From the NCBI GenBank assembly GCA_026002995.1, contig BPGK01000001.1:1674001-1738000 (forward strand): a stretch of DNA of 64,000 nucleotides. Reading direction: 5' to 3'. The notes under the pieces are model-generated. The model worked only from the letters and a program-made list of their open reading frames with translations, was not told the DNA's origin and did no database searches. Source of the DNA: Gaiellaceae bacterium (GTDB lineage: Bacteria > Actinomycetota > Thermoleophilia > Gaiellales > Gaiellaceae). Numbering within the stretch: position 1 is the stretch's first letter; every line of letters begins with the position of its first letter. The position numbers and the translations under genes are program-made. This document shows positions 1 to 64,000 of the stretch, one piece after another.

Positions 1-227
1 ACCGCTCGCTGCGCGTCATCCTCGTGCGTCTGCGGGACGCCAAAGGCGGCCATCACGGCGTCCCCTGCGAACTTCTCGACGATCCCTCCGTGGAGCTCGA
101 CGCAGCGCGCCACGCGCTCGAAGAACGCGCTCACGCGCCGGCGCACGACCTCCGGATCGGCCGCGGCCACGAGCCCCGTCGAGTCGACGAGGTCGACGAA
201 GAGGACGGTTGCGAGCTTCCGCTCCAT
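1..227 (-). CDS. Class III adenylate/guanylate cyclase, N-terminal part (gene runs off the window)
   Basis: Only the first 75 codons are inside the window; the gene continues leftwards. The peptide starts MERKLATVLFVDLVDST and later has KFAGDAVMAAFG, the two metal-binding segments of class III nucleotide cyclase catalytic domains (Asp12 and Asp56 would be the metal ligands). Such a domain makes cyclic AMP or GMP in the cytoplasm. A cyclase domain at the extreme N-terminus is typical of actinobacterial proteins that carry an ATPase/TPR region behind it, but that part cannot be seen. The ATG is preceded by a -10-like TACACT six bases upstream, suggesting a leaderless transcript. It diverges from the phosphohexomutase gene. 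Confidence 0.85.
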   Translation of the reverse strand, partial: MERKLATVLFVDLVDSTGLVAAADPEVVRRRVSAFFERVARCVELHGGIVEKFAGDAVMAAFGVPQTHEDDAQRA

Positions 228-233
228 CGGTCA

Positions 234-239
234 AGTGTA
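234..239 (-). promoter_or_regulatory. -10 element of a leaderless promoter (cyclase gene)
   Basis: TACACT on the minus strand, followed by exactly six bases and the ATG of the cyclase gene. Transcription would start at or within a base of the start codon. The same hexamer and spacing precede rel and pdxS. Confidence 0.5.
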
Positions 240-274
240 GAAACGTGGATCCCCAGGCCCGTCGTCCCGTCGCG

Positions 275-280
275 TAGCAT
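275..280 (+). promoter_or_regulatory. -10 element of a leaderless promoter (phosphohexomutase gene)
   Basis: TAGCAT followed by seven bases and the GTG start of the phosphohexomutase gene. No Shine-Dalgarno sequence lies in between, which fits a leaderless transcript. It is about 35 bp from the divergent -10 of the cyclase gene. Confidence 0.45.
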
Positions 281-287
281 CGGCGCT

Positions 288-1637
288 GTGCTCGAGCCGT
301 CCGTGTTCAAGGCGTACGACGTCCGCGGGATCTACCCCACCGAGCTCGACGAGGAGGGCGCGTACCGGATCGGCCGCGCGACGGTCGAGCACTTCGAGCC
401 GCGCTCGATCGCCGTCGGCCGCGACATGCGCCTCTCCTCGCCGGCGATGGCGCAGGCGGTGATCGAGGGCGCCGCCGACGGCGGGGCGGACGTCGTGGAC
501 ATCGGCCTCGTCGGAACGGAGATGCTCTACCACGCCGTCGCCTCGCTCGAGCTCGAGGGCGGCATCTGCGTGACGGCCTCCCACAACCCGGCCGCGTACA
601 CGGGCATGAAGATCGTGCGCCGGGGAGCGCTGCCGGTCGGCGGCGACTCCGGCCTCGGCGACATCCGGACGCGCGCGCTCGCGGAGCTCGGCCCTCCCGC
701 TTCCGCTCGCGGGACGATCCGGGAGGCCGACGTCTGGCCGAGCTTCATCGAGAAGGTGCTCTCATTCGTCGACCCGTCCGCGATCCGGCCGCTGCGGGTC
801 GTCGTCGACGCCGCGAACGGGATGGCCGGGGTGATGCTGCCGCCGATCCTCGAGCGGCTGCCGCAGCTCGACGTCAGGCGCTACTTCTTCGAGCCCGACG
901 GGAGCTTCCCGAACCACGAGCCAAACCCGCTCCTTCCCGAGAACCGCGAGTTCATCGTCCGCGCGACGCGCGAGGAGGGCGCCGACCTCGGCGTCGCGTT
1001 CGACGGCGACGCCGACCGCTGCTTCTTCGTCGACGACGCGGGCGAATTCGTCCCCGGCGACTTCGTCACCGCGCTGCTGGCTGAAGCGATGCTCGAGCGG
1101 GAGCCGGGCGGGAAGGTCGTCTACGACGTTCGGGCGAGCTGGGCCGTGCCCGAGACGATCGAGCGGGCGGGCGGCGTTCCCCTCGTCAACCGCGTCGGGC
1201 ACGCCTTCATCAAGCACCGCATGCGCAAGGAGGACGCGGTCTTCGCCGGCGAGGTCTCGGCGCACTACTACTTCCGCGACTTCTCGTACGCGGACTCTGG
1301 CGTCATCCCGTTCCTCCTCATGCTCGAGCTCCTCTCCCGGCGCGGGGAGAGGCTCTCGTCGATCCTCGAGCCCTACCGCTCGCGCTTCTTCCTCACCGGC
1401 GAGATCAACACGCCGGTCGCCGACGTGCCGCTCACGCTCCAGGAGCTCAAGGAGCGCTACGCCGCCAAGGGCGGACGGATCTCCCATCTCGACGGCCTCT
1501 CCGTCGACTTCGACGACTGGCACTTCAACGCACGCCCGTCGAACACCGAGCCGCTCCTCCGACTCAACCTCGAGGCGCTCTCCCCCGAGCTCATGGAGCG
1601 CAAACGAGACGAGGTGCTCGCGCTCATCCGCTCCTGA
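288..1637 (+). CDS. manB: Phosphomannomutase/phosphoglucomutase
   Basis: Alpha-D-phosphohexomutase of 449 aa, interconverting hexose-6-phosphate and hexose-1-phosphate for glycan precursor supply. The family landmarks are present in order: FKAYDVRG near residue 7, the catalytic phosphoserine loop TASHNP (Ser98), the Mg2+ loop DGDADR (239-244), the sugar-binding GEVSAHYYF segment and the C-terminal phosphate-binding RPSNTEPLLRL. I chose GTG at 288 because FKAYDVRG is always near the N-terminus, although the frame is open back to position 24. PMM versus PGM specificity cannot be decided from sequence; the GEVSA(H/N) type is common in dual-specificity ManB/AlgC enzymes. Confidence 0.93.
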   Translation: MLEPSVFKAYDVRGIYPTELDEEGAYRIGRATVEHFEPRSIAVGRDMRLSSPAMAQAVIEGAADGGADVVDIGLVGTEMLYHAVASLELEGGICVTASHNPAAYTGMKIVRRGALPVGGDSGLGDIRTRALAELGPPASARGTIREADVWPSFIEKVLSFVDPSAIRPLRVVVDAANGMAGVMLPPILERLPQLDVRRYFFEPDGSFPNHEPNPLLPENREFIVRATREEGADLGVAFDGDADRCFFVDDAGEFVPGDFVTALLAEAMLEREPGGKVVYDVRASWAVPETIERAGGVPLVNRVGHAFIKHRMRKEDAVFAGEVSAHYYFRDFSYADSGVIPFLLMLELLSRRGERLSSILEPYRSRFFLTGEINTPVADVPLTLQELKERYAAKGGRISHLDGLSVDFDDWHFNARPSNTEPLLRLNLEALSPELMERKRDEVLALIRS

Positions 1638-1697
1638 GCGACGCGCCGACAGGGGCTCGCTAGCATCGCGTGAGCCGAGCACGCTTGGAGGATGACG

Positions 1698-2003
1698 ATG
1701 CCGACACTGCTGCAGATCGACTTCCCGCTCTCCGGCCCCTGGGGAGAGGAGATGGCCGAGGCGTTCGCCGACCTCGCGCGCCTCATCGCCGACACTCCGG
1801 GGCTTCGCTGGAAGGTGTGGACCGAGAACGAGGCGACGGGAGAGAGCGGTGGCATCTACCTCTTCGACGACGAGGCGTCTGCGCGCGCCTACCTCGACGA
1901 GCACACACGCCGACTCGAGGGCTTCGGGATCACCGGCATCCGGGCGCGCATCTTCGACGTCAACGAGCCGCTCACCGCGATCACGCGCGGCCCGCTCTCG
2001 TGA
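1698..2003 (+). CDS. YdhR-like small monooxygenase-fold protein
   Basis: A 101-aa protein starting MPTLLQIDFPLSGPW, matching the YdhR family of small dimeric alpha/beta-barrel (ABM-like) proteins called putative monooxygenases; the true substrate is unknown. An ATG at 1692 is also in frame, but GGAGG at 1687-1691 is six bases from the ATG at 1698 and touches the one at 1692, so I prefer 1698. A TAGCAT hexamer at 1659-1664 could be its -10. The stop overlaps the GTG of the thioesterase gene, so translation is probably coupled. Confidence 0.8.
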   Translation: MPTLLQIDFPLSGPWGEEMAEAFADLARLIADTPGLRWKVWTENEATGESGGIYLFDDEASARAYLDEHTRRLEGFGITGIRARIFDVNEPLTAITRGPLS

Positions 2004-2488
2004 GCGTGGAGCCGCCCGCTCCGAGCGTCGCGATCGAAGCCCCGGAGCTCGGCCGCGTCACCTCGCGCAGGCCACCGTTCAAGTACTCGGCGCTCTCGCG
2101 GGTGTGGTTCTCGGACACTGACGCCCAGGGCGTCGTCTACTACGGCCGCTACCTCCCGTACTTCGACCACGCGCGCACCGAGTACCACCGCCACCTCGGC
2201 GGCCCGCCGATCGAGGGCGCCGAGTTCGTCATGCGCGCTCTCGAGGTCGAGTACCACGCCCCCGCCCGCTTCGACGACCTGATCGAGTCCTTCGTGCGCG
2301 TTCGGCGCATCGGCAGGACGAGCGTGACCTACGAGTGCGCCGCGTACAGGCTCCCCGACGACACGCTGATGGTCACCGCGAGCCAGACCCTCGTGCTCGT
2401 CGAGCTCGGCACGCGACGGCCCACGCCGGTGCCCGACGCGCTGCGCGAGCGGGTGCGGGCCTTCGAGGGTGCCGATCTCGAGGAGTGA
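2000..2488 (+). CDS. Acyl-CoA thioesterase, hotdog fold (YbgC/4HBT type)
   Basis: A 162-aa protein with the hotdog thioesterase signature VWFSDTDAQGVVYYGRYLPYFDHAR, in which the Asp of FSDTDAQG and the following G-V-V-Y-Y helix form the 4-hydroxybenzoyl-CoA thioesterase-type active site. It should hydrolyse a short-chain or aromatic acyl-CoA in the cytoplasm. GTG at 2000 overlaps the preceding TGA (GTGA); a GTG two codons later is an alternative. The first 30 residues before the hotdog core are Pro/Ala-rich and not diagnostic. Confidence 0.85.
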   Translation: MSVEPPAPSVAIEAPELGRVTSRRPPFKYSALSRVWFSDTDAQGVVYYGRYLPYFDHARTEYHRHLGGPPIEGAEFVMRALEVEYHAPARFDDLIESFVRVRRIGRTSVTYECAAYRLPDDTLMVTASQTLVLVELGTRRPTPVPDALRERVRAFEGADLEE

Positions 2489-2826
2489 GCACCGAGACGC
2501 TCGAGCGGCTCGACGCGCTCCTCGCCGAAGCCGGCGAGGCGGACGACGCGTTGCGCGCCGTCGTCGAGTTGCTCGCGAGCGAGCCCGAGATCGAGTGGGC
2601 GGGGATTGCGTTCCTGGAAGAGGGTGAGCTCGTGCTCGGACCGGCCGCTGGCGTGCCGGACGAGACCGCGCGTCAGAGCGCGGTCGTCGCCTTCCACGGC
2701 GAGCCGGTCGGCGAGCTCCGCATCGACGGACGGACGGACGCTGTCTTCCTGGAGCAGGTCGCCGCTCGGATCGCCGAGCTCGTCCTCGTCGGCTGGGACA
2801 CGCGCGGGGAGGCTTGGGAGCCGTAG
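2485..2826 (+). CDS. Small GAF-like domain protein
   Basis: A 113-aa protein (starts VSTETLERLDALL) with an acidic helix followed by a short alpha/beta pattern (IEWAGIAFLEEGELVLGPAAG ... VVAFHGEPVGELRIDG) and an amphipathic C-terminal helix, as in a stand-alone GAF domain of the type that binds a small ligand. No catalytic residues are visible. Its GTG overlaps the thioesterase stop (GTGA), making a three-gene translationally coupled operon with the YdhR-like and thioesterase genes. GAF assignment rests on residue pattern only. Confidence 0.6.
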   Translation: MSTETLERLDALLAEAGEADDALRAVVELLASEPEIEWAGIAFLEEGELVLGPAAGVPDETARQSAVVAFHGEPVGELRIDGRTDAVFLEQVAARIAELVLVGWDTRGEAWEP

Positions 2827-2979
2827 GCGGACCGCGCGCCCGCCCGAGGCAGGCGCGCGGCTCCCCTCCCCTCCCCTCCTCTCGTTGTAGTGACCCCTCC
2901 GGGGGATGCAATCCCTCGTTCGAGGTACCCCTGCCGAAACGGGGGATGTCCCCCATTCGAGGGAGGCGCGGGATCCAGC

Positions 2980-3010
2980 GCGGGGCCGGGCGGCGCTGCC
3001 CCGGCCCCGC
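2980..3010 (-). terminator. Strong GC hairpin downstream of the exported helical-repeat gene
   Basis: GCGGGGCCGGG / CCCGGCCCCGC, 11 bp of perfect stem with a 9-nt loop, 15 bp past the stop codon at 3026. There is no U-tract, so it may act as an actinobacterial-type hairpin terminator. The remaining 2827-2979 gap carries two imperfect GGGGGATG-containing repeats and no gene. Confidence 0.5.
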
Positions 3011-3025
3011 GGGCCTCGAGACGAG

Positions 3026-3733
3026 TCAGTCGCCCGGTCGGTCTCCGTGCCAGGGGCGACCGCGGAATCCGGGCCAAGCCTCGCGCCAGCGGCCGAAGCC
3101 GGGAGGTCGGAGCTCGCCGTTCACGAGCGCGCTGACACGGTCGCTCACGCGCTCTTTCGCCTCCGCCCCCTGCTCCTCGGTCAGCCGCCCGTCGGCGACC
3201 GCCTCGTCGATCTTCGACTCGACATCGCGCACGAGCGCGGCGACGAGACCGTCCACGGACTTCCCTTCCTCCTTCGCGACGTCCGCCAGCGTCGCGCCCT
3301 GCGCGAGTCGTGAGCGGAGCTCCGCCTCGCTCAGCCCGAGGAACGTGACGGCAGTCGCGAGGTGCTCTCGGCCGCGGTGACCGAAGCGCAGGCCGAAGCC
3401 GAAGCCCTTGTGGCCGAAGCCCCCGAAGAAGGGGAGCTCGGCGGAGCGGATCCGCTCCTTCAGGGCTGCCCCCTGCTCCTCGCTGAGGCGGCCCGCCTCC
3501 ACCGCCTCGTCGATCCGGTTCTCGAGCGCCCGCTTCAACGCGCTCGAGAGCGCAGAGGGCTCGACTCCGAGCTGCCGGGCGGCGTCATCGATCACGGCCT
3601 TGCTCTCGTCGCTCGGCGAGAACGCCCTCGAGGCGGCGATCGCCCCGGTTGCCCCGATGGCGATCAGCGCTGCGATCGCGGCTATGGCGCCGGCGACGAG
3701 CTTGAAACGTGCCGTTGGGTGTCTCGTATCCAT
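3026..3733 (-). CDS. Exported or membrane-anchored protein with two helical repeats
   Basis: A 235-aa protein with a basic N-terminus, one hydrophobic segment (about residues 12-33, ending GAIAAS) that can be a signal peptide or anchor, then two related helical modules, each ending in a motif like (I/V)DEAV..GRL(S/T)EEQGA..KER (around residues 75-95 and 175-200). Between them is a Gly/Phe-rich stretch (FFGGFGHKGFGFGLRFGH). I know similar actinobacterial proteins only as uncharacterised. It lies downstream of the kinase in the same orientation but has its own promoter with the phased CTYAG operator, so it is likely part of the response regulator's regulon. Confidence 0.75.
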   Translation of the reverse strand: MDTRHPTARFKLVAGAIAAIAALIAIGATGAIAASRAFSPSDESKAVIDDAARQLGVEPSALSSALKRALENRIDEAVEAGRLSEEQGAALKERIRSAELPFFGGFGHKGFGFGLRFGHRGREHLATAVTFLGLSEAELRSRLAQGATLADVAKEEGKSVDGLVAALVRDVESKIDEAVADGRLTEEQGAEAKERVSDRVSALVNGELRPPGFGRWREAWPGFRGRPWHGDRPGD

Positions 3734-3739
3734 GGCCGA

Positions 3740-3782
3740 ATCACACCACGGCTACCTGAGACGAGTCTGAGAGCCTCCTAAG
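3740..3782 (-). promoter_or_regulatory. Phased response-regulator operator plus -10 for the exported helical-repeat gene
   Basis: On the minus strand three heptamers CTTAGGA, CTCAGAC and CTCAGGT start every 11 bp (plus-strand 3776-3782, 3765-3771, 3754-3760). Eight bases after the last one is TGTGAT (3740-3745), then six bases and the ATG at 3733. The repeats cover the -35 position, as in PhoB/OmpR-type activated promoters. The same layout precedes the htrA-like gene. Confidence 0.65.
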
Positions 3783-3808
3783 ATCTCCCTCGCTGACGAC
3801 CGGCACCG

Positions 3809-5167
3809 TCAGCTCGGAGCGACGACGAGCGGCGCTTCGCGGAAGGTGATGGTGAAAACCGTGCCGCCGTCGGTGGCACGCTCGGCGTGCACCGTTCCCC
3901 CGTGGGACTCCGCCACCTGGCGGACGATCGCGAGCCCGAGCCCCGACCCCGGGAGCCCACGGGCGGAGCGCGCGCGGTAGAAGCGGTCGAAGATGTACGG
4001 GAGATCCTCGTCGGCGATGCCGGGCCCGTGATCGCGGACCCTGACCGTGCCGCCGCGTACCTCCACCTCGACCGGCGCCGCGTCGGGGCTCCACTTCGCC
4101 GCGTTGTCGAGGAGGTTCCCCACCGCCCGCTCGACGGCGGTCGGGACCCCGAGGACGTACGACTCCGCGAGCTCGGTCGAGAACGACACGTTCGGGCGGT
4201 TGCGTCGGGCGCGCTCGACGGCTTCGGCGACGACGAGGTCGAGGCGCATCGTCTCGGGCTCCGCTGTCTGTTGCTCGGCGCGCGCGAGCTCGATGAGCTC
4301 GGAGATCAGGGTCGTCATCTCCCCGAGCTGCTCGACCACGTCCGAGAGGAGTCGGCCCCGCTCCTCGGCCGGCAGCGCTCGGTCGCTCGCCAGTACCTCG
4401 ATGTTGGTGCGCAGGCTCGTGAGCGGCGTCCGCAGCTCGTGAGAGGCGTCGGCGACGAGCTGTCGCTGCGCGCGGGTCGACTCCTCGAGCGCCTCGAGCA
4501 TCGTGTTGAAGCTCGCCGCGAGCCTGCTCAGCTCGTCGCTCCCCGTGACCTCGATCCGCTCGGAGAGGTCACGGGTCGCCGTCACCCGCTCCGCCGCCTG
4601 CGTCAGACGCCGCACCGGCGCGAGCGCGGCGCCGGAGACGACGAGCCCGAGGAGAGCGGCGAAGGCGACTCCGCCCGCCGCGATGACGAGGAGGAAGAGC
4701 CCGAGCCGCTCGAGCGACGCATCGACCTCGCTGAGCGGACGTGCGACTTGGACGGCGGCATCCGGGCCGTACGCAAATGCGAGCACCCGCACGTGCTCGC
4801 CGTCGACGCGCACGTCACTCCACGAGGTGCCCTCGACCCCGCCGCGTGCGAGGGCGAGCACGTCCTCTCCCACGGGAAGTCGCGTCTGCTGGCGCGGCGG
4901 GACGAGGACGCTCCCGTCGGCCCTGACGAGCTGGACGTACCCGCGTGCCTCGCCGAACTCGGGACGCACCGCGAGGTACTGCGCGCCGCCGATCGTGTAG
5001 ATGCCGAGGGGACGAGCGGCGATCTCGGAGGCGCGCCGCTCGAGTGCCTCGTCGACGGGCGCGCGGAGCTCCGCGCGTGCGATCACGTAGACGAGCGCGG
5101 AGGCGACGACGACGGCGAGCGCGACGGCGATCGCCGACGCGACGGCGATGCGCGCGCGGAAGCTCAT
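3809..5167 (-). CDS. Sensor histidine kinase, MprB/BaeS-like
   Basis: A 452-aa inner-membrane kinase: first transmembrane segment at about residues 7-29, an extracytoplasmic sensor region of about 130 residues, a second membrane segment near 165-190, a HAMP linker ([13 protein letters not shown]), a HisKA domain with the phosphorylated His in [13 protein letters not shown], and an HATPase domain with N ([10 protein letters not shown]), G1 (VRDHGPGI) and G2 (GSGLGLAIV) boxes. The ATG at 5167 overlaps the response-regulator stop (ATGA). The pairing with an OmpR-type regulator and an adjacent HtrA-like protease matches mycobacterial mprA-mprB-pepD, which responds to envelope stress; that role is inferred from synteny. 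Confidence 0.92.
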
Positions 5168-5847
5168 CCCTCGCGCAGCGCGTAGCCGACCCCGCGCACG
5201 GTGTGGATGAGGCGGCTCTTCCCGCCCGCCTCCGTCTTCCGGCGCAGGTAGCCGATGTAGACGTCGAGGGAGTTCGAGCTCGGCCCGAAGTCGTACCCCC
5301 ATACGCGCTCGAAGATGAGCGAGCGCGTGAGCACTTGCCGCGGGTTGCGCAGGAAGAGCTCGAGGAGCGCGAACTCGGTCCGGGTGAGCTCGATCCGGTC
5401 TCCGGCGCGGGCGACCTCGCGCGTGCCGGGATCGAGCTCGAGGTCCGCGAAGCGCAGCACCTCGCTCCCCGTGTCGACGCCGTTGCCTGCACGCCGCAGG
5501 AGCGCCCGCACACGGGCGAGGAGCTCCTGGAGCGCGAACGGCTTCGGCAGGTAGTCGTCTGCCCCGGCGTCGAGACCGGCGACGCGGCTATCTACCTCGG
5601 CACGGGCAGTGAGCATGAGGATGGGGACGCCGACTCCGTCCGCGCGCAGCCTCCTGCACACCTCGAGCCCATCGACGCCGGGCAGGAGGACGTCGAGGAC
5701 GACGAGGTCCGGCAGCGCCTCCTGGCGTAGCCGGGCGAGCGCCTGCTCTCCGTCCACCGCGAGCTCGACGCGATAGCCCTCGAGCTCGAGTGCGCGGCGC
5801 AGCGACTCGCGCACCGCGCGCTCGTCGTCGACGACGAGGATGTCCAT
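5164..5847 (-). CDS. OmpR/PhoB-family response regulator, MprA-like
   Basis: A 227-aa two-domain regulator. The receiver has the acidic pair VVDDE, the phosphorylatable Asp in [10 protein letters not shown] and the conserved Lys in YLPKPF; the C-terminal winged helix has the usual [15 protein letters not shown] and [12 protein letters not shown] ... [11 protein letters not shown] elements. The start has a CAGAAT hexamer six bases upstream, consistent with leaderless mRNA. OmpR-type dimers bind heptamer direct repeats with 11-bp spacing; exactly such repeats occur in the intergenic region shared with htrA and upstream of the exported helical-repeat gene, so autoregulation and control of both neighbours are likely. 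Confidence 0.93.
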
Positions 5848-5853
5848 GCGCCC

Positions 5854-5859
5854 ATTCTG
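5854..5859 (-). promoter_or_regulatory. -10 element of a leaderless promoter (response regulator)
   Basis: CAGAAT on the minus strand, six bases before the ATG at 5847. The phased operator at 5888-5927 lies just upstream of its -35 position, so the regulator could control its own gene. Confidence 0.45.
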
Positions 5860-5887
5860 CGACCTCGATCGCGCCCCACGCCGGAGT

Positions 5888-5941
5888 CTTAGCGACTTCT
5901 TAGCGGCGTCTCAGCGCTCGCTTAGCCGTCGCGGGTCAGAT
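5888..5941 (+). promoter_or_regulatory. Four phased CTYAG heptamers plus -10 for the htrA-like gene
   Basis: CTTAGCG, CTTAGCG, CTCAGCG and CTTAGCC begin at 5888, 5899, 5910 and 5921, exactly 11 bp apart with 4-bp spacers. Eight bases after the last repeat lies TCAGAT (5936-5941), a plausible -10 with the repeats taking the -35 place. The transcript would have a leader of about 20 nt with a GGAAAGG ribosome site. Confidence 0.7.
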
Positions 5942-5968
5942 GGTCGGCGGCTCACGGAAAGGATGCAC

Positions 5969-7060
5969 ATGACTGCTCTTCGCTCTCCTCTCGTGCTCGC
6001 TTCGCTCGGCGTCGCGCTCGCGCTCGGGGCAGGAACAGGCGCCACGACGTACGCCCTCCTCGCCGACCGCGCGACGGCCGTCGTCCGCGAGGTGGCGGCC
6101 TCCGCGACGGAGCCCGTCGCGCAGTCGGCTGCGCTCTCGATCGGCGAGCTCTACGAGCGCGCCGCCCCGTCCGTCGTGGAGATCGCCGTCGGCGGCGTCG
6201 GGGCGACGCTCGGCGAGCCGCAGCGCGGCGCGGTCGGGTCCGGGTTCGTCTTCGACCGGGAGGGCCACATCGTGACGAACGAGCACGTCGTCGACGGAGG
6301 CGGCGCCATCTCCGTGCTCTTCTCCGACGGCACGAGGGCCTCGGCCGAGCTCGTCGGGAGCGACCGCTCGACTGACCTCGCGGTCCTCGACGTGGATGTC
6401 CCGGAAGAAAAGCTCCGACCTCTCACGCTCGCCGACTCGAGCGCCGTGGAGGTCGGCGATCCCGTCGTCGCGCTCGGCAGCCCGTTCGGGCTCGAGGGCA
6501 CGATCACGCGCGGAATCGTGAGCGCGCTCCACCGCCAGATGACGGCGCCGAACGGGTTCACGATCAACGACGCGATCCAGACCGACGCGGCGATCAACCA
6601 TGGCAACTCCGGCGGGCCGCTGCTCGACGACCGCGGACGCGTGATCGGCGTCGCAGCGCAGATCGAGAGCGACTCCGGCGGCAACGACGGAGTCGGCTTC
6701 GCCATCCCCTCGAACACCGTCCGCACGATCGTGCGTGAGCTCGTCGAGAGCGGGCACGTCGAGCACGCCTACCTCGGGGTCGGGCTTGTGGAGACGGACG
6801 CCGGCCTGGCGATCACCGAGGTTCGTCCCGGCAGTCCCGCCGACCGAGCGGGGCTCCGCGCGGCGACCGGAGCGAGCGCGGACGGGACGCCGACCGGTGG
6901 GGACGTCATCGTCGCCTTCGACGGCACGCCGGTTACGACGACCGCCGAGCTCCAGCGGGCCGTCGACGCGAAGCGGCCGGGCGACGTCGTCTCGCTCACC
7001 GTGCTCCGAGACGGGCGCCGCGTGCAGGTTCGCGCCACCCTCGGCGTGAGGGACTCGTAG
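5969..7060 (+). CDS. HtrA/DegP-like membrane-anchored serine protease, PepD-like
   Basis: A 363-aa S1C protease: N-terminal hydrophobic anchor (about residues 7-25), a short linker, a trypsin-like domain with the triad His (IVTNEHVV), Asp (DRSTDLAVLDV) and Ser (NHGNSGGPLL), and one C-terminal PDZ domain (AYLGVGL ... GDVIVAFDG). It should degrade or chaperone misfolded extracytoplasmic proteins. An ATG at 5963 is also in frame, but GGAAAGG at 5956-5962 is properly spaced only for the ATG at 5969. Divergent from the response regulator through a shared operator. A decayed copy of its N-terminal coding region lies at 53405-53569. Confidence 0.93.
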   Translation: MTALRSPLVLASLGVALALGAGTGATTYALLADRATAVVREVAASATEPVAQSAALSIGELYERAAPSVVEIAVGGVGATLGEPQRGAVGSGFVFDREGHIVTNEHVVDGGGAISVLFSDGTRASAELVGSDRSTDLAVLDVDVPEEKLRPLTLADSSAVEVGDPVVALGSPFGLEGTITRGIVSALHRQMTAPNGFTINDAIQTDAAINHGNSGGPLLDDRGRVIGVAAQIESDSGGNDGVGFAIPSNTVRTIVRELVESGHVEHAYLGVGLVETDAGLAITEVRPGSPADRAGLRAATGASADGTPTGGDVIVAFDGTPVTTTAELQRAVDAKRPGDVVSLTVLRDGRRVQVRATLGVRDS

Positions 7061-7084
7061 CGTGCTGGAGGCGGCAGCCGCGCG

Positions 7085-9289
7085 TCAGGAGGGCGTGACG
7101 CGGTAGGCGTCGAAGACGGCGTCGAGGTTGCGCAGTGCAGTGAGCAGCGAGCGGAGCTCCTTCACGTCCCCGACCTCGGCCGTGTACCAGTTCCGCGCCA
7201 TCCCGTCCTCGACGACGCCGCCGTAGGAGACGATGTTCGCCCCGTGCTCGGCGAACGTCCGGGCGACGTCCTCGAGCAGCCGAGGGCGATCCCACGCGTC
7301 GACCGCAACCTGCACGAGGAAGCCCGCCGTCGCGCCGCCCTCCCACTCGACGGATGTGAAGCGCTCCGGGTTCCGCTGGAGCGCACGCACGTTCGGACAG
7401 TCGTCACGATGCACGGTGATCCCGCGCCCGAGCGAGATGTACCCGACGATGGGGTCGCCGGGCACCGGTGTGCAGCACTTCGCGAGCCGGACGAGCACGT
7501 CCTCGACGCCGGGCACGGTGATCCCCACGCGCTCGCTCGAGACCGCCGTCCGCGCCCGCGCAGGCTTCGTCGAGACCGGCGGCTCTTCGGCGACCTCCTC
7601 GGTCTTGAGCCGCTGGATGACCTTGTTCACGATCTGGCCGGGCTGCAGCTTCCCGGATCCGAGCGCGACGTAGAAGTCCTCGGCCTTCTTGTAGCCCGCC
7701 TCGCGGATCACCTGCGCGAGCAGGCTCGAGCCCTGGAGCTTGCGGTAGGGGAGCTTCTGCGCCTTCAGCGCCTGGTCGAGGAGCTCGCGCCCCTTCGCCT
7801 CGGTCTCTCCGCGCGTCTCCCGCTGGAACCACTGTCGGATGCGGTTCCGCGCCCGCGAGGAGGTGACGAGCGCGAGCCAGTCGCGCGATGGCCCGCGACC
7901 GGACTTCGAGGTCAGGATCTCGACGAAGTCTCCGCTCCGCAGCCGATAGTGGAGCGGGACGATCCGGCCGTTGACCTTCGCCCCCACCGTCCGGTGGCCG
8001 ACGTCCGTGTGCACCGCGTACGCGAAGTCGATCGGGGTCGCCCCCGACGGGAGCACCTTGACTTCGCCCTTCGGCGTGAAGACGTACACCTCGTCGGAGA
8101 AGAGGTCGGTACGCAGGCTCCGCATGTACTCGCCGGGGTCTTGCTCGTCGGCCTGCCAGTCCATGAGCGACTTCACCCACTGGAGCCACTCGTCGTCTGC
8201 CTTCGCCCTGCGGCCGCGCTTGTACAGCCAGTGCGCCGCGACGCCGTACTCGGCCTCCTCGTGCATCTCGCGCGTGCGGACCTGGATCTCGAGCGGCTTG
8301 CCTTCCGGTCCGATCACGGTCGTGTGCAGCGAGCGGTAGCGGTTCAGCTTCGGCATCGCGATGAAGTCCTTGAACCGACCGGGCATGGGCTTCCAGAGCG
8401 AGTGCGCGATCCCGAGCGCCGCGTAGCAGTCGCGCGTCCCGTCCTCTCCCGACCGCTCGCAGATGACGCGCATGGCGGTGAGGTCGTAGATCTCGTTGAA
8501 CTCCCGGCCTCGCTTGGCCATCTTGTCGTAGATCGAGTACAGGTGCTTGGCGCGGCCGGTGATCTCGGCCGGAATGTCCGCCTTCGCGAGCTCGTCGCCG
8601 AGGATCTCCGCGGCCTTCGCGACCTGGGCCTCGCGGTCGGCACGCTGATCGGCGACCATCGCCTTCAACTCCGCGTACTTCCGCGGGTGGAGCGTTTGGA
8701 ACGCGAGGTCCTCGAGCTCCCACTTGAGCGCGTGGATCCCGAGTCGATGCGCGAGCGGCGCGTACACCTCGAGCGTCTCGCGCGCCTTCTGCGCCTGCTT
8801 CTGGCGGCCGAGGTACTCGATCGTCCGCATGTTGTGCAGCCGGTCCGCAAGCTTGATGAGGATGACGCGGACGTCCTGGGCCATCGCGACGATCATCTTC
8901 CGGTAGTTCTCGGCCTCCGCCTGCTCGCGGCTCTGGAAGCTGATGCGCGTCAGCTTCGTAACCCCCTCCACGAGCTGGGCGACCTCCGGCCCGAACTCCG
9001 CGCGGAGGGTCTCCACGTCCATGCCCGTGTCCTCGAGCACGTCGTGGAGGAGCGCGGCAGCGATCGTCTGCTCGTCGAGATGGAGCTCGGCGCAGATGCG
9101 GGCGACGCCGAGCGGGTGGTGGATGAACTCCTCGCCCGACCGCCGCGTCTGGCCCTCGTGCGCCCGTTCCGCGACCTCGAACGCGCTCCGGATCAGCGCC
9201 TTGTCGACGTCCGGGTTGTACGCCTCGACCTCGGCGATGAGCTCGTCGACGAGGTCTTGGTGCTGGCTGCGAGCGTCGACGACCGTCAT
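7085..9289 (-). CDS. rel: Bifunctional (p)ppGpp synthetase/hydrolase Rel
   Basis: A 734-aa long RelA/SpoT homologue. In order: HD hydrolase domain (HHPLGVARI, then LLHDVLEDT, intact HD), synthetase domain (EIYDLTAMRVIC ... KLNRYRSLHTTVIGPEGKPLEIQVRT), TGS domain (VFTPKGEVKVLPSGATPIDFAYAVH), a helical/zinc-finger region with LAKCCTPVPGDPIVGYIS, and a C-terminal ACT domain. Both catalytic halves look intact, so it should make and destroy the stringent alarmone, with ribosome sensing through the C-terminal half. The start is preceded by TACACT six bases upstream. It converges with htrA across 24 bp. Confidence 0.96.
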   Translation of the reverse strand: MTVVDARSQHQDLVDELIAEVEAYNPDVDKALIRSAFEVAERAHEGQTRRSGEEFIHHPLGVARICAELHLDEQTIAAALLHDVLEDTGMDVETLRAEFGPEVAQLVEGVTKLTRISFQSREQAEAENYRKMIVAMAQDVRVILIKLADRLHNMRTIEYLGRQKQAQKARETLEVYAPLAHRLGIHALKWELEDLAFQTLHPRKYAELKAMVADQRADREAQVAKAAEILGDELAKADIPAEITGRAKHLYSIYDKMAKRGREFNEIYDLTAMRVICERSGEDGTRDCYAALGIAHSLWKPMPGRFKDFIAMPKLNRYRSLHTTVIGPEGKPLEIQVRTREMHEEAEYGVAAHWLYKRGRRAKADDEWLQWVKSLMDWQADEQDPGEYMRSLRTDLFSDEVYVFTPKGEVKVLPSGATPIDFAYAVHTDVGHRTVGAKVNGRIVPLHYRLRSGDFVEILTSKSGRGPSRDWLALVTSSRARNRIRQWFQRETRGETEAKGRELLDQALKAQKLPYRKLQGSSLLAQVIREAGYKKAEDFYVALGSGKLQPGQIVNKVIQRLKTEEVAEEPPVSTKPARARTAVSSERVGITVPGVEDVLVRLAKCCTPVPGDPIVGYISLGRGITVHRDDCPNVRALQRNPERFTSVEWEGGATAGFLVQVAVDAWDRPRLLEDVARTFAEHGANIVSYGGVVEDGMARNWYTAEVGDVKELRSLLTALRNLDAVFDAYRVTPS

Positions 9290-9295
9290 GGGCTC

Positions 9296-9301
9296 AGTGT
9301 A
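9296..9301 (-). promoter_or_regulatory. -10 element of a leaderless promoter (rel)
   Basis: TACACT on the minus strand, six bases before the rel ATG. It sits inside a 14-bp palindrome CTCAGTGTACTGAG (9293-9306), which could let a dimeric regulator cover the promoter. Confidence 0.5.
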
Positions 9302-9454
9302 CTGAGCGCCTCTCCCGCGCCCACGCGCGCAGGATCGGGCACCGCTCCGTCGAACCCAGACCGCCCATGCGCCTGCTCCACGAGCGACTGCGCCGGCGCT
9401 CCGCGCGTAGGCTCGCGCTCGCCTTGCGCGACGCGCTCCTGCCGCCGAGCGGCG

Positions 9455-11329
9455 TCACGCGGCGCGCCGAAGCGACTCGCGCTCGAGCAGCGAGCGGAAC
9501 GTCTCCGACTCGAGGAGCTGCCGGCGCCCGACCGCGCCTCCGGTCAGACCGAGCTCCTCGAAGACGCGTCGCGCCTCCGGCGTCCACGCCTCCTCGCCCG
9601 CGCGCCAGAGGGTGACGAAGCGGTCGCGCAGGGCCTCGTAGCGCTCGTCGGTCTCGAACAGGCGGCGCACGACGAGTTGAGGCGCGACCGTGCCGTTCCA
9701 CCGGTTCTCCTTCAACCGGAACGCGATGTCGAAGAGCGCGTCCGCTCGCACCCGATCGAGCTGGCCGCCCTGCCCGAACGCGATCGCCGTGCCCGCGTCA
9801 CGGTCGCGCTGACGGACGCGGAAGCGCAGATGCCTCCCGTCCCCCACGGCGCTCGGCGCGACGACGCGGGCCGCGGGGACGAGGAGCGTGACGTCGGGGT
9901 TGCCGAGCCCGAACGGCCCGAGGCGCTCGAGCTCGTGGGCGAGGTCGAGCGTGAGGTCGCTTCCGGAGACGACCGCGTCGATCGTCGTCACCGGGCGCAG
10001 GTCGTCGTCCGTGAGCGCCGCATCCGCGTGCGCCCCGAAGGCATGGGCGAAGGCCTCGAGCCGCGAGGGGTCGATCGAGAGCCCGGCCGCCGCGCGATGG
10101 CCGCCGAACCGCTCGAGGTGCTCCGAGCAGGCGGCGAGCGCGCCGTGGAGGTCGAAGGGCGGAATCGAGCGCCCCGACCCCTTCCAGGCCTCGTGCGAGG
10201 AGGCGACGAGGACGACCGGCCGCTGGAACCGTTCGACGAGCCGCGAGGCGACGATGCCGATCACCCCCTCGTGCCAGTCCTCGCTCCAGAGGACGTACCC
10301 GCGCCGTCGACGCTCGCGGGGTGGGAGCGCCTCGACGAGCGCCAGGGCCTCGCCGAGGATGCGGTCCTCGACTCCTTGGCGCTCACGGTTCAGCTCCTCG
10401 AGCTGCGCCGCGAGCTCCCGCGCCTCCGCAGCGTCCTCCGTCAGGATGAGCTCGAGGGCGACGTCCGGCCGGCACAGACGACCAGCCGCGTTGATGCGGG
10501 GCGCGAGGCGGAAGCCGACCGCTGCCGCGTCGACCGTCGCGGGATCGACGCGGGCGTTCCGCATGAGCTCCCGCAACCCGACCCGCCGCGTCGCCGCGAG
10601 CGCCCGGAGCCCGGCGACGGCGAGTGCGCGGTTCTCGTCCACGAGCGGAACGACGTCGGCGATGGTCGCGAGCGCAACGAGGTCGAGGTGGCGGCGGAGC
10701 GCAGGGTGGTCTGCGCCGAGGAGCGCCTCGCCGAGCTTGTGGACGACCCCGGTCCCGCAGAGCTCCGGGAACGGGTACCGCGACGGCCGGGTGGCGACCA
10801 CGGGGCAGTCGGGGAGCGCGTCGTCCGGTCGATGGTGGTCGGTCACGACGACTTCGAGCCCGCGAGCCCGCGCTTCCGCGACCTCCTCGCGAGCCGTGAT
10901 CCCGCAGTCCACCGTAAGCACGAGCCCGACGCCCTCGTCGCTGAGCCGAGCGAGCGTGTCCCGCGAGACGCCGTAGCCCTCCTCGAATCGGCTCGGCAGG
11001 TGCCACGTCACGTCGGCGCCGAGCTCTCTGAGGTACAAGATCCCGAGAGCCGTCGCACAGATGCCGTCCACGTCGTAGTCGCCGTGGACGCAGATGCGCT
11101 CGCCGCGCGCGACCGCCCCACGGATCCGCTCGACGGCGTCGGCCACGTCGCCGAGGAGGAACGGGTCGTACCCGGGCAGGTCGGCTGCGAGGAAGCGCCG
11201 GGCGGCCTCCGGATCGGCGTACCCCCGTCGCGCGAGCACCGACGCCGTCACCTCGGTCACCCCCAACTCGCTCACGAGCCGAGAGACGACGGAGGGGTCG
11301 ACCGGCCCGATTCTCCACGCGTCGCTCAC
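9455..11329 (-). CDS. recJ: Single-stranded-DNA-specific exonuclease RecJ
   Basis: A 624-aa DHH-family 5'-3' exonuclease used in recombination and mismatch repair. Visible motifs are CVHGDYDVDGICATA (motif I), VLTVDCGI (II), VVVTDHHRPDD (III, DHH) and the DHHA1 region with ERFGGHRAAAGLSI, followed by the OB-fold segment LRFRVRQRDRDAGTAIAFG. I chose GTG at 11329 (VSDAWRIGP) because the family begins shortly before the W-x-(I/L) segment; the frame stays open upstream as usual for this GC content. It is followed by about 60 C-terminal residues (RRVFEELGLTGG) typical of actinobacterial RecJ. Confidence 0.93.
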   Translation of the reverse strand: MSDAWRIGPVDPSVVSRLVSELGVTEVTASVLARRGYADPEAARRFLAADLPGYDPFLLGDVADAVERIRGAVARGERICVHGDYDVDGICATALGILYLRELGADVTWHLPSRFEEGYGVSRDTLARLSDEGVGLVLTVDCGITAREEVAEARARGLEVVVTDHHRPDDALPDCPVVATRPSRYPFPELCGTGVVHKLGEALLGADHPALRRHLDLVALATIADVVPLVDENRALAVAGLRALAATRRVGLRELMRNARVDPATVDAAAVGFRLAPRINAAGRLCRPDVALELILTEDAAEARELAAQLEELNRERQGVEDRILGEALALVEALPPRERRRRGYVLWSEDWHEGVIGIVASRLVERFQRPVVLVASSHEAWKGSGRSIPPFDLHGALAACSEHLERFGGHRAAAGLSIDPSRLEAFAHAFGAHADAALTDDDLRPVTTIDAVVSGSDLTLDLAHELERLGPFGLGNPDVTLLVPAARVVAPSAVGDGRHLRFRVRQRDRDAGTAIAFGQGGQLDRVRADALFDIAFRLKENRWNGTVAPQLVVRRLFETDERYEALRDRFVTLWRAGEEAWTPEARRVFEELGLTGGAVGRRQLLESETFRSLLERESLRRAA

Positions 11330-11373
11330 GTCGTGGACGGTACGGGCGCCGTCGGATGGCGCTCGGGACGCGG

Positions 11374-11577
11374 TCAGCCGCCGCGGCGGGCGCGGATCGA
11401 GTCGAGGACGATCTTCACCCAGAGGAGGACGAGCCCCACGGTGAGACCGACCACGACGACCGCGATCGGCGCGTAGTACGCCATCTGGACGAGCGAGTAG
11501 CGCGTCACCGCGGCCCCGACGAGCCAGATCGCGAGCACCGCGAGCGACATCGCGATCCACAGACGGCGGCTTCCCAC
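11374..11577 (-). CDS. Small two-helix membrane protein
   Basis: A 67-aa protein (VGSRRLWIAM start) with two hydrophobic segments: about residues 7-25 (IAMSLAVLAIWLVGAAV) and 32-56 (YYAPIAVVVVGLTVGLVLLWVKI), and a short basic tail RARRGG. It lies 44 bp upstream of recJ on the same strand and may be cotranscribed. I do not recognise a family. GTG at 11577 is chosen over the longer frame because the upstream residues are low-complexity. Confidence 0.6.
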   Translation of the reverse strand: MGSRRLWIAMSLAVLAIWLVGAAVTRYSLVQMAYYAPIAVVVVGLTVGLVLLWVKIVLDSIRARRGG

Positions 11578-11659
11578 GTCCGGGAGCGTAGCCCGCACAG
11601 CCACAGACGACCGCGGTGAGGCGCAGCGTCGCCCCATTCTCTCCGGCCAGACAGCTCGC

Positions 11660-11665
11660 TACCCT
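11660..11665 (+). promoter_or_regulatory. -10 element of a leaderless promoter
   Basis: TACCCT followed by seven bases and the GTG at 11673. This placement decides the start of the uncharacterised gene at 11673. Confidence 0.4.
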
Positions 11666-11672
11666 GAGATAC

Positions 11673-12128
11673 GTGTTGACGGCCAACTACCGCTCGGGGG
11701 ACGACTTCGTCGTCGAGTTCCTCGGCCACCGCTTCGAGTTCAACGCGGAGGACTTCGAGGAGCGCGTGACCGCGGCGGCGGTCAAGCTCGGCCTCGTCGT
11801 CTCGAACGACCTCGACGACGACGAGCGGGCGGACTTGGTCGAGCTCGTCGCCGACGGGCGGATCGCCGAGCCCGCGAGCGGTCTCGGCGCATACCTCGTT
11901 CGGCACTGGGAGCGGGTCGCGCTCGTCGAGGGCGAGTCGCTCGTCTACTGGCTCCGCAAGCTCGTCTTCCGCGGTGCCTGGCTCGACCACCGCGTCAAGG
12001 AGGGCCTCCTCGACGTGTCCTGGATCGAGGGGACGAGCGAGTTCGGCTACGCCGAGCCCCGGGGCGGGAGGACGCTCCTCGAGCTCGCCCCGGTGCCGTC
12101 CTGGCACGAGTACCAGTACCGCGGGTAG
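11673..12128 (+). CDS. Uncharacterised acidic protein
   Basis: A 151-aa soluble protein I cannot assign. It has an acidic first half (HRFEFNAEDFEERV ... LDDDERADLVELVADGRI), then a mixed region rich in Trp and Arg (YLVRHWERVALVEGESLVYWLRKLVFRGAWLDHRV) and a C-terminal PSWHEYQYRG. No signal peptide or membrane segment. Codon choice looks like the neighbouring real genes. The GTG start is seven bases after a TACCCT -10-like hexamer. It converges with ruvB with two bases between the stops. Confidence 0.65.
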   Translation: MLTANYRSGDDFVVEFLGHRFEFNAEDFEERVTAAAVKLGLVVSNDLDDDERADLVELVADGRIAEPASGLGAYLVRHWERVALVEGESLVYWLRKLVFRGAWLDHRVKEGLLDVSWIEGTSEFGYAEPRGGRTLLELAPVPSWHEYQYRG

Positions 12129-12130
12129 CG

Positions 12131-13141
12131 TCAGAAGAGACCGGCAGGAGCCGCCGGAGCTCCCAGGTGCTCGCGTCCGAGGGACGTGATCACCCGACCA
12201 CGAGGGGTGCGCTGGAGGAAGCCGAGCTGGAGCAGGAAGGGCTCGTAGACGTCCTCGATCGTGTCCGGCTCCTCCCCGAGCGACACGGCGAGCGTCGAGA
12301 GCCCGACGGGGCCGCCGTCGAACTTGTGCAGGATCGTCGCGAGGAGCTCACGGTCGGTTCGCTCGAGCCCGCGCTCGTCGACCTCGAGCAGCTCGAGCGC
12401 CTCGCGCGCGACCTCGAGCGTTACGGCGCCGGCGTGCCTGACCTCGGCGACATCCCGCACGCGCCGCAGGATCCGGTTCGCGACCCGCGGAGTCCCCCGG
12501 GCCCGGCGGGCGATCTCGTCCGCCGCCGCGTCGTCGAGCGCGACGCCGAGGATGCGTGCCGAGCGCCGGACGATCGACGCCAGCTCGGGCGGCTCGTAGT
12601 AGCCGAGGCGGAAGGTCATCCCGAAGCGGTCCCGGAGCGGCGTCGTCAAGAGCCCTGTGCGCGTCGTGGCTCCGACGAGCGTGAACGGCGGCAGGTCGAG
12701 CGTCAGCGTCCGCGCGCCGGCGCCCTGCCCGACGACGATGTCGAGCCGGAAGTCTTCGAGCGCCGGGTACAGGATCTCCTCGATCGCGCGGTTCACCCGG
12801 TGGATCTCGTCGACGAAGAGGACGTCACGCGCTTCGAGCCCGGTGAGGATGGCCGCCATGTCACCCTTGCGCTCGAGCGCAGGCCCGGCGATCGTGCGGA
12901 GCCCGACGCCGAGCTCCTCGCGGATGATGGTCGCGAGCGTCGTCTTGCCCAGTCCCGGCGGCCCGACGAGGAGGACGTGGTCGAGCGCGTCGCCGCGACC
13001 ACGGGCGGCGTCGAGCGCGATCTGGAGCTGCTCGCGGATCCGCTCCTGGCCGACGAACTCGTCCAGGCGACGCGGCCGCAGGGTCTGCTCGACCTCCTCG
13101 TCACCGTCGCGGAGCACCGGTGCGAGAAAGTGGCCGGTCAC
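12131..13141 (-). CDS. ruvB: Holliday junction branch migration ATPase RuvB
   Basis: A 336-aa AAA+ motor: N-terminal [12 protein letters not shown], Walker [10 protein letters not shown] (about residues 59-67), Walker [10 protein letters not shown] (about 107-115), sensor 1 GATTR, Arg finger region LRDRFG and the C-terminal winged helix ending [14 protein letters not shown], then a short Ala/Pro tail. Works with RuvA on Holliday junctions. Its GTG overlaps the ruvA TGA (GTGA); last gene of the ruvC-ruvA-ruvB operon. Confidence 0.97.
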
Positions 13142-13719
13142 GCCGCCGCTCCCCGAAGCGCCTCGCGGACTCGTTCCTCCGGCGGGAGGCCGGGATCGAC
13201 GCGTGCGAGCGCCTGCTCGGCTTCGGTCACCGAGAAGCCGAGCTCGACGAGCGCATCGCGGGCGACGACGTGCGCCGGCGGCGCAGCAGCGCCGGTCGGG
13301 AGGACGACGACATCGTCCGCCTCGGAGAGCCTCTCCTTCAGCTCGAGGACGATGCGCTCCGCCGTCTTCTTGCCGATTCCGGGGATCGCCTGGAAGCGAG
13401 CGGCATCGCCGAGAGCGATGGCGCGGCGGAGCTCTGCGGGCTGCGCGCTCGAGACGGCCGCGAGCGCGACCTTGGGCCCGACGCCGCTCACGGAGAGGAG
13501 CTGGATGAACAGGTCCCGCTCGGAGACGTCCGCGAAGCCGTAGAGCTGGAGCGTGTCCTCACGGACGTGCAGGTACGTCTCCACCGTCACCTCACGCGCC
13601 CCGTCGGCGCGCGCGAGGACGCTCGGAGTCGCTGCGACGAGGTAGCCGACGCCGCCCACGTCGAGGACGATCCCCTCCGCCCCACGGCCGACGACCGCGC
13701 CGCGCAGCCGCGCGATCAC
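13138..13719 (-). CDS. ruvA: Holliday junction DNA-binding protein RuvA
   Basis: A 193-aa RuvA with the N-terminal OB fold ([28 protein letters not shown]), the two helix-hairpin-helix elements ([18 protein letters not shown] and [23 protein letters not shown]) and the C-terminal RuvB-binding domain ([16 protein letters not shown]). It starts with GTG overlapping the ruvC stop and ends overlapping ruvB, so all three genes are translationally coupled. Confidence 0.96.
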
Positions 13720-14204
13720 CGGAGCACTCCCCTCCGCTTGGGAGCGAGCGCGTGGCAGATCGCGACGGCGAGCGCATCCGCCTCGTGCGAGGTGCCGGGC
13801 TCGACATCGAGCGCCAAGACGATGCGCACCATGCGCTGCACCTGCGCCTTGTCTGCGCGCCCGTAGCCACAGAGCGCTTGCTTTACGTGTGCAGGCGCGT
13901 ACTCCGCGCACTCGACCCCGGCGGCCGCGGCCGCGACGAGCACGGCGCCGCGCGCCTGCCCGACGGAGAGCGCGGTACGGGCGTCGGCACCCACGTACGA
14001 CTCCTCGAGCGCGACGGCGTCCGGCTCGTGCTCCGCAACGAGCTCCTGCACGCCCTCGAAGATCGTGAGCAGCCTGACGTCGAGCCGCTCCCGCGCGGAC
14101 GTCCTCCAGACGCCGGACAGCACCTCCCGGAGGCGCCCGTCGCTTTCGTGGACGATCCCGTACCCGCACGCAGCCGTCCCTGGGTCGATGCCGAGGACCT
14201 TCAC
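13716..14204 (-). CDS. ruvC: Holliday junction resolvase RuvC
   Basis: A 162-aa RNase H-fold endonuclease that cuts Holliday junctions. VKVLGIDPGTAACGYGI carries the first catalytic Asp, LEESYVG the Glu, and HEADALAVAICHA the C-terminal His/Asp pair. GTG at 14204 puts VLGIDPG at the N-terminus, as in all RuvC. The frame is open for another 570 bp upstream through the 105-bp tandem repeats, giving a theoretical 191-residue extension that I regard as an artefact of the 35-codon repeat period. Confidence 0.95.
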   Translation of the reverse strand: MKVLGIDPGTAACGYGIVHESDGRLREVLSGVWRTSARERLDVRLLTIFEGVQELVAEHEPDAVALEESYVGADARTALSVGQARGAVLVAAAAAGVECAEYAPAHVKQALCGYGRADKAQVQRMVRIVLALDVEPGTSHEADALAVAICHALAPKRRGVLR

Positions 14205-14250
14205 GTGGAGAAGGTACGCGCCGGTGCGGACGGCGAAGGCTGCGCACGGC

Positions 14251-14766
14251 TCCGGCGCGGGACGGACGAGCGGCGCGACGAGGGCGGCGCAGCCGCCCGC
14301 TTCAGGGGTGTTCCTGCGCGCTCCCGATCCGCGGAGGCGGATCGGGCGGGAGGCCTCCGGCGCGGGACGGACGAGCGGCGCGACGAGGGCGGCGCAGCCG
14401 CCCGCTTCAGGGGTGTTCCTGCGCGCTCCCGATCCGCGGAGGCGGATCGGGCGGGAGGCCTCCGGCGCGGGACGGACGAGCGGCGCGACGAGGGCGGCGC
14501 AGCCGCCCGCTTCAGGGGTGTTCCTGCGCGCTCCCGATCCGCGGAGGCGGATCGGGCGGGAGGCCTCCGGCGCGGGACGGACGAGCGGCGCGACGAGGGC
14601 GGCGCAGCCGCCCGCTTCAGGGGTGTTCCTGCGCGCTCCCGATCCGCGGAGGCGGATCGGGCGGGAGGCCTCCGGCGCGGGACGGACGAGCGGCGCGACG
14701 AGGGCGGCGCAGCCGCCCGCTTCAGGGGTGTTCCTGCGCGCTCCCGATCCGCGGAGGCGGATCGGG
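14251..14766. repeat. Five-copy 105-bp tandem repeat
   Basis: Copies begin at 14251, 14356, 14461, 14566 and 14671 and look identical; the last is cut at about 96 bp. Each unit holds two hairpins: GGCGGC-GCA-GCCGCC and CCGATCCGC-GGAG-GCGGATCGG. The period is exactly 35 codons, so several frames on both strands stay open. It fills the gap between the lipoprotein stop and the ruvC start. Function unknown; the second hairpin is terminator-like. Confidence 0.95.
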
Positions 14767-14789
14767 AGCTTGCGCACTCAGCTTGCGCG

Positions 14790-15311
14790 CTAGCAGTTCT
14801 CCTCCGCCCACGCGGAGAGGCGCTCGGCCGCCGCCTGCACCTCGGCCTGGTCGATCGAGCCGATCGCAGCCTGGATCTTCTGGAGGTCGTCGGCGCTCGG
14901 AACCTCCCCTGCTTTCAGGTCGAGGTCGGCGAGCGCATCAGCGTACTCGGCGTATGCGCCCGCGACCGTTTCGAGGTCGTCCTTGATCTCCTCGGGCGCC
15001 TTGGCGACGAGCTTCTGGAAGAGCTCGGACGTCTCGTCGTCCGCCATGCCCGCGCCGCTGAACGCCTGCGAGATCGCGGCGCCGATCGAGACGAGCTGGA
15101 GGCACTCCTCGGAGGCGAGCCCCTCGAGCTCCGACGTCTCGGTCGTGGTCTCGTCCGTCGCGGTCTCGGTCGTCGTCGTCTCCGTGGCGACGACGTCCGG
15201 CTCCTCGGCCGCCTCGTCGCCACCACCACAGCCCGCACCCACGAGCGCGAGCACGAGGACGAACACGACGAGCGACGCGAGCCGCACGGGCATGAAGGTA
15301 CACGATTTCAC
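14790..15311 (-). CDS. Secreted lipoprotein-like protein
   Basis: A 173-aa protein: short N-terminus, hydrophobic signal (LASLVVFVLVLALVGAGC) with a relaxed lipobox ending in Cys, then a Gly/Glu linker and a Thr/Glu-rich low-complexity spacer (TETTTTETATDETTTETS), followed by a helical acidic domain and a C-terminal Cys that could pair with the Cys in SEECLQLV. The GTG at 15311 overlaps the peptidase stop (GTGA) and has GAGAGG upstream; the ATG at 15293 is an alternative. Probably anchored outside the membrane. Function unknown. Confidence 0.75.
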   Translation of the reverse strand: MKSCTFMPVRLASLVVFVLVLALVGAGCGGGDEAAEEPDVVATETTTTETATDETTTETSELEGLASEECLQLVSIGAAISQAFSGAGMADDETSELFQKLVAKAPEEIKDDLETVAGAYAEYADALADLDLKAGEVPSADDLQKIQAAIGSIDQAEVQAAAERLSAWAEENC

Positions 15312-17221
15312 GCGAGGTGCCTCTCGAAGAAGCCGACGATCTCGTCGTAGCAGCGCACCCGGTTCTCGAGCTTGAGCACGTCGTGCCCCTCGTCCGGGAA
15401 TACGAGGTACTCGACGTCGCGGCCCGCCACGCGCAGCTCCTCCACGAGGTCGCGCGACTCCTGCTCGACAACCCGAGGGTCGTTCTGGCCCTGGATGACG
15501 AGGAGCGGGCAGGTGAGGTCGTGGATCCAGGTTCGGGGCGAGCGCTCGACGAGGAAGTCACGGTCGCGCTCCGGGTCGCCGACCGTGAGCGCGAAGAGCG
15601 GCTTCCACGTCTCCGGCAAGCGCTCCATGAACGTGAGCAGGTCGTAGGGCCCGAACATGTCGACCGCCGCCCGCCACAGCTCCGGGTGTCGGCTCGCGAG
15701 CATGAGCGTCATGTAGCCGCCGTAGGAGCGCCCAACCACGCCGGCCCGCGAGACGTCGATGCGCGGGTCGCGCGGGAGCACCTCGGTCATGGCATGCACG
15801 TGGTCGAGCCGATCCTGGCCGCCCCAGTCGCGGTCGACGCGCTTCATGTACGCCTGCCCGTACCCCGTCGACCCACGCACGTTGGGGACGAAGACGGCGA
15901 ACCCCTCGAGCGTGAGCGCCTGGATGAGCGGCATGGAGAACCAGGCGAAGTCCGGACGCTCCTGGCTCTGCGGCCCGCCGTGCACGTAGTAGACGAGCGG
16001 CCGGGGCCCCTGGTACCCGAGCTCGTCGGGGGGCAGGTAGAGGCGCGCCGAGACGCGCAAGCCGTCGTGTGAGGTAAACGACGCATCCTCGCCGGCCGAG
16101 AGGAGCGTCGGCGAGAGACCGAGCGCACGCTCGCGCGTCCGTGGGACGGGCCGTGCATCGGGCTCCGACTCGACGACGTAGAGCTGGGTCGGCATCGTGG
16201 CCGAGCAGAAGGCGAAGGCGAAGCGGCCGCTCTCCTCGTCGAACTCGAGCCCGTGCAGGACGCCGCCGGCAAACTCGCCTTCGCCGACGAGCGTCCGCTC
16301 CACGTCGAGCTGGAGCGCGTCCTCGTCGAAACGGGCGTCGTACGCCCACGAGCAGCCGTCGATGGTGAAGACGAGCGCGTACCGATCCCCCGCCAGGTGC
16401 TGGATCGCCTCGAGCTCGCCGAGGCCCTCGTGGACGAGCCCGCGAACCGAGACCGGCTCGATCTCGCCGGGCCGCTCGAGGGAGAGGTAGGCAGGCGTGC
16501 CGGCGTCGTCGAAGAGCGTCGTCGCGAGCAGCAGGCCACCTCGATCGGTGAGGTGCGGCGAGCGGACGCCGGTGAGCGGCACCTCGCGGCCGTCTTCCCG
16601 CTCCTCGAGCGGCGTCCCGAGGAGGACGCGTCGCCGGCCGTCCGGGAGCGGCTCGTAGAGAACGATGTCCCCAGCCGCGTACCCGTCGGCGAGGACGACC
16701 CGCGTGTGATCTCGGCTCCAGGCGACGGGAAAGGCCCCGAACGGGCTCCGAGCGAGCTCCGTGACCTCGCCGGACGCGAGATCGACGCGGAGGGCGTGCA
16801 CGAGGCTCTCCGTCCGCGACTCGGCCGCGAGGTACGCGATGCCGACGCGACGGTCGACCTCGTTGAGGTGCGAGCGGTAGGCGGAGAAGACCTCGGACAC
16901 CGGCTCGGGGAAGCCTCCGTCGAGCGGGACGGTCACGGGCTCGTAGTTCTCGTCGCCGTCCCGGTCGAGCATGAGCAGGATCCGGTCGAGCTCCGGGAGG
17001 ACGGCGAACGAGTGCCCGCCGACGAGGTCGGGGTTCTGAAGGGCGATCCGGGGCGGGAGGAGCGGCTCCGGCACGCCACCGGAGACGTCCATGGCGTACA
17101 GGCTCAGGCGTCCCGAGAGGTTCGAGAGGAAGACGAGGCGTTCGCCGACGAGCTGCGGCCGCACGAAGAGTCGCGCCGTGAGCAGCGACTCGATTCGCTG
17201 GGTTGTGAGCCCGGAGGGCAC
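15308..17221 (-). CDS. S9-family prolyl oligopeptidase-like peptidase
   Basis: A 637-aa protein with an N-terminal beta-propeller region and a C-terminal alpha/beta-hydrolase domain. The nucleophile is in VVGRSYGGYMTLMLASRHP (GxSxGG), the acid in GQNDPRVVEQES and the His in FPDEGHDVLKLENR, as in acylaminoacyl-peptidase/dipeptidyl-peptidase relatives. The oxyanion region is YYVHGGPQSQ. No signal peptide is seen, so a cytoplasmic oligopeptidase is likely. Three bases separate it from the yebC stop upstream, and it overlaps the lipoprotein gene. Confidence 0.92.
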   Translation of the reverse strand: MPSGLTTQRIESLLTARLFVRPQLVGERLVFLSNLSGRLSLYAMDVSGGVPEPLLPPRIALQNPDLVGGHSFAVLPELDRILLMLDRDGDENYEPVTVPLDGGFPEPVSEVFSAYRSHLNEVDRRVGIAYLAAESRTESLVHALRVDLASGEVTELARSPFGAFPVAWSRDHTRVVLADGYAAGDIVLYEPLPDGRRRVLLGTPLEEREDGREVPLTGVRSPHLTDRGGLLLATTLFDDAGTPAYLSLERPGEIEPVSVRGLVHEGLGELEAIQHLAGDRYALVFTIDGCSWAYDARFDEDALQLDVERTLVGEGEFAGGVLHGLEFDEESGRFAFAFCSATMPTQLYVVESEPDARPVPRTRERALGLSPTLLSAGEDASFTSHDGLRVSARLYLPPDELGYQGPRPLVYYVHGGPQSQERPDFAWFSMPLIQALTLEGFAVFVPNVRGSTGYGQAYMKRVDRDWGGQDRLDHVHAMTEVLPRDPRIDVSRAGVVGRSYGGYMTLMLASRHPELWRAAVDMFGPYDLLTFMERLPETWKPLFALTVGDPERDRDFLVERSPRTWIHDLTCPLLVIQGQNDPRVVEQESRDLVEELRVAGRDVEYLVFPDEGHDVLKLENRVRCYDEIVGFFERHLA

Positions 17222-17224
17222 GGG

Positions 17225-17980
17225 TCAGGAGGCTACAGCCTCGAGCACCTCTTCCGGGATGTCGAAGTTCGCGTACACGTCCTGGACGTCGTCGACGTCC
17301 TCGAGGCCCTCCACGAGGCGCACGAGCTTCCGCGCGGTGCTCTCGTCGGTGACGGCGACCGTCGAGCTCGGCACCATCGAGAGCTCCGCCGAGTCGATCG
17401 CGAAGCCGGCAGCCTCCAGCGCTTCGCGAACGGCGGCGAGGTCGGCCGGCGCGGTCGTCACCTGGAAGACGGAGCCGTCGCGCTCCACGTCCTCGGCGCC
17501 GGCATCGGCGGCGGCGAGCACGAGCTCGTCCTCGTCCACGCCCTCCGCCGGGACGACGACGATCCCCTTGCGCTCGAACTGCCAGGCGACCGCGCCCGTC
17601 GTTCCGAGGTTGCCGCCGTGCTTGGAGAAGAGGTGGCGGACCTCGGAGGCCGTGCGGTTCCGGTTGTCCGTGAGCGCCTCGACGAGCACGGCGACGCCCT
17701 CAGGCCCGTACCCCTCGTACACGATCGTCTCGAAGGAGGCGCCCTCCGCGTCCGTGCCCGCTCCCTTGGCGATCGCCCGCTCGATGTTCTCCTTCGGCAT
17801 CGAGTACGAGCGAGCCTTCTCGATCGCGTTCTGGAGGGCCAGGTTGTTCGCCGGATCCGGCCCGCCCTCGCGCACGGCGACGATGATCGCTCGCGAGAGC
17901 TTCGAGAAGAGCTTCCCGCGCTTCGCATCCGTCGCCTTCTTCTTGTGCTTGATCTGCGCCCACTTCGAGTGGCCGGCTAT
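17225..17980 (-). CDS. yebC: YebC/PmpR-family translation/transcription factor with an apparent ATA start
   Basis: A 251-aa YebC family protein (AGHSKWAQIKHKKKATDAKRG, then DNRNRTASEVRHLFSKHGGNLG), a family linked to relief of ribosome stalling at proline stretches and to regulation. Every family member starts MAGHSKW; here the codon at that place is ATA (17978-17980), six bases after a perfect GGAGGTGAG ribosome site, and no ATG, GTG or TTG is in frame nearby upstream. The ATA overlaps the pdxT stop as ATAG. I infer initiation at AUA coupled to pdxT termination; AUC two codons upstream is the other candidate. Confidence 0.9.
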   Translation of the reverse strand: MAGHSKWAQIKHKKKATDAKRGKLFSKLSRAIIVAVREGGPDPANNLALQNAIEKARSYSMPKENIERAIAKGAGTDAEGASFETIVYEGYGPEGVAVLVEALTDNRNRTASEVRHLFSKHGGNLGTTGAVAWQFERKGIVVVPAEGVDEDELVLAAADAGAEDVERDGSVFQVTTAPADLAAVREALEAAGFAIDSAELSMVPSSTVAVTDESTARKLVRLVEGLEDVDDVQDVYANFDIPEEVLEAVAS

Positions 17981-18564
17981 CGGGATCTCACCTCCTCCGG
18001 GGTGCGAGCGACTACTCGCTCGCGAACGAGCGAGAGGAAGCGCTCGTGCACGCGGGTGTCGTCGGTCAGCTCGGGGTGGAACGAGGCGAGGAGGAGCGGT
18101 CCGTCGCGCACGAGCACCGGGTCGCCGTCGAGGCGGCCGAGCACCTCCACTTGCGGCCCGAGCTCCCGGATTCGCGGCGCGCGGATGAAGACCCCGCGGA
18201 GCGGGCGCGGGTCGTCGACGAGCTCGACGTCCGCCTCGAAGCTCGCGACCTGGCGCCCGTATGCGTTCCGCTCGACCACGAGGTCGGCGAGGTCGAGGTG
18301 CTCGCGGTCGAGCACGATCATGCCGGCGCACGTCCCGAGGATCGGGCCCGCGAACGCACGGATCGCCTCGTCGAGCCCGTACAGCTCGGCGAGCCGCATG
18401 ATCGTCGTCGACTCCCCGCCCGGGATGACGAGCGCGTCGAGGCCATCGAGGTCGCCGGGAAGCCGCACCTCGCTCACGGCGACGTCGAGGCGCTCGAGCA
18501 CGCGCGCGTGCTCCCGGAACGCGCCCTGCAGCGCGAGGACCCCGATGCGCGTCCACCGCTCCAT
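17977..18564 (-). CDS. pdxT: Pyridoxal 5'-phosphate synthase glutaminase subunit PdxT
   Basis: A 195-aa class I glutamine amidotransferase that feeds ammonia to PdxS. Family features: IGVLALQGAFREH at the N-terminus, the IPGGEST loop, nucleophile Cys in GTCAGMIVL and the His/Glu pair in ASFHPELTDD. The gene is 11 bp downstream of pdxS and its TAG overlaps the yebC start. PdxST is the DXP-independent vitamin B6 route. Confidence 0.96.
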   Translation of the reverse strand: MERWTRIGVLALQGAFREHARVLERLDVAVSEVRLPGDLDGLDALVIPGGESTTIMRLAELYGLDEAIRAFAGPILGTCAGMIVLDREHLDLADLVVERNAYGRQVASFEADVELVDDPRPLRGVFIRAPRIRELGPQVEVLGRLDGDPVLVRDGPLLLASFHPELTDDTRVHERFLSLVRERVVARTPEEVRSR

Positions 18565-18575
18565 CGGCGCGGGAG

Positions 18576-19460
18576 CTACCAGCCGCGGGCTTCGAGCCGC
18601 TCCGACTCGGGGAGCGTGCTCGCGGAGATCCCGACCATGGGCTCCCCGAGACCGCTGGAGACGTCCGCGAGGATCTTCGCGTCCAGGTAGTGCGTCGTCG
18701 CCTGGACGATCGCGCGCGCTCGCCGCTCCGGGTCGCCGGACTTGAAAATCCCGGAGCCGACGAACACCCCGTCCGCGCCGAGTTGCATGCAGAGCGACGC
18801 GTCCGCGGGGGTGGCGATGCCTCCCGCGGTGAAGGTGACGACGGGGAGGCGACCGTGCTCGGCGACCCAGCGTACGAGCTCGATCGGCGCTTGCAGCTCC
18901 TTCGCCGCTGCGTACAGCTCGTCCTCCCGCATCGCCTGGAGACGCCGGATGGCGCCGAAGACGGCGCGCATGTGCGTCACCGCGTTGACGATGTCGCCCG
19001 TTCCGGCCTCCCCCTTCGTCCGGATCATGGCCGCGCCCTCGGAGATGCGGCGCAGCGCCTCGCCGAGGTTCGTCGCGCCGCAGACGAAGGGCACGTCGAA
19101 CGCCCACTTGTCGACGTGGTGCTCGAGGTCGGCCGGAGTGAGCACCTCCGACTCGTCGATGTAGTCGACCTCGAGCGCCTGCAGGATCTGCGCCTCGGCG
19201 AAGTGCCCGATGCGGCACTTCGCCATCACCGGAATCGTCACGGCCTCCTGGATCTCGCGGATCTTCTCGGGGTCGGACATGCGGGCGACGCCGCCGTCGC
19301 GGCGGATGTCGGCCGGGACGCGCTCGAGCGCCATGACCGCGCACGCTCCTGCCTCCTCCGCGATCCGTGCCTGCTCGGCGTTGACGACGTCCATGATGAC
19401 GCCGCCCTTCAGCATCTCCGCCAGTCCGGCTTTGACTCGCAGCGTTCCGCGCTCCACCAC
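18576..19460 (-). CDS. pdxS: Pyridoxal 5'-phosphate synthase lyase subunit PdxS
   Basis: A 294-aa TIM-barrel enzyme making PLP from ribose 5-phosphate, glyceraldehyde 3-phosphate and ammonia from PdxT. Highly conserved blocks are present: [17 protein letters not shown] (first catalytic Lys in LKGG), [55 protein letters not shown] (second Lys) and the GGIATPADA loop. Start GTG at 19460, six bases after TACACT, with no Shine-Dalgarno site: probably leaderless. Heads the pdxS-pdxT-yebC group. Confidence 0.97.
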
Positions 19461-19466
19461 GAGGGG

Positions 19467-19472
19467 AGTGTA
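19467..19472 (-). promoter_or_regulatory. -10 element of a leaderless promoter (pdxS)
   Basis: TACACT on the minus strand, six bases before the pdxS GTG. The gap further upstream (to 19677) has no gene; it holds a 10-bp inverted repeat GGACGACAGG / CCTGTCGTCC at 19522-19531 and 19586-19595. Confidence 0.5.
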
Positions 19473-19677
19473 GCCGCGTCGCCTCGCACGCACGCGGAAG
19501 CGCGGTTTCCCCAGGGCTTGTGGACGACAGGAACGAACTCCCCGCAAAGTGCGGCGCGACGCTGTGGAAATCGCCGGGGAAATCGCCTGTCGTCCGGCGG
19601 ATGTGCAATCGATACGGCCCTCGGCGCGACTCCTCTCCCCTCAGGCGATCCGCCTGGCCCGAAGTTGCGCCACGACC

Positions 19678-19707
19678 GCAAGAGGCCCGCCCACCCGGGC
19701 CTCTTGC
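19678..19707 (-). terminator. Terminator hairpin downstream of the tRNA locus
   Basis: GCAAGAGGCCCG / CGGGCCTCTTGC, 12 perfect base pairs with a 6-nt loop. It lies after the last tRNA-like segment in the tRNA's direction, so it most likely ends the tRNA transcript. Confidence 0.7.
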
Positions 19708-19737
19708 TGCGTCGAGCGCCCGGCCGAGATATGCGCA

Positions 19738-19762
19738 TGGGCCCGCCTGGACTCGAACCAGG
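19738..19762 (-). pseudogene. Orphan 3' part of tRNA-Ile (T arm and acceptor)
   Basis: 25 bp identical to the T stem-loop, 3' acceptor strand and discriminator of the intact tRNA (27 bp identical with flanking bases; offset 79 bp). It lies downstream of the tRNA in transcription direction and is separated from it by a long hairpin. Confidence 0.85.
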
Positions 19763-19765
19763 CCG

Positions 19766-19807
19766 CCGCCGGAAGTCCAGGTGGCTTACGCCGTGGACTT
19801 CCGGCGG
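19766..19807. repeat. 14-bp perfect inverted repeat between the tRNA and its 3' fragment
   Basis: CCGCCGGAAGTCCA (19766-19779) and its reverse complement (19794-19807) with a 14-nt loop. It directly abuts the orphan tRNA 3' fragment. No similarity to the hairpin on the other side of the tRNA beyond being a palindrome. Confidence 0.9.
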
Positions 19808-19816
19808 AGTTCTCCA

Positions 19817-19890
19817 TGGGCCCGCCTGGACTCGAACCAGGGACCAACCGATTATGAGTCGGCTGCTCTGACCAGCTGAGCTACGGGCCC
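19817..19890 (-). tRNA. tRNA-Ile with CAU anticodon (lysidine type)
   Basis: A complete 74-nt cloverleaf: acceptor GGGCCCG/CGGGCCC with discriminator A, D arm GCTC/GAGC, anticodon stem GCCGA/TCGGT with loop CTCATAA, variable TGGTC, T arm CCTGG/CCAGG around TTCGAGT. The CAU anticodon with the GACTCATAATCG.TTGGTC context is that of tRNA-Ile2, whose C34 is changed to lysidine by TilS to read AUA; a Met elongator is the alternative. CCA is not encoded. Confidence 0.9.
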
Positions 19891-19942
19891 GCTCGGTCGA
19901 GAGCGTACTCCCACCCGAACGTACGCCAGCACGTTCGGGCAG

Positions 19943-19987
19943 AACCGATTATGAGTCGGCTGCTCTGACCAGCTGAGCTACGGGCCC
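19943..19987 (-). pseudogene. Orphan 5' part of tRNA-Ile (positions 1-45)
   Basis: 45 nt identical to the 5' acceptor strand, D arm and anticodon arm of the intact tRNA, ending one base into the variable loop. Together with 25 bp of the same 5' flank it forms a perfect 70-bp direct repeat (19846-19915 and 19943-20012, offset 97 bp). The spacer between the copies is a palindrome, CCCGAACGT / ACGTTCGGG (19914-19922 and 19931-19939). Confidence 0.9.
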
Positions 19988-20064
19988 GCTCGGTCGAGAG
20001 CGTACTCCCACCGGGACGGTTCCATCTCGCCGACCGCGGGCGCGGCTGACACAATGTCCGAGTC

Positions 20065-20517
20065 GTGAAGACGTTCCAGGTCGAGCACCAGCTCCGAACG
20101 GCCGGGGGGCTCACGGTCACCGACATCACCGACGACGTGCGGGAGGCCGTGCGCCAGAGCGGGATCACCGACGGCATCTGTGCCGTGTACTCGCCGCACA
20201 CGACCTGCTCGGTCCGCGTGAACGAGTGGGAGCGCGGGTTCCTCGAGGACTTCGCTGTCCTCCTCAAGCGCCTCGTCCCGACCGAGCACTACTACGCGCA
20301 CGACGACTGGGATCGCCGCACCGAGAACGTGTGTGCGGAGGACATGGAGGTCGGCAACGGGCACGCGCACTGCATGTCCATGCTCCTCGGCCCCGCCGGC
20401 GAGTCGATTCCCGTGCGCGACGGCGACCTCTGCCTCGGTCAGTGGCAGCGCGTCCTCTTCCTCGAGCTCGACCGCGAGCGCGACCGGCGCTGGCTCGTCC
20501 AGGTCGTCGGCGTCTGA
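20065..20517 (+). CDS. yjbQ: YjbQ/UPF0047 family protein
   Basis: A 150-aa member of the YjbQ family (VKTFQVEHQLRTAGGLTVTDIT start; SPHTTCSVRVNEWE; HYYAHDDWDRRTEN; NGHAHCMSMLLGPAGESIPVRDGDLCLGQWQRVLFLELDR), with the conserved Cys, His and Glu cluster. Some relatives show weak thiamine-phosphate synthase activity; the physiological role is unsettled. GTG at 20065 with no ribosome site visible upstream. Confidence 0.9.
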   Translation: MKTFQVEHQLRTAGGLTVTDITDDVREAVRQSGITDGICAVYSPHTTCSVRVNEWERGFLEDFAVLLKRLVPTEHYYAHDDWDRRTENVCAEDMEVGNGHAHCMSMLLGPAGESIPVRDGDLCLGQWQRVLFLELDRERDRRWLVQVVGV

Positions 20518-20519
20518 CG

Positions 20520-20687
20520 CTACGCGAGGCGCCGCTCGCGCAGCCAGTCCTCGAACGCCGCCCAGGCCGCGAGGTAGCCGGCGAGCCGCCGCAGACCCTC
20601 GACGATCTCGATCCGCGTATGCATCGCGCACGGCGCGCACAACCCGAGCGGCTCCGGGGCTTCCGCCTGGCGGCAGCGAACGCACAT
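20520..20687 (-). CDS. Small zinc-ribbon-like protein
   Basis: A 55-aa protein with two CxxC pairs (MCVRC near the start and LCAPC around residue 17-21), suggesting a bound zinc, followed by two helices rich in Leu, Arg and Trp (IVEGLRRLAGYLAAWAAFEDWLRERRLA). It converges with yjbQ, the stops two bases apart, and diverges from the AhpD-like gene. ATG at 20687 chosen because it places the first CxxC immediately at the N-terminus. Function unknown. Confidence 0.6.
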   Translation of the reverse strand: MCVRCRQAEAPEPLGLCAPCAMHTRIEIVEGLRRLAGYLAAWAAFEDWLRERRLA

Positions 20688-20811
20688 GAACCGACAGTAA
20701 CGCACGGCGGCCGGATCTCCTTCCCGCCCTGCAGCTCTTGGTGGCACTTGGTACGATGTCGGCGGCTCGCCGCTCCGCGTGCCCGACCTGCGCGATCCGA
20801 AAGGAGGCGAC

Positions 20812-21207
20812 ATGTCGAGAGCCGACGTCGAGGCCGACATCCGCGAGACGCTCGGGCTCGTCCCGGAGTTCTTCGCGGAGGTCCCCGACCGCCTGATCGA
20901 GACCGAGTGGGCGAGCTTCAAGTCCCTGATGCTCTCCGAGACCGCGATCCCGAACAAGTACAAGGAGCTGATCGGGCTCGGGGTGTCGGGCGCCACCCGC
21001 TGCCGGTACTGCGTCTACTACCACACCGAGGCCGCGCGCCTCTTCGGCGCCACCGACGAGGAGATCAACGAGGCCGCGCTCGTCGCCAAGAACACGATGG
21101 GCTGGAGCACGTACCTCAACGCGCGCGCCTTCGACTTCGACCGCTTCAAGAAGGAGTTCGACCAGATCGCCGAGCACGTGCGGGCGCAGATGGCCGTCTC
21201 CGCCTGA
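20812..21207 (+). CDS. AhpD-like/carboxymuconolactone decarboxylase family protein
   Basis: A 131-aa all-helical protein with the peroxidase-type redox motif ATRCRYCVYYHTEAARLFGAT (CxxC followed by His), as in AhpD-like alkylhydroperoxidases. It could reduce peroxides or quench reactive species. A strong AGGAGG at 20802-20807 sets the ATG at 20812. Monocistronic by appearance. Confidence 0.88.
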   Translation: MSRADVEADIRETLGLVPEFFAEVPDRLIETEWASFKSLMLSETAIPNKYKELIGLGVSGATRCRYCVYYHTEAARLFGATDEEINEAALVAKNTMGWSTYLNARAFDFDRFKKEFDQIAEHVRAQMAVSA

Positions 21208-21259
21208 CGAGCGGAGGCGAGCGGCGAGCCGGGGGCGGGCGCGGGAGCGCCCGCCTTCC

Positions 21260-21460
21260 CTACTCCGGGCGAGCCGTGCGCCCGAGGGCGGCGTCGTAGT
21301 CGGCGAGGACGCGCTCGAGGATCGCGCGGGCCTCGGCGGGCGCCTGCGGGTCGGCGCGGAGCGCGTCCAGGGCCATGCGCGCGGCCGCGACGAGCGCCGA
21401 CAGCTCCTGGCTCGTGGCCGTGACCGCGAAGACGTTCTCGCGGAGGCGCTCGACCTTCAC
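21260..21460 (-). CDS. Small conserved-looking helical protein
   Basis: 66 aa, GTG start (VKVERLRENVFAVTATSQELSALVAAARMAL). One short strand followed by helices; the pattern SQELSALVAAARMALDAL looks like small actinobacterial proteins of unknown function. It starts six bases after the SDR stop on the same strand, so it is probably the last gene of that operon. Confidence 0.6.
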   Translation of the reverse strand: MKVERLRENVFAVTATSQELSALVAAARMALDALRADPQAPAEARAILERVLADYDAALGRTARPE

Positions 21461-21466
21461 GTCCGG

Positions 21467-22237
21467 CTACTCGGGCGTGACGTAGGCGGCGGTGATGCCG
21501 CCGTCGACGACGAACGTGGCCGCGTTCACGAAGGACGACTCGTCGCTCGCCAAGAAGAGCGCGGCGTTCACGATCTCGCGGGGCTTGCCGAGGCGGCCCG
21601 TGGGCCAATGCACCTGCCGGCGGGCGAACGCCGCGGGATCGTCGCCGTAGATGGCGAGCAGGAGCGGGGTCTCCACCGGCCCTGGACAGAGCGCGTTGAC
21701 GCGCACGCCCTGGCGCGCGAACTGGACGCCGAGCTCGCGGGACATCGCGAGCACCGCCCCCTTCGAGGCCGTGTACGAGATCTGCGACGTCGCCGCGCCC
21801 ATGAGCGCGACGAAGGAGGCGACGTTGATCACCGACCCTCCCCCGCGCTCGAGCAGGTACGGGATCCCGTGCTTGCAGCAGAGGAAGACGCCCTTCGTGT
21901 TCACGTCCTGCACGCGCTGCCAGGCCTCCACGCTCGTATCCAACACCGAGGCGTCGTCGCCCGGAGAGATGCCCGCGTTGTTGTAGAGGACGTCGATCCC
22001 GCCGAAGCGCTCGGCGACGGCCGCGTACATCGCCGCGACACCCGCCTCGTCGGCGACGTCGACGGCGAACGCCATCGCCTCTCCCGGGCACGACGACACG
22101 GTCTCCTCAGCCAGCGCGCCGTCCACGTCGGCGACGCACACCTTCGCGCCCTCACCGCTGAAGACGATCGCCGCTTCGCGTCCCATTCCGCCGCCGGCGC
22201 CGGTGATAACGCACACCTTCCCGTCGAGCCTGCCCAT
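21467..22237 (-). CDS. Short-chain dehydrogenase/reductase
   Basis: A 256-aa classical SDR: cofactor loop TGAGGGMG, DVDG after strand beta-3 (Asp suggests NAD(H)), NNAG, catalytic Ser in NVASFVALMGA, and the YTASK Tyr/Lys pair, with PGPVETP and the C-terminal FVVDGGITAAY. ATG at 22237 is three bases before the aldehyde dehydrogenase frame ends (the stop at 22240). Same operon as the aldehyde dehydrogenase; substrate unknown, possibly an alcohol or aldehyde of the amine pathway. Confidence 0.9.
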   Translation of the reverse strand: MGRLDGKVCVITGAGGGMGREAAIVFSGEGAKVCVADVDGALAEETVSSCPGEAMAFAVDVADEAGVAAMYAAVAERFGGIDVLYNNAGISPGDDASVLDTSVEAWQRVQDVNTKGVFLCCKHGIPYLLERGGGSVINVASFVALMGAATSQISYTASKGAVLAMSRELGVQFARQGVRVNALCPGPVETPLLLAIYGDDPAAFARRQVHWPTGRLGKPREIVNAALFLASDESSFVNAATFVVDGGITAAYVTPE

Positions 22238-22239
22238 CC

Positions 22240-23591
22240 TCACACCTCCGTCGAGATGAAGACGCTCTTGACCTCGGAGTAGCCGTCGAGCGCATGCATG
22301 CCGAGCTCGCGCCCGAACCCCGACTGCTTGAAGCCGCCGAACGGTGTCTGCACGCGCACCGAGGAGTTCGAGTTGACCGAGAGCACGCCGGTCTCGATCG
22401 CGCGCACGACCCGGAGCGCCCGCGCGCCGTCGCGCGTCCACACGGACCCCGAGAGGCCGTACGGCGTGTCGTTGGCGATTCGAATCGCGTCCGCCTCGTC
22501 CTCGAACGGAATCACGGCGGCGACCGGGCCGAAGACCTCCTCGCGGGCGACGCGGTCCTCGTTCGTCGCCTCGACGAGCGTGCACGGAAACCAGAACCCC
22601 GGCCCTTCCGGAGCCTCGCCCTGGAAGAGCGGCTCGCCCTCGACGAAGGAGGCGACCTTGGCCCGGTGCTCGGCCGAGATGAGCGGCCCCATCTCGGTGG
22701 ACTCGTCGGCCGGGTCGCCGACCTTGACGCGCCTCGTCGCCTCGACCAAGAGGTCGAGGAAGCGGTCGTAGACGGACCGCTGGACCAAGATGCGCGAGCG
22801 GGCGCAGCAGTCCTGGCCGGCGTTGTCGAAGACGGCGTACGGCGCCGATGCGGCCGCCCGCTCCAGGTCGGCGTCGGCGAAGACGACGTTCGCCGACTTC
22901 CCTCCCAGCTCGAGCGTCACGCGCTTGATGGTGGAGGCGGCGCCTTGCATGACCAACCGGCCCACCTCGGTCGAGCCCGTGAACCCGATCTTCGCGACGT
23001 CCGGGTGCTCGATGAGGCGCTGCCCGACGACCGACCCCTTTCCGACGAGCACGTTCACGACCCCCTCCGGGATCCCGCCTCGAGGCAGAGCTCGCCCAGC
23101 CGCAGCGCCGAGAGGGGCGTCAGCTCGGCCGGCTTCAGGACGACCGTGTTGCCGCACGCGAGCGCAGGCCCGAGCTTCCAGCTCGCGATGTTGAGCGGGA
23201 AGTTCCAGGGGACGATGAGCCCGACGACGCCGAGCGGCTCGCGGAAGGTGGCGGCCACGCCGCCTGCCACCGGGATCGTCTCCCCGTGGTGTTTGTCGAC
23301 GGCGCCCGCGTAGAAGTGGAACACGCGGGCCACCATCGCCACCTCCCCCCGCGCGCCGGAGATCGGCTTCCCCACGTTCTCCGACTCGATGCGGGCGAGC
23401 TCCTCCCCGTGCTCCTCGACGAGCGTCGCCAGGCGGCGCAGGAGCCGGGAGCGGTCCTCCGGGGAGAGAGCCCGCCAGGCCGGAAGGGCCGCCTTCGCGC
23501 GTGCGACGGCGGCATCGGTCTCCTCAACGCCGGCCTGCTCGAGCTCGGCGATCGGCTCGGCGGTCGCGGGGTTGAGGACGGTGAGCGTCAT
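22240..23591 (-). pseudogene. NAD(P)-dependent aldehyde dehydrogenase, frameshifted
   Basis: The two halves of one ALDH-superfamily enzyme lie in different frames. The first (from ATG 23591) carries VVGLIVPWNFPL and KPAELTPLSALRLGELCLEAG; the second carries GFTGSTEVGRLVM, LELGGKSANVVFADADL with the general-base Glu, NAGQDCCARSR with the nucleophile Cys, and EVFGPV. The break is a one-base loss near 23075-23085, at GAG GCG GGA TCC, where LEAG should run into (L/I)PEGVVNVL. All catalytic residues are intact, so this is either a very recent mutation or a sequencing error in a G run. Likely a betaine/aminoaldehyde-type dehydrogenase given the context. Confidence 0.85.
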
Positions 23592-23640
23592 GCGCGTGAT
23601 TCAAACACGCCGCGCCCCGTCCGGGGACGGGATGCGCAGC

Positions 23641-24363
23641 CTACGACCGGCGCGCTTCCCGGTAGGCGCGAGCCTCCTTGACGAGCGCCTCGAACAGGAC
23701 CGCGTCCTCCCCGGCCTCCGGATGCCACTGGACGCCGACGACGAAACGCCGCTCCGGGTCCTCGACGGCCTCGAGCGTGCCATCGGCCGCCCACGCGACC
23801 TCGACGAGGCCCTCGCCGACCCGCCCGAGCGCCTGGTGGTGGTGCGAGGTGACGTCTGCCCGCACGCCGACGATCGAGGCGAGTCGCGTCCCCGCCTCCA
23901 CCTCGACCGGATGGACGGCGAACTCGCCCGGCACGCGCCTGTGCTCGTCGTGCCCGACTGCCTCGGGGAGGTGCTGGATGAGATCTCCTCCCCGAGCGAC
24001 GTTCAGGAGCTGGAAGCCCCGGCAGACGGCGAGAACCGGCATGTCGCGCTCGAGCGCGCCGCGAAGGAGCGCGAGCTCGCCCGCGTCCCGGCGGGTCTGG
24101 GGCACGTCGGTCTCGGGGTGAGGCTCGGCGCCGTACAGGCGCGGATCGACGTCGGCGCCACCCGAGAACACGATCGCGTCGAGCGTCTCGAGCGTCTCCT
24201 CCACCCCCGTCTCACTCGGCGGGATCAGAACCGGCCGCCCGCCCGCGCGCTCCACCGCGTCGACGTAGTCGAGCGGGATGAGCGCAGCGGGCAGCTTCCA
24301 GACGCCCCAGCTCGCCTCCTGCGCGTAGGTCGTGATCCCGATGACGGGCCGGCGCTCGCTCAT
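23641..24363 (-). CDS. Gamma-glutamyl-gamma-aminobutyrate hydrolase family protein (PuuD-like)
   Basis: A 240-aa class I glutamine amidotransferase-fold hydrolase. Start RPVIGITTYAQEASWGVW, the FSGGADVDP loop, nucleophile Cys in AVCRGFQLLNVARGG, His-Glu in VQWHPEAGED. PuuD cleaves gamma-glutamyl-GABA in the glutamylated putrescine pathway. It lies between a gamma-glutamyl ligase and an aldehyde dehydrogenase, which supports removal of a gamma-glutamyl group from an amine catabolite. Its upstream region has a 115-bp inverted-repeat block. Confidence 0.9.
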   Translation of the reverse strand: MSERRPVIGITTYAQEASWGVWKLPAALIPLDYVDAVERAGGRPVLIPPSETGVEETLETLDAIVFSGGADVDPRLYGAEPHPETDVPQTRRDAGELALLRGALERDMPVLAVCRGFQLLNVARGGDLIQHLPEAVGHDEHRRVPGEFAVHPVEVEAGTRLASIVGVRADVTSHHHQALGRVGEGLVEVAWAADGTLEAVEDPERRFVVGVQWHPEAGEDAVLFEALVKEARAYREARRS

Positions 24364-24401
24364 CCGACGATGGCTCGCAGGCGCCCGAGTGCCCCCAGCG
24401 C

Positions 24402-24516
24402 TTGTGGCTCAGAGCCACGAAGTCGATGTCCGTTCACACCCAGACGGTAGCCGGAGGCGTCCCGTCGAGACGGCGCCTACCAGGAACGCACGAACGATCG
24501 TGGCTCTGAGCCACAA
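24402..24516. repeat. 115-bp block bounded by perfect 19-bp inverted repeats, each itself a palindrome
   Basis: TTGTGGCTCAGAGCCACGA at 24402-24420 is the exact reverse complement of 24498-24516. Each arm contains a 15-bp palindrome GTGGCTC(A/T)GAGCCAC (24404-24418 and 24500-24514), 96 bp apart. It is just upstream of the puuD-like gene. It could be a pair of operators or a small non-autonomous element. Confidence 0.9.
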
Positions 24517-24567
24517 AGCGGTCGACGCCTGCGCTCCGCGTGCGGCGACGCGGGACACGCGGCGCGC

Positions 24568-24587
24568 AGACGGCTCTCGAGCCGTCT
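24568..24587. terminator. Hairpin between the gamma-glutamyl ligase and puuD-like genes
   Basis: AGACGGCT-CTCG-AGCCGTCT, 8-bp stem and tetraloop, about 37 bp past the ligase stop. The plus-strand side is followed by TT; no long U-tract. Likely terminator of the ligase transcript. Confidence 0.45.
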
Positions 24588-24623
24588 TTGAGGACACGGG
24601 CGGCGGCGCGCCGAGGCTTCGCG

Positions 24624-25958
24624 CTACCCGCGCTCGAAGTAGCGCACGCGCTCCCAGTCCGTCACCGTCTTGTCGAAGAGCGCCTGCTCCGTCCTCGCGT
24701 AGTTCAGGTAGTGGTCGACGACCTGGTCGCCGAACGCGGCCCGAGCCATCGAGCCGGACTCGAGCGCCGCGATCGCCTCGCGCATCGTCGACGGGAACCG
24801 CCGCGCGTCGGACTCGTAGGCGTTCCCCTCGAGCGGCGGCGGAAGCGGGAGCTCGTGCTCGATCCCGTGCAGACCGGCCGCGACGATCGCCGCGAACGCG
24901 AGGTACGGGTTGACGTCACCGCCCGGAATGCGCGTCTCAACACGCTTGGACGCGCCGTGCCCGACGATGCGGAAGCCGCACGTCCGGTTGTCGTGGCCCC
25001 AGGCGAGCGTCGTCGGCGCCCAGCTCCCCGCCGCGTAGCGCTTGTACGAGTTGATCGTCGGCGCGAAGAAGATCGCGAGCTCCTCGGCGCAGGCGATCTG
25101 GCCGGCGAGGAAGCGCTCGAAGAGCGTCTCGTCGTCGCGGAAGGCCGGCTCGCCGTCGCGGAAGAGGGAGGCGTGGATGTGGCACGAGTTGCCGATCCAC
25201 GACTCGAAGGGCTTCGCCATGAACGTGATCGCGCAGCCGTTCGCGTGCGCGATCTCCTTCGCCCCGTTCTTGTACACGACGTGGTTGTCCGCCATCGTCA
25301 ACGCGTCCGCGAAGCGGAAGTTGATCTCATGCTGGCCAGGCCAAGCCTCGCCCTTCGACGTCTCGACCTTGATGCCGGCGCCGTGCATCCCGTTTCTGAT
25401 CTGCCGGATGAGGCCTTCGTCGAAGGTGGAGGCGAGGATGTGGTAGTCGAGGATGTACGGGACGGAGGGAGTGAGCTCCGCGTAGCGCTTCGCCCAGGCC
25501 TCCTCGTAGGTCTCGCGCAGGAGGTAGAACTCGAGCTCGGAGCCGGTCATCGGCACGAGCCCGAGGGCCGCTGCGCGCTCCATCTGCGCCTTGAGCACCT
25601 GGCGCGGGGACGGCTGCACCGGCGAGCCGTCGTGCCAGGTGACATCGGCGAGGACGAGCGCCGTCGCCTCGAGCCACGGGATCCGCCGCAGGGTGGCGAG
25701 GTCGGGCTGGAGCGCGAAGTCGCCGTACCCCTGCTCCCAGCTCGCGATCTCGTAGCCCGGGATCGGCTCCATCTCCATGTCGAGCGCGAGGAGGTAGTTG
25801 CACCCCTCGACGCTGTGGCCGGCGCCGATCTCCTCGCAGAAGAACTCCGCGTGCAGGCGCTTGCCGAGCAGTCGGCCCTGCATGTCCGTGAACGCGACGA
25901 TGACCGTGTCGACCTCCCCGCGCTCGACCTGTTCCTTCAGCTCCTCGAAGCTCAGCAT
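24624..25958 (-). CDS. Glutamine synthetase-family gamma-glutamyl-amine ligase (PuuA/GlnA4-like)
   Basis: A 444-aa GS-fold enzyme. Metal and ATP site segments are present: GSELEFYLL, GQHEINFRFADAL, FMAKPFES.IGNSCHIHASL, NSYKRYAAGSWAPTTLAWGHDNRT and ETRIPGGDVNPYLAFAAI. It lacks the GlnA adenylylation-type Tyr context (KPLYDLPPEE region), as do ligases that join glutamate to amines. In Streptomyces related enzymes act on ethanolamine (GlnA4) or polyamines (GlnA3). A perfect GAGGAGGAACG ribosome site precedes the ATG at 25958. Next to an ethanolamine-permease-like transporter, so ethanolamine is the favoured substrate (inference). Confidence 0.88.
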   Translation of the reverse strand: MLSFEELKEQVERGEVDTVIVAFTDMQGRLLGKRLHAEFFCEEIGAGHSVEGCNYLLALDMEMEPIPGYEIASWEQGYGDFALQPDLATLRRIPWLEATALVLADVTWHDGSPVQPSPRQVLKAQMERAAALGLVPMTGSELEFYLLRETYEEAWAKRYAELTPSVPYILDYHILASTFDEGLIRQIRNGMHGAGIKVETSKGEAWPGQHEINFRFADALTMADNHVVYKNGAKEIAHANGCAITFMAKPFESWIGNSCHIHASLFRDGEPAFRDDETLFERFLAGQIACAEELAIFFAPTINSYKRYAAGSWAPTTLAWGHDNRTCGFRIVGHGASKRVETRIPGGDVNPYLAFAAIVAAGLHGIEHELPLPPPLEGNAYESDARRFPSTMREAIAALESGSMARAAFGDQVVDHYLNYARTEQALFDKTVTDWERVRYFERG

Positions 25959-26028
25959 CGTTCCTCCTCGCGGACGGGGCCGGCGCTCGACGCCGGCCCC
26001 GTCCTCGATCCGATCCCGGCGGACGTCC

Positions 26029-27564
26029 TTACGACTCCGCCCGGATGTCCTCCACTCGCGTGACGCCGTACCCCTCGGTCTCGGGATGGCCGTGCTCACC
26101 CTTCGTGAGGGCGAACTCCTCCTCCGGCGAGAGGATCAGCCGGTGGCGACCGATGAGCGCGAAGTACGCGAGCGCGACGACGTAGAACACGGCGACGCCG
26201 TAGACGCCGGCCCGATAGTCGCTGTTCCAGAACATCGCGACGAGCGTGACGAGCGCGATGACCGCCGCGATGGCCGCTCCCCACTCGCCGACGGGGCTCC
26301 GGTACGGGCGCTCGATGTGCGGGAATCGCCGCCGCAGGAGGATGAAGGAGAAGCACTGCATGGCATACGAGATGACGGCGCCGAACACCGCCATGTACAG
26401 CAGCGCCGCCCCGACGTTCCCACCGAGCCAGCCGTGCTTGCCGGCCTGGTCGAGCAGGAGGGCGAGGCCGTAGCCGACGACGCCGCCGAGAATGAGGGCG
26501 ACGTACGGCGTCTGGCGCGTCCCGTGCGTGAGAGAGAGGAAGTGCGGGTAGTAGCCGGCACGGGAGAGCGAGTAGATGTTCCGCCCGTAGGCGAAGATGA
26601 TCGTGTGGAAGCTCGCGACCAGGCCGGCAACCGCGACGAGCCCGAGGATCGAGGCCGACGTGCCCTCGCCGAAGATGGTCTTCAGGCCCTCGAGCAACGG
26701 CTCGCCCGACTCGCCGATCACCGCCGCGCCGGGTGCGATGCCGGTGTTGAGGAAGAGGACGAGGAACCCCGTCACGACGAGCGTGAGGAGGCCGTAGATC
26801 GTTCCCCGCGGGATGTCGCGCTTCGGGTCGTGTGACTCCTCGGCCGCGAGCGGAAGCTCCTCGATCGCCAAGTAGAACCAGATCGCGAACGGGAGCGCGA
26901 AGAAGATGCCGTCGACGCCGAAGGGCAGCCACTTCGAGTTCGAGCCCTCCGGCTCGATGTTCGTGAGGAAGTCGACGTCGAAGTTCGGGATGGCTCCGAT
27001 GTAGAAGACGGCCAGGATCCCGAGCGAGAGGAGACAGATGAAGACGGCGAACTTCATCGTTGCCTCGATCCCCCAGATGTTGAGGGCGAGGAAGATCGCG
27101 TAGAAGATCGCCCACCAAATCCAGGTCGCGATCGAGACCCCGAACAGGTCATCGACGATCGTCTGCATGTAGAACCCGATCCCGGTGACGATGACCGCCG
27201 GGGTCACGACGTACTCGATGGTCTCGGCCACTCCGGTGGCGAAGCCGCCCCAGGGGCCCATCGCCGACCTCGAGAACGAGTACGCGCCGCCCGTGTGCGG
27301 GAGGGCCGGAGACATCTCGGCGATCGACCAGCAGAGCCCGAAGTACATGACCGTGATGACGAGGGTCGCGATCAGGAGCCCGCCGAACCCGGCTTGACCG
27401 AGCCCGAAGTTCCAGCCGAAGAAGTCTCCGGAGATGACGGCGGCGACACCGAGAGCCCAGAGCGACCAGACTCCGGCGAAGCGGCGAAGCCGACGCTGCT
27501 CGAAGTAGCCCGCCTCGGCTTCGCGGTAGGTGACGGCACCGATGGTTCGTTGCTGTTCTGCCAC
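26029..27564 (-). CDS. APC-superfamily amine/amino acid permease (ethanolamine permease-like)
   Basis: A 511-aa membrane protein with about 12 transmembrane segments, starting after RRLRRFAGVWSLWALGVAAVISGDFFGWN. The GDFFGWNFGL stretch in TM1 and SPALPHTGGAYSFSRSAMGPWGGF in TM3 are typical of APC transporters of the ethanolamine permease group. It should import a small amine by proton symport. The ATG has GGAGG nearby upstream. First gene of the permease-ligase-hydrolase-dehydrogenase series, divergent from the cNMP/CBS protein gene. Confidence 0.88.
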   Translation of the reverse strand: MAEQQRTIGAVTYREAEAGYFEQRRLRRFAGVWSLWALGVAAVISGDFFGWNFGLGQAGFGGLLIATLVITVMYFGLCWSIAEMSPALPHTGGAYSFSRSAMGPWGGFATGVAETIEYVVTPAVIVTGIGFYMQTIVDDLFGVSIATWIWWAIFYAIFLALNIWGIEATMKFAVFICLLSLGILAVFYIGAIPNFDVDFLTNIEPEGSNSKWLPFGVDGIFFALPFAIWFYLAIEELPLAAEESHDPKRDIPRGTIYGLLTLVVTGFLVLFLNTGIAPGAAVIGESGEPLLEGLKTIFGEGTSASILGLVAVAGLVASFHTIIFAYGRNIYSLSRAGYYPHFLSLTHGTRQTPYVALILGGVVGYGLALLLDQAGKHGWLGGNVGAALLYMAVFGAVISYAMQCFSFILLRRRFPHIERPYRSPVGEWGAAIAAVIALVTLVAMFWNSDYRAGVYGVAVFYVVALAYFALIGRHRLILSPEEEFALTKGEHGHPETEGYGVTRVEDIRAES

Positions 27565-27653
27565 GCCTGCCTCCTTGAGGACCGTCGATGCGAGGGGCCG
27601 ATCCTACGACGGTTGGGGGCGGTGGTCAACCGACATCCGAAGGGAACGCGTCC

Positions 27654-27659
27654 TATGGT
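27654..27659 (+). promoter_or_regulatory. -10 element of a leaderless promoter (cNMP/CBS protein)
   Basis: TATGGT followed by six bases and the ATG at 27666; no ribosome site in between. Confidence 0.45.
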
Positions 27660-27665
27660 TGCGCC

Positions 27666-29510
27666 ATGCCCCCCGCGCACGAGACGCTCGCCGAGATCAC
27701 GGGCTTCCTCGTCGCCTACCCCCCGTTCTCGAGCATGCGCTCCGAGGCGCTCGAGGCGCTCGCCGCGCAGGTTGAGATCGAGTACTTCCCGGCCGGGACG
27801 GAGATCCTGAGCCAGGAGGGAGAGCCCGCCGAGTACCTCTACGTCGTCCGCAAGGGGGCGGTCGAGCTGCTCGACGAGGGCGAGCTCGTCGACGTCCTCG
27901 AGGAGGGAGAGTCGTTCGGGCACTCGTCGCTCCTCGCGGGGCTGCCGCCCTCGTTCACGGCCCGCGCCCGGGAGGACACGCTCTGCTACCTCGTTCCTGC
28001 CGACGTTGCCCGCGCTGCGCTGGCCGAGGCCGACGGAGTACGGTTCGTGGCGGCGACCCTACGCTCGCGACTCGCCCACGCGACCGCCCGCTCGCATCGC
28101 GTGACGCCGTGGGGAACGGCACACGTGGGCGAGAAGGCGCAGCCCGTGCTCGTGGTGCCGCCGGAGACGCCGATCCGCGAGGCGGCGCGGAGGATGACCG
28201 AGGGCGGGAGGTCCGCCGTCGTCGTCTCGCTGGAGGACGGCTTCGCCCTCGTCACCGATCACGACCTGCGCGCCCAGGTTCTCGCCGGCGACCTCTCCCC
28301 GGACGACCCGGTCGCCGCCGTGCGCACGCGGAGAGCGCCCGTCGTCGAGCCTACGCGGCTCGCGCTCGAGGCGCTCGTCGAGCTGCTCGAGAGCGACGTG
28401 GAGGCCCTCCTCGTCGTCGACGACGGCGCGCTCGTCGGCATCGTCGACCAGGCCGCGCTGCTCGAGCTCGACGGCCCGAGCCCGTTCCTGCTCCGCCAGC
28501 GGATTCTCCGCGCGGACGGCGTCGAGAGCGTCGCCGCCGCCGTAGCCGATGCTCCGCTCCTCGTCGTGCGGCTCCTCGACGCGAACGTCGCCGCGCTCGA
28601 CGTCCTCGAGATCCTCACGACGGTGACCGACGCCGCGACCCGGCGCCTCGCCGAGCTGACCGTCGCCGAGCTCGGCGAGCCGCCGGCCCGGTGGGCATGG
28701 CTGACGCTCGGGAGCGCCGCCCGCCGCGAGCAGACGCTCGCCACCGACCAGGACAACGGGCTCGTGTACGAGGCGGACGACGAGGCGAGCGAGCCGTACT
28801 TCCGGTCGTTCGCGGAGCGGATGAACGAGCGCCTCGCGCGCTGCGGCTACACCGAGTGCCGAGCTGGCGTGATGGCGCGAAACGCCGGCTGGCGCCTCTC
28901 CGTGCGCGGGTGGCGCGAGCTCTACGAGTCCTGGTGTCGGCTTCCGAGCAGGCACAACGTGCAGCTCGCGATGATCGGGATCGACGTGCGCGACGGGATC
29001 GGCCCGCTCGACTTCCGGGCGACGCTCCACCCGCTGCTCGAGGAGATGCCCCGCCGCCACGAGTTCCTCGACGCACTCGCCCGCGCAGCCGTCGTCGAGA
29101 GGCCGCCGCTCGGCTTCCTGCGCGACTTCGTCGTCGAGCGCTCGGGCGAGCACGTCGGCCGCCTGGACGTGAAGGCGGGCGGCGTTCTGCCCCTCGTCAA
29201 CCTGGCGCGGCTCCACGCGCTGGCGGTCGGCTCCACGGCGACGCGCACGGTCGACCGCCTGCGGGCCGCCGCGGCGCGCGAGCGCATCCCCGGCGAGACC
29301 GCAGCCGAGCTCGAGCAGGCGTTCGCGACGCTCTGTCGCGTCCGCCTCGAGCACCAGGCGGCGCAGGTCGTGCGCGGGATCGCGCCCGACAACCACATCG
29401 ACCCCGCCGAGCTCCCGCCGGCGGAGCGGCGCGAGCTGAAGGACGCGTTCCGGGCGATCGCACGCGCACAGAAGGCGATCGCCACGCACCCCGCCACGCG
29501 CATCCCGTGA
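27666..29510 (+). CDS. Cyclic-nucleotide-binding, CBS and DUF294 nucleotidyltransferase protein
   Basis: A 614-aa cytoplasmic signalling protein. Domains in order: cNMP-binding fold (about 20-130; EIEYFPAGTEILSQEGEPAEYLYVVRKGAVEL), two CBS modules (about 160-280; GEKAQPVLVVPPETPIREAARRM and TRRAPVVEPTRLALEALVELL), a DUF294 nucleotidyltransferase domain with LTLGSAARREQTLATDQDNGLV (GS...DQD motif, metal-binding Asp residues intact) and the DUF294 C-terminal helical domain. These proteins are thought to sense adenine nucleotides; the reaction is not known. Its stop overlaps the exonuclease start (GTGA), a pairing seen in other bacteria. Confidence 0.9.
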   Translation: MPPAHETLAEITGFLVAYPPFSSMRSEALEALAAQVEIEYFPAGTEILSQEGEPAEYLYVVRKGAVELLDEGELVDVLEEGESFGHSSLLAGLPPSFTARAREDTLCYLVPADVARAALAEADGVRFVAATLRSRLAHATARSHRVTPWGTAHVGEKAQPVLVVPPETPIREAARRMTEGGRSAVVVSLEDGFALVTDHDLRAQVLAGDLSPDDPVAAVRTRRAPVVEPTRLALEALVELLESDVEALLVVDDGALVGIVDQAALLELDGPSPFLLRQRILRADGVESVAAAVADAPLLVVRLLDANVAALDVLEILTTVTDAATRRLAELTVAELGEPPARWAWLTLGSAARREQTLATDQDNGLVYEADDEASEPYFRSFAERMNERLARCGYTECRAGVMARNAGWRLSVRGWRELYESWCRLPSRHNVQLAMIGIDVRDGIGPLDFRATLHPLLEEMPRRHEFLDALARAAVVERPPLGFLRDFVVERSGEHVGRLDVKAGGVLPLVNLARLHALAVGSTATRTVDRLRAAAARERIPGETAAELEQAFATLCRVRLEHQAAQVVRGIAPDNHIDPAELPPAERRELKDAFRAIARAQKAIATHPATRIP

Positions 29511-30169
29511 TCCGGCTCGGAGGCGGAGCTCGCAGCTGGCGCGAGGTGCGCTTCGCCGTCCTCGACTTCGAGGCGACGGGGCTCGACCTCGAGCGTGACC
29601 ACGTGCTCTCGTTCGGTGTCGTCCCGGTGGAGCGTGGACGCGTCCGGCTCGCCGACGCCGTCTACCGGGTCGTTCGTCCCCCGATCACGGTGCCCGCAGC
29701 CTCGATCCGGGTGCACGGGATCCGCCCCTCGGAGCTCGAGAGGGCACCGCGGCTCGAGGACGTGCTCGACGAGCTCGTGGAGGCTCTGCGCGACCGCGTT
29801 CTCGTCGCGCATGCGGCAGGCGTCGAGCTCGGGTTCCTCCGGCGCATCCGCCGGCAGTACGGTCGCCCGCGGGTTCGGCGCGCGATCGACGTCCTCGACC
29901 TCGCCGACGAGCTCGCCCGCCGCAAGCCGACGTCGCCGGCGCCGCCCTCCGAGCGGCTCGCCGTACTCGCCGCCGCGCACGGGGTTCCGGTCGCACGGAC
30001 ACACCACGCGTTCTCCGATGCGCTCACGACCGCCCAACTCTTCCTGGTGCTCGCCACGCGACTCGAGCACCTGGGTGCCGGGCGCGTGCGCGATCTCCGC
30101 CGGGCGGGGCGACTCCGTGCGAGAGGAGCGCTCCGGGCAGCGCACGGACGGTCGGAGTCCGGGTCGTAG
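29507..30169 (+). CDS. DnaQ-like (DEDDh) 3'-5' exonuclease
   Basis: A 220-aa protein with the exonuclease motifs: FAVLDFEATGLD (ExoI, Asp and Glu), VAHAAGVELGFL (ExoII, with a His-Ala in place of the commoner HN), and RTHHAFSDALTTAQLFL (ExoIII, His and Asp). It resembles the epsilon-type exonuclease domain without a polymerase-binding tail. GTG start overlapping the DUF294 gene stop. A GCCGTTCTC/GAGAACGACGGC hairpin follows the stop and may be its terminator. Confidence 0.88.
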   Translation: MIRLGGGARSWREVRFAVLDFEATGLDLERDHVLSFGVVPVERGRVRLADAVYRVVRPPITVPAASIRVHGIRPSELERAPRLEDVLDELVEALRDRVLVAHAAGVELGFLRRIRRQYGRPRVRRAIDVLDLADELARRKPTSPAPPSERLAVLAAAHGVPVARTHHAFSDALTTAQLFLVLATRLEHLGAGRVRDLRRAGRLRARGALRAAHGRSESGS

Positions 30170-30273
30170 ACTCCCGGCCTGCGCCGTTCTCGAGGGAGAA
30201 CGACGGCGCTCTCCTCCGACGGCGAGAGGACGGCCGATGCTGCCGCAGCCGAACCCTGCCGAGCGGAATTGGT

Positions 30274-30334
30274 CGCAAATTGCGTCCGTGCCGTCGTTCG
30301 GGCTCTTGACGCCGGCCGACGCTCATCGTAGGGT
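30274..30334 (+). promoter_or_regulatory. Promoter 1 of the small RNA pair with upstream palindrome
   Basis: 11-bp palindrome CGCAAATTGCG (30274-30284), 21-bp gap, -35 TTGACG (30306-30311), 17-bp spacer, -10 TAGGGT (30329-30334). The layout is repeated with identical spacings at copy 2 although most intervening bases differ. Confidence 0.75.
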
Positions 30335-30341
30335 CGCCACT

Positions 30342-30451
30342 GCACCGAGCACGGAGCGTCCGAGGTTGATGGTTCTCCGAGCGGCAGTCGCTTCGGCGGA
30401 GGTCGGTCGGGAAGCCGGACGAAGGCGACACCGGCTCGGTGCATTTCTCTT
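30342..30451 (+). ncRNA. Candidate structured small RNA, copy 1
   Basis: About 110 nt. The predicted start lies 7-8 nt after the -10. The 5' end GCACCGAGC pairs with the 3' GCTCGGTGC (30434-30442), followed by a pyrimidine/T-rich tail, i.e. the ends close into a terminal stem and terminator. An internal hairpin TCTCCGAGCG...CGCTTCGG is evident. Copy 2 differs by three substitutions in 103 nt. It does not match 6S, SRP, tmRNA or RNase P RNA signatures I know. A short ATG frame inside is open but has no stop at the repeat end, so coding is unlikely. Confidence 0.65.
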
Positions 30452-30554
30452 ACCCCGACTCCGCAGCTCGACCCGCGCACCGGGTCGGCCGAGTCCGTGC
30501 CTCTACCTCCTCGTCACGGAAGCGAGCTCGGCGCGGTCGCCCGCGCGCTCTTCC

Positions 30555-30615
30555 CGCAATTTGCGCGAAACGCGTTCGCGATCCTCTTGACCGGAGCCTC
30601 TCCGCACCCTAGAGT
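30555..30615 (+). promoter_or_regulatory. Promoter 2 of the small RNA pair with upstream palindrome
   Basis: Palindrome CGCAATTTGCG (30555-30565), 21-bp gap, -35 TTGACC (30587-30592), 17-bp spacer, -10 TAGAGT (30610-30615). The palindrome centre is 63 bp before the predicted start, as in copy 1, the usual distance for a class I activator site. Confidence 0.75.
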
Positions 30616-30622
30616 CGCGACT

Positions 30623-30730
30623 GCACCGAGCAGGGAGCGCCCGAGGTTGATGGCTCTCCGAGCGGCAGTCGCTTCGGCGGAGGTCGGTCGGGAAGCCGGA
30701 CGAAGGCGACACCGGCTCGGTGCATTTTTG
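30623..30730 (+). ncRNA. Candidate structured small RNA, copy 2
   Basis: Paralogue of the RNA at 30342-30451, with the same closing stem GCACCGAGC/GCTCGGTGC (ending 30723) and a clearer terminator tail ATTTTTG. The substitutions relative to copy 1 lie in the 5' third and in the loop region; the 3' 75 nt are identical. It ends about 70 bp before the convergent ETF-QO stop codon. Confidence 0.65.
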
Positions 30731-30800
30731 TCCGTTGTCTCGCGCCCTCGTCTGGCGCGGGCGCGATGGCGAGTCAGCGCCCTACGTCCGAGTCAGGGCC

Positions 30801-32498
30801 CTACGTCAGGGTGTACTCGGGGCCGGACCCGCCCTCGGGCGGCGTCAGGCGTCCTCCCTTGGCCGTGATCGCGCCGCACTGGACGCAGTTCGACGGGGTC
30901 ACCTCGACCTCCACGAGGCCGTCGCCGAGGTCGGCGCCGACCTCGTAGACCTGCGCCGGGCACATCGCCGCCCACGCCTCGGCGACGGGTCGGCGCACGC
31001 GCGTCGCGACCCGGATGTGGCTCGGCTGGTCGTCGCGGGTCCGGTTCCCCGACGCGAACACCGAGGAGAGCTTGTCGAAGATGTACGTGCCGTCGGGGGT
31101 CGGATAGCTCGCCGCGCGGCCCGTCTTCATGAGCGGGGCGGCCGCGTTCGGATGGGTCGGAAGGCGCCGACGCGGGACGTGCCCCTTCGTGACCGTCATC
31201 AGGCTCGCGAGCGCGCCCCCGACGACGAAGCCCCTGTCGAAGGCCTGGCGCATGTTCCGCACCTCGTACAGCTCCCTCCAGAGCCGGCTGCGCCGCAGCG
31301 AGGCGTCGTAGGAGTCGAGCGCTCCGACGCGCCAGGGAACTTCGCCGCGCCGGAGCGCGCGGAACGCCGCCTCCGCGGCGAGCCGACCCGACTCGATCGC
31401 GTAGTGGATGCCCTTCAGCCGGGGAACGTTGACGAGCCCGGCGCCCTCCCCGACGAGCAGGAGGCCCGGTGCGTTGAAGCGCGACGGCAGCGAGTAGTAG
31501 CCGCCTTCGGTGATCGTCTTCGCGCCCCAGGCGACGCGCTCCCCGCCGCCCAGGATCTTCCAGATCAGGCGATGCGTCTTCAGCTCCTGGAGCAGGTCGT
31601 GCACGGAGAAGTCCACGTCGCGCGCCTCGAGCCCGGCCACGAAACCGATCGACACGAGCTCCTCGCCCATGGGGTAGACGAACGAGCCACCGAACTCGCC
31701 GAAGCTCGCCGACGCGCGCAGGGGCCACCCCATCGTGTGCACGATCCTCCGCAGCGGCCGCGGCACGCGCCAGACCTCCTTCACCCCGAGCGCCCAGATC
31801 TGGGGGTTCTCGCCGTGGAGCCCGAAGCGCTCGACCGCAGCCTCCGTCAGGTAGCCCTGCGTCCCCTCCGCGAGCACGGTGATCCGGGCCATGACGTCGG
31901 AGCCCGGCTCGAAGGTCGAAAGCTCCTCCCCGTTCCGGCCGCGACCGCGATCGCCGGTGCGCACGCCGAGCACGCGGCCGTGGTCGACGAGGAGCTTCGT
32001 CGCAGCGGTCTCCGGGAGCACGGCGACTCCAAGCTCCTCCGCCTGCTCGGCGAGAAAGCGTCCGAGCTGGGAGAGCGACACGATCACGTTGCCGTGGTTG
32101 CGCATCGTCGGCGGCGGTGGGATCCGGAACGCCGAGCGGCGCGTGAGGACGTACACGGCCTCGCCAGGCACCTCACCGTAGGTGGGCAGATCCGAGACCT
32201 TCAGGCGACCACGGAAGAGCTCGCGGATCGGCCCCGGATCCATGACCGCGCCCGAGAGGAGGTGGGAGCCCGGCTGCTTCCCTTTCTCGAGGAGCGCGAC
32301 CGGCACCTCGCCGAGCCGCTCGCGCACGTCGGGGTGCTCTTCGAGGAGCTGCCCCAGCCGAATCGCGCATGCGAGGCCACCGGGGCCCCCGCCGACGATG
32401 AGCACGCCCACCTCGATGCGCTCCTCGGGGGGGTCGGTCGGGACGCCGATCGCATCGAGCGGGCCGAACGGCGGCGGGAAGTCGATCGGGCGGGCCAC
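30801..32498 (-). CDS. Electron-transfer flavoprotein-ubiquinone oxidoreductase-like protein
   Basis: A 565-aa FAD protein passing electrons from ETF to the quinone pool. N-terminal FAD loop VGVLIVGGGPGGLACAIRLG, the GSHLLSGAVMDP segment, the quinone-binding GYYSLPSRFNAPGLLLVGEGAGLVNVPRLKGIHYAI region, and a C-terminal ferredoxin-like part CPAQVYEV...NCVQCGAITAKGG...PEGGSGPEY. Canonical ETF-QO has four Cys for a [4Fe-4S] cluster (C, C-x2-C-x2-C); here only three remain. Sixteen bases downstream of etfA, completing an etfB-etfA-ETF-QO operon. Confidence 0.92.
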   Translation of the reverse strand: MARPIDFPPPFGPLDAIGVPTDPPEERIEVGVLIVGGGPGGLACAIRLGQLLEEHPDVRERLGEVPVALLEKGKQPGSHLLSGAVMDPGPIRELFRGRLKVSDLPTYGEVPGEAVYVLTRRSAFRIPPPPTMRNHGNVIVSLSQLGRFLAEQAEELGVAVLPETAATKLLVDHGRVLGVRTGDRGRGRNGEELSTFEPGSDVMARITVLAEGTQGYLTEAAVERFGLHGENPQIWALGVKEVWRVPRPLRRIVHTMGWPLRASASFGEFGGSFVYPMGEELVSIGFVAGLEARDVDFSVHDLLQELKTHRLIWKILGGGERVAWGAKTITEGGYYSLPSRFNAPGLLLVGEGAGLVNVPRLKGIHYAIESGRLAAEAAFRALRRGEVPWRVGALDSYDASLRRSRLWRELYEVRNMRQAFDRGFVVGGALASLMTVTKGHVPRRRLPTHPNAAAPLMKTGRAASYPTPDGTYIFDKLSSVFASGNRTRDDQPSHIRVATRVRRPVAEAWAAMCPAQVYEVGADLGDGLVEVEVTPSNCVQCGAITAKGGRLTPPEGGSGPEYTLT

Positions 32499-32513
32499 GC
32501 GGGCGGGCTCCCG

Positions 32514-33470
32514 CTAGCTCCCGCGATGCACGCGCACGAGCTCGGTCAGCTTGGGCACGATCTCGTGCAAGTCACCCACGACGCCGAGGTCGGCGAAGTC
32601 GAAGATCGGAGCGTTCGGGTCCTTGTTGATCGCGACGATCGTCCCCGATCCCTGCATGCCGACCTTGTGCTGGATCGCGCCCGAGATGCCGCAGGCGATG
32701 TAGAGCTTCGGCGCGACCGTCTTACCCGTCTGGCCGACCTGCGTGGAGTACGGGTACCAGCCGGCGTCGACCACCGCCCGCGTCGCGGCAACCGCGCCCC
32801 CGAGCGCCGCCGCGAGCTCCTCGAGCTGCGTGAAGCCCTCCGGGGAGCCGAGCCCGCGGCCCCCGGCAACGATGACGTCTGCGTCCTCGATCGAGGGGCC
32901 GGTCGCCTCCTCCTGCGTCTGCTCGACGAGCGTCGCCTGCGTAGAGAAGTCGGAGAACGACGATTCGAAGACCTCCACGGGAGCCGAGCCGCCGGTCTCC
33001 GTCGCGTCGAGCGCGCCGGAGCGCACGAGGCCGAGGCGCGGTGTCCCCTTCCAGCCCACGTCGACGAGAACCGTGTCGCCAAGGGCCGGCCGCTTGCCGA
33101 CGAGCTCGCCGTCGCGGAGCTCGAGGTCGGCCAGGTCCCAGTTCAGCCCCGCGCCCAGGCGGGCGGCGAGCCCGGCGGCGATGTCGGCCGCGAGGACGGA
33201 TGCTCCGAAGAGCACGGTGTCGGCGCCCGTCGCCTCGACGAGCGACGCGAGCGCGTCCACGCGCGGCTGCGGGAGGGGCGCCGTGAGCTCCGGCGTGTCG
33301 AGAGCGAACGCCTTGGTCGCCCCGAATGCGCCCGCCGTCGTGGCGACCTCCTCGGCGCCGGGCCCGAGGACGACGCCTGCCGCCTCGCCGAGCGACGCCG
33401 CCTTCGAGAGCACGCCGAGGCTGCCCTTCTCGATCCGGCCGTCGTGGTGCTCGAGGTAGACAAGGATCAC
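32514..33470 (-). CDS. etfA: Electron transfer flavoprotein alpha subunit
   Basis: A 318-aa FAD-binding ETF subunit. The C-terminal domain has [62 protein letters not shown] and [25 protein letters not shown], the FAD site of the family. With EtfB it collects electrons from acyl-CoA dehydrogenases. GTG at 33470 overlaps the etfB stop (GTGA). Confidence 0.96.
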
Positions 33471-34243
33471 AGGAGCCTCCGCTCGACGAGGTAGTCGAGG
33501 ATCTTCTGCGCCGCGCTCCCGTCGTCTTCGATCTTCAGCGACTCCCCGCGCGCGGGCGGCGGGCCGAGCGCGAGCACGGTCGTTCGCGAGCCCGCCTCTC
33601 CGGCCTCCGCCGCATCCACGCCGAGGTCGGCGAGCGAGAGCGTCTCCTGCGGCTTGGACTTCGCGCCCATGATCCCCTTCAGCGAGGGGTAGCGCGGCTC
33701 GTTGATCGCGTCCGAGACGGCGACGACCGCGGGGAGCGGCGCCGAGATCGTGTCGTAGCCGTGCTCGGTCTGACGCTTGCCCGTGACGGTCGAGCCGTCG
33801 GTCGTCAGCGCGGCGACCTGCGAGATGAGCGGTCGTCGCAGGCGGTCGGCCACGGCGGCCCACAGCACCGCGCCGTCACCGTCGCTCGAGGCCTGTCCGA
33901 AGAGGACGAGATCGGCCTGCTCGCGCTCGAGCGCCGCAGCGAGGATCCGGCTCGTGGCGACGAGGTCCGAGCCAGCCGCCGCCTCGTCGGCGACGAGCAC
34001 CGCGCGGTCGGCGCCCATGGCGAGCGCCTTCCGCAGCGACTCGAGAGCCCGCTCGGGCCCGAGCGAGACGAGCACGACCTCGCCTCCCTGGGCCTCCTTG
34101 AGGCGAATCGCCTCCTCGACTGCGTTCAGGTCGGTCGCGTTGAGGGCGGCCTCGCCGGAGCGGTCGAGCCGCTTCGTCTCCGGATCGATCCGCTTGGCGG
34201 CGGTCGCGTCGGGCACCTGCTTCACGCAGACGGCGATCTTCAT
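33467..34243 (-). CDS. etfB: Electron transfer flavoprotein beta subunit
   Basis: A 258-aa AMP-binding ETF subunit: MKIAVCVKQVPD start, LNATDLNAVEEAIRLKE, FGQASSDGDGAVLWAAVADRL and the LPAVVAVSDAINEPRYPSLKGIMGAKSKP segment. A TAGAGT hexamer ends nine bases before the ATG at 34243, so its leader is at most very short. First gene of etfB-etfA-ETF-QO. Confidence 0.96.
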   Translation of the reverse strand: MKIAVCVKQVPDATAAKRIDPETKRLDRSGEAALNATDLNAVEEAIRLKEAQGGEVVLVSLGPERALESLRKALAMGADRAVLVADEAAAGSDLVATSRILAAALEREQADLVLFGQASSDGDGAVLWAAVADRLRRPLISQVAALTTDGSTVTGKRQTEHGYDTISAPLPAVVAVSDAINEPRYPSLKGIMGAKSKPQETLSLADLGVDAAEAGEAGSRTTVLALGPPPARGESLKIEDDGSAAQKILDYLVERRLL

Positions 34244-34698
34244 CGGCCGAGACTCTATCCGCACTCGTCGGAAGGTCTCCGACGAACCGTCGGGAGTCAT
34301 CCCCGACGACGATCCGCGGGGGAACGGGCTGGCACCCGGGGATCGAGCTCGCGAACCCGGCGCGCCCCGATCGTCGCCATCGAGCCCGGCACCGTGAGGT
34401 ATGCGACGTCACGGCTCGGCGGCTGCATGCACTCTCGAGCTGGCGCGGCCGGGACGGGCTGCATCGACATCGAGCCGAACAACGGCCTGAGCCGGCGGAA
34501 CGAGGCTCGCGGCAGGTGCAGGCCGGACGTCGCGTTCGCCGTTCTGAATAGAGCGAAGGTCGGAGCCGCGAGCAGATCGCCGGCGACAGAGACTCGGGAG
34601 CGCGGCCGGTCACCCGTTCCACGTTCGAGACTCACTCGGGAGGAGAGCGCCTGCCGTCGACCCGACCGCCACCTGCAGCCCGCGCGCAGCTCACGCGC
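34244..34698. other. Gap of 455 bp with no supported gene
   Basis: Both strands contain only unconvincing frames: low-complexity Arg/Ser/Pro translations, no ribosome sites, no homology I recognise. It separates the etf operon promoter from the end of the glycosyltransferase operon. A CCGACGATCGG-like short dyad near 34310 and 34365 is too weak to call. Confidence 0.6.
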
Positions 34699-35685
34699 TC
34701 ATGTCGAGTCGCGTCGTGACGATCCCGTAACACGCTCGAACCTCTCATGCCACATGGTGACGGAGGTCGGGCGGCGCTTGCTGTTCTCGTAGGTGCGCCA
34801 GACGTACGAGCCGACGATCCCGAGCGCGATCAGGATGCACGAGGCGAGGAAGAGAAGAGCGAGCATCAGCGGGGTGTACCCCGCGACGTCGATACGGCCA
34901 GCCGACCAGTAGCCGAGGACGACAGCGCCGTAGGAGAGGCTCGCGAGGACGCCCACAACCCCTACCACGGTGATCGCCGCGATGGGAAGGCTCGTGAACG
35001 AGAAGATGCTGTCCTGGAGGTAGCGGACGCGTTTTCGAAACGTCCATGCGCTCTTGCCGGCTGGCCGTCGTGCTCTCTCGTACGGGACCTCCGCTCTCCT
35101 GAAGCCGAGCCAGTAGAGGAGACCGACGAGACTCGTATGGGACTCCTCGAGCGACGCGAGGCGTCGCGCGACGGCGCGCGTGCAGGCGAAGACGTCCACG
35201 CCGCCGGGGGGGATCTCGGGCTGGACGAGCTTTCGGTACGACCACCAGAAGAGTCGCGAGAAGACGACCGATGCCCCTGGGTCGTCGCGCGCGGAACGCA
35301 CGCCCACCGCAATGTCGTGCTCGCCGCGCTCCAACACGGCGACGAAGTCCACAATGAGCGACTCGGGCTCCTGGAGATCGGCCGCCATGACCGCCACGAC
35401 GTCTCCGCGTGCGACCTCGAGCCCCTTCTTGACAGCGCTGAAAGAGCCGAAGTTCCTCGACAACACCACGAGTTGGGCGGAGAACGCGGAGCCTCCTGCG
35501 AGCCGGCTACGGAGACGTTCGAGCGAGTCGTCGGGGGATCCGTCGACGACGAACACCACCTCGAGATCGCCGAGCTCGCTCGCCACACGGTCGAGGCGCT
35601 CGACGAGCGCGGGGATCGTCTCCTCGTTCCGGTAGACGGGAACGACGACCGAGCAGCGCGGGCTGTCAGAGGCGGGCGAGGGCAT
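34699..35685 (-). CDS. Family 2 glycosyltransferase, polyprenyl-phosphate glycosyltransferase type (DPM1/GtrB-like)
   Basis: A 328-aa GT-A enzyme: CSVVVPVYRNEETIPALVERL, the DxD-like VAVMAADLQEPES, and SRNFGSFSAVKKGLEVARGD, followed by two C-terminal membrane segments (ITVVGVVGVLASLSYGAVVLGYW and LMLALLFLASCILIALGIVGSYVW). Enzymes of this shape transfer a sugar to undecaprenyl phosphate on the cytoplasmic face. ATG at 35685 (GTG 35694 possible) overlaps the aminotransferase gene by 20 bp. Last gene of a three-gene nucleotide-sugar operon. Confidence 0.88.
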   Translation of the reverse strand: MPSPASDSPRCSVVVPVYRNEETIPALVERLDRVASELGDLEVVFVVDGSPDDSLERLRSRLAGGSAFSAQLVVLSRNFGSFSAVKKGLEVARGDVVAVMAADLQEPESLIVDFVAVLERGEHDIAVGVRSARDDPGASVVFSRLFWWSYRKLVQPEIPPGGVDVFACTRAVARRLASLEESHTSLVGLLYWLGFRRAEVPYERARRPAGKSAWTFRKRVRYLQDSIFSFTSLPIAAITVVGVVGVLASLSYGAVVLGYWSAGRIDVAGYTPLMLALLFLASCILIALGIVGSYVWRTYENSKRRPTSVTMWHERFERVTGSSRRDST

Positions 35686-36763
35686 CGCAGACACGTTCGA
35701 CCTCGGTATCGGTCAGCTCGGGAAAGCACGGGAGAGTCAGGACGTGCTCGCACGCGTACTCAGTCGCTGGAAGCCGCACCTCGCCATACGATCCGCGCCA
35801 GACCGGCTGTCGATGATCGGGGATTGGGTAGTGGACCGCGGTCGCAACACCGGCGTCGTGGAGCTGCGCGCGCACGGCAGCGCGGTCATTGACCAGGGCG
35901 ACCGCGAGGTGACCCACGTATCCCTCGTCCGCGTCGCCGTCACCCGAGACGAACGAACCCACGGCCGAGCGCAATGCTCGGCGGTACCGCCCGACGATCT
36001 CTCGCCGGCGCGCGTTCCAGCCGTCTAGGTGTGGGAGTCGGGATCGCAGGACGGCAGCCTGGAGCTCGTCGAGCCTGGAGTTCCTCCCACCCGAGACCTC
36101 CACGCTGTACTTCTCCTTCCACCCGTACTGCCGGAGCGCGCGTATGCGTTCCGCGACCTCGTCATCGTCGGTCGCCACGGCGCCTCCGTCTCCGAGGGCT
36201 GCGAGGTTCTTCGTCGGGTAGAAGCTGAACGCCGCGGCGCGACCCCACGACCCGGCCGCGCAACCGTCGCGCCTGGCCCCGAGAGCTTGGGCGCAGTCCT
36301 CTACGAGGGCGACGCCACGATCGTGACACAGGTCGACGATCGGCTCGAGATCCGCCATGAGCCCGTACAGGTGCGTAACGACGACCGCCTTAGTCACTGC
36401 GGTCACCACCGGAGCGAGAGTCTCTGCGGAGAGCGTGAGGGTGTCGGGGTCGACGTCGGCGTACCGCAGACGACACCCCACCGCCAAGGCAGCTGCGCTC
36501 GCATAGAACCCGGCGTTCGCGCTGACGACCACCTCGTCTCCCTCGCTACAACCGACCGCACGGAGCGCGAACTCCAGCGCGTCGGTACCCGATGCGACCC
36601 CGATGCAGTGCTCGACCCCGAGGTACGAGGCAAGCTCGAGCTCGAAAGCGTCGTGCTCGGGACCGAGCACGTAGCAGCCGCTCTCGAGGACGCGCTCGAG
36701 CGCCTCGTCGAGCTCCCTTCTGCTCTCCTCGAGGGCGCGGCGCGGATCGGCGACAGGGATCAC
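35666..36763 (-). CDS. DegT/DnrJ/EryC1 sugar aminotransferase (FdtB-like)
   Basis: A 365-aa PLP enzyme: GVASGTDALEFALRAVG, VVVTHLYGLMADLEPIVDLCHDRGVALVEDCAQALGA, PLP Lys in FSFYPTKNLAALGDGGAV, YVGHLAVALV and the C-terminal ELTDTEVERVCDAL. It should aminate a dTDP-keto-6-deoxyhexose. Its neighbour is a fused acetyltransferase/3,4-ketoisomerase, matching the route to dTDP-3-acetamido-3,6-dideoxyhexoses. GTG start, six bases after the fusion gene's stop. Confidence 0.9.
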   Translation of the reverse strand: MIPVADPRRALEESRRELDEALERVLESGCYVLGPEHDAFELELASYLGVEHCIGVASGTDALEFALRAVGCSEGDEVVVSANAGFYASAAALAVGCRLRYADVDPDTLTLSAETLAPVVTAVTKAVVVTHLYGLMADLEPIVDLCHDRGVALVEDCAQALGARRDGCAAGSWGRAAAFSFYPTKNLAALGDGGAVATDDDEVAERIRALRQYGWKEKYSVEVSGGRNSRLDELQAAVLRSRLPHLDGWNARRREIVGRYRRALRSAVGSFVSGDGDADEGYVGHLAVALVNDRAAVRAQLHDAGVATAVHYPIPDHRQPVWRGSYGEVRLPATEYACEHVLTLPCFPELTDTEVERVCDALARL

Positions 36764-36769
36764 GACACG

Positions 36770-37585
36770 CTACCGCCCAGCGACGAGCGCGAGGAACTCC
36801 TCGTAGTCCCGGATGTAGTCATCGGGGTCATACGGAAGCTCTGCGAGCACGATCAGCACGGCATCGTGCGTGTACCGGTACTGCATTCCCCACACGAGTG
36901 GCGGTATGAGCACTCCAACGTCCGGGCTCGCCAGGCGAAAGCCCTGGCGGTTCGTTCCATCGTCCGCGACGCAGCTGAGCGCCCCGGAGACGCACACGAG
37001 GAGCTGTGCGCACGACCGATGGGCATGCGCGCCGCGCACGGACTCGCTGGGAACGTCGTACACGGCGAAGAGTCGTCGGGGTACGAAGGGAAGCTCCGAC
37101 AGCTCGAGCGCGGCCAAGCTCCCCCGCAGGTCCCGCGCCCGCCGAAGGGGGTGGAGAGTGACGCCGGGCACGCTCGTCGGGGTCACCTCAGAGACAGATG
37201 CGACGTCGAGCTCCGCGAGCTCGGCCCCCGGCATCGAGTCGACGTAGCCTTCGATCCTCGCTGGATTCCCGCGAACGACGGCGTAGGGCGGCACGTTCGA
37301 GGCCACGACTGACCCGGGCTCGACGACAGCGCCTCTGGCCACGACCGTGGACTCGCAGATCGTTGCGTTCGCGCCGACGCGCGCACCGCGCTCGATGCGT
37401 GAATCCGAGAGCACACGCGCGCCGGGCCCCACGGTCACGCCAGCCGCCAGCCTGGCGCCCGGAGCGACGCTCGCGTACTCCAGCACCTCGCATCCGGGAT
37501 CGAGAACAGCGCCGGTCACGACTGCCGTCGGATGGATCGACGCGGATCCTCGCTCGAACTCGGGGGGCTCGCGCTGTCCCGGCAC
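36770..37585 (-). CDS. Fused hexapeptide acetyltransferase and dTDP-sugar 3,4-ketoisomerase (FdtD/WxcM-like)
   Basis: A 271-aa two-domain protein. Residues about 15-110 are a left-handed beta-helix (repeats VLDPGCEVLEYASVAPGARLAAG, ARVLSDSRIERGARVGANATI, ending NPPYAVVRGNPARI-like VPPYAVVRGNPARIEGY). Residues about 135-265 are a cupin of the FdtA/WxcM type (LAALELSELPFVPRRLFAVYDVPSESVRGAHAHRSCAQLLVCVSG, PPLVWGMQYRYTHDAVLIVLAE). FdtD of Shewanella has the same fusion. The frame extends to an ATG at 37648 that overlaps the divergent gene's ATG; I prefer GTG at 37585. Confidence 0.85.
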   Translation of the reverse strand: MPGQREPPEFERGSASIHPTAVVTGAVLDPGCEVLEYASVAPGARLAAGVTVGPGARVLSDSRIERGARVGANATICESTVVARGAVVEPGSVVASNVPPYAVVRGNPARIEGYVDSMPGAELAELDVASVSEVTPTSVPGVTLHPLRRARDLRGSLAALELSELPFVPRRLFAVYDVPSESVRGAHAHRSCAQLLVCVSGALSCVADDGTNRQGFRLASPDVGVLIPPLVWGMQYRYTHDAVLIVLAELPYDPDDYIRDYEEFLALVAGR

Positions 37586-37646
37586 GGGGCTATAGTCGCA
37601 GAGTGTCCGGCCGGCTCCCGGTGCGAGGCGGCGCCCACTCTCGACC

Positions 37647-38429
37647 ATGACGCGTCACGGCCCAGCGGTGCATCCGACGAGCGTCGTCAGCCTCGATGCG
37701 GAGCTCGGAGACGGCGTCCGGATCGGCCCGTTCTGCGTCGTGCATCCCGGTGTGGTCGTGGGTGACGGGTGCATCGTGGACTCCCACTGCGTACTCGGGG
37801 CGCCGACCTCCTCGTTCTACGAGGCTCCCGCTGCGTACGAGCCACCTGCGTGTCGCGTCGAAGCCGGCTCGCTCATCCGCAGCCACACCGTCGTCTACGC
37901 CGGCGCCGAGATCGGAGAACAGTTCGAGTGCGGCCATCACGTCACCATCCGCGAACGAACCCGCATCGGCACGGGCGTGCGCGTCGGAACCCGCTCCGAC
38001 GTCCAGGGAGACGTAACCGTCGGCGACTTCTGCCGTCTGCACAGCAACGTCTTCGTCGCCAAGCACAGCACCATCGAAGACTTCGTCTGGCTGCTTCCGA
38101 ACGTCACGCTCGCGAACGACCCGCATCCCCCGTCCGACACGTGCACGCGAGGGCCCACCATCAGGCGCTACGCCGTCGTCTCGGCCAACGCGATGGTCTT
38201 TCCCGGCGTCGAGATCGGAGAGGGCGCGCTGGTCGGAGCGATGGCGCTCGTTCGACACGACATTCCGGCACGCTCGGTCGCCGTGGGAGCGCCGGCGCAG
38301 ATCGTCGGCTCGACCGCCGACGTGCGGTGCCGCGACGGCAGGCTGGGGCGCGTCTACCCGTGGTGGACGCACTTCCGTCGGGGCTACCCCGACGGCGTGT
38401 TGCCGCCCGCCGACGCGGGTCTCGACTGA
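37647..38429 (+). CDS. Left-handed beta-helix acyltransferase
   Basis: A 260-aa protein built almost wholly of hexapeptide turns (VHPTSVVSLDAELGDGVRIGPFCVVHPGVVVGDGCIVDSHCVLG, then HVTIRERTRIGTGVRVGTRSDVQGDVTVGDFCRLHSNVFV and VVSANAMVFPGVEIGEGALVGAMALVRHDIPARSVAVGAPAQIVG). It resembles UDP-/dTDP-sugar N-acyltransferases with a C-terminal helical cap (YPWWTHFRRGYPDGVL). It diverges from the sugar operon. A TATAGT hexamer at 37591-37596 may be a promoter element. Acts on nucleotide-linked amino sugars by context. Confidence 0.85.
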   Translation: MTRHGPAVHPTSVVSLDAELGDGVRIGPFCVVHPGVVVGDGCIVDSHCVLGAPTSSFYEAPAAYEPPACRVEAGSLIRSHTVVYAGAEIGEQFECGHHVTIRERTRIGTGVRVGTRSDVQGDVTVGDFCRLHSNVFVAKHSTIEDFVWLLPNVTLANDPHPPSDTCTRGPTIRRYAVVSANAMVFPGVEIGEGALVGAMALVRHDIPARSVAVGAPAQIVGSTADVRCRDGRLGRVYPWWTHFRRGYPDGVLPPADAGLD

Positions 38430-38535
38430 GTGGCGTGCGTCGAACCGACCGTTCGGCACATCTCGTCCGCTTGCCGAAGCTCACGCTCTGCGCGCGATGG
38501 CGTCCTCGCGTCCGTCGTGGCAGCGCAACGGCTGC

Positions 38536-39999
38536 TCAGTCACGGGCGTAGACCGAGACGAGCCCCGCGCGAGCGATCTCACGGAACCCTCCATGCACGA
38601 GCAGGCGGTCGATCTCGCCGTCCTCGCCGGGGAACTCCTCCGGGAGATCGCCACGCAAGAACGCGACGTAGCGAACGCGTTCTGCACGCTCGGCGAACGC
38701 CTCCGCGGAGAGCGGGCTGCCCGTGTCGAGCGGGATGAACGGCTCCGGGAGCACGTATATCTCGGTTCTCCGACTCAAGGACGGCAGGAGATGCGGCGAG
38801 GCGGACACCGCTGCCTCCGGAGGAATCACGTCGAGCGCACGGCGCGTTTGCTCTCCCGGGAGTCGGACGCCTTCCGTCCACCGGCCGTGCGCCCAGAGCC
38901 CGCCGACGAAGGCGAGCGCAAGCGCGACTCCGAGCCCGGCTGCCAGCGCGAGACGCGACAGCCGCTCGAGCTCGCGCGCGCGACAGACGCCGACAGCAGC
39001 CGCGATGAAGAGCGCGCTCAGCGTCGTCTGGTGGTAGTGGAAGGTCAGCAGATGCTGCGGCTCGTAGGCGGAGAGCGCGTTGTGGAGCGCCGTCGGAGCC
39101 GCGAGGAGGATCCACGCTGGCGCGAGAAGAGCCAAGCCAGCCGTGGAGACGAGGAGGAGCATGAGGCCGGCAAGGCTCTCGCGCACGAGGTCGCCAGCCG
39201 TTTCGAGAGGGTGCAGGGCCATCCAGAGGATGGCCTCGAGCATGTCGTCTCCCCTCTCGCCCGCGAAGCGTCGTCCGAACGCCTCGAGCGAGTCGCCACC
39301 CGCACGCATGACGACCGTGGCGAGGACGAGCCAGGCGGCAGAGATGCCGACCACTGCCGCGCCGAGCCGACGGCGACCGAACCAGGCGAGGAGCAGTCCG
39401 AGCATCACATAGGTCGCCGCGACGTCTTCCTTGAGGCTCAAGGCGATGAGCGTGGTCGTCCAGAAGAGGACGAGCCGCCCCTGGGTTGCGGCGAGCACGG
39501 CGAGAACGAGCAGCGCCGGCAGGAGCGCGGTCGGCCGAAACTCCCAGAGGTTGATCCGTGCGACGAAGGGACAGACGAGCCAGAGGAGCGCGGGGAGCGC
39601 TGCGAGCGCGGGGAGGGCACCGAAGCTGCGGGCGAGTGTGTAGAGCGCCGGCGCGGCCAGTGCGAGAGCGAGGGTCTGCACGAGCAGGAGCGCCTCGATG
39701 CCGCCCCCGAGCCAGTAGAGCGGCACGAACGCAACGAGGCCCGGCTGGAAGTGGTCGGCGAGCATCGGCCGGGAGACGATCGTCGAGAACGGCTCGTGAC
39801 CGTTTGCGATGAGCCAGAGCAGTTGGTCGTAGATCGCGGTGTCGAAACCGGTCCCGAACTGTCGGTGCGCCGATATCGACTCGGCGAGCAACGCCGCGGC
39901 GTAGACCGCGGCGCCGGCCCAGACGGCCGCGGGCCATACCCGGTCGAGCCGCCCCGAGACGGGAGACGAAGACGCCGACTCGGTCACGCCGTCGCCCAC
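38536..39999 (-). CDS. DUF2079-type polytopic membrane protein
   Basis: A 487-aa membrane protein with about 10-11 hydrophobic segments and a 120-residue C-terminal extracytoplasmic or cytoplasmic tail. The stretch FGTGFDTAIYDQLLWLIANGHEPFSTI and SRPMLADHFQPGLVAFVPLYWL near the N-terminus, with LKEDVAATYVMLGL, is the DUF2079 hallmark; the family is distantly like GT-C glycosyltransferases, the D and H in the first loop being candidate catalytic residues. Likely acts on lipid-linked sugars at the membrane. GTG at 39999; GTG 39987 is possible. Confidence 0.82.
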   Translation of the reverse strand: MGDGVTESASSSPVSGRLDRVWPAAVWAGAAVYAAALLAESISAHRQFGTGFDTAIYDQLLWLIANGHEPFSTIVSRPMLADHFQPGLVAFVPLYWLGGGIEALLLVQTLALALAAPALYTLARSFGALPALAALPALLWLVCPFVARINLWEFRPTALLPALLVLAVLAATQGRLVLFWTTTLIALSLKEDVAATYVMLGLLLAWFGRRRLGAAVVGISAAWLVLATVVMRAGGDSLEAFGRRFAGERGDDMLEAILWMALHPLETAGDLVRESLAGLMLLLVSTAGLALLAPAWILLAAPTALHNALSAYEPQHLLTFHYHQTTLSALFIAAAVGVCRARELERLSRLALAAGLGVALALAFVGGLWAHGRWTEGVRLPGEQTRRALDVIPPEAAVSASPHLLPSLSRRTEIYVLPEPFIPLDTGSPLSAEAFAERAERVRYVAFLRGDLPEEFPGEDGEIDRLLVHGGFREIARAGLVSVYARD

Positions 40000-40030
40000 C
40001 CGGCCCCGTTCGACGGCCCGGGGGCGAGTC

Positions 40031-40426
40031 CTAGACGGGCACCGCGCCGCGCAGGAAGTCGACGATCTCGGCGGTCGACGCGCCGGGGCCGAAGACCTCG
40101 GCGACGCCCTGCGCCTTCAGCTCCTCCGCGTCGTCCGCCGGGATCGTCCCGCCGACGACGACGAGCACGTCGTCTGCGCCCCGCTCGCGCAGGCCCTCGA
40201 CGATGCGGGGAACGAGCGTCATGTGCGCGCCCGAGAGAATGGACACCCCGACCGCGTCCGCGTCCTCCTGGATCGCCGTCTCGACGATCTGCTCCGGGGT
40301 CTGGTGGAGGCCCGTGTAGATGACCTCCATCCCGGCGTCCCGCAGGGCGCGCGCGATGATCTTCGCCCCCCGGTCGTGGCCGTCGAGACCGGGCTTCGCG
40401 ATCACGACTCGGATCTTCCGCTGCAC
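40031..40426 (-). CDS. Cobalamin-binding small subunit of an acyl-CoA mutase
   Basis: A 131-aa B12-binding domain: [35 protein letters not shown] with the DxHxxG cobalamin His, then [25 protein letters not shown] and [27 protein letters not shown]. It matches the C-terminal domain of methylmalonyl-CoA mutase, here as a separate protein. Its partner, the large subunit, is about 800 bp away at 41207-42868 on the same strand. GTG start six bases after TATTCT, so probably leaderless. Confidence 0.92.
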
Positions 40427-40431
40427 ATCGG

Positions 40432-40438
40432 CAGAATA
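40432..40438. promoter_or_regulatory. Overlapping divergent -10 elements serving two leaderless genes
   Basis: Plus strand CAGAAT (40432-40437) is six bases before the GTG at 40444; minus strand TATTCT (plus 40433-40438) is six bases before the GTG at 40426. The two -10 hexamers share five positions, so only one RNA polymerase could occupy the site at a time. Confidence 0.5.
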
Positions 40439-40443
40439 CCGCG

Positions 40444-41166
40444 GTGCGCCTGACCGTCATCGGCTCCTCGCCGGCCTGGCCGAACCCGGGCGGCGCCCAC
40501 TCCGGCTACCTCGTCGAGGACTCGAAGCGGCTCCTGCTGGACTGCGGCCCGGGCGTTCTGCCGCGCCTGCGCGAGCTCGAGGACTGGCCGAAGGTGGACG
40601 CGATCGCGATCACCCACTTCCACCTCGACCACTGGGGTGACCTCGTCCCCTGGGTGTGGGGCTCGATGTACCGCAACGACGAGTACGCCTCGCAGCCCGC
40701 GCTCCTCGTCCCCCCGAACGGACGCGCGCACCTCGAGGACATCGGAGCACGCCTAGGGTTCCCCGACATGTTCGAGCGCACCTTCCACATGAGCGAGTAC
40801 CGGCCGGGGATCCCGTTCACGGTGGGCGACCTCGAGGTGACCGCGACCCGCGTGCCGCACTACACCCTCGAGACGTACGCGTTCCGGGTCGAGGGCCACG
40901 GCCGCGTGCTCGCCTACTCGGGCGACTCGGGCCCGTCCGACCACCTCGCCGAGGCGGCGCGCGACGCCGACCTCTTCGTCTGCGAGGCGACGCTCCTGCA
41001 CGGCGACCTCGACGGCGAGCCCCGTGGCCACCTCTCGCTCGACGAGGCGGTCGCGATCTTCGAGGCCTCCGGCGCGAAGCGGCTCCTCGTCACGCACCGC
41101 CCGTGCGAGCTCCCGAAGCCGGAGGGCTACGAGCTCGCCCACGACGGGCTCGTGCTCGATGTCTGA
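40444..41166 (+). CDS. MBL-fold hydrolase, RNase Z-like
   Basis: A 240-aa metallo-beta-lactamase-fold protein: [24 protein letters not shown] start, [12 protein letters not shown] (HxHxDH metal motif), [24 protein letters not shown] and [23 protein letters not shown]. The arrangement is that of the RNase Z/ElaC-like and PhnP-like group. Substrate unknown. It diverges from the B12 subunit gene with only 17 bp between starts and converges with the mutase large subunit. Confidence 0.88.
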
Positions 41167-41206
41167 GCCCCGGACTGCGCCGGCCGCCTGCCGCGGCCGC
41201 GTCGAG

Positions 41207-42868
41207 TCAGAACACCGGCGTCTCGCGCCACACGCCCCACACCTCGCGCAGGGCGTCGCACATCTCGCCGAGGGTGACGTCGTCGCGGGCAGCCTCGATG
41301 ATGAGCGGCATGAGGTTGACGTCCTCGCGCGCGGCGGCCTCCTTGAGCGCCACGAGCCGGCGCTCGACCGCGGCCGCGTCGCGCCGCGCGCGCACGCCCC
41401 GCAGGCGCTCGATCTGCTTTTGCTCGAGAGCGGGGTCGATCTTCAAGATCGGGATCGGCCGCTCCTCCTCGAGCTGGTAGCGGTTGACGCCGACGATCAC
41501 GCGCTTGCCCGACTCGACCTCGGACTGGTAGCGGTAGGAGGCCTCGGCGATCTCGCGCTGGAAGAAGTTCTGCTCGATCGCGGGGATCACCCCGCCGAGG
41601 GCGTCGATGCGCTCGAAGTAGGCGTAGGCCTGCGCCTCGAGCTCGTTCGTCAGGTGCTCGAGGTACCAGGAGCCGCCGAGGGGGTCGATCGTGTTCACGA
41701 CGCCGGACTCGTGGGCGATCACCTGCTGGGTGCGAAGCGCGATCCGGACGGCGTCCTCGGTCGGCAGGGCGAGCGCCTCGTCGTAGGAGTTCGTATGCAG
41801 GCTCTGGGTGCCGCCGAGGACGGCGGCGAGCGCCTCGATCGTCGTGCGGACGATGTTCACCTCCGGCTGCTGGGCGGTGAGGGAGACGCCGGCCGTCTGG
41901 GTGTGGAAGCGCATGAGGAGCGAGCGCTCCGAGCGGGCGCCGTAGCGCTCCCTGAGCTCGCGCGCCCAGATCCGGCGGGCGGCGCGGTACTTCGCGATCT
42001 CCTCGAAGAAGTCGAGGTGGGCGTTGAAGAAGAAGCTGAGCCGGGGCGCGAAGTCGTCGACCGCGAGGCCGCGCTCGATCGCGGCCTCGACGTAGGCGAA
42101 GCCGTCGGCGAGGGTGAAGGCGAGCTCCTGGGCGGCGGTCGAGCCCGCTTCGCGGATGTGGTAGCCCGAGATCGAGATCGGGTGGAAGAGCGGCATCTCG
42201 CGCGCGCAGAACTCGACCATGTCGGTGACGAGCCGCAGCGAGGGCTCGGGCGGGAAGATCCACTCCTTCTGGGCGATGTACTCCTTCAAGATGTCCGTCT
42301 GCGCCGTGCCGCGCAGGCGCTCGCGCGGGACGCCCTGGCGCTCGCCGACGCAGACGTAGTAGGCGAGGAGGATCGCCGCCGGGGAGTTGATCGTCATCGA
42401 GGTCGAGACCTCTCCGAGCGGGATGCCCCGAAAGAGCGTCTCCACGTCGGCGAGCGAGTCGATCGCGACCCCCTCGCGGCCGACCTCGCCCTCCGCACGG
42501 GGGTGGTCGGAGTCGTAGCCCATCAAGGTGGGCATGTCGAAGGCGGTCGAGAGGCCCGTCTGCCCGTGCGCGAGCAGGTAGCGGAAGCGCTCGTTCGTCT
42601 CCTCGGCGGTGCCGAAGCCCGCGAACTGGCGCATCGTCCACAGCCGCCCGCGGTACATCGAGGCATAGACGCCGCGGGTGAACGGGTACTCGCCCGGGTA
42701 GCCGAGGTCGCGCTCGTAGTCGATCGGGACGTTCTCGGGCGTGTACAGGGGCTCGGGCTCGATCCCCGAGATCGTCGTCAGCAGCTCGTCGGTGCGCTCG
42801 GGCGTCGCCGCGTAGGCGCGCTCGCGCCAATGACGCACCGTGGTGATCGATGCGTCAGCGAGTGTCAT
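41207..42868 (-). CDS. Acyl-CoA mutase large subunit (methylmalonyl-CoA mutase family)
   Basis: A 553-aa TIM-barrel catalytic subunit without its own B12 domain. Family blocks: [137 protein letters not shown], and [30 protein letters not shown]. Methylmalonyl-CoA is the default substrate; isobutyryl- or 2-hydroxyisobutyryl-CoA mutases have the same architecture and cannot be excluded. ATG at 42868 chosen; the frame is open to 42922. A second copy starts at the right end of the window. Confidence 0.92.
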
Positions 42869-42955
42869 CGCTTCGAGGGTGGAGGGGTACGCACGCGGCC
42901 CCCGGGCACCCGATCCCGGCACGCGCTAGGTGGAGCCAACCGAATCGGGCCATTC

Positions 42956-43933
42956 CTAGAAGCTCGCTGTCTCACGAACGGCATCGACGATGTCGACGAC
43001 GCCTGGGAGGGTCTCCTGCTCGAGGGGGGGACTGAACGGTATCGGCCAGAACCTCGCGCCAACCCTGCGCACGGGGGCATCGAGGTCGGTGAACAGCTCT
43101 CCGACGAGCCGGGCGGCGAGTTCGGCTCCGACGCCGTAGTTCTCGTAGTCCTCGTGTGCGATTACGCAGCGCGACGTCTTCTGTACGGATCGCACCACGG
43201 TTGGGAAGTCGAGCGGGCAGAGGACACGGAGATCGACGACCTCGCACTCGATCCCGTCATCCGCGAGCAGGGTGGCTGCCTCGAGCGCCAGATGCAGAGC
43301 CGCGCCATAGGAGACGATCGTGACGTCGCCACCCTCGCGGCGCACGACGGCGCCCTGAAGCGGCGCCTCGGGGTCGTAGAGGAAGCTGCCTTTGACGCGC
43401 GTATAGAGGCTCTTCTGCTCGAAGAAGAGCACTGGGTTCGGATCGCTGATCGCGGCCGCGAGGAGCGTGCAAGCGTCCTCCGCGGTCGCAGGACAGGCGA
43501 CCTTCAGCCCCGGCGTCCTCAGGAACCAGACCTCCGGGTTCTGTGAGTGAAACGGTCCACCCGAGAACCCGCCCGCTGCGGGTGCTCGGATCACCAATGG
43601 CACTGCGAGCCTGTGCCTGAAGTACATCTTGGCGGCGGTGTTGACGATCGCGTTCATTCCACTCGTCAGGAAGTCGGCGAACTGGAACTCAACAACCGGC
43701 CTCAGACCGTCCAGCGCCATCCCGACTGCAGCTCCCGTGAACGCTGCCTCGGAGATCGGAGTGTCGATCACCCGCTCCGGGCCGAACTCCGCCTGGAGCC
43801 CTGCGGTCGCACGGAACGCACCGCCGCCGAGACCGACGTCCTCGCCGAGCACGAGAACCCGTTCATCGCGAAGGAGCGCCTCGCGCAAGCTCAATCGGAT
43901 GGCCTCCACGTACGTGACCCCTTCGGAGCTCAT
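42956..43933 (-). CDS. 2-oxoacid dehydrogenase E1 component, beta subunit
   Basis: A 325-aa transketolase-like subunit: VTYVEAIRLSLREALLRDERVLVLGEDVG, ERVIDTPISEAAFTGAAVGMAL, VEFQFADFLTSGMNAIVNTAAKMYFRH, RAPAAGGFSGGPFHSQNPEVWF and ISDPNPVLFFEQKSLY. With the alpha subunit it forms a ThDP-dependent decarboxylase of pyruvate, acetoin or branched-chain 2-oxoacids. No E2 or E3 gene is in the window. The ATG overlaps the alpha-subunit TGA (ATGA). Confidence 0.93.
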   Translation of the reverse strand: MSSEGVTYVEAIRLSLREALLRDERVLVLGEDVGLGGGAFRATAGLQAEFGPERVIDTPISEAAFTGAAVGMALDGLRPVVEFQFADFLTSGMNAIVNTAAKMYFRHRLAVPLVIRAPAAGGFSGGPFHSQNPEVWFLRTPGLKVACPATAEDACTLLAAAISDPNPVLFFEQKSLYTRVKGSFLYDPEAPLQGAVVRREGGDVTIVSYGAALHLALEAATLLADDGIECEVVDLRVLCPLDFPTVVRSVQKTSRCVIAHEDYENYGVGAELAARLVGELFTDLDAPVRRVGARFWPIPFSPPLEQETLPGVVDIVDAVRETASF

Positions 43934-44940
43934 GCGAACACCGACGAAGCGAGGTGCCGGACGTCGGGGTACGGAGCCGAGAGCGCGTCGTCCAATGCCA
44001 CCGCCACCTCTCCTGCGACCCGGTGTTCGAGCATCTCCTGATCTCTTGGCGACCAACCGAGCTCGCTCTCGGCCCGTGCCCTCCAGATAAGCAAGGGATC
44101 GTGCGCCTTCCAGAGCTCGAGCTCGTCGGTCGGCACGTAGGTCTGGGCATCGTGCGCTCCGTGCCCGTGCATGCGGTACGTGAACGCCTCGATCAACCCC
44201 GGTCCTTCGTCGCGGCGTGCGGCTGCAGTTGCCTCTCCTACGACCTCGGCGACCTCGATCACGTCGTTCCCGTCCACCGACCACGCGCGGATGCCGTAGC
44301 CCGCCGCTCGCGCCGCGATCTTGGGGGTAGGCAGGTAGCGATCCTCCGGAGTCATGTACGCGTAGCGGTTCCGCTCGACGATCACGACGAGGGGTGCTCG
44401 CCACACCGCAGCCAGATTCAGGGTCTCGTGGAAAACACCGCCGCACGACGCACCATCCCCACAGAAGCCGATCGCCACCGCCTCCAATCCTCGCCGGCGG
44501 CGGGCCAGCGCCACCCCCATCCCCACCGGAAGCATCTCCGGCAAGTGGCTGATCATCGGGACGGTTCCGCGGTCGAACGCGCCGAGGTGGATGTTCCCGT
44601 CGCGGCCCTCCATCGGCGCTCCGGCCTTACCGAGGTAGTGCCGGAGCATCTCGGCCGGCGTCACACCGCGAACGAGATGCACACCCATGTCCCGGATCAG
44701 CGGACAAGCCACGTCGTCGGGACCCATTGCGAGCGCGGCACCGACGGCTGTGGCCTCCTGGCCCCGGCCGTCATAGAAGGAGCCCGGGATCTTCCCCTGC
44801 AAGTAGAGGTTCCTCCCAGCCTCCTCGATGGCGCGGATCAGATGTAGCCAGTAGCCCGCGTCAGCAAGCAGAGACGCTCGCTGCGGGCGGGACTCGTCGA
44901 CGACCGTTGGAGGTGGTGCTGGCGGTTCTGGATCCGACAT
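43930..44940 (-). CDS. 2-oxoacid dehydrogenase E1 component, alpha subunit
   Basis: A 336-aa ThDP-binding subunit with GRGQEATAVGAALAMGPDDVACPLIRDMG, the HYLGKAGAPMEGRDGNIH segment, the ThDP motif GDGASCGGVFHETLNLAAVWRAPLVVIVERN and YRMHGHGAHDAQTYV. The pair resembles acetoin dehydrogenase AcoA/AcoB or branched-chain E1. It opens the island next to the mutase gene, so it may feed acyl-CoA to mutase-dependent steps (inference). Confidence 0.92.
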   Translation of the reverse strand: MSDPEPPAPPPTVVDESRPQRASLLADAGYWLHLIRAIEEAGRNLYLQGKIPGSFYDGRGQEATAVGAALAMGPDDVACPLIRDMGVHLVRGVTPAEMLRHYLGKAGAPMEGRDGNIHLGAFDRGTVPMISHLPEMLPVGMGVALARRRRGLEAVAIGFCGDGASCGGVFHETLNLAAVWRAPLVVIVERNRYAYMTPEDRYLPTPKIAARAAGYGIRAWSVDGNDVIEVAEVVGEATAAARRDEGPGLIEAFTYRMHGHGAHDAQTYVPTDELELWKAHDPLLIWRARAESELGWSPRDQEMLEHRVAGEVAVALDDALSAPYPDVRHLASSVFA

Positions 44941-44983
44941 TTGGATAAGGACAGCCCTCCTCCGGCGAGCTTCAAGCCAGGCG

Positions 44984-46132
44984 TTACCCGGTGCCGCTGC
45001 GCATCGCCCACGCGTAGTGGCCGCCGAGAAGGCGGTAGTCGCGCTCGATCGCCTCGAGCGTCGGCTCGTCGAAGTCGATCGTCAGGAACCTGCGCGGGTT
45101 CTCGACCAAAATCGCGTAGATCGTCTCCTCGTCGATTCCACGCATTCGCATTCGATCCACGATTGCGGTCGGGATGTGCGCATATCCGTTGCCTCCATAT
45201 GCAACGAGATCCATCTTCATACAGACGTCGTGGCCGACGAGGATCCTCTGGCTGAACCCCGCCTCCGCGAGTTGCGCGATCAAGTCGATGCGCGCGCGGT
45301 CATTGCTCCAGGAGATGCCGGAGAGATCCTGGTAGTACTCGCGCCCGAAGCTGTCGAAGCCGACGTACGCTCCACGCTCGGCGAGCTCGCGATGGTACGA
45401 GGGGTCCTCGACGAAGTCCATGTGACAGAGGTGAACCCGGTCGGGAGGAAGTCCCTCCTCTCCGAGGACGTCGAGCGCCTCGTGGCCTCCCCTGCTCCGT
45501 AGATCGACATGTACGGAAACGCCGCAGCCGACGCTCGCCGCTGCGCGTCCAGCCGCCCGGAGCACACGCCGCTCGGCTTCAGTCATGTGACCGTCTTTCG
45601 TGGTCGTGCCCTTGCGGATCCCGCTGAGCCCGATCTCCCCGATGACGCCCGACCGGATCCTCGTGCCCTCGGCTCCGACGAGCACGTCATCCGCGAAGCG
45701 CCGCGCGAGCTCATCGATCTCGGCCGTCCCGACCCAATCCGGATGCGCTCGCTCGACGTAGCAACCTCCTCCCATGACGATGTGGAGCCCTGTCGCGCGG
45801 GCCGTCCGGTAGAGCCCGAGCGGCTCTCGTTTCAGCCCGATGCTCGTGAGGTCGACGACCGCCGACCCGCCTACGCGAGCGAATCGCGCAAGCTCGGCAA
45901 CGGCAAGGTCTTCGTCCACGAGCGCGAGGTTGTCTCGCGTCGTCGAGAAAGGGAACCGCCGCAGGGTCGCGAGCAGGTCCGTCGTGACCGGGGCGTCTGC
46001 CGCGCCTGCCGCAAGAGCCGTGTTGGGCTCGACCCAGTGCTCGCGGAGGTCGGCGAACACGTGCTCGTGCGCCGAGGTGACGCCGAGCGCCGCCGGGTCG
46101 ATCGGCCCGCACACGGTCAGGATCTTCTCCAC
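44984..46132 (-). CDS. Phosphotriesterase-family metal hydrolase
   Basis: A 382-aa amidohydrolase-superfamily barrel of the phosphotriesterase homology group. HxH of the first strand in VTSAHEHVF, an acidic bridging ligand in GVIGEIGLS (Glu where PTE has carboxylated Lys), His in VSVHVDLRS and VHLCHMDFV, and Asp in ILVGHDVCMKMD. Members are lactonases or hydrolases of unknown substrates; organophosphate activity need not follow. GTG start with GGGAGAGTGA upstream. Follows in the same direction as, and may be cotranscribed with, the E1 genes. Confidence 0.9.
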   Translation of the reverse strand: MEKILTVCGPIDPAALGVTSAHEHVFADLREHWVEPNTALAAGAADAPVTTDLLATLRRFPFSTTRDNLALVDEDLAVAELARFARVGGSAVVDLTSIGLKREPLGLYRTARATGLHIVMGGGCYVERAHPDWVGTAEIDELARRFADDVLVGAEGTRIRSGVIGEIGLSGIRKGTTTKDGHMTEAERRVLRAAGRAAASVGCGVSVHVDLRSRGGHEALDVLGEEGLPPDRVHLCHMDFVEDPSYHRELAERGAYVGFDSFGREYYQDLSGISWSNDRARIDLIAQLAEAGFSQRILVGHDVCMKMDLVAYGGNGYAHIPTAIVDRMRMRGIDEETIYAILVENPRRFLTIDFDEPTLEAIERDYRLLGGHYAWAMRSGTG

Positions 46133-46496
46133 TCACTCTCCCAGCGGTCTCGCAAGACGGATAGTGGAGAGGTACCAAATCCGTCTCGGGCTGAACAGGC
46201 AACGGTTGCGGTATCGCTCGGCGGCCGAAAACCGCAGTCGACTCGAGATCCCGCATGGGCCGCCAAGCCGTCAATTCGATCCCTGCGCGTGACCGTAAAG
46301 GATGACGAGCGCGACCGATGCCCGTACCGTCGGGGCCTCAGATCGAGAAGGCGGCGGGGCGAGACGACTGAGTCGAGGCTCGGGGACGAACGAAGGACGG
46401 GAAGGAGACGAGGATGGTGATCCCGCACTCAGGCCAACGCCGGGCGGAACGACAGAGGTTCCGATCCGTGAGACGAGACTGACGGGGAGAAGAGTC
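46133..46496. other. Divergent regulatory gap between the phosphotriesterase-like and alpha/beta-hydrolase genes
   Basis: 364 bp without a convincing gene. The hydrolase frame is open back to 46302 but the translation there is low-complexity (Gly/Arg/Glu), so I treat it as untranslated. No clear dyad or -10/-35 pair stands out. Confidence 0.5.
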
Positions 46497-47675
46497 TTGT
46501 ACGAGGCATTCCCGGACAACTACGGATGGTCGCTGACGACGATGGCGGCCCTGAACATGGGGGCGGCGATTGGCGAGGTCGATGAAGTGTGCCGTGCGCT
46601 CCGACCCGTCTCGGCTCGTCGCGATAGCGTCGCGGCAGAGCACTGGTACGAGTCCTGGACGCGGATGGGCGAACGACTCGAGCGGCTGGCGAGAGTGGAT
46701 GACGATCGAGGCTACGAAGTAAGCGCCTGTCGCAAGTGGCTACGGGCAGCGATCTACTTCTTCCTCGCGGAGCGACATATCAGTCGAAGGTCTGCGCGGC
46801 GTATGCAGGCGTACCGCCGGGCGCTGAAGGCGTTCAGGCGACACGTCGACCTGTCGGACGTCCCGGTCGAGTTTGTCGAGGTGCCCTACGGAGAATCCGC
46901 CCTCCCTTCGCTCTTCGTTCCGGCACTCGGGGAGGCCGAGAAGGCACCGTGCATGATCCACTTCAACGGCCTCGACTTCACGAAAGAGTTCGTCTACCTG
47001 CATCAGGGCTTCGACCTCCGGAAGCGAGGCGTGTCGCTTCTCATCTGCGATCATCCGGGTGTCGGCGAGGCGCTTCGGCTCAGGAACTTGACCGCCTCTC
47101 CCGAGACGGAGGTGCCTGCGGCCGCTTGCGTCGACTATCTCGAGCAGCGCGGCGATGTCGATCCCGATCGCATCGGGATCATGGCGTTGAGCATGGGCGG
47201 CTACTACGCGCCGCGTGCGGCCGCCTTCGAGAAGCGGCTCAAGTGCTGCGTGGTGTGGGGCGCGATCTGGGACCTCGAAGCCTGCCTCGTCAACTGCACG
47301 ACCGAAGGAACCGAGTCCGTCTCGTTCGACGACCAGCTGTCGTGGGTCTTCGGCATCGCTGACCGCGATCAGCTCTGGGACATGATCAGGAGGTTCAACC
47401 TCGACGGGATCGCTGAGCGGATCGAGTGCCCGCTCCTCGTCGTCCACGGAGAGAACGACCGCCAGGCGCCCCTTTGGACCGCGGAGCTCACCTACGACCG
47501 CGCTGTCAACAGCACCCGTCGGGAGCTGAAGGTCTTCACGCTCGACGAGGGCGGAGCAGAGCACTGCAGCCTCGACAACAGCTCGATCTGCGTCGACTAC
47601 ATGCACGACTGGATCGCAGACATCCTCTCGTCCCCCGTCGCGACGGAGCAGGAGGAAGTCGCCGAGCCGGCCTAG
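46497..47675 (+). CDS. Alpha/beta hydrolase, 2,6-dihydroxypseudooxynicotine hydrolase-like
   Basis: A 392-aa serine-type alpha/beta hydrolase with an N-terminal helical cap (WLRAAIYFFLAERHISRRSARRMQAYRRALKAFRRHV), a fold shared with the C-C bond hydrolase of Arthrobacter nicotine catabolism and with FrsA-like proteins. Nucleophile in GIMALSMGGYYAPRAAA, Asp in VVHGENDRQAP, His in GGAEHCSLDN. TTG at 46497 is placed eight bases after GGGGAG; ATG codons inside are alternatives. It is followed 25 bp later by the ABC importer genes, so its substrate is probably what that system brings in. Confidence 0.83.
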   Translation: MYEAFPDNYGWSLTTMAALNMGAAIGEVDEVCRALRPVSARRDSVAAEHWYESWTRMGERLERLARVDDDRGYEVSACRKWLRAAIYFFLAERHISRRSARRMQAYRRALKAFRRHVDLSDVPVEFVEVPYGESALPSLFVPALGEAEKAPCMIHFNGLDFTKEFVYLHQGFDLRKRGVSLLICDHPGVGEALRLRNLTASPETEVPAAACVDYLEQRGDVDPDRIGIMALSMGGYYAPRAAAFEKRLKCCVVWGAIWDLEACLVNCTTEGTESVSFDDQLSWVFGIADRDQLWDMIRRFNLDGIAERIECPLLVVHGENDRQAPLWTAELTYDRAVNSTRRELKVFTLDEGGAEHCSLDNSSICVDYMHDWIADILSSPVATEQEEVAEPA

Positions 47676-47708
47676 GCAGGCCTGTCACTCTTATCGGAGG
47701 TGATGACG

Positions 47709-49280
47709 GTGAAAGCGTTGAAGCTACTGGGCACGACCGCGCTAGGCGTCGTTGTCGTCGCCCTCGCAGGAACGGCGGCCGCGGGACCGACGCGCCCGAC
47801 GGGCGAGAACGCGAGCTCGCTCGTTCGCATCCGGCTTGCCGACGACCCGAACTCTCTGGATCCGGCAACGATGAGCAACGGGGCCGCGTATCAGCTCGCG
47901 CAGTTCACCTACAACACGCTCGTGACCTTCCGGGCCGGACAGATCGTGCCCATGCTCGCCGAGAAGTGGATCGCCACTCCCCAAGCGATCACCTTCACGC
48001 TGAAGCGGGGAATCACCTGCAGCAACGGCACGAAGCTCACGGCCTCGATGGTTCAGCAGTCCGTGCAACGTGCAGTCGATCCGGCAACCAAGTCGACGCT
48101 AGCCCAGCAGTACATCGGCGCAGGAGCCACGTTCTCGTCCAACAACTCGCGGCGCACGTTTACCGTACGGGTGCCAAAGCCGAACTCGGATCTTCTCGCC
48201 AACTTCGCGACGCCGCCGCTCTCCATCATCTGTCCCGCGGGGCTCGCGGACCCAGAGGCGCTCCAGCGGCAGAGCTTCGGTACCGGCCCGTACGTGCTGA
48301 CGAGTGCCGTACGCGGCAGTGGATACACGCTGAGGCTCCGGCCGAGCTATGCGTGGGGGCCGAACGGCGCCACGGCCAAGGGCCTTCCGGCCCGTGTTCA
48401 GCTACAGGTACTGGCAGACGACACCACTGCGACGAACGTGTTCCTCACCGGCGGGCTGGACATCACGTTCGCGCGGTCGGATTCGTCGGCTCAGCGCCTG
48501 CTCGACAGAGGCTACGTACAGCGTGGCTACACGAACCACATCAACTTCGTCGCGTTCAACATGGGCCGTGGTCGTCCGACCGCCGACAGGACGGTGCGGC
48601 GCGCGGTCATCCAAGCACTCGATCCCAAGGTCTACGCCGGTGCCGCCGCCGGGTCGCTCGGCGTACCCTCCAAGGGCAATCTCTTCCCAACGACGACGAC
48701 CTGCGCGTCCACCGACGGCGCGAGTCTGCGTCCGCCCTTCGACACCTCGGCGGCACGCCGGACGCTGGAGTCTGACGGCTGGCGGCGCGGGAGCAACGGG
48801 GTCTATGAGAAGGGTGGCGAGCAGCTTCAGTTGTCGATTCTCGGCAACGACGCAGGCGGTAACGCCCCTGCGTACGTCGCCCAGACGCTTCAGGACCTCG
48901 GGGTGAAGGCACAGCTGCGAGTCGTACCCATCAGCCAGGGTGTCGCACCGTACGGAAGGAACGACTGGGACGTTCTGACTGGAACGCTGCTCGCCCCGAT
49001 CACGCCGTCGATCCTGAGCATCGTCTTCGGTGGCGGGCTCGATTGGGGCCAGATCCGCGACAGCGACTTCTCCGCAGGCGTTGCGCGAGCGGCTACTGCA
49101 TCCGACGCTAAGGGCGTCTGTGCCGGCTGGCGTCAGGCGCAGAATGCGCTGATCGGGAAGCTTCTGGTCGTTCCCATGGCGTTCACCAACCGCGCGGCGT
49201 TCGGGAACAAAGTTGCGTTCACGATCGCGTTCAGCGGCCTGATCGATCCGACCAGCATCCGCCTCTTGAAAGGGAAGTGA
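47709..49280 (+). CDS. ABC importer substrate-binding protein, family 5 (peptide/nickel type)
   Basis: A 523-aa exported protein: signal peptide KALKLLGTTALGVVVVALAGTAAAG, then the SBP_bac_5 fold (IRLADDPNSLDPATMSNGAAYQLAQFTYNTLV, MLAEKWI, FTLKRGITCSNGTKLTASMV, RTFTVRVPKPNSDLLANF, FGTGPYVL). No lipobox Cys is seen. GTG at 47709 is eight bases from GGAGG; ATG 47703 and GTG 47700 are too close. Family 5 proteins bind peptides, opines, sugars or other small solutes; a catabolic substrate for the adjacent hydrolase is inferred. Confidence 0.9.
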   Translation: MKALKLLGTTALGVVVVALAGTAAAGPTRPTGENASSLVRIRLADDPNSLDPATMSNGAAYQLAQFTYNTLVTFRAGQIVPMLAEKWIATPQAITFTLKRGITCSNGTKLTASMVQQSVQRAVDPATKSTLAQQYIGAGATFSSNNSRRTFTVRVPKPNSDLLANFATPPLSIICPAGLADPEALQRQSFGTGPYVLTSAVRGSGYTLRLRPSYAWGPNGATAKGLPARVQLQVLADDTTATNVFLTGGLDITFARSDSSAQRLLDRGYVQRGYTNHINFVAFNMGRGRPTADRTVRRAVIQALDPKVYAGAAAGSLGVPSKGNLFPTTTTCASTDGASLRPPFDTSAARRTLESDGWRRGSNGVYEKGGEQLQLSILGNDAGGNAPAYVAQTLQDLGVKAQLRVVPISQGVAPYGRNDWDVLTGTLLAPITPSILSIVFGGGLDWGQIRDSDFSAGVARAATASDAKGVCAGWRQAQNALIGKLLVVPMAFTNRAAFGNKVAFTIAFSGLIDPTSIRLLKGK

Positions 49281-49315
49281 GGACGGAGACCCCCGGGACC
49301 GAGGGATGACATCCG

Positions 49316-50269
49316 ATGCGACGTCATGAGCGAGCCGGCGCCGCTGTGCGCCGGCTCGCCGCCATGCTTATCGCGGCGGTCGTCGTTCTCGTTGCGTCGT
49401 TCTTGCTCGTCCACCTGATCCCCGGGGATCCAGCGACACAGATCGCCGGCTACTACGCGACCCCGGAGGTGCGAGCCGAGATAAACCGGCAGCTGGGCCT
49501 CAACAGACCGCTTCTCCATCAGTTCGTGGACTACGTGAACGATGTCGTTCACCTCCGCTTCGGAACCTCGTTCACGCAGCACCAGCCTGTGACGACGCTG
49601 ATTGGATCGCGATTAGCCAAGACGCTCGAACTCGCCTTCGCCAGCTTCGCGCTGACCATGCTGATCGGGGTTCCCGTGGGTCTCGTGGTCGGAGCGCTCA
49701 CGCGAGAGGGTCGCCGACGTCATCTCGACCACGCGTTCACCGCCACGACCAGCCTCGTGCACTCGATCCCCGACTACCTGATCGCGACCTTCCTCGTCTT
49801 CGCATTCGCGGTGACCTGGAGCCTCTTTCCGGTCGCCGGAGCCGACGGGCCGTTGTCGCTCGTTCTCCCTGCCGTCGCGGTGGCGGCCGTGCCTGCAACG
49901 GTGATCGCGCGTCTCACCCGAGTCGAGACACTCAGGGTGCTCGATCTCGACTATGTGCGTACGGCGCGTGCAAAACGGCTGTCGTCGTTCCGGATCTACC
50001 TCGTCCACATTCTCCCGAACGTCCTGACCGGAACGCTCACCCTTGGGGGACTCGTCTTGACCGGGCTGATCGGCGGGACGGTCGTCGTCGAGAACGTCTT
50101 CGCGTGGCCCGGGCTCGGAACCGCGATCGTTCGCGCGATCACCGATCGCGACTTCCCAATGATCCAGGCCATCATCCTCTTCTTGGGACTGATCGTGGTC
50201 GTCGTGAATGCCGCGGTCGACTTGCTTCTAATCCTGCTCGATCCTCGCTCGTCTCTGAGGGAGGCCTGA
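49316..50269 (+). CDS. ABC importer permease, DppB type
   Basis: A 317-aa membrane protein with six transmembrane segments. N-terminal VHLIPGDPATQI and LGLNRPLLHQFVDYV are DppB hallmarks; the ATPase-contact loop is DYVRTARAKRLSSFRIYLVHILPN (EAA motif). Two bases separate its stop from the next start. Confidence 0.93.
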   Translation: MRRHERAGAAVRRLAAMLIAAVVVLVASFLLVHLIPGDPATQIAGYYATPEVRAEINRQLGLNRPLLHQFVDYVNDVVHLRFGTSFTQHQPVTTLIGSRLAKTLELAFASFALTMLIGVPVGLVVGALTREGRRRHLDHAFTATTSLVHSIPDYLIATFLVFAFAVTWSLFPVAGADGPLSLVLPAVAVAAVPATVIARLTRVETLRVLDLDYVRTARAKRLSSFRIYLVHILPNVLTGTLTLGGLVLTGLIGGTVVVENVFAWPGLGTAIVRAITDRDFPMIQAIILFLGLIVVVVNAAVDLLLILLDPRSSLREA

Positions 50270-50271
50270 GC

Positions 50272-52179
50272 TTGCGCCTATACCTCCGCGTCCTGCTCCG
50301 AGAGCCCGCGAACATCGTCGTCATCGGCGCCGTGCTCGGACTCGTCGTCCTCGCCGCTGTCGCGCCGTCCATCTGGGGCGAGCAAGCGTCCCGCTTGGAT
50401 CCGCTCGCGGCCTCCCAAGGCAGCTCGTGGGAGCATCCGTTCGGAACGGATTCGCTCGGCCGCGACATCTTTGCGAGGACGCTGACGGCGACGCGGTTGT
50501 CTCTCGAGCTCGCCGTACTCTCGACCGGAGTCGCGGCTGGAGCCGGAGTGCTGATCGGTCTCCTGCTCGCCGCGGTCAGCTCGCCTGCCGTCCGGCAGTT
50601 CGGAGCGCGCTTGCTCGACGCGGCGCTCGCGTTTCCGCCGATCATCCTCGCGCTCTTCTTCGCTGCGATCTTCGACGTCGGTGGCACAGGGGCGGCGCTG
50701 GCGGTCGGGATCGCTGCAGCCCCCCGCTTCGCCCGCTTCGCTCACACGCTCGGCTCGTCGATCGGAGGCCAGGACTACATCGCGGCTGCGCGGCTCCTCG
50801 GGCTCCCTCGCCGGACACTCATGTTCAGACACGTGCTGCCGAACATGGCCGAGCCGCTCCTGGTCACCACGTTCCTCGCCGTCGGCTTCGCCATCATGGC
50901 CGTCTCAGCATTGAGCTTCCTCGGGCTCGGCGTTCAGCCCCTCCAGTACGACTGGGGCAGCCTGCTGGCCGAGGGGATTGCATCGATCTATACGACTCCC
51001 ATGGCTGCGATCGGACCGGCCCTCGCCATCGCGATCGCGGGCACCGCCTTCGGGTTCTTCGGTGAGTGCCTCGCGCTTGCTGCCGATCCGCGCCGGTTGG
51101 CGAGCCCGCGAAGGCGTCGGCGCCCACGCGCTCCGGAGAAGGTGGCACGGCCTGTGAGTGCCGAGGCGACGCTCCAAGCCCCGCACACCGACAACGAGGA
51201 AACCCACAACGAGGACGCCGTGCTCGCGGTTGAGGATCTCCGCGTCACCATCCCGACGCAGGGTCGAACGATCGTGCCCGTCGATGGAGTGTCGCTGACG
51301 GTGCGTCGCGGGGAAGTCGTGGGTATCGTCGGCGAGTCCGGAAGCGGAAAGTCTCTGACGCTCCTCGCGATCGCCGGCCTCGCGCCATACCCAGCGGTCG
51401 TGACCGCGCGACGACTCGAGGTCGCCGGAGCCCCTGTGCGCGGGGTACCGGAATCCCTTGCGATCGTCTTTCAAGATCCGACGTCCGCGCTCAATCCGGC
51501 GCTACGGATTCGGACGCAGATGACGGAGGCGCTGCGCACGAACGGGAAGCTCTCTCGGCGCGCCGCCTATGAGCACGCCTTGGACGCCTTGAGGCAGGTT
51601 CACCTCAGTTCGCCCGAACTCCGCATGCGCCAGTACGCACATCAACTCTCCGGTGGCATGCGTCAGCGCGTTGCCATCGCGATGGGACTCGCCACCGAGC
51701 CCGCGCTCCTGCTCGCCGACGAGCCGACGACTGCCCTCGACGTTACGGTTCAAGCCCAGGTCATCTCGGTACTTCGCTCCTTGGCGTCCCAGGGAATGGG
51801 CATCATCCTCGTCTCGCACGATCTCGGAGTGGCAGCGGAGATCTGTGACCGTATCGTCGTGATGTATCGCGGCGCGGTCGTCGAGGAAGGTCGGTGCGAG
51901 AGGGTTCTCGAGTCGCCCCTCCACCCGTACACGAGAGCTCTTCTCTCCTCGATCCCGAACCCAGCCGCTGGCCGGACTGAGCCGTTGTCGGCCATTCCAA
52001 CCGTCCAGGAGGAAGGCGACGTAATGGGCTGTACGTTCGCTCCGCGCTGCCCGCTGGCGATTGCGCGCTGTCGCTCCGAACGACCGTCGCTGAGACCGGT
52101 GCGGGAGAGTCAGCGCGTGGCGTGCCTAGTCGTTGCAGCCGAGAGCGAGCTGGCACTCGAGTCGGAGCCCGTGTCGTGA
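50272..52179 (+). CDS. ABC importer fused permease (DppC type) and ATPase (DppD type)
   Basis: A 635-aa fusion. Residues about 1-270 are a DppC-like permease (EHPFGTDSLGRDIFARTL, EAA loop DYIAAARLLGLPRRTLMFRHVLPN). A basic/acidic linker (RRRRRPRAPEK ... HTDNEETHNED) leads to an ATPase with Walker A GESGSGKS, Q-loop FQDPTSALNP, signature LSGGMRQRVAIAMG, Walker B LLLADEPTTALD and the C-terminal oligopeptide transporter Cys cluster region (GCTFAPRCPLAIARC). Start TTG at 50272, seven bases after GAGGGAGG. Both halves look intact. Confidence 0.9.
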   Translation: MRLYLRVLLREPANIVVIGAVLGLVVLAAVAPSIWGEQASRLDPLAASQGSSWEHPFGTDSLGRDIFARTLTATRLSLELAVLSTGVAAGAGVLIGLLLAAVSSPAVRQFGARLLDAALAFPPIILALFFAAIFDVGGTGAALAVGIAAAPRFARFAHTLGSSIGGQDYIAAARLLGLPRRTLMFRHVLPNMAEPLLVTTFLAVGFAIMAVSALSFLGLGVQPLQYDWGSLLAEGIASIYTTPMAAIGPALAIAIAGTAFGFFGECLALAADPRRLASPRRRRRPRAPEKVARPVSAEATLQAPHTDNEETHNEDAVLAVEDLRVTIPTQGRTIVPVDGVSLTVRRGEVVGIVGESGSGKSLTLLAIAGLAPYPAVVTARRLEVAGAPVRGVPESLAIVFQDPTSALNPALRIRTQMTEALRTNGKLSRRAAYEHALDALRQVHLSSPELRMRQYAHQLSGGMRQRVAIAMGLATEPALLLADEPTTALDVTVQAQVISVLRSLASQGMGIILVSHDLGVAAEICDRIVVMYRGAVVEEGRCERVLESPLHPYTRALLSSIPNPAAGRTEPLSAIPTVQEEGDVMGCTFAPRCPLAIARCRSERPSLRPVRESQRVACLVVAAESELALESEPVS

Positions 52180-53177
52180 CGTCGGCACTCGAAGTACAGG
52201 GACTGACCGTGCGGTTCCGCACGCCCGGTGGCTGGCTCACAGCCGTCGAGGACGTCAGCCTGGTCGTTCCGACAGGCGGGACCCTCGGTCTCGTGGGCGA
52301 GTCAGGCTGCGGGAAGTCGACTGCCGCACGCGCCATCGTGGGCCTCGCCCGAGCCACAGCGGGCCACGTTCGCCTGCACGGGAAGACTCTCGAGCTCGAT
52401 CGCCAAGGGATCGCCGCGATCCGCCGGGAGGTTCAGCTCGTCTTCCAGAATCCCTATGGATCGCTGAACCCCCGAAGTACGGTGCAGCGAATGCTCTCGG
52501 AGGCCGTGGCAACCGTGGCGGACGAAGCCGATCGATACTCGCCGGCAGACCTCCTCGACTTGGTGAGCCTTCCTCGGCGTTTCGCCGACTGCTTCCCGCA
52601 CCAGCTCTCGGGCGGAGAGCGTCAGCGCGTGGCGATCGCGCGAGCGCTCGCGGTTCGCCCCTCGGTCGTCATCGCCGACGAGATCACCTCGGCGCTGGAC
52701 GTTTCCGTGCAAGCCAGCATCCTCAATCTGCTCATCGAGCTCCAGGAGACGATCGGGCTCTCCTACCTGCTGATCTCGCACAACCTCGGCGTTGTTAGCT
52801 ACCTCAGCGACCGGATCACCGTGATGTACCTGGGACGAGTCCTCGAGGAGGGGCCGGCCAGGCAACTCCTCCTCGCCCCCTCCCATCCGTACACTAAGGC
52901 GCTGCTGGAGGCGGCGCCCACGCGCCTATCGAGACGAGAGTCGCCACTGTCTCTCCTGGATGGCGAGTTGCCCGACCCTCGTCATCCGCCAGCGGGCTGT
53001 GTCTTCCATACGCGGTGTCCGATCGGCCCGCGGAAGTACCCCGGCCGAGAGCGGTGTGCGGAGGAAGCGCCGACGCTGCAGGTGCCTGGCCGCGGGGGGC
53101 GTGACCAGCGAACGCGGTGTCACTTTCCCCTCGAGGCGCCTGCGACGACACTGTCTGCGACCCGGGCCCGGAGTTGA
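52176..53177 (+). CDS. ABC importer ATPase, DppF type
   Basis: A 333-aa ATPase: Walker A GESGCGKST, FQNPYGSLNPRSTV, signature LSGGERQRVAIARAL, Walker B VVIADEITSALDVS, switch His in LLISHNLGVV, and a C-terminal Cys-containing extension (GCVFHTRCPIGPRKYPGRERC). The Walker B has Glu-Ile in place of the usual Glu-Pro, a mild deviation. GTG overlaps the stop of the fused permease/ATPase (GTGA). Last gene of the importer operon. Confidence 0.93.
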   Translation: MTSALEVQGLTVRFRTPGGWLTAVEDVSLVVPTGGTLGLVGESGCGKSTAARAIVGLARATAGHVRLHGKTLELDRQGIAAIRREVQLVFQNPYGSLNPRSTVQRMLSEAVATVADEADRYSPADLLDLVSLPRRFADCFPHQLSGGERQRVAIARALAVRPSVVIADEITSALDVSVQASILNLLIELQETIGLSYLLISHNLGVVSYLSDRITVMYLGRVLEEGPARQLLLAPSHPYTKALLEAAPTRLSRRESPLSLLDGELPDPRHPPAGCVFHTRCPIGPRKYPGRERCAEEAPTLQVPGRGGRDQRTRCHFPLEAPATTLSATRARS

Positions 53178-53404
53178 CGAGCCACGTCCCGTCACGCTGA
53201 GAGAGGGCGATGCTCCGGGCGCATCGAACGCTCCCGGGCAGGATCTCGTCCTCGCTCGCCACGAGCGGGAGACAACGCGAGCGGAACGCGCCGGAGGAGC
53301 AGATCCGCCGGTTGCGGGCCGCTGCGTCCGAGCAGGTAGCCTCAAGACCGGGGAACAGGGGGCACCCTCTCCGGCGCCCACGCGGCCGCGCCGCTCGGAC
53401 CCAA

Positions 53405-53569
53405 GCTCGCCGATCGAGAGTCCGGCCGACTGCACGACGGGCTCTGTCGAGGAGGCCAGCACCTCGCGGACGACGGGCTTGGCGCGGTCGTCGAGGAGGG
53501 CGTACGTCGTGGCGCCGGTTCCCGCGCCGAGCGCGAGCGCGACGCCGAGCGAAGCGAGTACGAGAGGGG
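53405..53569 (-). pseudogene. Decayed copy of the N-terminal region of the HtrA-like protease gene
   Basis: 55 codons on the minus strand read SPLVLASLGVALALGAG...TGATTYALLDDRAKPVV...LSIGEL, aligning without gaps to residues 7-61 of the htrA-like protein at 5969-7060 with about 85-90% identity. The start codon and everything after LSIGEL are missing. It lies next to IS3 and IS256 remnants, pointing to a transposon-related rearrangement of a paralogue. Confidence 0.85.
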
Positions 53570-53620
53570 AGCTGACCGGACCCCGTTCGTCGGTCCACCC
53601 GCCATGAGAGTCGGCTTACC

Positions 53621-53782
53621 TCAGGTACTCCAGTCTGCCGCATTGGCGGCGGGGGTCTTCCAGCCGAGGCTCGAGTGCGGCCTCAGGTGGTTGTAGGTGT
53701 TTCGCCATTCTTCAATCACGACCTTCGCCTCGGGCAGCGAGTCGAGTGCTTCCACGGAGAGCTCCTCGTCGCGGAAGCGCGA
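53621..53782 (-). pseudogene. C-terminal remnant of an IS3-family transposase (OrfB)
   Basis: About 53 codons reading FRDEELSVEALDSLPEAK then VIEEWRNTYNHLRPHSSLGW, the C-terminal end of the IS3 rve integrase domain (motif YN..RPHSSLG). It ends at a TGA at 53621 and is cut off upstream by an in-frame TAA at 53783-53785. No other part of the element is seen. Confidence 0.85.
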
Positions 53783-53921
53783 TTAGCGTCCCCGCTCGTC
53801 GTGTGCGAGCAACCTGAGGTGAGCTCCGTCGCCGGCTCGCCGCCCTCCACTGAGGCGAGCGAGCAGGCGACGGCGGGCGCGAAGCGCCCGACATAGCTGA
53901 CCACCGCGTCATCCTCGCGAA

Positions 53922-55232
53922 GTCCGGTCAAAGACAAGCGAGGAGGAGCACGGTGGTCGAGACTTCGATGGACGTTCAGAGCTGGTTGCGCAAGCAGCTG
54001 GAGGAGGCGAGCCCGGATCTGCTGCGGGCGATGGTGTAGGAGTTCGCGCAGGCGCTGATGGGCGCGGAGGCGGACGCGCTCTGCGGCGCGGCCTACGGCG
54101 AGCGCTCGCCCGAGCGGGTCAACATCCGCAACGGCTACCGCGAGCGGGCCTGGGACACGCGGGTCGGGACAATCGAGCTTGCGATCCCGAAGCTCAGGCA
54201 GGGCTCGTACGTTCCCGACTGGCTGCTGCGCCCCCGCCGACGGGCCGAGCAGGCGCTCGTGTCGGTGATCGCCGATGCCTACCTGGCCGGCGTCTCCACG
54301 CGGCGGGTGGACAAGCTCGTCCGCCAGCTCGGCGTCGAGGGCATGTCGCAAGAGCCAGGTCTCGCGACCGGCGAAGTCGCTCGACTCCATCGTCGAGGAC
54401 TTCCGCACCCGGCCGCTCGACGGAGCCCCTACCCCTACCGTGCCTCGACGCGCTGGTCGTCAAGTGCCGCGAGGGCGGCCGGACCGTGAATGCCGCGTCG
54501 TGCACGCCGTCGCCGTCAATCGCGAGGGCTTCCGCTGCTCGCTCGGGCTCGACGTCGTCACGCAAGAGGACGGCGCGGCCTGGCTCGCCTTCCTCAGGAG
54601 CCTCGTCGCCCGCGGCCTGAGCGGAGTGAAGCTCGTCACCTCGGACGCGCATCCGGGGCTCGTCGACGCGATCGCGGCCACGCTTCCGGGAGCGAGCTGG
54701 CAGCGCTGCCGCACCCACTTCATGCGCAACCTGCTGACCCGCGTCCCCAAGGCCACGCTGACCTTCGTCGCGACCATGGTGCGTTCGATCTTCGCCCAGC
54801 CCGACCAAGACACCGTGCTCGAGCAGCACGCCCGCGTCTGCGCGCAGCTCGAGGAGCGCTTCCCCGCTGCGGCCGAGCTCCTCGCCGAGGCCGCGCCCGA
54901 TCTCCTCGCCTTCACGCACTTCCCGAAGGAGCACTGGCGCCAGCTGTGGTCGAACAACTCGCTCGAGCGGCTGAACAAGGAGATCCGCCGGCGGACCGAC
55001 GTCGTCGGGATCTCCCCCGACCGCGCCTCGATCATCCGCCTCGTCGGTGCGGTGCTGGCCGAGCAGCACGACGAATGGGCCGTCGCCCGCCGCTACCTGA
55101 GCGCCGAGTCGATCGCGAAGGCGCTCGCCGAAGCTCCCGTCGACGAGCCCGAGGAGGTGATGGCCATCGCCGAGGCCGCGTGAGAGTCAAGCGAGGATGG
55201 CGCCCTTCGCGTCACACACCACTTGACGGGAC
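53922..55232 (+). mobile_element. Degenerate IS256-like element
   Basis: The transposase pseudogene at 53953-55183 is bracketed by a short candidate inverted repeat, GTCCGGTCAA at 53922-53931 against the reverse complement of TTGACGGGAC at 55223-55232 (9 of 10 match). No target duplication was recognised. The 53786-53921 stretch before it contains no gene I can support. Confidence 0.6.
53953..55183 (+). pseudogene. IS256-family (Mutator-type) transposase, inactivated
   Basis: GTG at 53953 has AGGAGG six bases upstream. The frame has an internal TAG at codon 29 (MV stop EFAQALMGAEADALCGAAYGER), then shifts after GVEGMS, again around DGAP.PYPY and once more before VVHAVAVNREG. Intact stretches show the family: VNIRNGYRERAWDTRVG, LAIPKLRQGSYVPDWLL, the DDE parts VTSDAHPGLVDAI and CRTHFMRNLL, and WSNNSLERLNKEIRRRTDVVGI. 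Several lesions mean it cannot make a functional enzyme. Confidence 0.9.
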
Positions 55233-55327
55233 GTGGCCGTAGTGGGGCCACATCAGACCGGCGAGCTCAAAGCCCGACCTCTGATCAGCCGCGTCTCACA
55301 GGTCTGTGGGTACGACAGCTAGGGAAC

Positions 55328-56083
55328 TCATCTGGCCGCCCAACCTCCGTCGACGAGCAGGCTCGCGCCATGCACGTAGTCGGACTCGGGGGAGGCGAGA
55401 TAGACAACGGCCGGTGAGATGTCGGCAACGAGCCCGATCCGGCCTGCGGGCGTCGCATCGAGCATTCGGCGCTCATACTCAGGATCGGCGAAGAGATGGG
55501 CGTTCATCTTCGTGTGAACGTTTCCCGGCGCAACGGCGTTCACTCGGATACCACGAGGGGCGAGTTCCATCGCGAGGGCCTTCACCATGAGCTCGACTGC
55601 GCCTTTCGTGGCGCAGTAGGCGCTCGAGTTCGGGAAGCCGACATGTCCGGCAATCGAGGAGATGAAGATCACCGCGCTACCCACTGGGAGGTATGAACTC
55701 GCTTCTCGCGTCAACCGGAACGGAGCGCGGACATTGACGGCCCATTGGCGATCGAGGATGTCGTCAGTGGTTTGTTCGAACGGGGTAGGCTCGAACACCC
55801 CGGCGGCGTGCACGATGACGTCGATGCGTCCGAGGAGAGCGATGGATTCCTGAACAATGCGTTCGGGCCCATCCTCGGAGCAGACGTCGACTTGCAAGGT
55901 CTCGGTCGATCCTCCGCCTGCCGCAATCTCGGCGTGTACCGCATCAAGGCGAGCTTTGTCTCTACCGACGAGAACGACCGCTGCGCCTGCCGCGGCAAGC
56001 GCCTTGGCTGCATCGGCGCCGATACCGGAACTCCCCCCGGTGACGATCGCTGTCTTGCCGTCGAGCCTGAAGGGTTCACGCAT
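55328..56083 (-). CDS. Short-chain dehydrogenase/reductase of the hyu operon
   Basis: A 251-aa classical SDR: TGGSSGIG cofactor loop, VGRDKAR (Arg after strand 2 suggests NADP(H)), AAGVFEPTPFEQT, catalytic Ser in IFISSIAGHVG and YCATK, then PGNVHTKM and LLVDGGWAAR. Thirty bases downstream of the transaminase gene. It could oxidise or reduce the semialdehyde made by the transaminase. Confidence 0.9.
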   Translation of the reverse strand: MREPFRLDGKTAIVTGGSSGIGADAAKALAAAGAAVVLVGRDKARLDAVHAEIAAGGGSTETLQVDVCSEDGPERIVQESIALLGRIDVIVHAAGVFEPTPFEQTTDDILDRQWAVNVRAPFRLTREASSYLPVGSAVIFISSIAGHVGFPNSSAYCATKGAVELMVKALAMELAPRGIRVNAVAPGNVHTKMNAHLFADPEYERRMLDATPAGRIGLVADISPAVVYLASPESDYVHGASLLVDGGWAAR

Positions 56084-56112
56084 GCCACTCGCCTCCTAAT
56101 CGCTGTAGACAG

Positions 56113-57414
56113 TCACCGTCGGCGCGCTTGCTGTTGCCGCGCACGCCTGGAAGCGCGGCGCGCCGATTCCAGTGCGAGACCTATGACCCCGCACGCCCAC
56201 CGAAGCTCGTGCTCGTCCGCGACGAGGGGCGGCGAGAGGTGAAGGGTGTCGCCGGCGCCTATGCGACGAGTGAGGACCCCCCGCTGCCAGCAGCGATCGA
56301 CAACGTCCGCTGCGAGCTCGGGACTCGGGAGCACAACTCCGGCGAGCAGCCCCTTTCCCATCCGCACCTCGACCACCCACGGGTCGGCGCGTAGCGGCGC
56401 AAGGGCATCCGCCAGAACGGACTCGAGCTCGACCGCCCTGGCTACCAGCCCCTCCCGCTCGAGGATGTCGAGATTCGCATGGGCAGCCGCGCACGCCGCA
56501 GCGTGACCCTGGTACGTGAGACCGTGTCTGAAGATGTGTGGGGAGCCATCGGCCCAGAACGGCTCCGCAACCCTGCCTGAGATCAGTGCGCCACCAAGAG
56601 GCATGTAACCGGAGGTCACGCCTTTCGCGAAGAGGAGGATGTCTGGCTCGATGTGAAAGCGCTCGGACGCGAACATCCGCCCCGTTCGTCCGAACCCGGT
56701 GACCACTTCGTCGACCACGAGCAGGACGTCGTGCGTGCGGCAGAGCCCCTTGAGGGACTCGAGGTATCCGGGGGCCGGATTGATCAACCCGCCGGTGCCG
56801 ATGATCGGCTCGCAGAAGACAGCGGCGACACGAGCGCCTTCCGGTCCGACGAGGAGGCGCTCGAGCGTCGTCAGGTCGTCGTGGGGCACGCGGACGACAT
56901 CCGGCAGGAGCGCGCCGTAGCCCTCACGGTTCTGCTGCATGCCCGCGATGCTCGTCCCGAAGCCGTGCAGCCCGTGGTAGCAGTGCTCCCGCGAGACGAG
57001 AACGGTCTTCTCGGGACGTCCGAGGATCCTCCAGTACGCGCGCACAAGCTTTGCGGCCAACTCGACGGCGTCCGATCCCCCGTTCGTGAAGAAGACCCTC
57101 GCCCCGGCCATGGGAGCGACGGCGGCAAGCCTCTCGGCGAGCTCGACGGCCGGCGGCGTCGCGTACTCCTGGAAGTTCGAGTACGCGGCGATTCGGTTCA
57201 TCTGGGTCGCGACAGCCGTCGCGATCTCCGTGCGGCCATGGCCGACATTGCAGTACCAGAGGCTCGCCGGGAAGTCGAAGACACGATGACCGGCGGCGTC
57301 CCAGACGTACGCGCCCTCCCCGCGAACGATGAGCCGCTCTGCCCGCTTCACCTCCGGCATGTGCGCTTGGCCGTGCCAGAGCTTCGTCTCGACCCCGTGC
57401 TCGCGCTCGGTCAC
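56113..57414 (-). CDS. Class III (omega) aminotransferase
   Basis: A 433-aa PLP enzyme: LIVRGEGAYVWDAAGHRVFDFPASLWYCNVGHGRTEI, FTNGGSDAVELAAKLVRAY, VLLVVDEVVTGFGRTGRMFASE and the PLP Lys in LLFAKGVTSGYMPLGGALIS. This group includes omega-amino acid:pyruvate transaminases and 6-aminocaproate transaminase. GTG start overlaps the hyuB stop (GTGA), so the amine it processes is likely the product of the HyuAB hydrolase. Confidence 0.93.
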   Translation of the reverse strand: MTEREHGVETKLWHGQAHMPEVKRAERLIVRGEGAYVWDAAGHRVFDFPASLWYCNVGHGRTEIATAVATQMNRIAAYSNFQEYATPPAVELAERLAAVAPMAGARVFFTNGGSDAVELAAKLVRAYWRILGRPEKTVLVSREHCYHGLHGFGTSIAGMQQNREGYGALLPDVVRVPHDDLTTLERLLVGPEGARVAAVFCEPIIGTGGLINPAPGYLESLKGLCRTHDVLLVVDEVVTGFGRTGRMFASERFHIEPDILLFAKGVTSGYMPLGGALISGRVAEPFWADGSPHIFRHGLTYQGHAAACAAAHANLDILEREGLVARAVELESVLADALAPLRADPWVVEVRMGKGLLAGVVLPSPELAADVVDRCWQRGVLTRRIGAGDTLHLSPPLVADEHELRWACGVIGLALESARRASRRARQQQARRR

Positions 57415-59207
57415 GGCTCGCCACGCTCCTCCAGTCCGGCGTTCGCGCGAAGCCGCGCCGTCTCCGCCCGGTCGAGCGCGCCAGTCGCATCGACGGCCAC
57501 CTTGTAGACGGACCTCGCTCGAGCAGGCGTGATCCAGCCTTCGCGAACGTCGCGGGCGACAAGCTCGACCTCGCGCTCGAAGGGCGAGCCATAGCCACCT
57601 CCGGCCGCCGTCTTGCAGACGATTGCCTCTCCTGGAGCCAGAACGATCTCTCCCCAGCCTGCAAGTGGGTGGAGCACGCCATCGAGATCGCGGCGGTATT
57701 GCTCGGCAGTCGATCCCGCCAGGCCGCCGGCCGCGCCCTTGGCCGCGTTGACGTGCCCGTCACCGGCGTAGATCACAGTGAGGTCGTCAGCCAACGGGCC
57801 ATACTCGACGCGCACCGACGGAGCGCCCCGCCGCCGGCCCGCGCCTTCCGTGTCGGGCTCGACACGCTGGGTCCGAATGAGGATGGGGAACATGAGCTCG
57901 TCGAGCTCGACGCTGTCGACGTAGAGCATTCCGCCGTTGCCCGCATGGCAGAACGTGAGCCAGCCGTCCTGGTGTGGATTTCCTGGACCGCCGCTGAGGA
58001 CGAGGAAGAGCTGGTTCACGAACGGCCTCGCATCGGCCCGGCTGTCCCGCCCCGAGATGACGGCCGCTGACGGCGCCCCGAATCCTCCCGCCTCGGCGAG
58101 GCCGTGTCCGAATCCCAGCTTCGCTATCGCGAGCTGGACAGCGGCGGTCACCCGATCGGCGACATTGGTGGTCGCGACCGAGGTGCTCGTCGGATGCTCG
58201 GGAATCCCGACCACGCAGCCAGGACGGAGCAAGGTCGTGATACGCCGGAAGCTGCCCGCGTTGGTCGGGATCGGAGCTGGAAGGCTGTTGAAGAGCCCGA
58301 TCATGGCTGCAGTCCGGGCGCATGCCTCGCTCAGGTTGAGCCCACACGGGAAGCTGTCCGGATTGTCCCGGAGGTCGATCTCGACCCTGGCCTCGTCCGG
58401 CATGAACGAAACAGTCGCCGTGACGGGGATACCGTCGGGGGCCCCGGGATAGGGGTCGTGCGTCGTCGTCTCAGTCGCCTGACCGGCGGGCATCGCCGAG
58501 AGGGCGTTGATCATTCGACGCTCGGAGTAGTCGAACCACTCCTCCGTGCGTTCGTGGAGCACCGGAAAGGTGAACTCCTCCCCGAGGGCGAGCAGCTCGC
58601 GCTCGCCGATTCGTGCCGCAGCAAGCATGGCCAGGTAGTCACCGCGCCACTGTTCCGGGACACGGATTCGCATCTCGCACATGCGGATGACATCCGCGTT
58701 GTCCCGGTAGTCGGACTGAACGCGGACTACAGGGAAGATCAGCGCCCCTTCGGAGTAGACATCGACGGCCGCCCCCATGTAGGTGGTGGGAAGCGCGTTT
58801 CCGCAGTCGGCCTGATGCGCCTTGACGAGAATCGTGAACTCGTGCCTGCCGTCGGGAGCGACGACGGGGACGAGCAGCGAGTGATCGGCTGGATGCGAGT
58901 TCCCGTGATACGGCGAGTTGTGCAGAAACGCGTCTCCCGCACGGAGCTCCGGGTGGAACCGGCGCATCGCAGCTGACATGAGATCCGGCCCGCTGAGCAC
59001 GTGGATCGGCAGGCTGTCCGCAGCCATCAGCAGGCGATCGTCGTTCGTCACGATCGCGCAGGAGAAGTCACGAGCAGTGTTCAGCACACCCGACCTCCCC
59101 GTCCGGTAGAGCGTGTTGCTCATCTTCTGGACGATGGAGCGCAGTCGGTTCGCATAGACGGCGAGCCGGACGGCGCTCGGCGCTTCGAGAGCCGACTGCG
59201 CGCTCAC
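57411..59207 (-). CDS. hyuB: Hydantoinase B/oxoprolinase beta-type subunit
   Basis: A 598-aa HyuB-family subunit: LRSIVQKMSNTLYRTGRSGVLNTARDFSCAIV, GDAFLHNSPYHGNSHPADHSLLVPV, NLSEACARTAAMIGLFNSL, and C-terminal GGYGSPFEREVELVARDV. With HyuA it forms ATP-dependent enzymes that open cyclic amides (N-methylhydantoinase, 5-oxoprolinase, caprolactamase) or carboxylate ketones. Metal-site residues HNSPYHG and HPADH-like (NSHPADH) are present. GTG overlaps the hyuA stop. Confidence 0.93.
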   Translation of the reverse strand: MSAQSALEAPSAVRLAVYANRLRSIVQKMSNTLYRTGRSGVLNTARDFSCAIVTNDDRLLMAADSLPIHVLSGPDLMSAAMRRFHPELRAGDAFLHNSPYHGNSHPADHSLLVPVVAPDGRHEFTILVKAHQADCGNALPTTYMGAAVDVYSEGALIFPVVRVQSDYRDNADVIRMCEMRIRVPEQWRGDYLAMLAAARIGERELLALGEEFTFPVLHERTEEWFDYSERRMINALSAMPAGQATETTTHDPYPGAPDGIPVTATVSFMPDEARVEIDLRDNPDSFPCGLNLSEACARTAAMIGLFNSLPAPIPTNAGSFRRITTLLRPGCVVGIPEHPTSTSVATTNVADRVTAAVQLAIAKLGFGHGLAEAGGFGAPSAAVISGRDSRADARPFVNQLFLVLSGGPGNPHQDGWLTFCHAGNGGMLYVDSVELDELMFPILIRTQRVEPDTEGAGRRRGAPSVRVEYGPLADDLTVIYAGDGHVNAAKGAAGGLAGSTAEQYRRDLDGVLHPLAGWGEIVLAPGEAIVCKTAAGGGYGSPFEREVELVARDVREGWITPARARSVYKVAVDATGALDRAETARLRANAGLEERGEP

Positions 59208-61306
59208 GCCGCGGTCTCCAGATCGATGACGAGATTCCCGCTTCGGCTCTTCCACGCGACGGTCGCTCTGGTCAGGACGACCGTGGTGAACGACGACTCG
59301 GCCACCGCCGGACCGAACACCTGATCGCCCTCGGGGAGCGCGTCGAAATCGACGACGCTGGCCGGAGCCCAACCTTCGCCAGCGAGCCAGATCTGCCGTC
59401 GCCTCGTCGCCGGCCCCGAACGGACGTCGCGCGCCAGCCTCCTCTCGCGCAGGCGCATCTGCGCTCGCGCTCGAGCGCGCCAGGAGACGAACTCCACAGG
59501 AGCTAGCTCGTCGGCAAGGGCGAACACGCGACGGTGGGCATCGTGGAACGATGCGACGAGCACATCGGGCTCGGGCGCCGCGAGGTCGGCGGTGCTCGGA
59601 AGCTGAACCTCGATCTCCCAGTTCTGCCTCGGGTAGCGCCCCTCGTACGAGAAGTCGACCGTGCGAACAGTCTCCGCTGGGAACCGAGCGAAGAACGCGT
59701 CACACCTCTCCTGAAGTGTCGCGTAGGCTCGCGCCACGCTCGCGCGGTCGAAGTCCAGCGAGGACGTGAAGCAGGTGACTGCGAACTCTGCTGTCAGCTC
59801 GGAGAGGAGTGCGCCGCTTGCGCTCAGCGCCGCTCCCGTCTCCGGAATGAGGATCCTCGGACACCCCAATCGCGAGGCGATCGCGACGATGTTCAGACCC
59901 GCCGCGCCGCCAGCTCCAACGAGCACCGTGGAGCGAGGATCGAGACCCTGGTGCACCGTGATCTCCTCGATCGCTCCTACCATCTCTTCGGTCGCCAACT
60001 CGACGATCGCCGCGGCGGCCTCTTCGACGCCGAGACCGAGTGGCTCTGCGATGTGACGCGAGATGGCGTCTCGCGCAGCGGCTTCGTCCAAGGACATGGC
60101 GCCCCCGAGGAAGAAATCACGGTCGAGATACCCCAGGACGAGACAGGCGTCCGTGAACGTGGGCTCCTGACCCCCAAGCCCGTAACAGGCAGGACCAGGG
60201 TTGGCCCCGGCGCTCCGAGGGCCGACGTGGAGAAGCCCGCCGTCGTCGAGCCATGCCACGCTGCCGCCACCGGCACCGATGCTCTTCACATCGACGGAGG
60301 GGAAGCCCGTGATGTGCCCGAGCTGAGGCAGGCCGATCCACGTCTCCCTCGTCCGCGGGATGACCCCGTCCCGGACGAGGCTCACGTCGAAGGTCGTACC
60401 CCCGCTGTCCGCGACGATCACGGCTCGGACCTCGCCCTCTGCCGCGGCGTACTTCCTACCGGCGACAGGAGCCATGGAGGGCCCTGAGTTGATCGTATGG
60501 ATCGGCGCGCGCCCGGCCTCCTCGGCGGTGATCACTCCGCCCTGCGACGTGACGATCAGCAACTCGCCACGGAAGCCGGCGCATCCCAGGCGCCGCTCGA
60601 GCGTCCGCAGGTAGTCCGCCATGAGCGGCTTGAGCGACGCATCGATGCACGCTGACGACGCGCGCCGATACTCGCGCAGCGTCGGGTTGAGCTGGTGCGA
60701 GAGCGTGAAGGGCGTGCCGGGAAGATGTCGCTCGAGCATCTCGCCGACGTGACGCTCGTGCTCGGGGTTGATGATTGACCAGAGGAGCGCGACTCCGACC
60801 GCCTCCACCTCGAGCTCGGCGAGGCGACCGATGATCTCCAGGACCGCTCCCTCGTCGAGCTCGCGGACGATCGTGCCGTCCGCAGCCACCCGGCCCGGCA
60901 CCTCGAAGGTGAGCGAGCGAGGGACGAATGGCTCGGGGTACGGCTGTGAGAAGTCGAATGGATTCGCTCTTCCACCCTCCCGGAAGAGGAGGATGTCGGG
61001 GTGCCCTTCCGAGGTCAGGAACGCGGTTCGGGCAGTGCCCCCGGTCAGAAGAGCGTTGATCGCGCGCGTCGTCCCGTGGATGAAGACGTCTGCCCGTCCG
61101 AGCAGGTCGGCGGTCTCGATGCCGTAGGCCGCGGCGGCAAGCTCGACGGCATCGAGGACACCGCTCGTCGGGTCGGCGGGCGTCGACAACGCCTTGAAGA
61201 TGTGGAGCTCGCCCTCCGTGTCCACGATGAGATCCGTGAACGTCCCACCGGTGTCGGCGGAGAGCGTCACGGAGGCGCCAACTGATCTCATCCCGGGTGC
61301 TGCCAT
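59204..61306 (-). CDS. hyuA: Hydantoinase A/oxoprolinase alpha-type subunit (ATP-dependent)
   Basis: A 700-aa HyuA-family subunit of the ASKHA ATPase type: LSADTGGTFTDLIV (phosphate 1), FIHGTTRAINALLTG, VVADSGGTTFDVSLV (phosphate 2-like), GFPSVDVKSIGAGGGSVAWLDDGGLLHVGPRSAGANPGPACYG and AIEEITVHQGLDPRSTVLVGAGGAAGLN. It would phosphorylate the amide oxygen to drive ring opening. ATG 61306 chosen; ATG 61291 is possible. First gene of hyuA-hyuB-transaminase-SDR, divergent from the two-component pair. Confidence 0.93.
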   Translation of the reverse strand: MAAPGMRSVGASVTLSADTGGTFTDLIVDTEGELHIFKALSTPADPTSGVLDAVELAAAAYGIETADLLGRADVFIHGTTRAINALLTGGTARTAFLTSEGHPDILLFREGGRANPFDFSQPYPEPFVPRSLTFEVPGRVAADGTIVRELDEGAVLEIIGRLAELEVEAVGVALLWSIINPEHERHVGEMLERHLPGTPFTLSHQLNPTLREYRRASSACIDASLKPLMADYLRTLERRLGCAGFRGELLIVTSQGGVITAEEAGRAPIHTINSGPSMAPVAGRKYAAAEGEVRAVIVADSGGTTFDVSLVRDGVIPRTRETWIGLPQLGHITGFPSVDVKSIGAGGGSVAWLDDGGLLHVGPRSAGANPGPACYGLGGQEPTFTDACLVLGYLDRDFFLGGAMSLDEAAARDAISRHIAEPLGLGVEEAAAAIVELATEEMVGAIEEITVHQGLDPRSTVLVGAGGAAGLNIVAIASRLGCPRILIPETGAALSASGALLSELTAEFAVTCFTSSLDFDRASVARAYATLQERCDAFFARFPAETVRTVDFSYEGRYPRQNWEIEVQLPSTADLAAPEPDVLVASFHDAHRRVFALADELAPVEFVSWRARARAQMRLRERRLARDVRSGPATRRRQIWLAGEGWAPASVVDFDALPEGDQVFGPAVAESSFTTVVLTRATVAWKSRSGNLVIDLETAA

Positions 61307-61415
61307 GCTCGTGGATACTGCTCCGGCTTCCGAAGCCGCCGGTCGGATGATCGGCGAGCCTAGATCGGGCACGGCAGCAGGTCACGTGTTGCGGTCCCGC
61401 CGCATGGCCAATTCC

Positions 61416-61432
61416 GTCTCCGTAGGGGAGAC
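61416..61432. promoter_or_regulatory. Dyad in the hyuA/two-component intergenic region
   Basis: GTCTCC-GTAGG-GGAGAC, six-base arms with a 5-bp spacer, in the 158-bp gap (61307-61464). It is a candidate binding site for the adjacent response regulator. A TAGCGT at about 61449-61454 may be the -10 of the regulator gene. Confidence 0.35.
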
Positions 61433-61464
61433 TGCTGCGTCCACGGTGCTAGCGTGCCGCTGCC

Positions 61465-62175
61465 ATGACCTCCGATGCAGTCCGACGAGGGAGCTCGGTG
61501 CGCTCGGACGACCTCTGGCGGGTGCTGATTATCGAGGACGACCAGGCGGTCGCCGACGTCCACCGCCAGCTCGTGGGACGCGTTGCCGGCTTCGCGGTGG
61601 TCGGATGCGTGGCGAGCGCCGAGGACGCGTTGCGGCTGATCAACGAACGTCGGCCGCACTTGCTGTTGCTCGACCTCGAGCTCCGCGGCGCGAAGGGTCT
61701 GCTCCTCCTCCGGCGGCTGCGAGCCGCGGCGTGCAACGTTGAGGTGATCGTCGTCACCGCAAGTCGAGAGGCCGACGTCGTCCGATCGCTGGCCCACCTC
61801 GGAGCACTCGACTACATCGTCAAGCCGTTCGCTCCCGAGCGGCTCCTTCGGGCGCTCGCGGATTTCCGCAGGATCAGCGCGCTCGAGCGGCGTCCCCTGA
61901 CGCAGGAGGAGATCGACCGCGTCAGCCACGGCGGGAGACTGTCAAGGAGGCTTCTGCCAAAGGGCCTGAGTCCAGACACGCTCGACCTGGTTCGCCAAGC
62001 GCTCACGTGCGCACACGGAGGGCTCACCGCATCTCAGGTCGCGTTGGAGACCGGCTTGGCTCGCGTCACGGCGCGCCGATACCTCGAGTATCTGGTCGCC
62101 ACACATCAGGCGAGCGAGAGCTGCGTCGCGGAAGGCCCCGGACGGCCACCGAAGCGCTACAGCCTGTGGGCATGA
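61465..62175 (+). CDS. CitB/DcuR-type response regulator
   Basis: A 236-aa regulator. Receiver: VLIIEDDQAVADVHRQLV, phosphorylation Asp in LLLLDLELRG, Lys in YIVKPF. The C-terminal part (LSPDTLDLVRQALTCAHGGLTASQVALETGLARVTARRYLEYLV) is the HTH of the citrate/dicarboxylate regulator group, which senses a pathway substrate via a cognate kinase. It ends RPPKRYSLWA. The stop overlaps the kinase start (ATGA). Likely controls the divergent hyu operon (inference). Confidence 0.92.
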   Translation: MTSDAVRRGSSVRSDDLWRVLIIEDDQAVADVHRQLVGRVAGFAVVGCVASAEDALRLINERRPHLLLLDLELRGAKGLLLLRRLRAAACNVEVIVVTASREADVVRSLAHLGALDYIVKPFAPERLLRALADFRRISALERRPLTQEEIDRVSHGGRLSRRLLPKGLSPDTLDLVRQALTCAHGGLTASQVALETGLARVTARRYLEYLVATHQASESCVAEGPGRPPKRYSLWA

Positions 62176-63362
62176 CCGCCACTCCCCCACCCAGCTCGGC
62201 CCAAGATGGCGACTTCACGGTCGGGGCGAGCCGCGCCATGGCTGCGCTGCTCGAGGTTGGCCGAGCAGTTGCCGAGGGACGCGAAGTCGGGCAGATCCTG
62301 GACTTGGTAGCGAAAGAAGGAGTCGAAGTCGCGGGCGCCACTTCCGCGGACATCCTGCTCTGGCTGAACGGCCGACCGAAGCTCATCGGCTCGCACGGGC
62401 TCAGCGACGAGTACAAGAAGCTCTACGAACATCCGCCCGCAGCTCTCGTTCGCCGGCGAGGCGCGAGCTCGATCGCAGTCGAGACGGGAACGGTTGTCGT
62501 TGTCGAGGACACCGAGAGGGAGCGTCAGCCCGCGATCTTCCGCAACGTCGCGCGCGAAGAGGGGTATCGCTCATACATCAACGTCCCACTGATCGCCAGG
62601 GGAACCACGCTCGGCGTCTTCCGGCTCTATCGGAAGCGGGCGGGCCCGTGGAGCGAGGAGGACGTCGAGCTCCTTCGCTGCCTCGCGACGCAAGCGGCCA
62701 ATGCAGTGGAAACCGCACGGACACTGGAGAGCCGCGCTGCCGAGGTGAATGCCCTGTCTCGGCTCGTTCGGGCCATGCGTGAGCAGAACCACGAGCATGC
62801 GAACCGTCTGCACGTCATCGGCGTGCTCCTGGCACTCGGCCAGTACGACGAAGCTGAGCGATTCGCTGCCAGCATCACGAGTCTCCATGCAGCGTCCCAC
62901 GCGGTGGTGGTCGAAGCCATTCGCCACCCCGCGCTCGCGGCACTCGTGCTCGCGGAGACGACAGTCGCCCAGCAGCGCGGCATCACACTTGTCCTCGATC
63001 GTAGGAGCCGGCTGAACGCGCTTCCTGCGCAACTCCCCGACGCAGCCGCGGTCACGATCGTCGGCAACTTGGTGCAGAACGCGTTCGATGCGGTCGCCGA
63101 GGTTCGGAGAGGTCGCCGCCGCGTCCGCCTCGGCCTGTTCGAGAGCGTGCGAGAGATGAAGGTCTCCGTCCGAGACTGGGGAGCCGGCATTCCCGAGGGT
63201 GCCGAACAGCAGCTCTTCGAACCGGGATTCACGACCAAACCGGGCCATGACGGGCTTGGCCTTGCGCTCGTTCTCGCTGCCGTCGAAGCCGCGAACGGAA
63301 CGATCACGTGGAAACGCCTGGCGGAAGGCACTCAGTTCGACCTCCGCTTCCCGAAGCCGTAG
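62172..63362 (+). CDS. Cytoplasmic CitA/DcuS-like histidine kinase with GAF sensor
   Basis: A 396-aa kinase without membrane segments. An N-terminal GAF domain (about 25-180; VGRAVAEGREVGQILDLVAKEGVEVAGA ... YRSYINVPLIARGTTLGVFRLYRK) is followed by an SPOB_a/CitA-type dimerisation helix with the phosphorylated His in MREQNHEHANRLHVIGVLLALGQYDEA and an HATPase domain (VGNLVQNAFDAV, VRDWGAGIP, GHDGLGLALVLAAVEAANGTI). Usual CitA/DcuS kinases have a periplasmic PAS domain; here an intracellular ligand is sensed, plausibly the imported lactam or its product. Confidence 0.9.
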   Translation: MTATPPPSSAQDGDFTVGASRAMAALLEVGRAVAEGREVGQILDLVAKEGVEVAGATSADILLWLNGRPKLIGSHGLSDEYKKLYEHPPAALVRRRGASSIAVETGTVVVVEDTERERQPAIFRNVAREEGYRSYINVPLIARGTTLGVFRLYRKRAGPWSEEDVELLRCLATQAANAVETARTLESRAAEVNALSRLVRAMREQNHEHANRLHVIGVLLALGQYDEAERFAASITSLHAASHAVVVEAIRHPALAALVLAETTVAQQRGITLVLDRRSRLNALPAQLPDAAAVTIVGNLVQNAFDAVAEVRRGRRRVRLGLFESVREMKVSVRDWGAGIPEGAEQQLFEPGFTTKPGHDGLGLALVLAAVEAANGTITWKRLAEGTQFDLRFPKP

Positions 63363-63423
63363 CTCGGACTCTTCTCCCCGCCCTCGTGAACGCCTGAGTG
63401 TCGAGCACGCGGAGCCTGAGCGC

Positions 63424-64000
63424 TCAGAAGACCGGCGTCTCGCGCCACACGCCCCACACCTCGCGCAGGGCGTCGCACATCTCGCCGAGGGTGACGTCGT
63501 CGCGGGCAGCCTCGATGATGAGCGGCATGAGGTTGACGTCCTCGCGCGCGGCGGCCTCCTTGAGCGCCACGAGCCGGCGCTCGACCGCGGCCGCGTCGCG
63601 CCGCGCGCGCACGCCCCGCAGGCGCTCGATCTGCTTTTGCTCGAGAGCGGGGTCGATCTTCAAGATCGGGATCGGCCGCTCCTCCTCGAGCTGGTAGCGG
63701 TTGACGCCGACGATCACGCGCTTGCCCGACTCGACCTCGGACTGGTAGCGGTAGGAGGCCTCGGCGATCTCGCGCTGGAAGAAGTTCTGCTCGATCGCGG
63801 GGATCACCCCGCCGAGGGCGTCGATGCGCTCGAAGTAGGCGTAGGCCTGCGCCTCGAGCTCGTTCGTCAGGTGCTCGAGGTACCAGGAGCCGCCGAGGGG
63901 GTCGATCGTGTTCACGACGCCGGACTCGTGGGCGATCACCTGCTGGGTGCGAAGCGCGATCCGGACGGCGTCCTCGGTCGGCAGGGCGAGCGCCTCGTCG
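63424..64000 (-). CDS. Second copy of the acyl-CoA mutase large subunit, C-terminal part (runs off the window)
   Basis: 577 bp corresponding to 41207-41783 of the left copy. The protein ([17 protein letters not shown] to RETPVF) is identical over all visible residues, and I see one nucleotide change, GTG to GTC in the next-to-last codon. Identity begins at the stop codon; downstream flanks are unrelated. The gene continues beyond the window, so whether it is full length is unknown. Same orientation as the left copy. Confidence 0.95.
   Translation of the reverse strand, partial: DEALALPTEDAVRIALRTQQVIAHESGVVNTIDPLGGSWYLEHLTNELEAQAYAYFERIDALGGVIPAIEQNFFQREIAEASYRYQSEVESGKRVIVGVNRYQLEEERPIPILKIDPALEQKQIERLRGVRARRDAAAVERRLVALKEAAAREDVNLMPLIIEAARDDVTLGEMCDALREVWGVWRETPVF

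Follow-up and report, generated by a model that had tools for sequence, protein, structure and literature searches.

The analysed window, a stretch of 64,000 nucleotides from a Gaiellaceae bacterium (assembly GCA_026002995.1, contig BPGK01000001.1, positions 1,674,001 to 1,738,000), contains two adjacent copies of what, as judged by comparative sequence analysis, is a new family of structured small RNAs that is present almost throughout the order Gaiellales and carries an unusually well-defined promoter signature. We consider it reasonably probable that each copy is an independent small RNA gene, transcribed under the control of a putative activator, and that the predicted product is a stable, presumably regulatory RNA bound by a protein partner through a conserved internal loop.

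Structure and distribution of the RNA

The two copies, each of about 103 nt (Table 1), differ at 3 of 104 positions (30352, 30359 and 30373 in the numbering of copy 1). Upstream of the RNA segments, 44 of the 92 bases are identical between the copies, the promoter elements included, and downstream 19 of the 81; with both flanks diverged, the palindrome, the promoter elements and their spacings are retained amid differing surroundings. The predicted folds have energies of -57.9 kcal/mol for copy 1 (z-score of -4.2 against shuffled sequences) and -61.1 kcal/mol for copy 2 (z-score of -4.1). An earlier note on this DNA had described two 103-nt segments with three base differences, diverged bases between conserved elements at conserved spacings, and RNA ends that pair with each other and run into a T-rich tail; direct reading of the sequence confirms all these features, and the closing stem doubles as the predicted terminator.

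Table 1. Features of the predicted RNA genes (positions in the window, except for the last row)
Feature	Position	Strand	Remarks
Copy 1 RNA, a rod closed by its paired ends, with T-rich tail (type A, UUCG loop)	30342..30451	+	predicted start G30342; model R1, 110.3 bits
RNA copy 2 (type A), T5 tail	30623..30733	+	predicted start G30623; model R1, 107.1 bits
Copy 1 palindrome CGCAAATTGCG, centre -63, proposed activator operator	30274..30284	.	fixed position across genera
Copy 1 promoter, TTGACG (30306-30311), 17 bp, TAGGGT (30329-30334)	30306..30334	+	read directly
Copy 1 closing/terminator stem, 5' arm GCACCGAGC	30342..30350	+	pairs with 30434-30442
Copy 1 internal loop, bulged strand A-G-GTT-GA-T, k-turn-like core	30363..30370	+	core in 104/105
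Copy 1 apical hairpin CGC-TTCG-GCG	30389..30398	+	loop counts; helix 5 covaries
Copy 1 internal loop, opposite strand GGACGA	30417..30422	+	core G in 103/105, A in 104/105
Copy 1 closing stem, 3' arm GCTCGGTGC (30434-30442), and T-rich tail (30444-30451)	30434..30451	+	predicted terminator
Copy 2 palindrome CGCAATTTGCG, centre -63	30555..30565	.	read directly; exact-site search of own genome
Copy 2 promoter, TTGACC (30587-30592), 17 bp, TAGAGT (30610-30615)	30587..30615	+	read directly
Copy 2 closing arms	30623-30631 and 30715-30723	+	T run 30725-30729
Mini-hairpin RNA, own genome	C1:861477-861537 (in L160)	-	relatives' loci L111, L114, L115

A DNA search detected similar segments in other genomes, and a covariance model (R1) was then built from 33 copies (alignment A1). 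The covariance search identified the RNA in 97 of the 103 genomes of the host family, including all 35 of good quality, and in 106 of the 129 genomes of the order Gaiellales (39 of the 43 of good quality). The genomes of the relatives contain one to six copies each, and the genome from which the window comes has four, namely the window pair and those at 656982 and 1501786. Outside the order, the covariance search of a sample of the class yielded no match, and a search of a phylum sample with a refined model matched only two genomes, both of the host family; these large searches employed strict filters, so that weak, distant members may be missed. One contig titled as a Burkholderiales MAG (L199, JAICUZ010000010.1) contains two copies of the RNA and is probably mislabelled or part of a mixed bin.

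Among 105 distinct copies, in an alignment that was fitted to the model and hence favours the structure, 95.6% of the cells are in standard pairs and 27 of the 30 pairs show two-sided changes. None of 500 shuffles reached these pairing values, and sliding the partners by 1 to 3 columns reduced the paired fraction to 24-37%. In the independent MAFFT alignment A1, RNAalifold predicts the same rod, with 14 of the 30 pairs compensated. The closing stem (columns 2-9 with 129-136 of alignment A3) shows two-sided changes at all pairs, and in family 2 it is rebuilt as GCGCCGCTCAGGG/CCGGAGCGGCG. The apical loop is a GNRA tetraloop in most copies, including those of type B, and UUCG in the type-A subfamily to which the window copies belong; this variation is an exchange of stable caps, not a seed. 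Such compensatory base-pair changes across homologues are the hallmark of a structured non-coding RNA family. A protein-coding interpretation was rejected because no reading frame stays open in all copies.

The presence of several copies per genome and the near identity of the window pair would suit a non-functional repeat, either MITE-like or a duplicated terminator. That explanation is already contradicted by the strong covariation, and it also fails to account for the invariant core of the internal loop, the promoter kept amid diverged surroundings and the retention of the RNA across the order, so we regard it as highly improbable.

Searches of Rfam 15 at gathering thresholds found nothing at the RNA in the whole window, in both copies with permissive filters or in 18 relatives, and we found no description of it in the open-access literature. 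The earlier note had proposed a duplicated and perhaps previously undescribed regulatory RNA, to which its author could assign no RNA family, had suggested the Rfam and covariance searches as checks and had named coding-type homologues or unpaired ends as observations that would speak against it. Both searches were run, and the absence of an Rfam match, the order-wide presence and the compensatory changes uphold the proposal; the homologues share no open frame, and the pairing of the ends is conserved.

Promoter architecture and the proposed operator

In both window copies, the palindrome CGCAA(A/T)TTGCG is followed, after 21 bp, by the -35 element, a 17-bp spacer and the -10 element, which places the palindrome about 63 bp before the predicted start, as the earlier note had stated. 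The genome-wide palindrome search that it had recommended revealed three exact sites in the 2.62-Mb genome, each located 68 bp ahead of an RNA copy. When up to two mismatches were allowed, the pattern of the palindrome, 21 bp, TTG and the -10 element gave 33 matches in 11 genomes of the genus, compared with a single match for the reversed control. No recognisable palindrome was found at copy 4 of the own genome or at the two family-4 copies examined.

Among the family-1 promoters, 87 have a recognisable palindrome; its centre falls between -62 and -65 in 85 of them, and TTG follows it after 20-23 bp in 84. In family 2, the centre is at -51 to -54, with 8-12 bp to the -35 element, that is, about one helical turn closer than in family 1. 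Furthermore, the palindrome is flanked on both sides by A/T shoulders in mirror-image positions, giving the extended motif AATnnnCGCAAWTTGCGnnnATT. Taken together, the helical-turn shift and the symmetric extension fit a dimeric DNA-binding activator that contacts the polymerase along a single helical face. As in class I activated promoters, the operator precedes the -35 element at a fixed spacing that is in phase with the helix. CRP-type class I promoters likewise have a single dyad-symmetric site phased to the -35 element, which here lies about 62-65 bp before the start; the operator sequence of CRP sites is unlike this palindrome. A CRP site at -61.5 is a known model of class I activation (PMC6301791). 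On these grounds, the RNA copies are probably activator-controlled, as the earlier note had proposed: the palindrome keeps its phase relative to the promoter from one genus to the next.

At two loci (L171:773-995 and L172:753-975), a single operator precedes a head-to-tail fusion of two RNA copies, the first of which has no T run. In many genera, DnaA-box-like repeats (TTGTCCACA, TGTGGAAA) precede the operator at distances of up to about 100 bp (L020, L021, L028, L045, L048, L052, L059, L068, L069 and L076). The possibility that these mark a replication origin was rejected, given that no dnaA gene was seen in the flanks that were read and that the repeats are absent at the window copies.

The internal loop and candidate partners

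The internal loop has the form (A/G)(G/C)UA-G-GWC-GA-A on the 5' side and GGA-C-GAA on the 3' side, with the core G and A residues conserved in 103-104 of the 105 copies. The bulge is mostly GTC, GTT or GAC and is followed by GA, with GA on the opposite strand, so that a 3-nt bulge precedes tandem G:A and A:G pairs, the standard layout of a k-turn (PMC8191799). We infer from the sequence that, in three dimensions, the loop would form such a turn adjoining a loop-E-like AGUA/GAA element. Ion-induced folding of k-turns is favoured by G at position 3n and impaired by a G:C pair at -1b:-1n (PMC8191799). The loop described here has both features, and because the G:C pair disfavours ion-induced folding, a protein may be needed for the kink. 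The orphan k-turn motifs drum, HOLDH and RAGATH-18 have the same 3-nt bulge, G:A and A:G pairs, 3b:3n = A:G and 4b:4n = G:U (PMC8191799 Table 1); compared with these at the level of the internal loop, the Gaiellales RNA differs in having G:C at -1b:-1n and no Rfam match. A search of the own genome revealed no L7Ae-family gene and hence no sign of the usual k-turn partner, and a protein of this family was rejected as the candidate.

Bacterial Y RNAs, the partners of Ro/TROVE proteins, are about 100 nt long, with paired ends and a conserved internal loop, and the Gaiellales RNA, for which Rfam gives no match, resembles them in all these respects. The TROVE (Ro60/Rsr) gene is found in 2 of the 129 genomes of the order and is absent from the own genome; this near absence makes identity with Y RNA unlikely.

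By analogy, the RNA could also be a relative of 6S RNA (RF00013) or the actinobacterial Ms1, that is, a DNA-mimicking rod that would bind RNA polymerase and damp transcription in stationary phase. These RNAs, too, are stand-alone rods with paired ends and an internal loop, central in the Gaiellales RNA, and the presence of the latter in multiple copies across the order is compatible with such a role. However, it is shorter (about 103 nt compared to roughly 150-300 nt), its multiplicity is itself a difference from 6S and Ms1, its conserved internal loop resembles packed purine pairs rather than an open bubble, no covariance match to 6S RNA was obtained at the RNA in the window copies or the 18 relatives, and a separate 6S-like candidate exists in the own genome. 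We therefore give this alternative a small probability. The separate candidate (C1:1585988-1586146, minus strand, L214) is itself weak, scoring 28.2 bits, below the family cut-off.

As in many bacterial sRNAs, a stand-alone gene with its own promoter, an operator-like site and a terminator could encode a trans-acting RNA that silences or activates mRNAs by base pairing. Apart from the internal loop, however, the RNA offers no conserved unpaired segment for contacts with mRNAs: its 5' end is sequestered in the closing stem, and its apical loop is a GNRA or UUCG tetraloop. We therefore judge a mechanism of this kind improbable. With its ends in the closing stem and a stable tetraloop cap, the RNA has no free seed and would most likely function as a stable RNP.

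Genomic contexts and proposed mechanism

The window copies are preceded by an exonuclease-like gene and followed by a FixC-like gene in convergent orientation; with no target gene downstream, they appear to be stand-alone. Of 107 copies, 39 are closely followed, on the same strand, by a small membrane-protein gene and are often flanked on the opposite side by uppP or a glycosidase-like gene; at those loci, a role in cis is conceivable. Given this arrangement and the aptamer-like structure, the RNA could be a leader or attenuator of the membrane-protein gene, with the closing stem as a regulated terminator and the window copies as stray duplicates. However, the start codon of the membrane-protein gene is usually preceded, at a distance of a few bases, by a separate -10-like box, so the RNA is better read as a neighbour than as a leader; the distance between the RNA and the gene varies from about 45 to 190 nt rather than being constant, as it would be in a leader or riboswitch ahead of a co-transcribed gene; no membrane-protein gene was detected next to the majority of the copies, among them the window pair; and tandem copies mostly carry an operator and a promoter each. 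We thus consider a cis-acting leader unlikely.

Under the favoured scenario of independent genes for a protein-bound RNA, a dimeric activator would bind the extended motif centred near -63 and assist RNA polymerase, in the class I manner, in initiating from a conventional -35/-10 promoter. The resulting RNA of about 103 nt would end at its own closing stem and U tail, with the ends locked by the terminator stem so that the molecule persists. The nearly invariant k-turn/loop-E-like internal loop would serve as the docking site for a protein, and the bound RNA would alter the activity or location of this partner when the activator signal is on.

Gaiellales are often detected and rarely cultured, and we found no RNA regulator of this order described in the open-access literature. 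A near-universal, multi-copy RNA with its own operator thus provides a concrete entry point into regulation in these bacteria: from the operator one would expect an activator with a regulon of its own, and from the invariant internal loop a protein partner. If that partner belongs to transcription or translation, the RNA would join the few bacterial RNAs known to act through protein binding.

In relatives, the same operator-promoter also precedes a gene for a Cys4 protein of 60-63 aa (TCDDCYFRREGLCALPGNVPCPTFR), located behind a PDZ-Lon-like protease gene that was identified by eye (L091, L094, L095, L096, L110, L112, L116, L117, L119 and L124). The Cys4 protein has no Pfam match and occurs class-wide, well beyond the range of the RNA; it was accordingly rejected as a dedicated partner and is at most co-regulated with the RNA. 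More speculatively, the RNA could be the founding member of a new class of bacterial regulatory RNP, in which an order-specific RNA combining a k-turn with loop-E would bind a core cellular machine or a dedicated protein, under one activator shared with the Cys4 protein and a mini-hairpin RNA, a possibility that we put forward only tentatively.

The mini-hairpin RNA (ACTGAACCGGCGGGCCTTCGGGTCAGTCGGTTCAGT), of about 36 nt and ending in a T run, is likewise preceded by the operator-promoter and is encoded downstream of recR. In the own genome, parts of the mini-hairpin recur further downstream.
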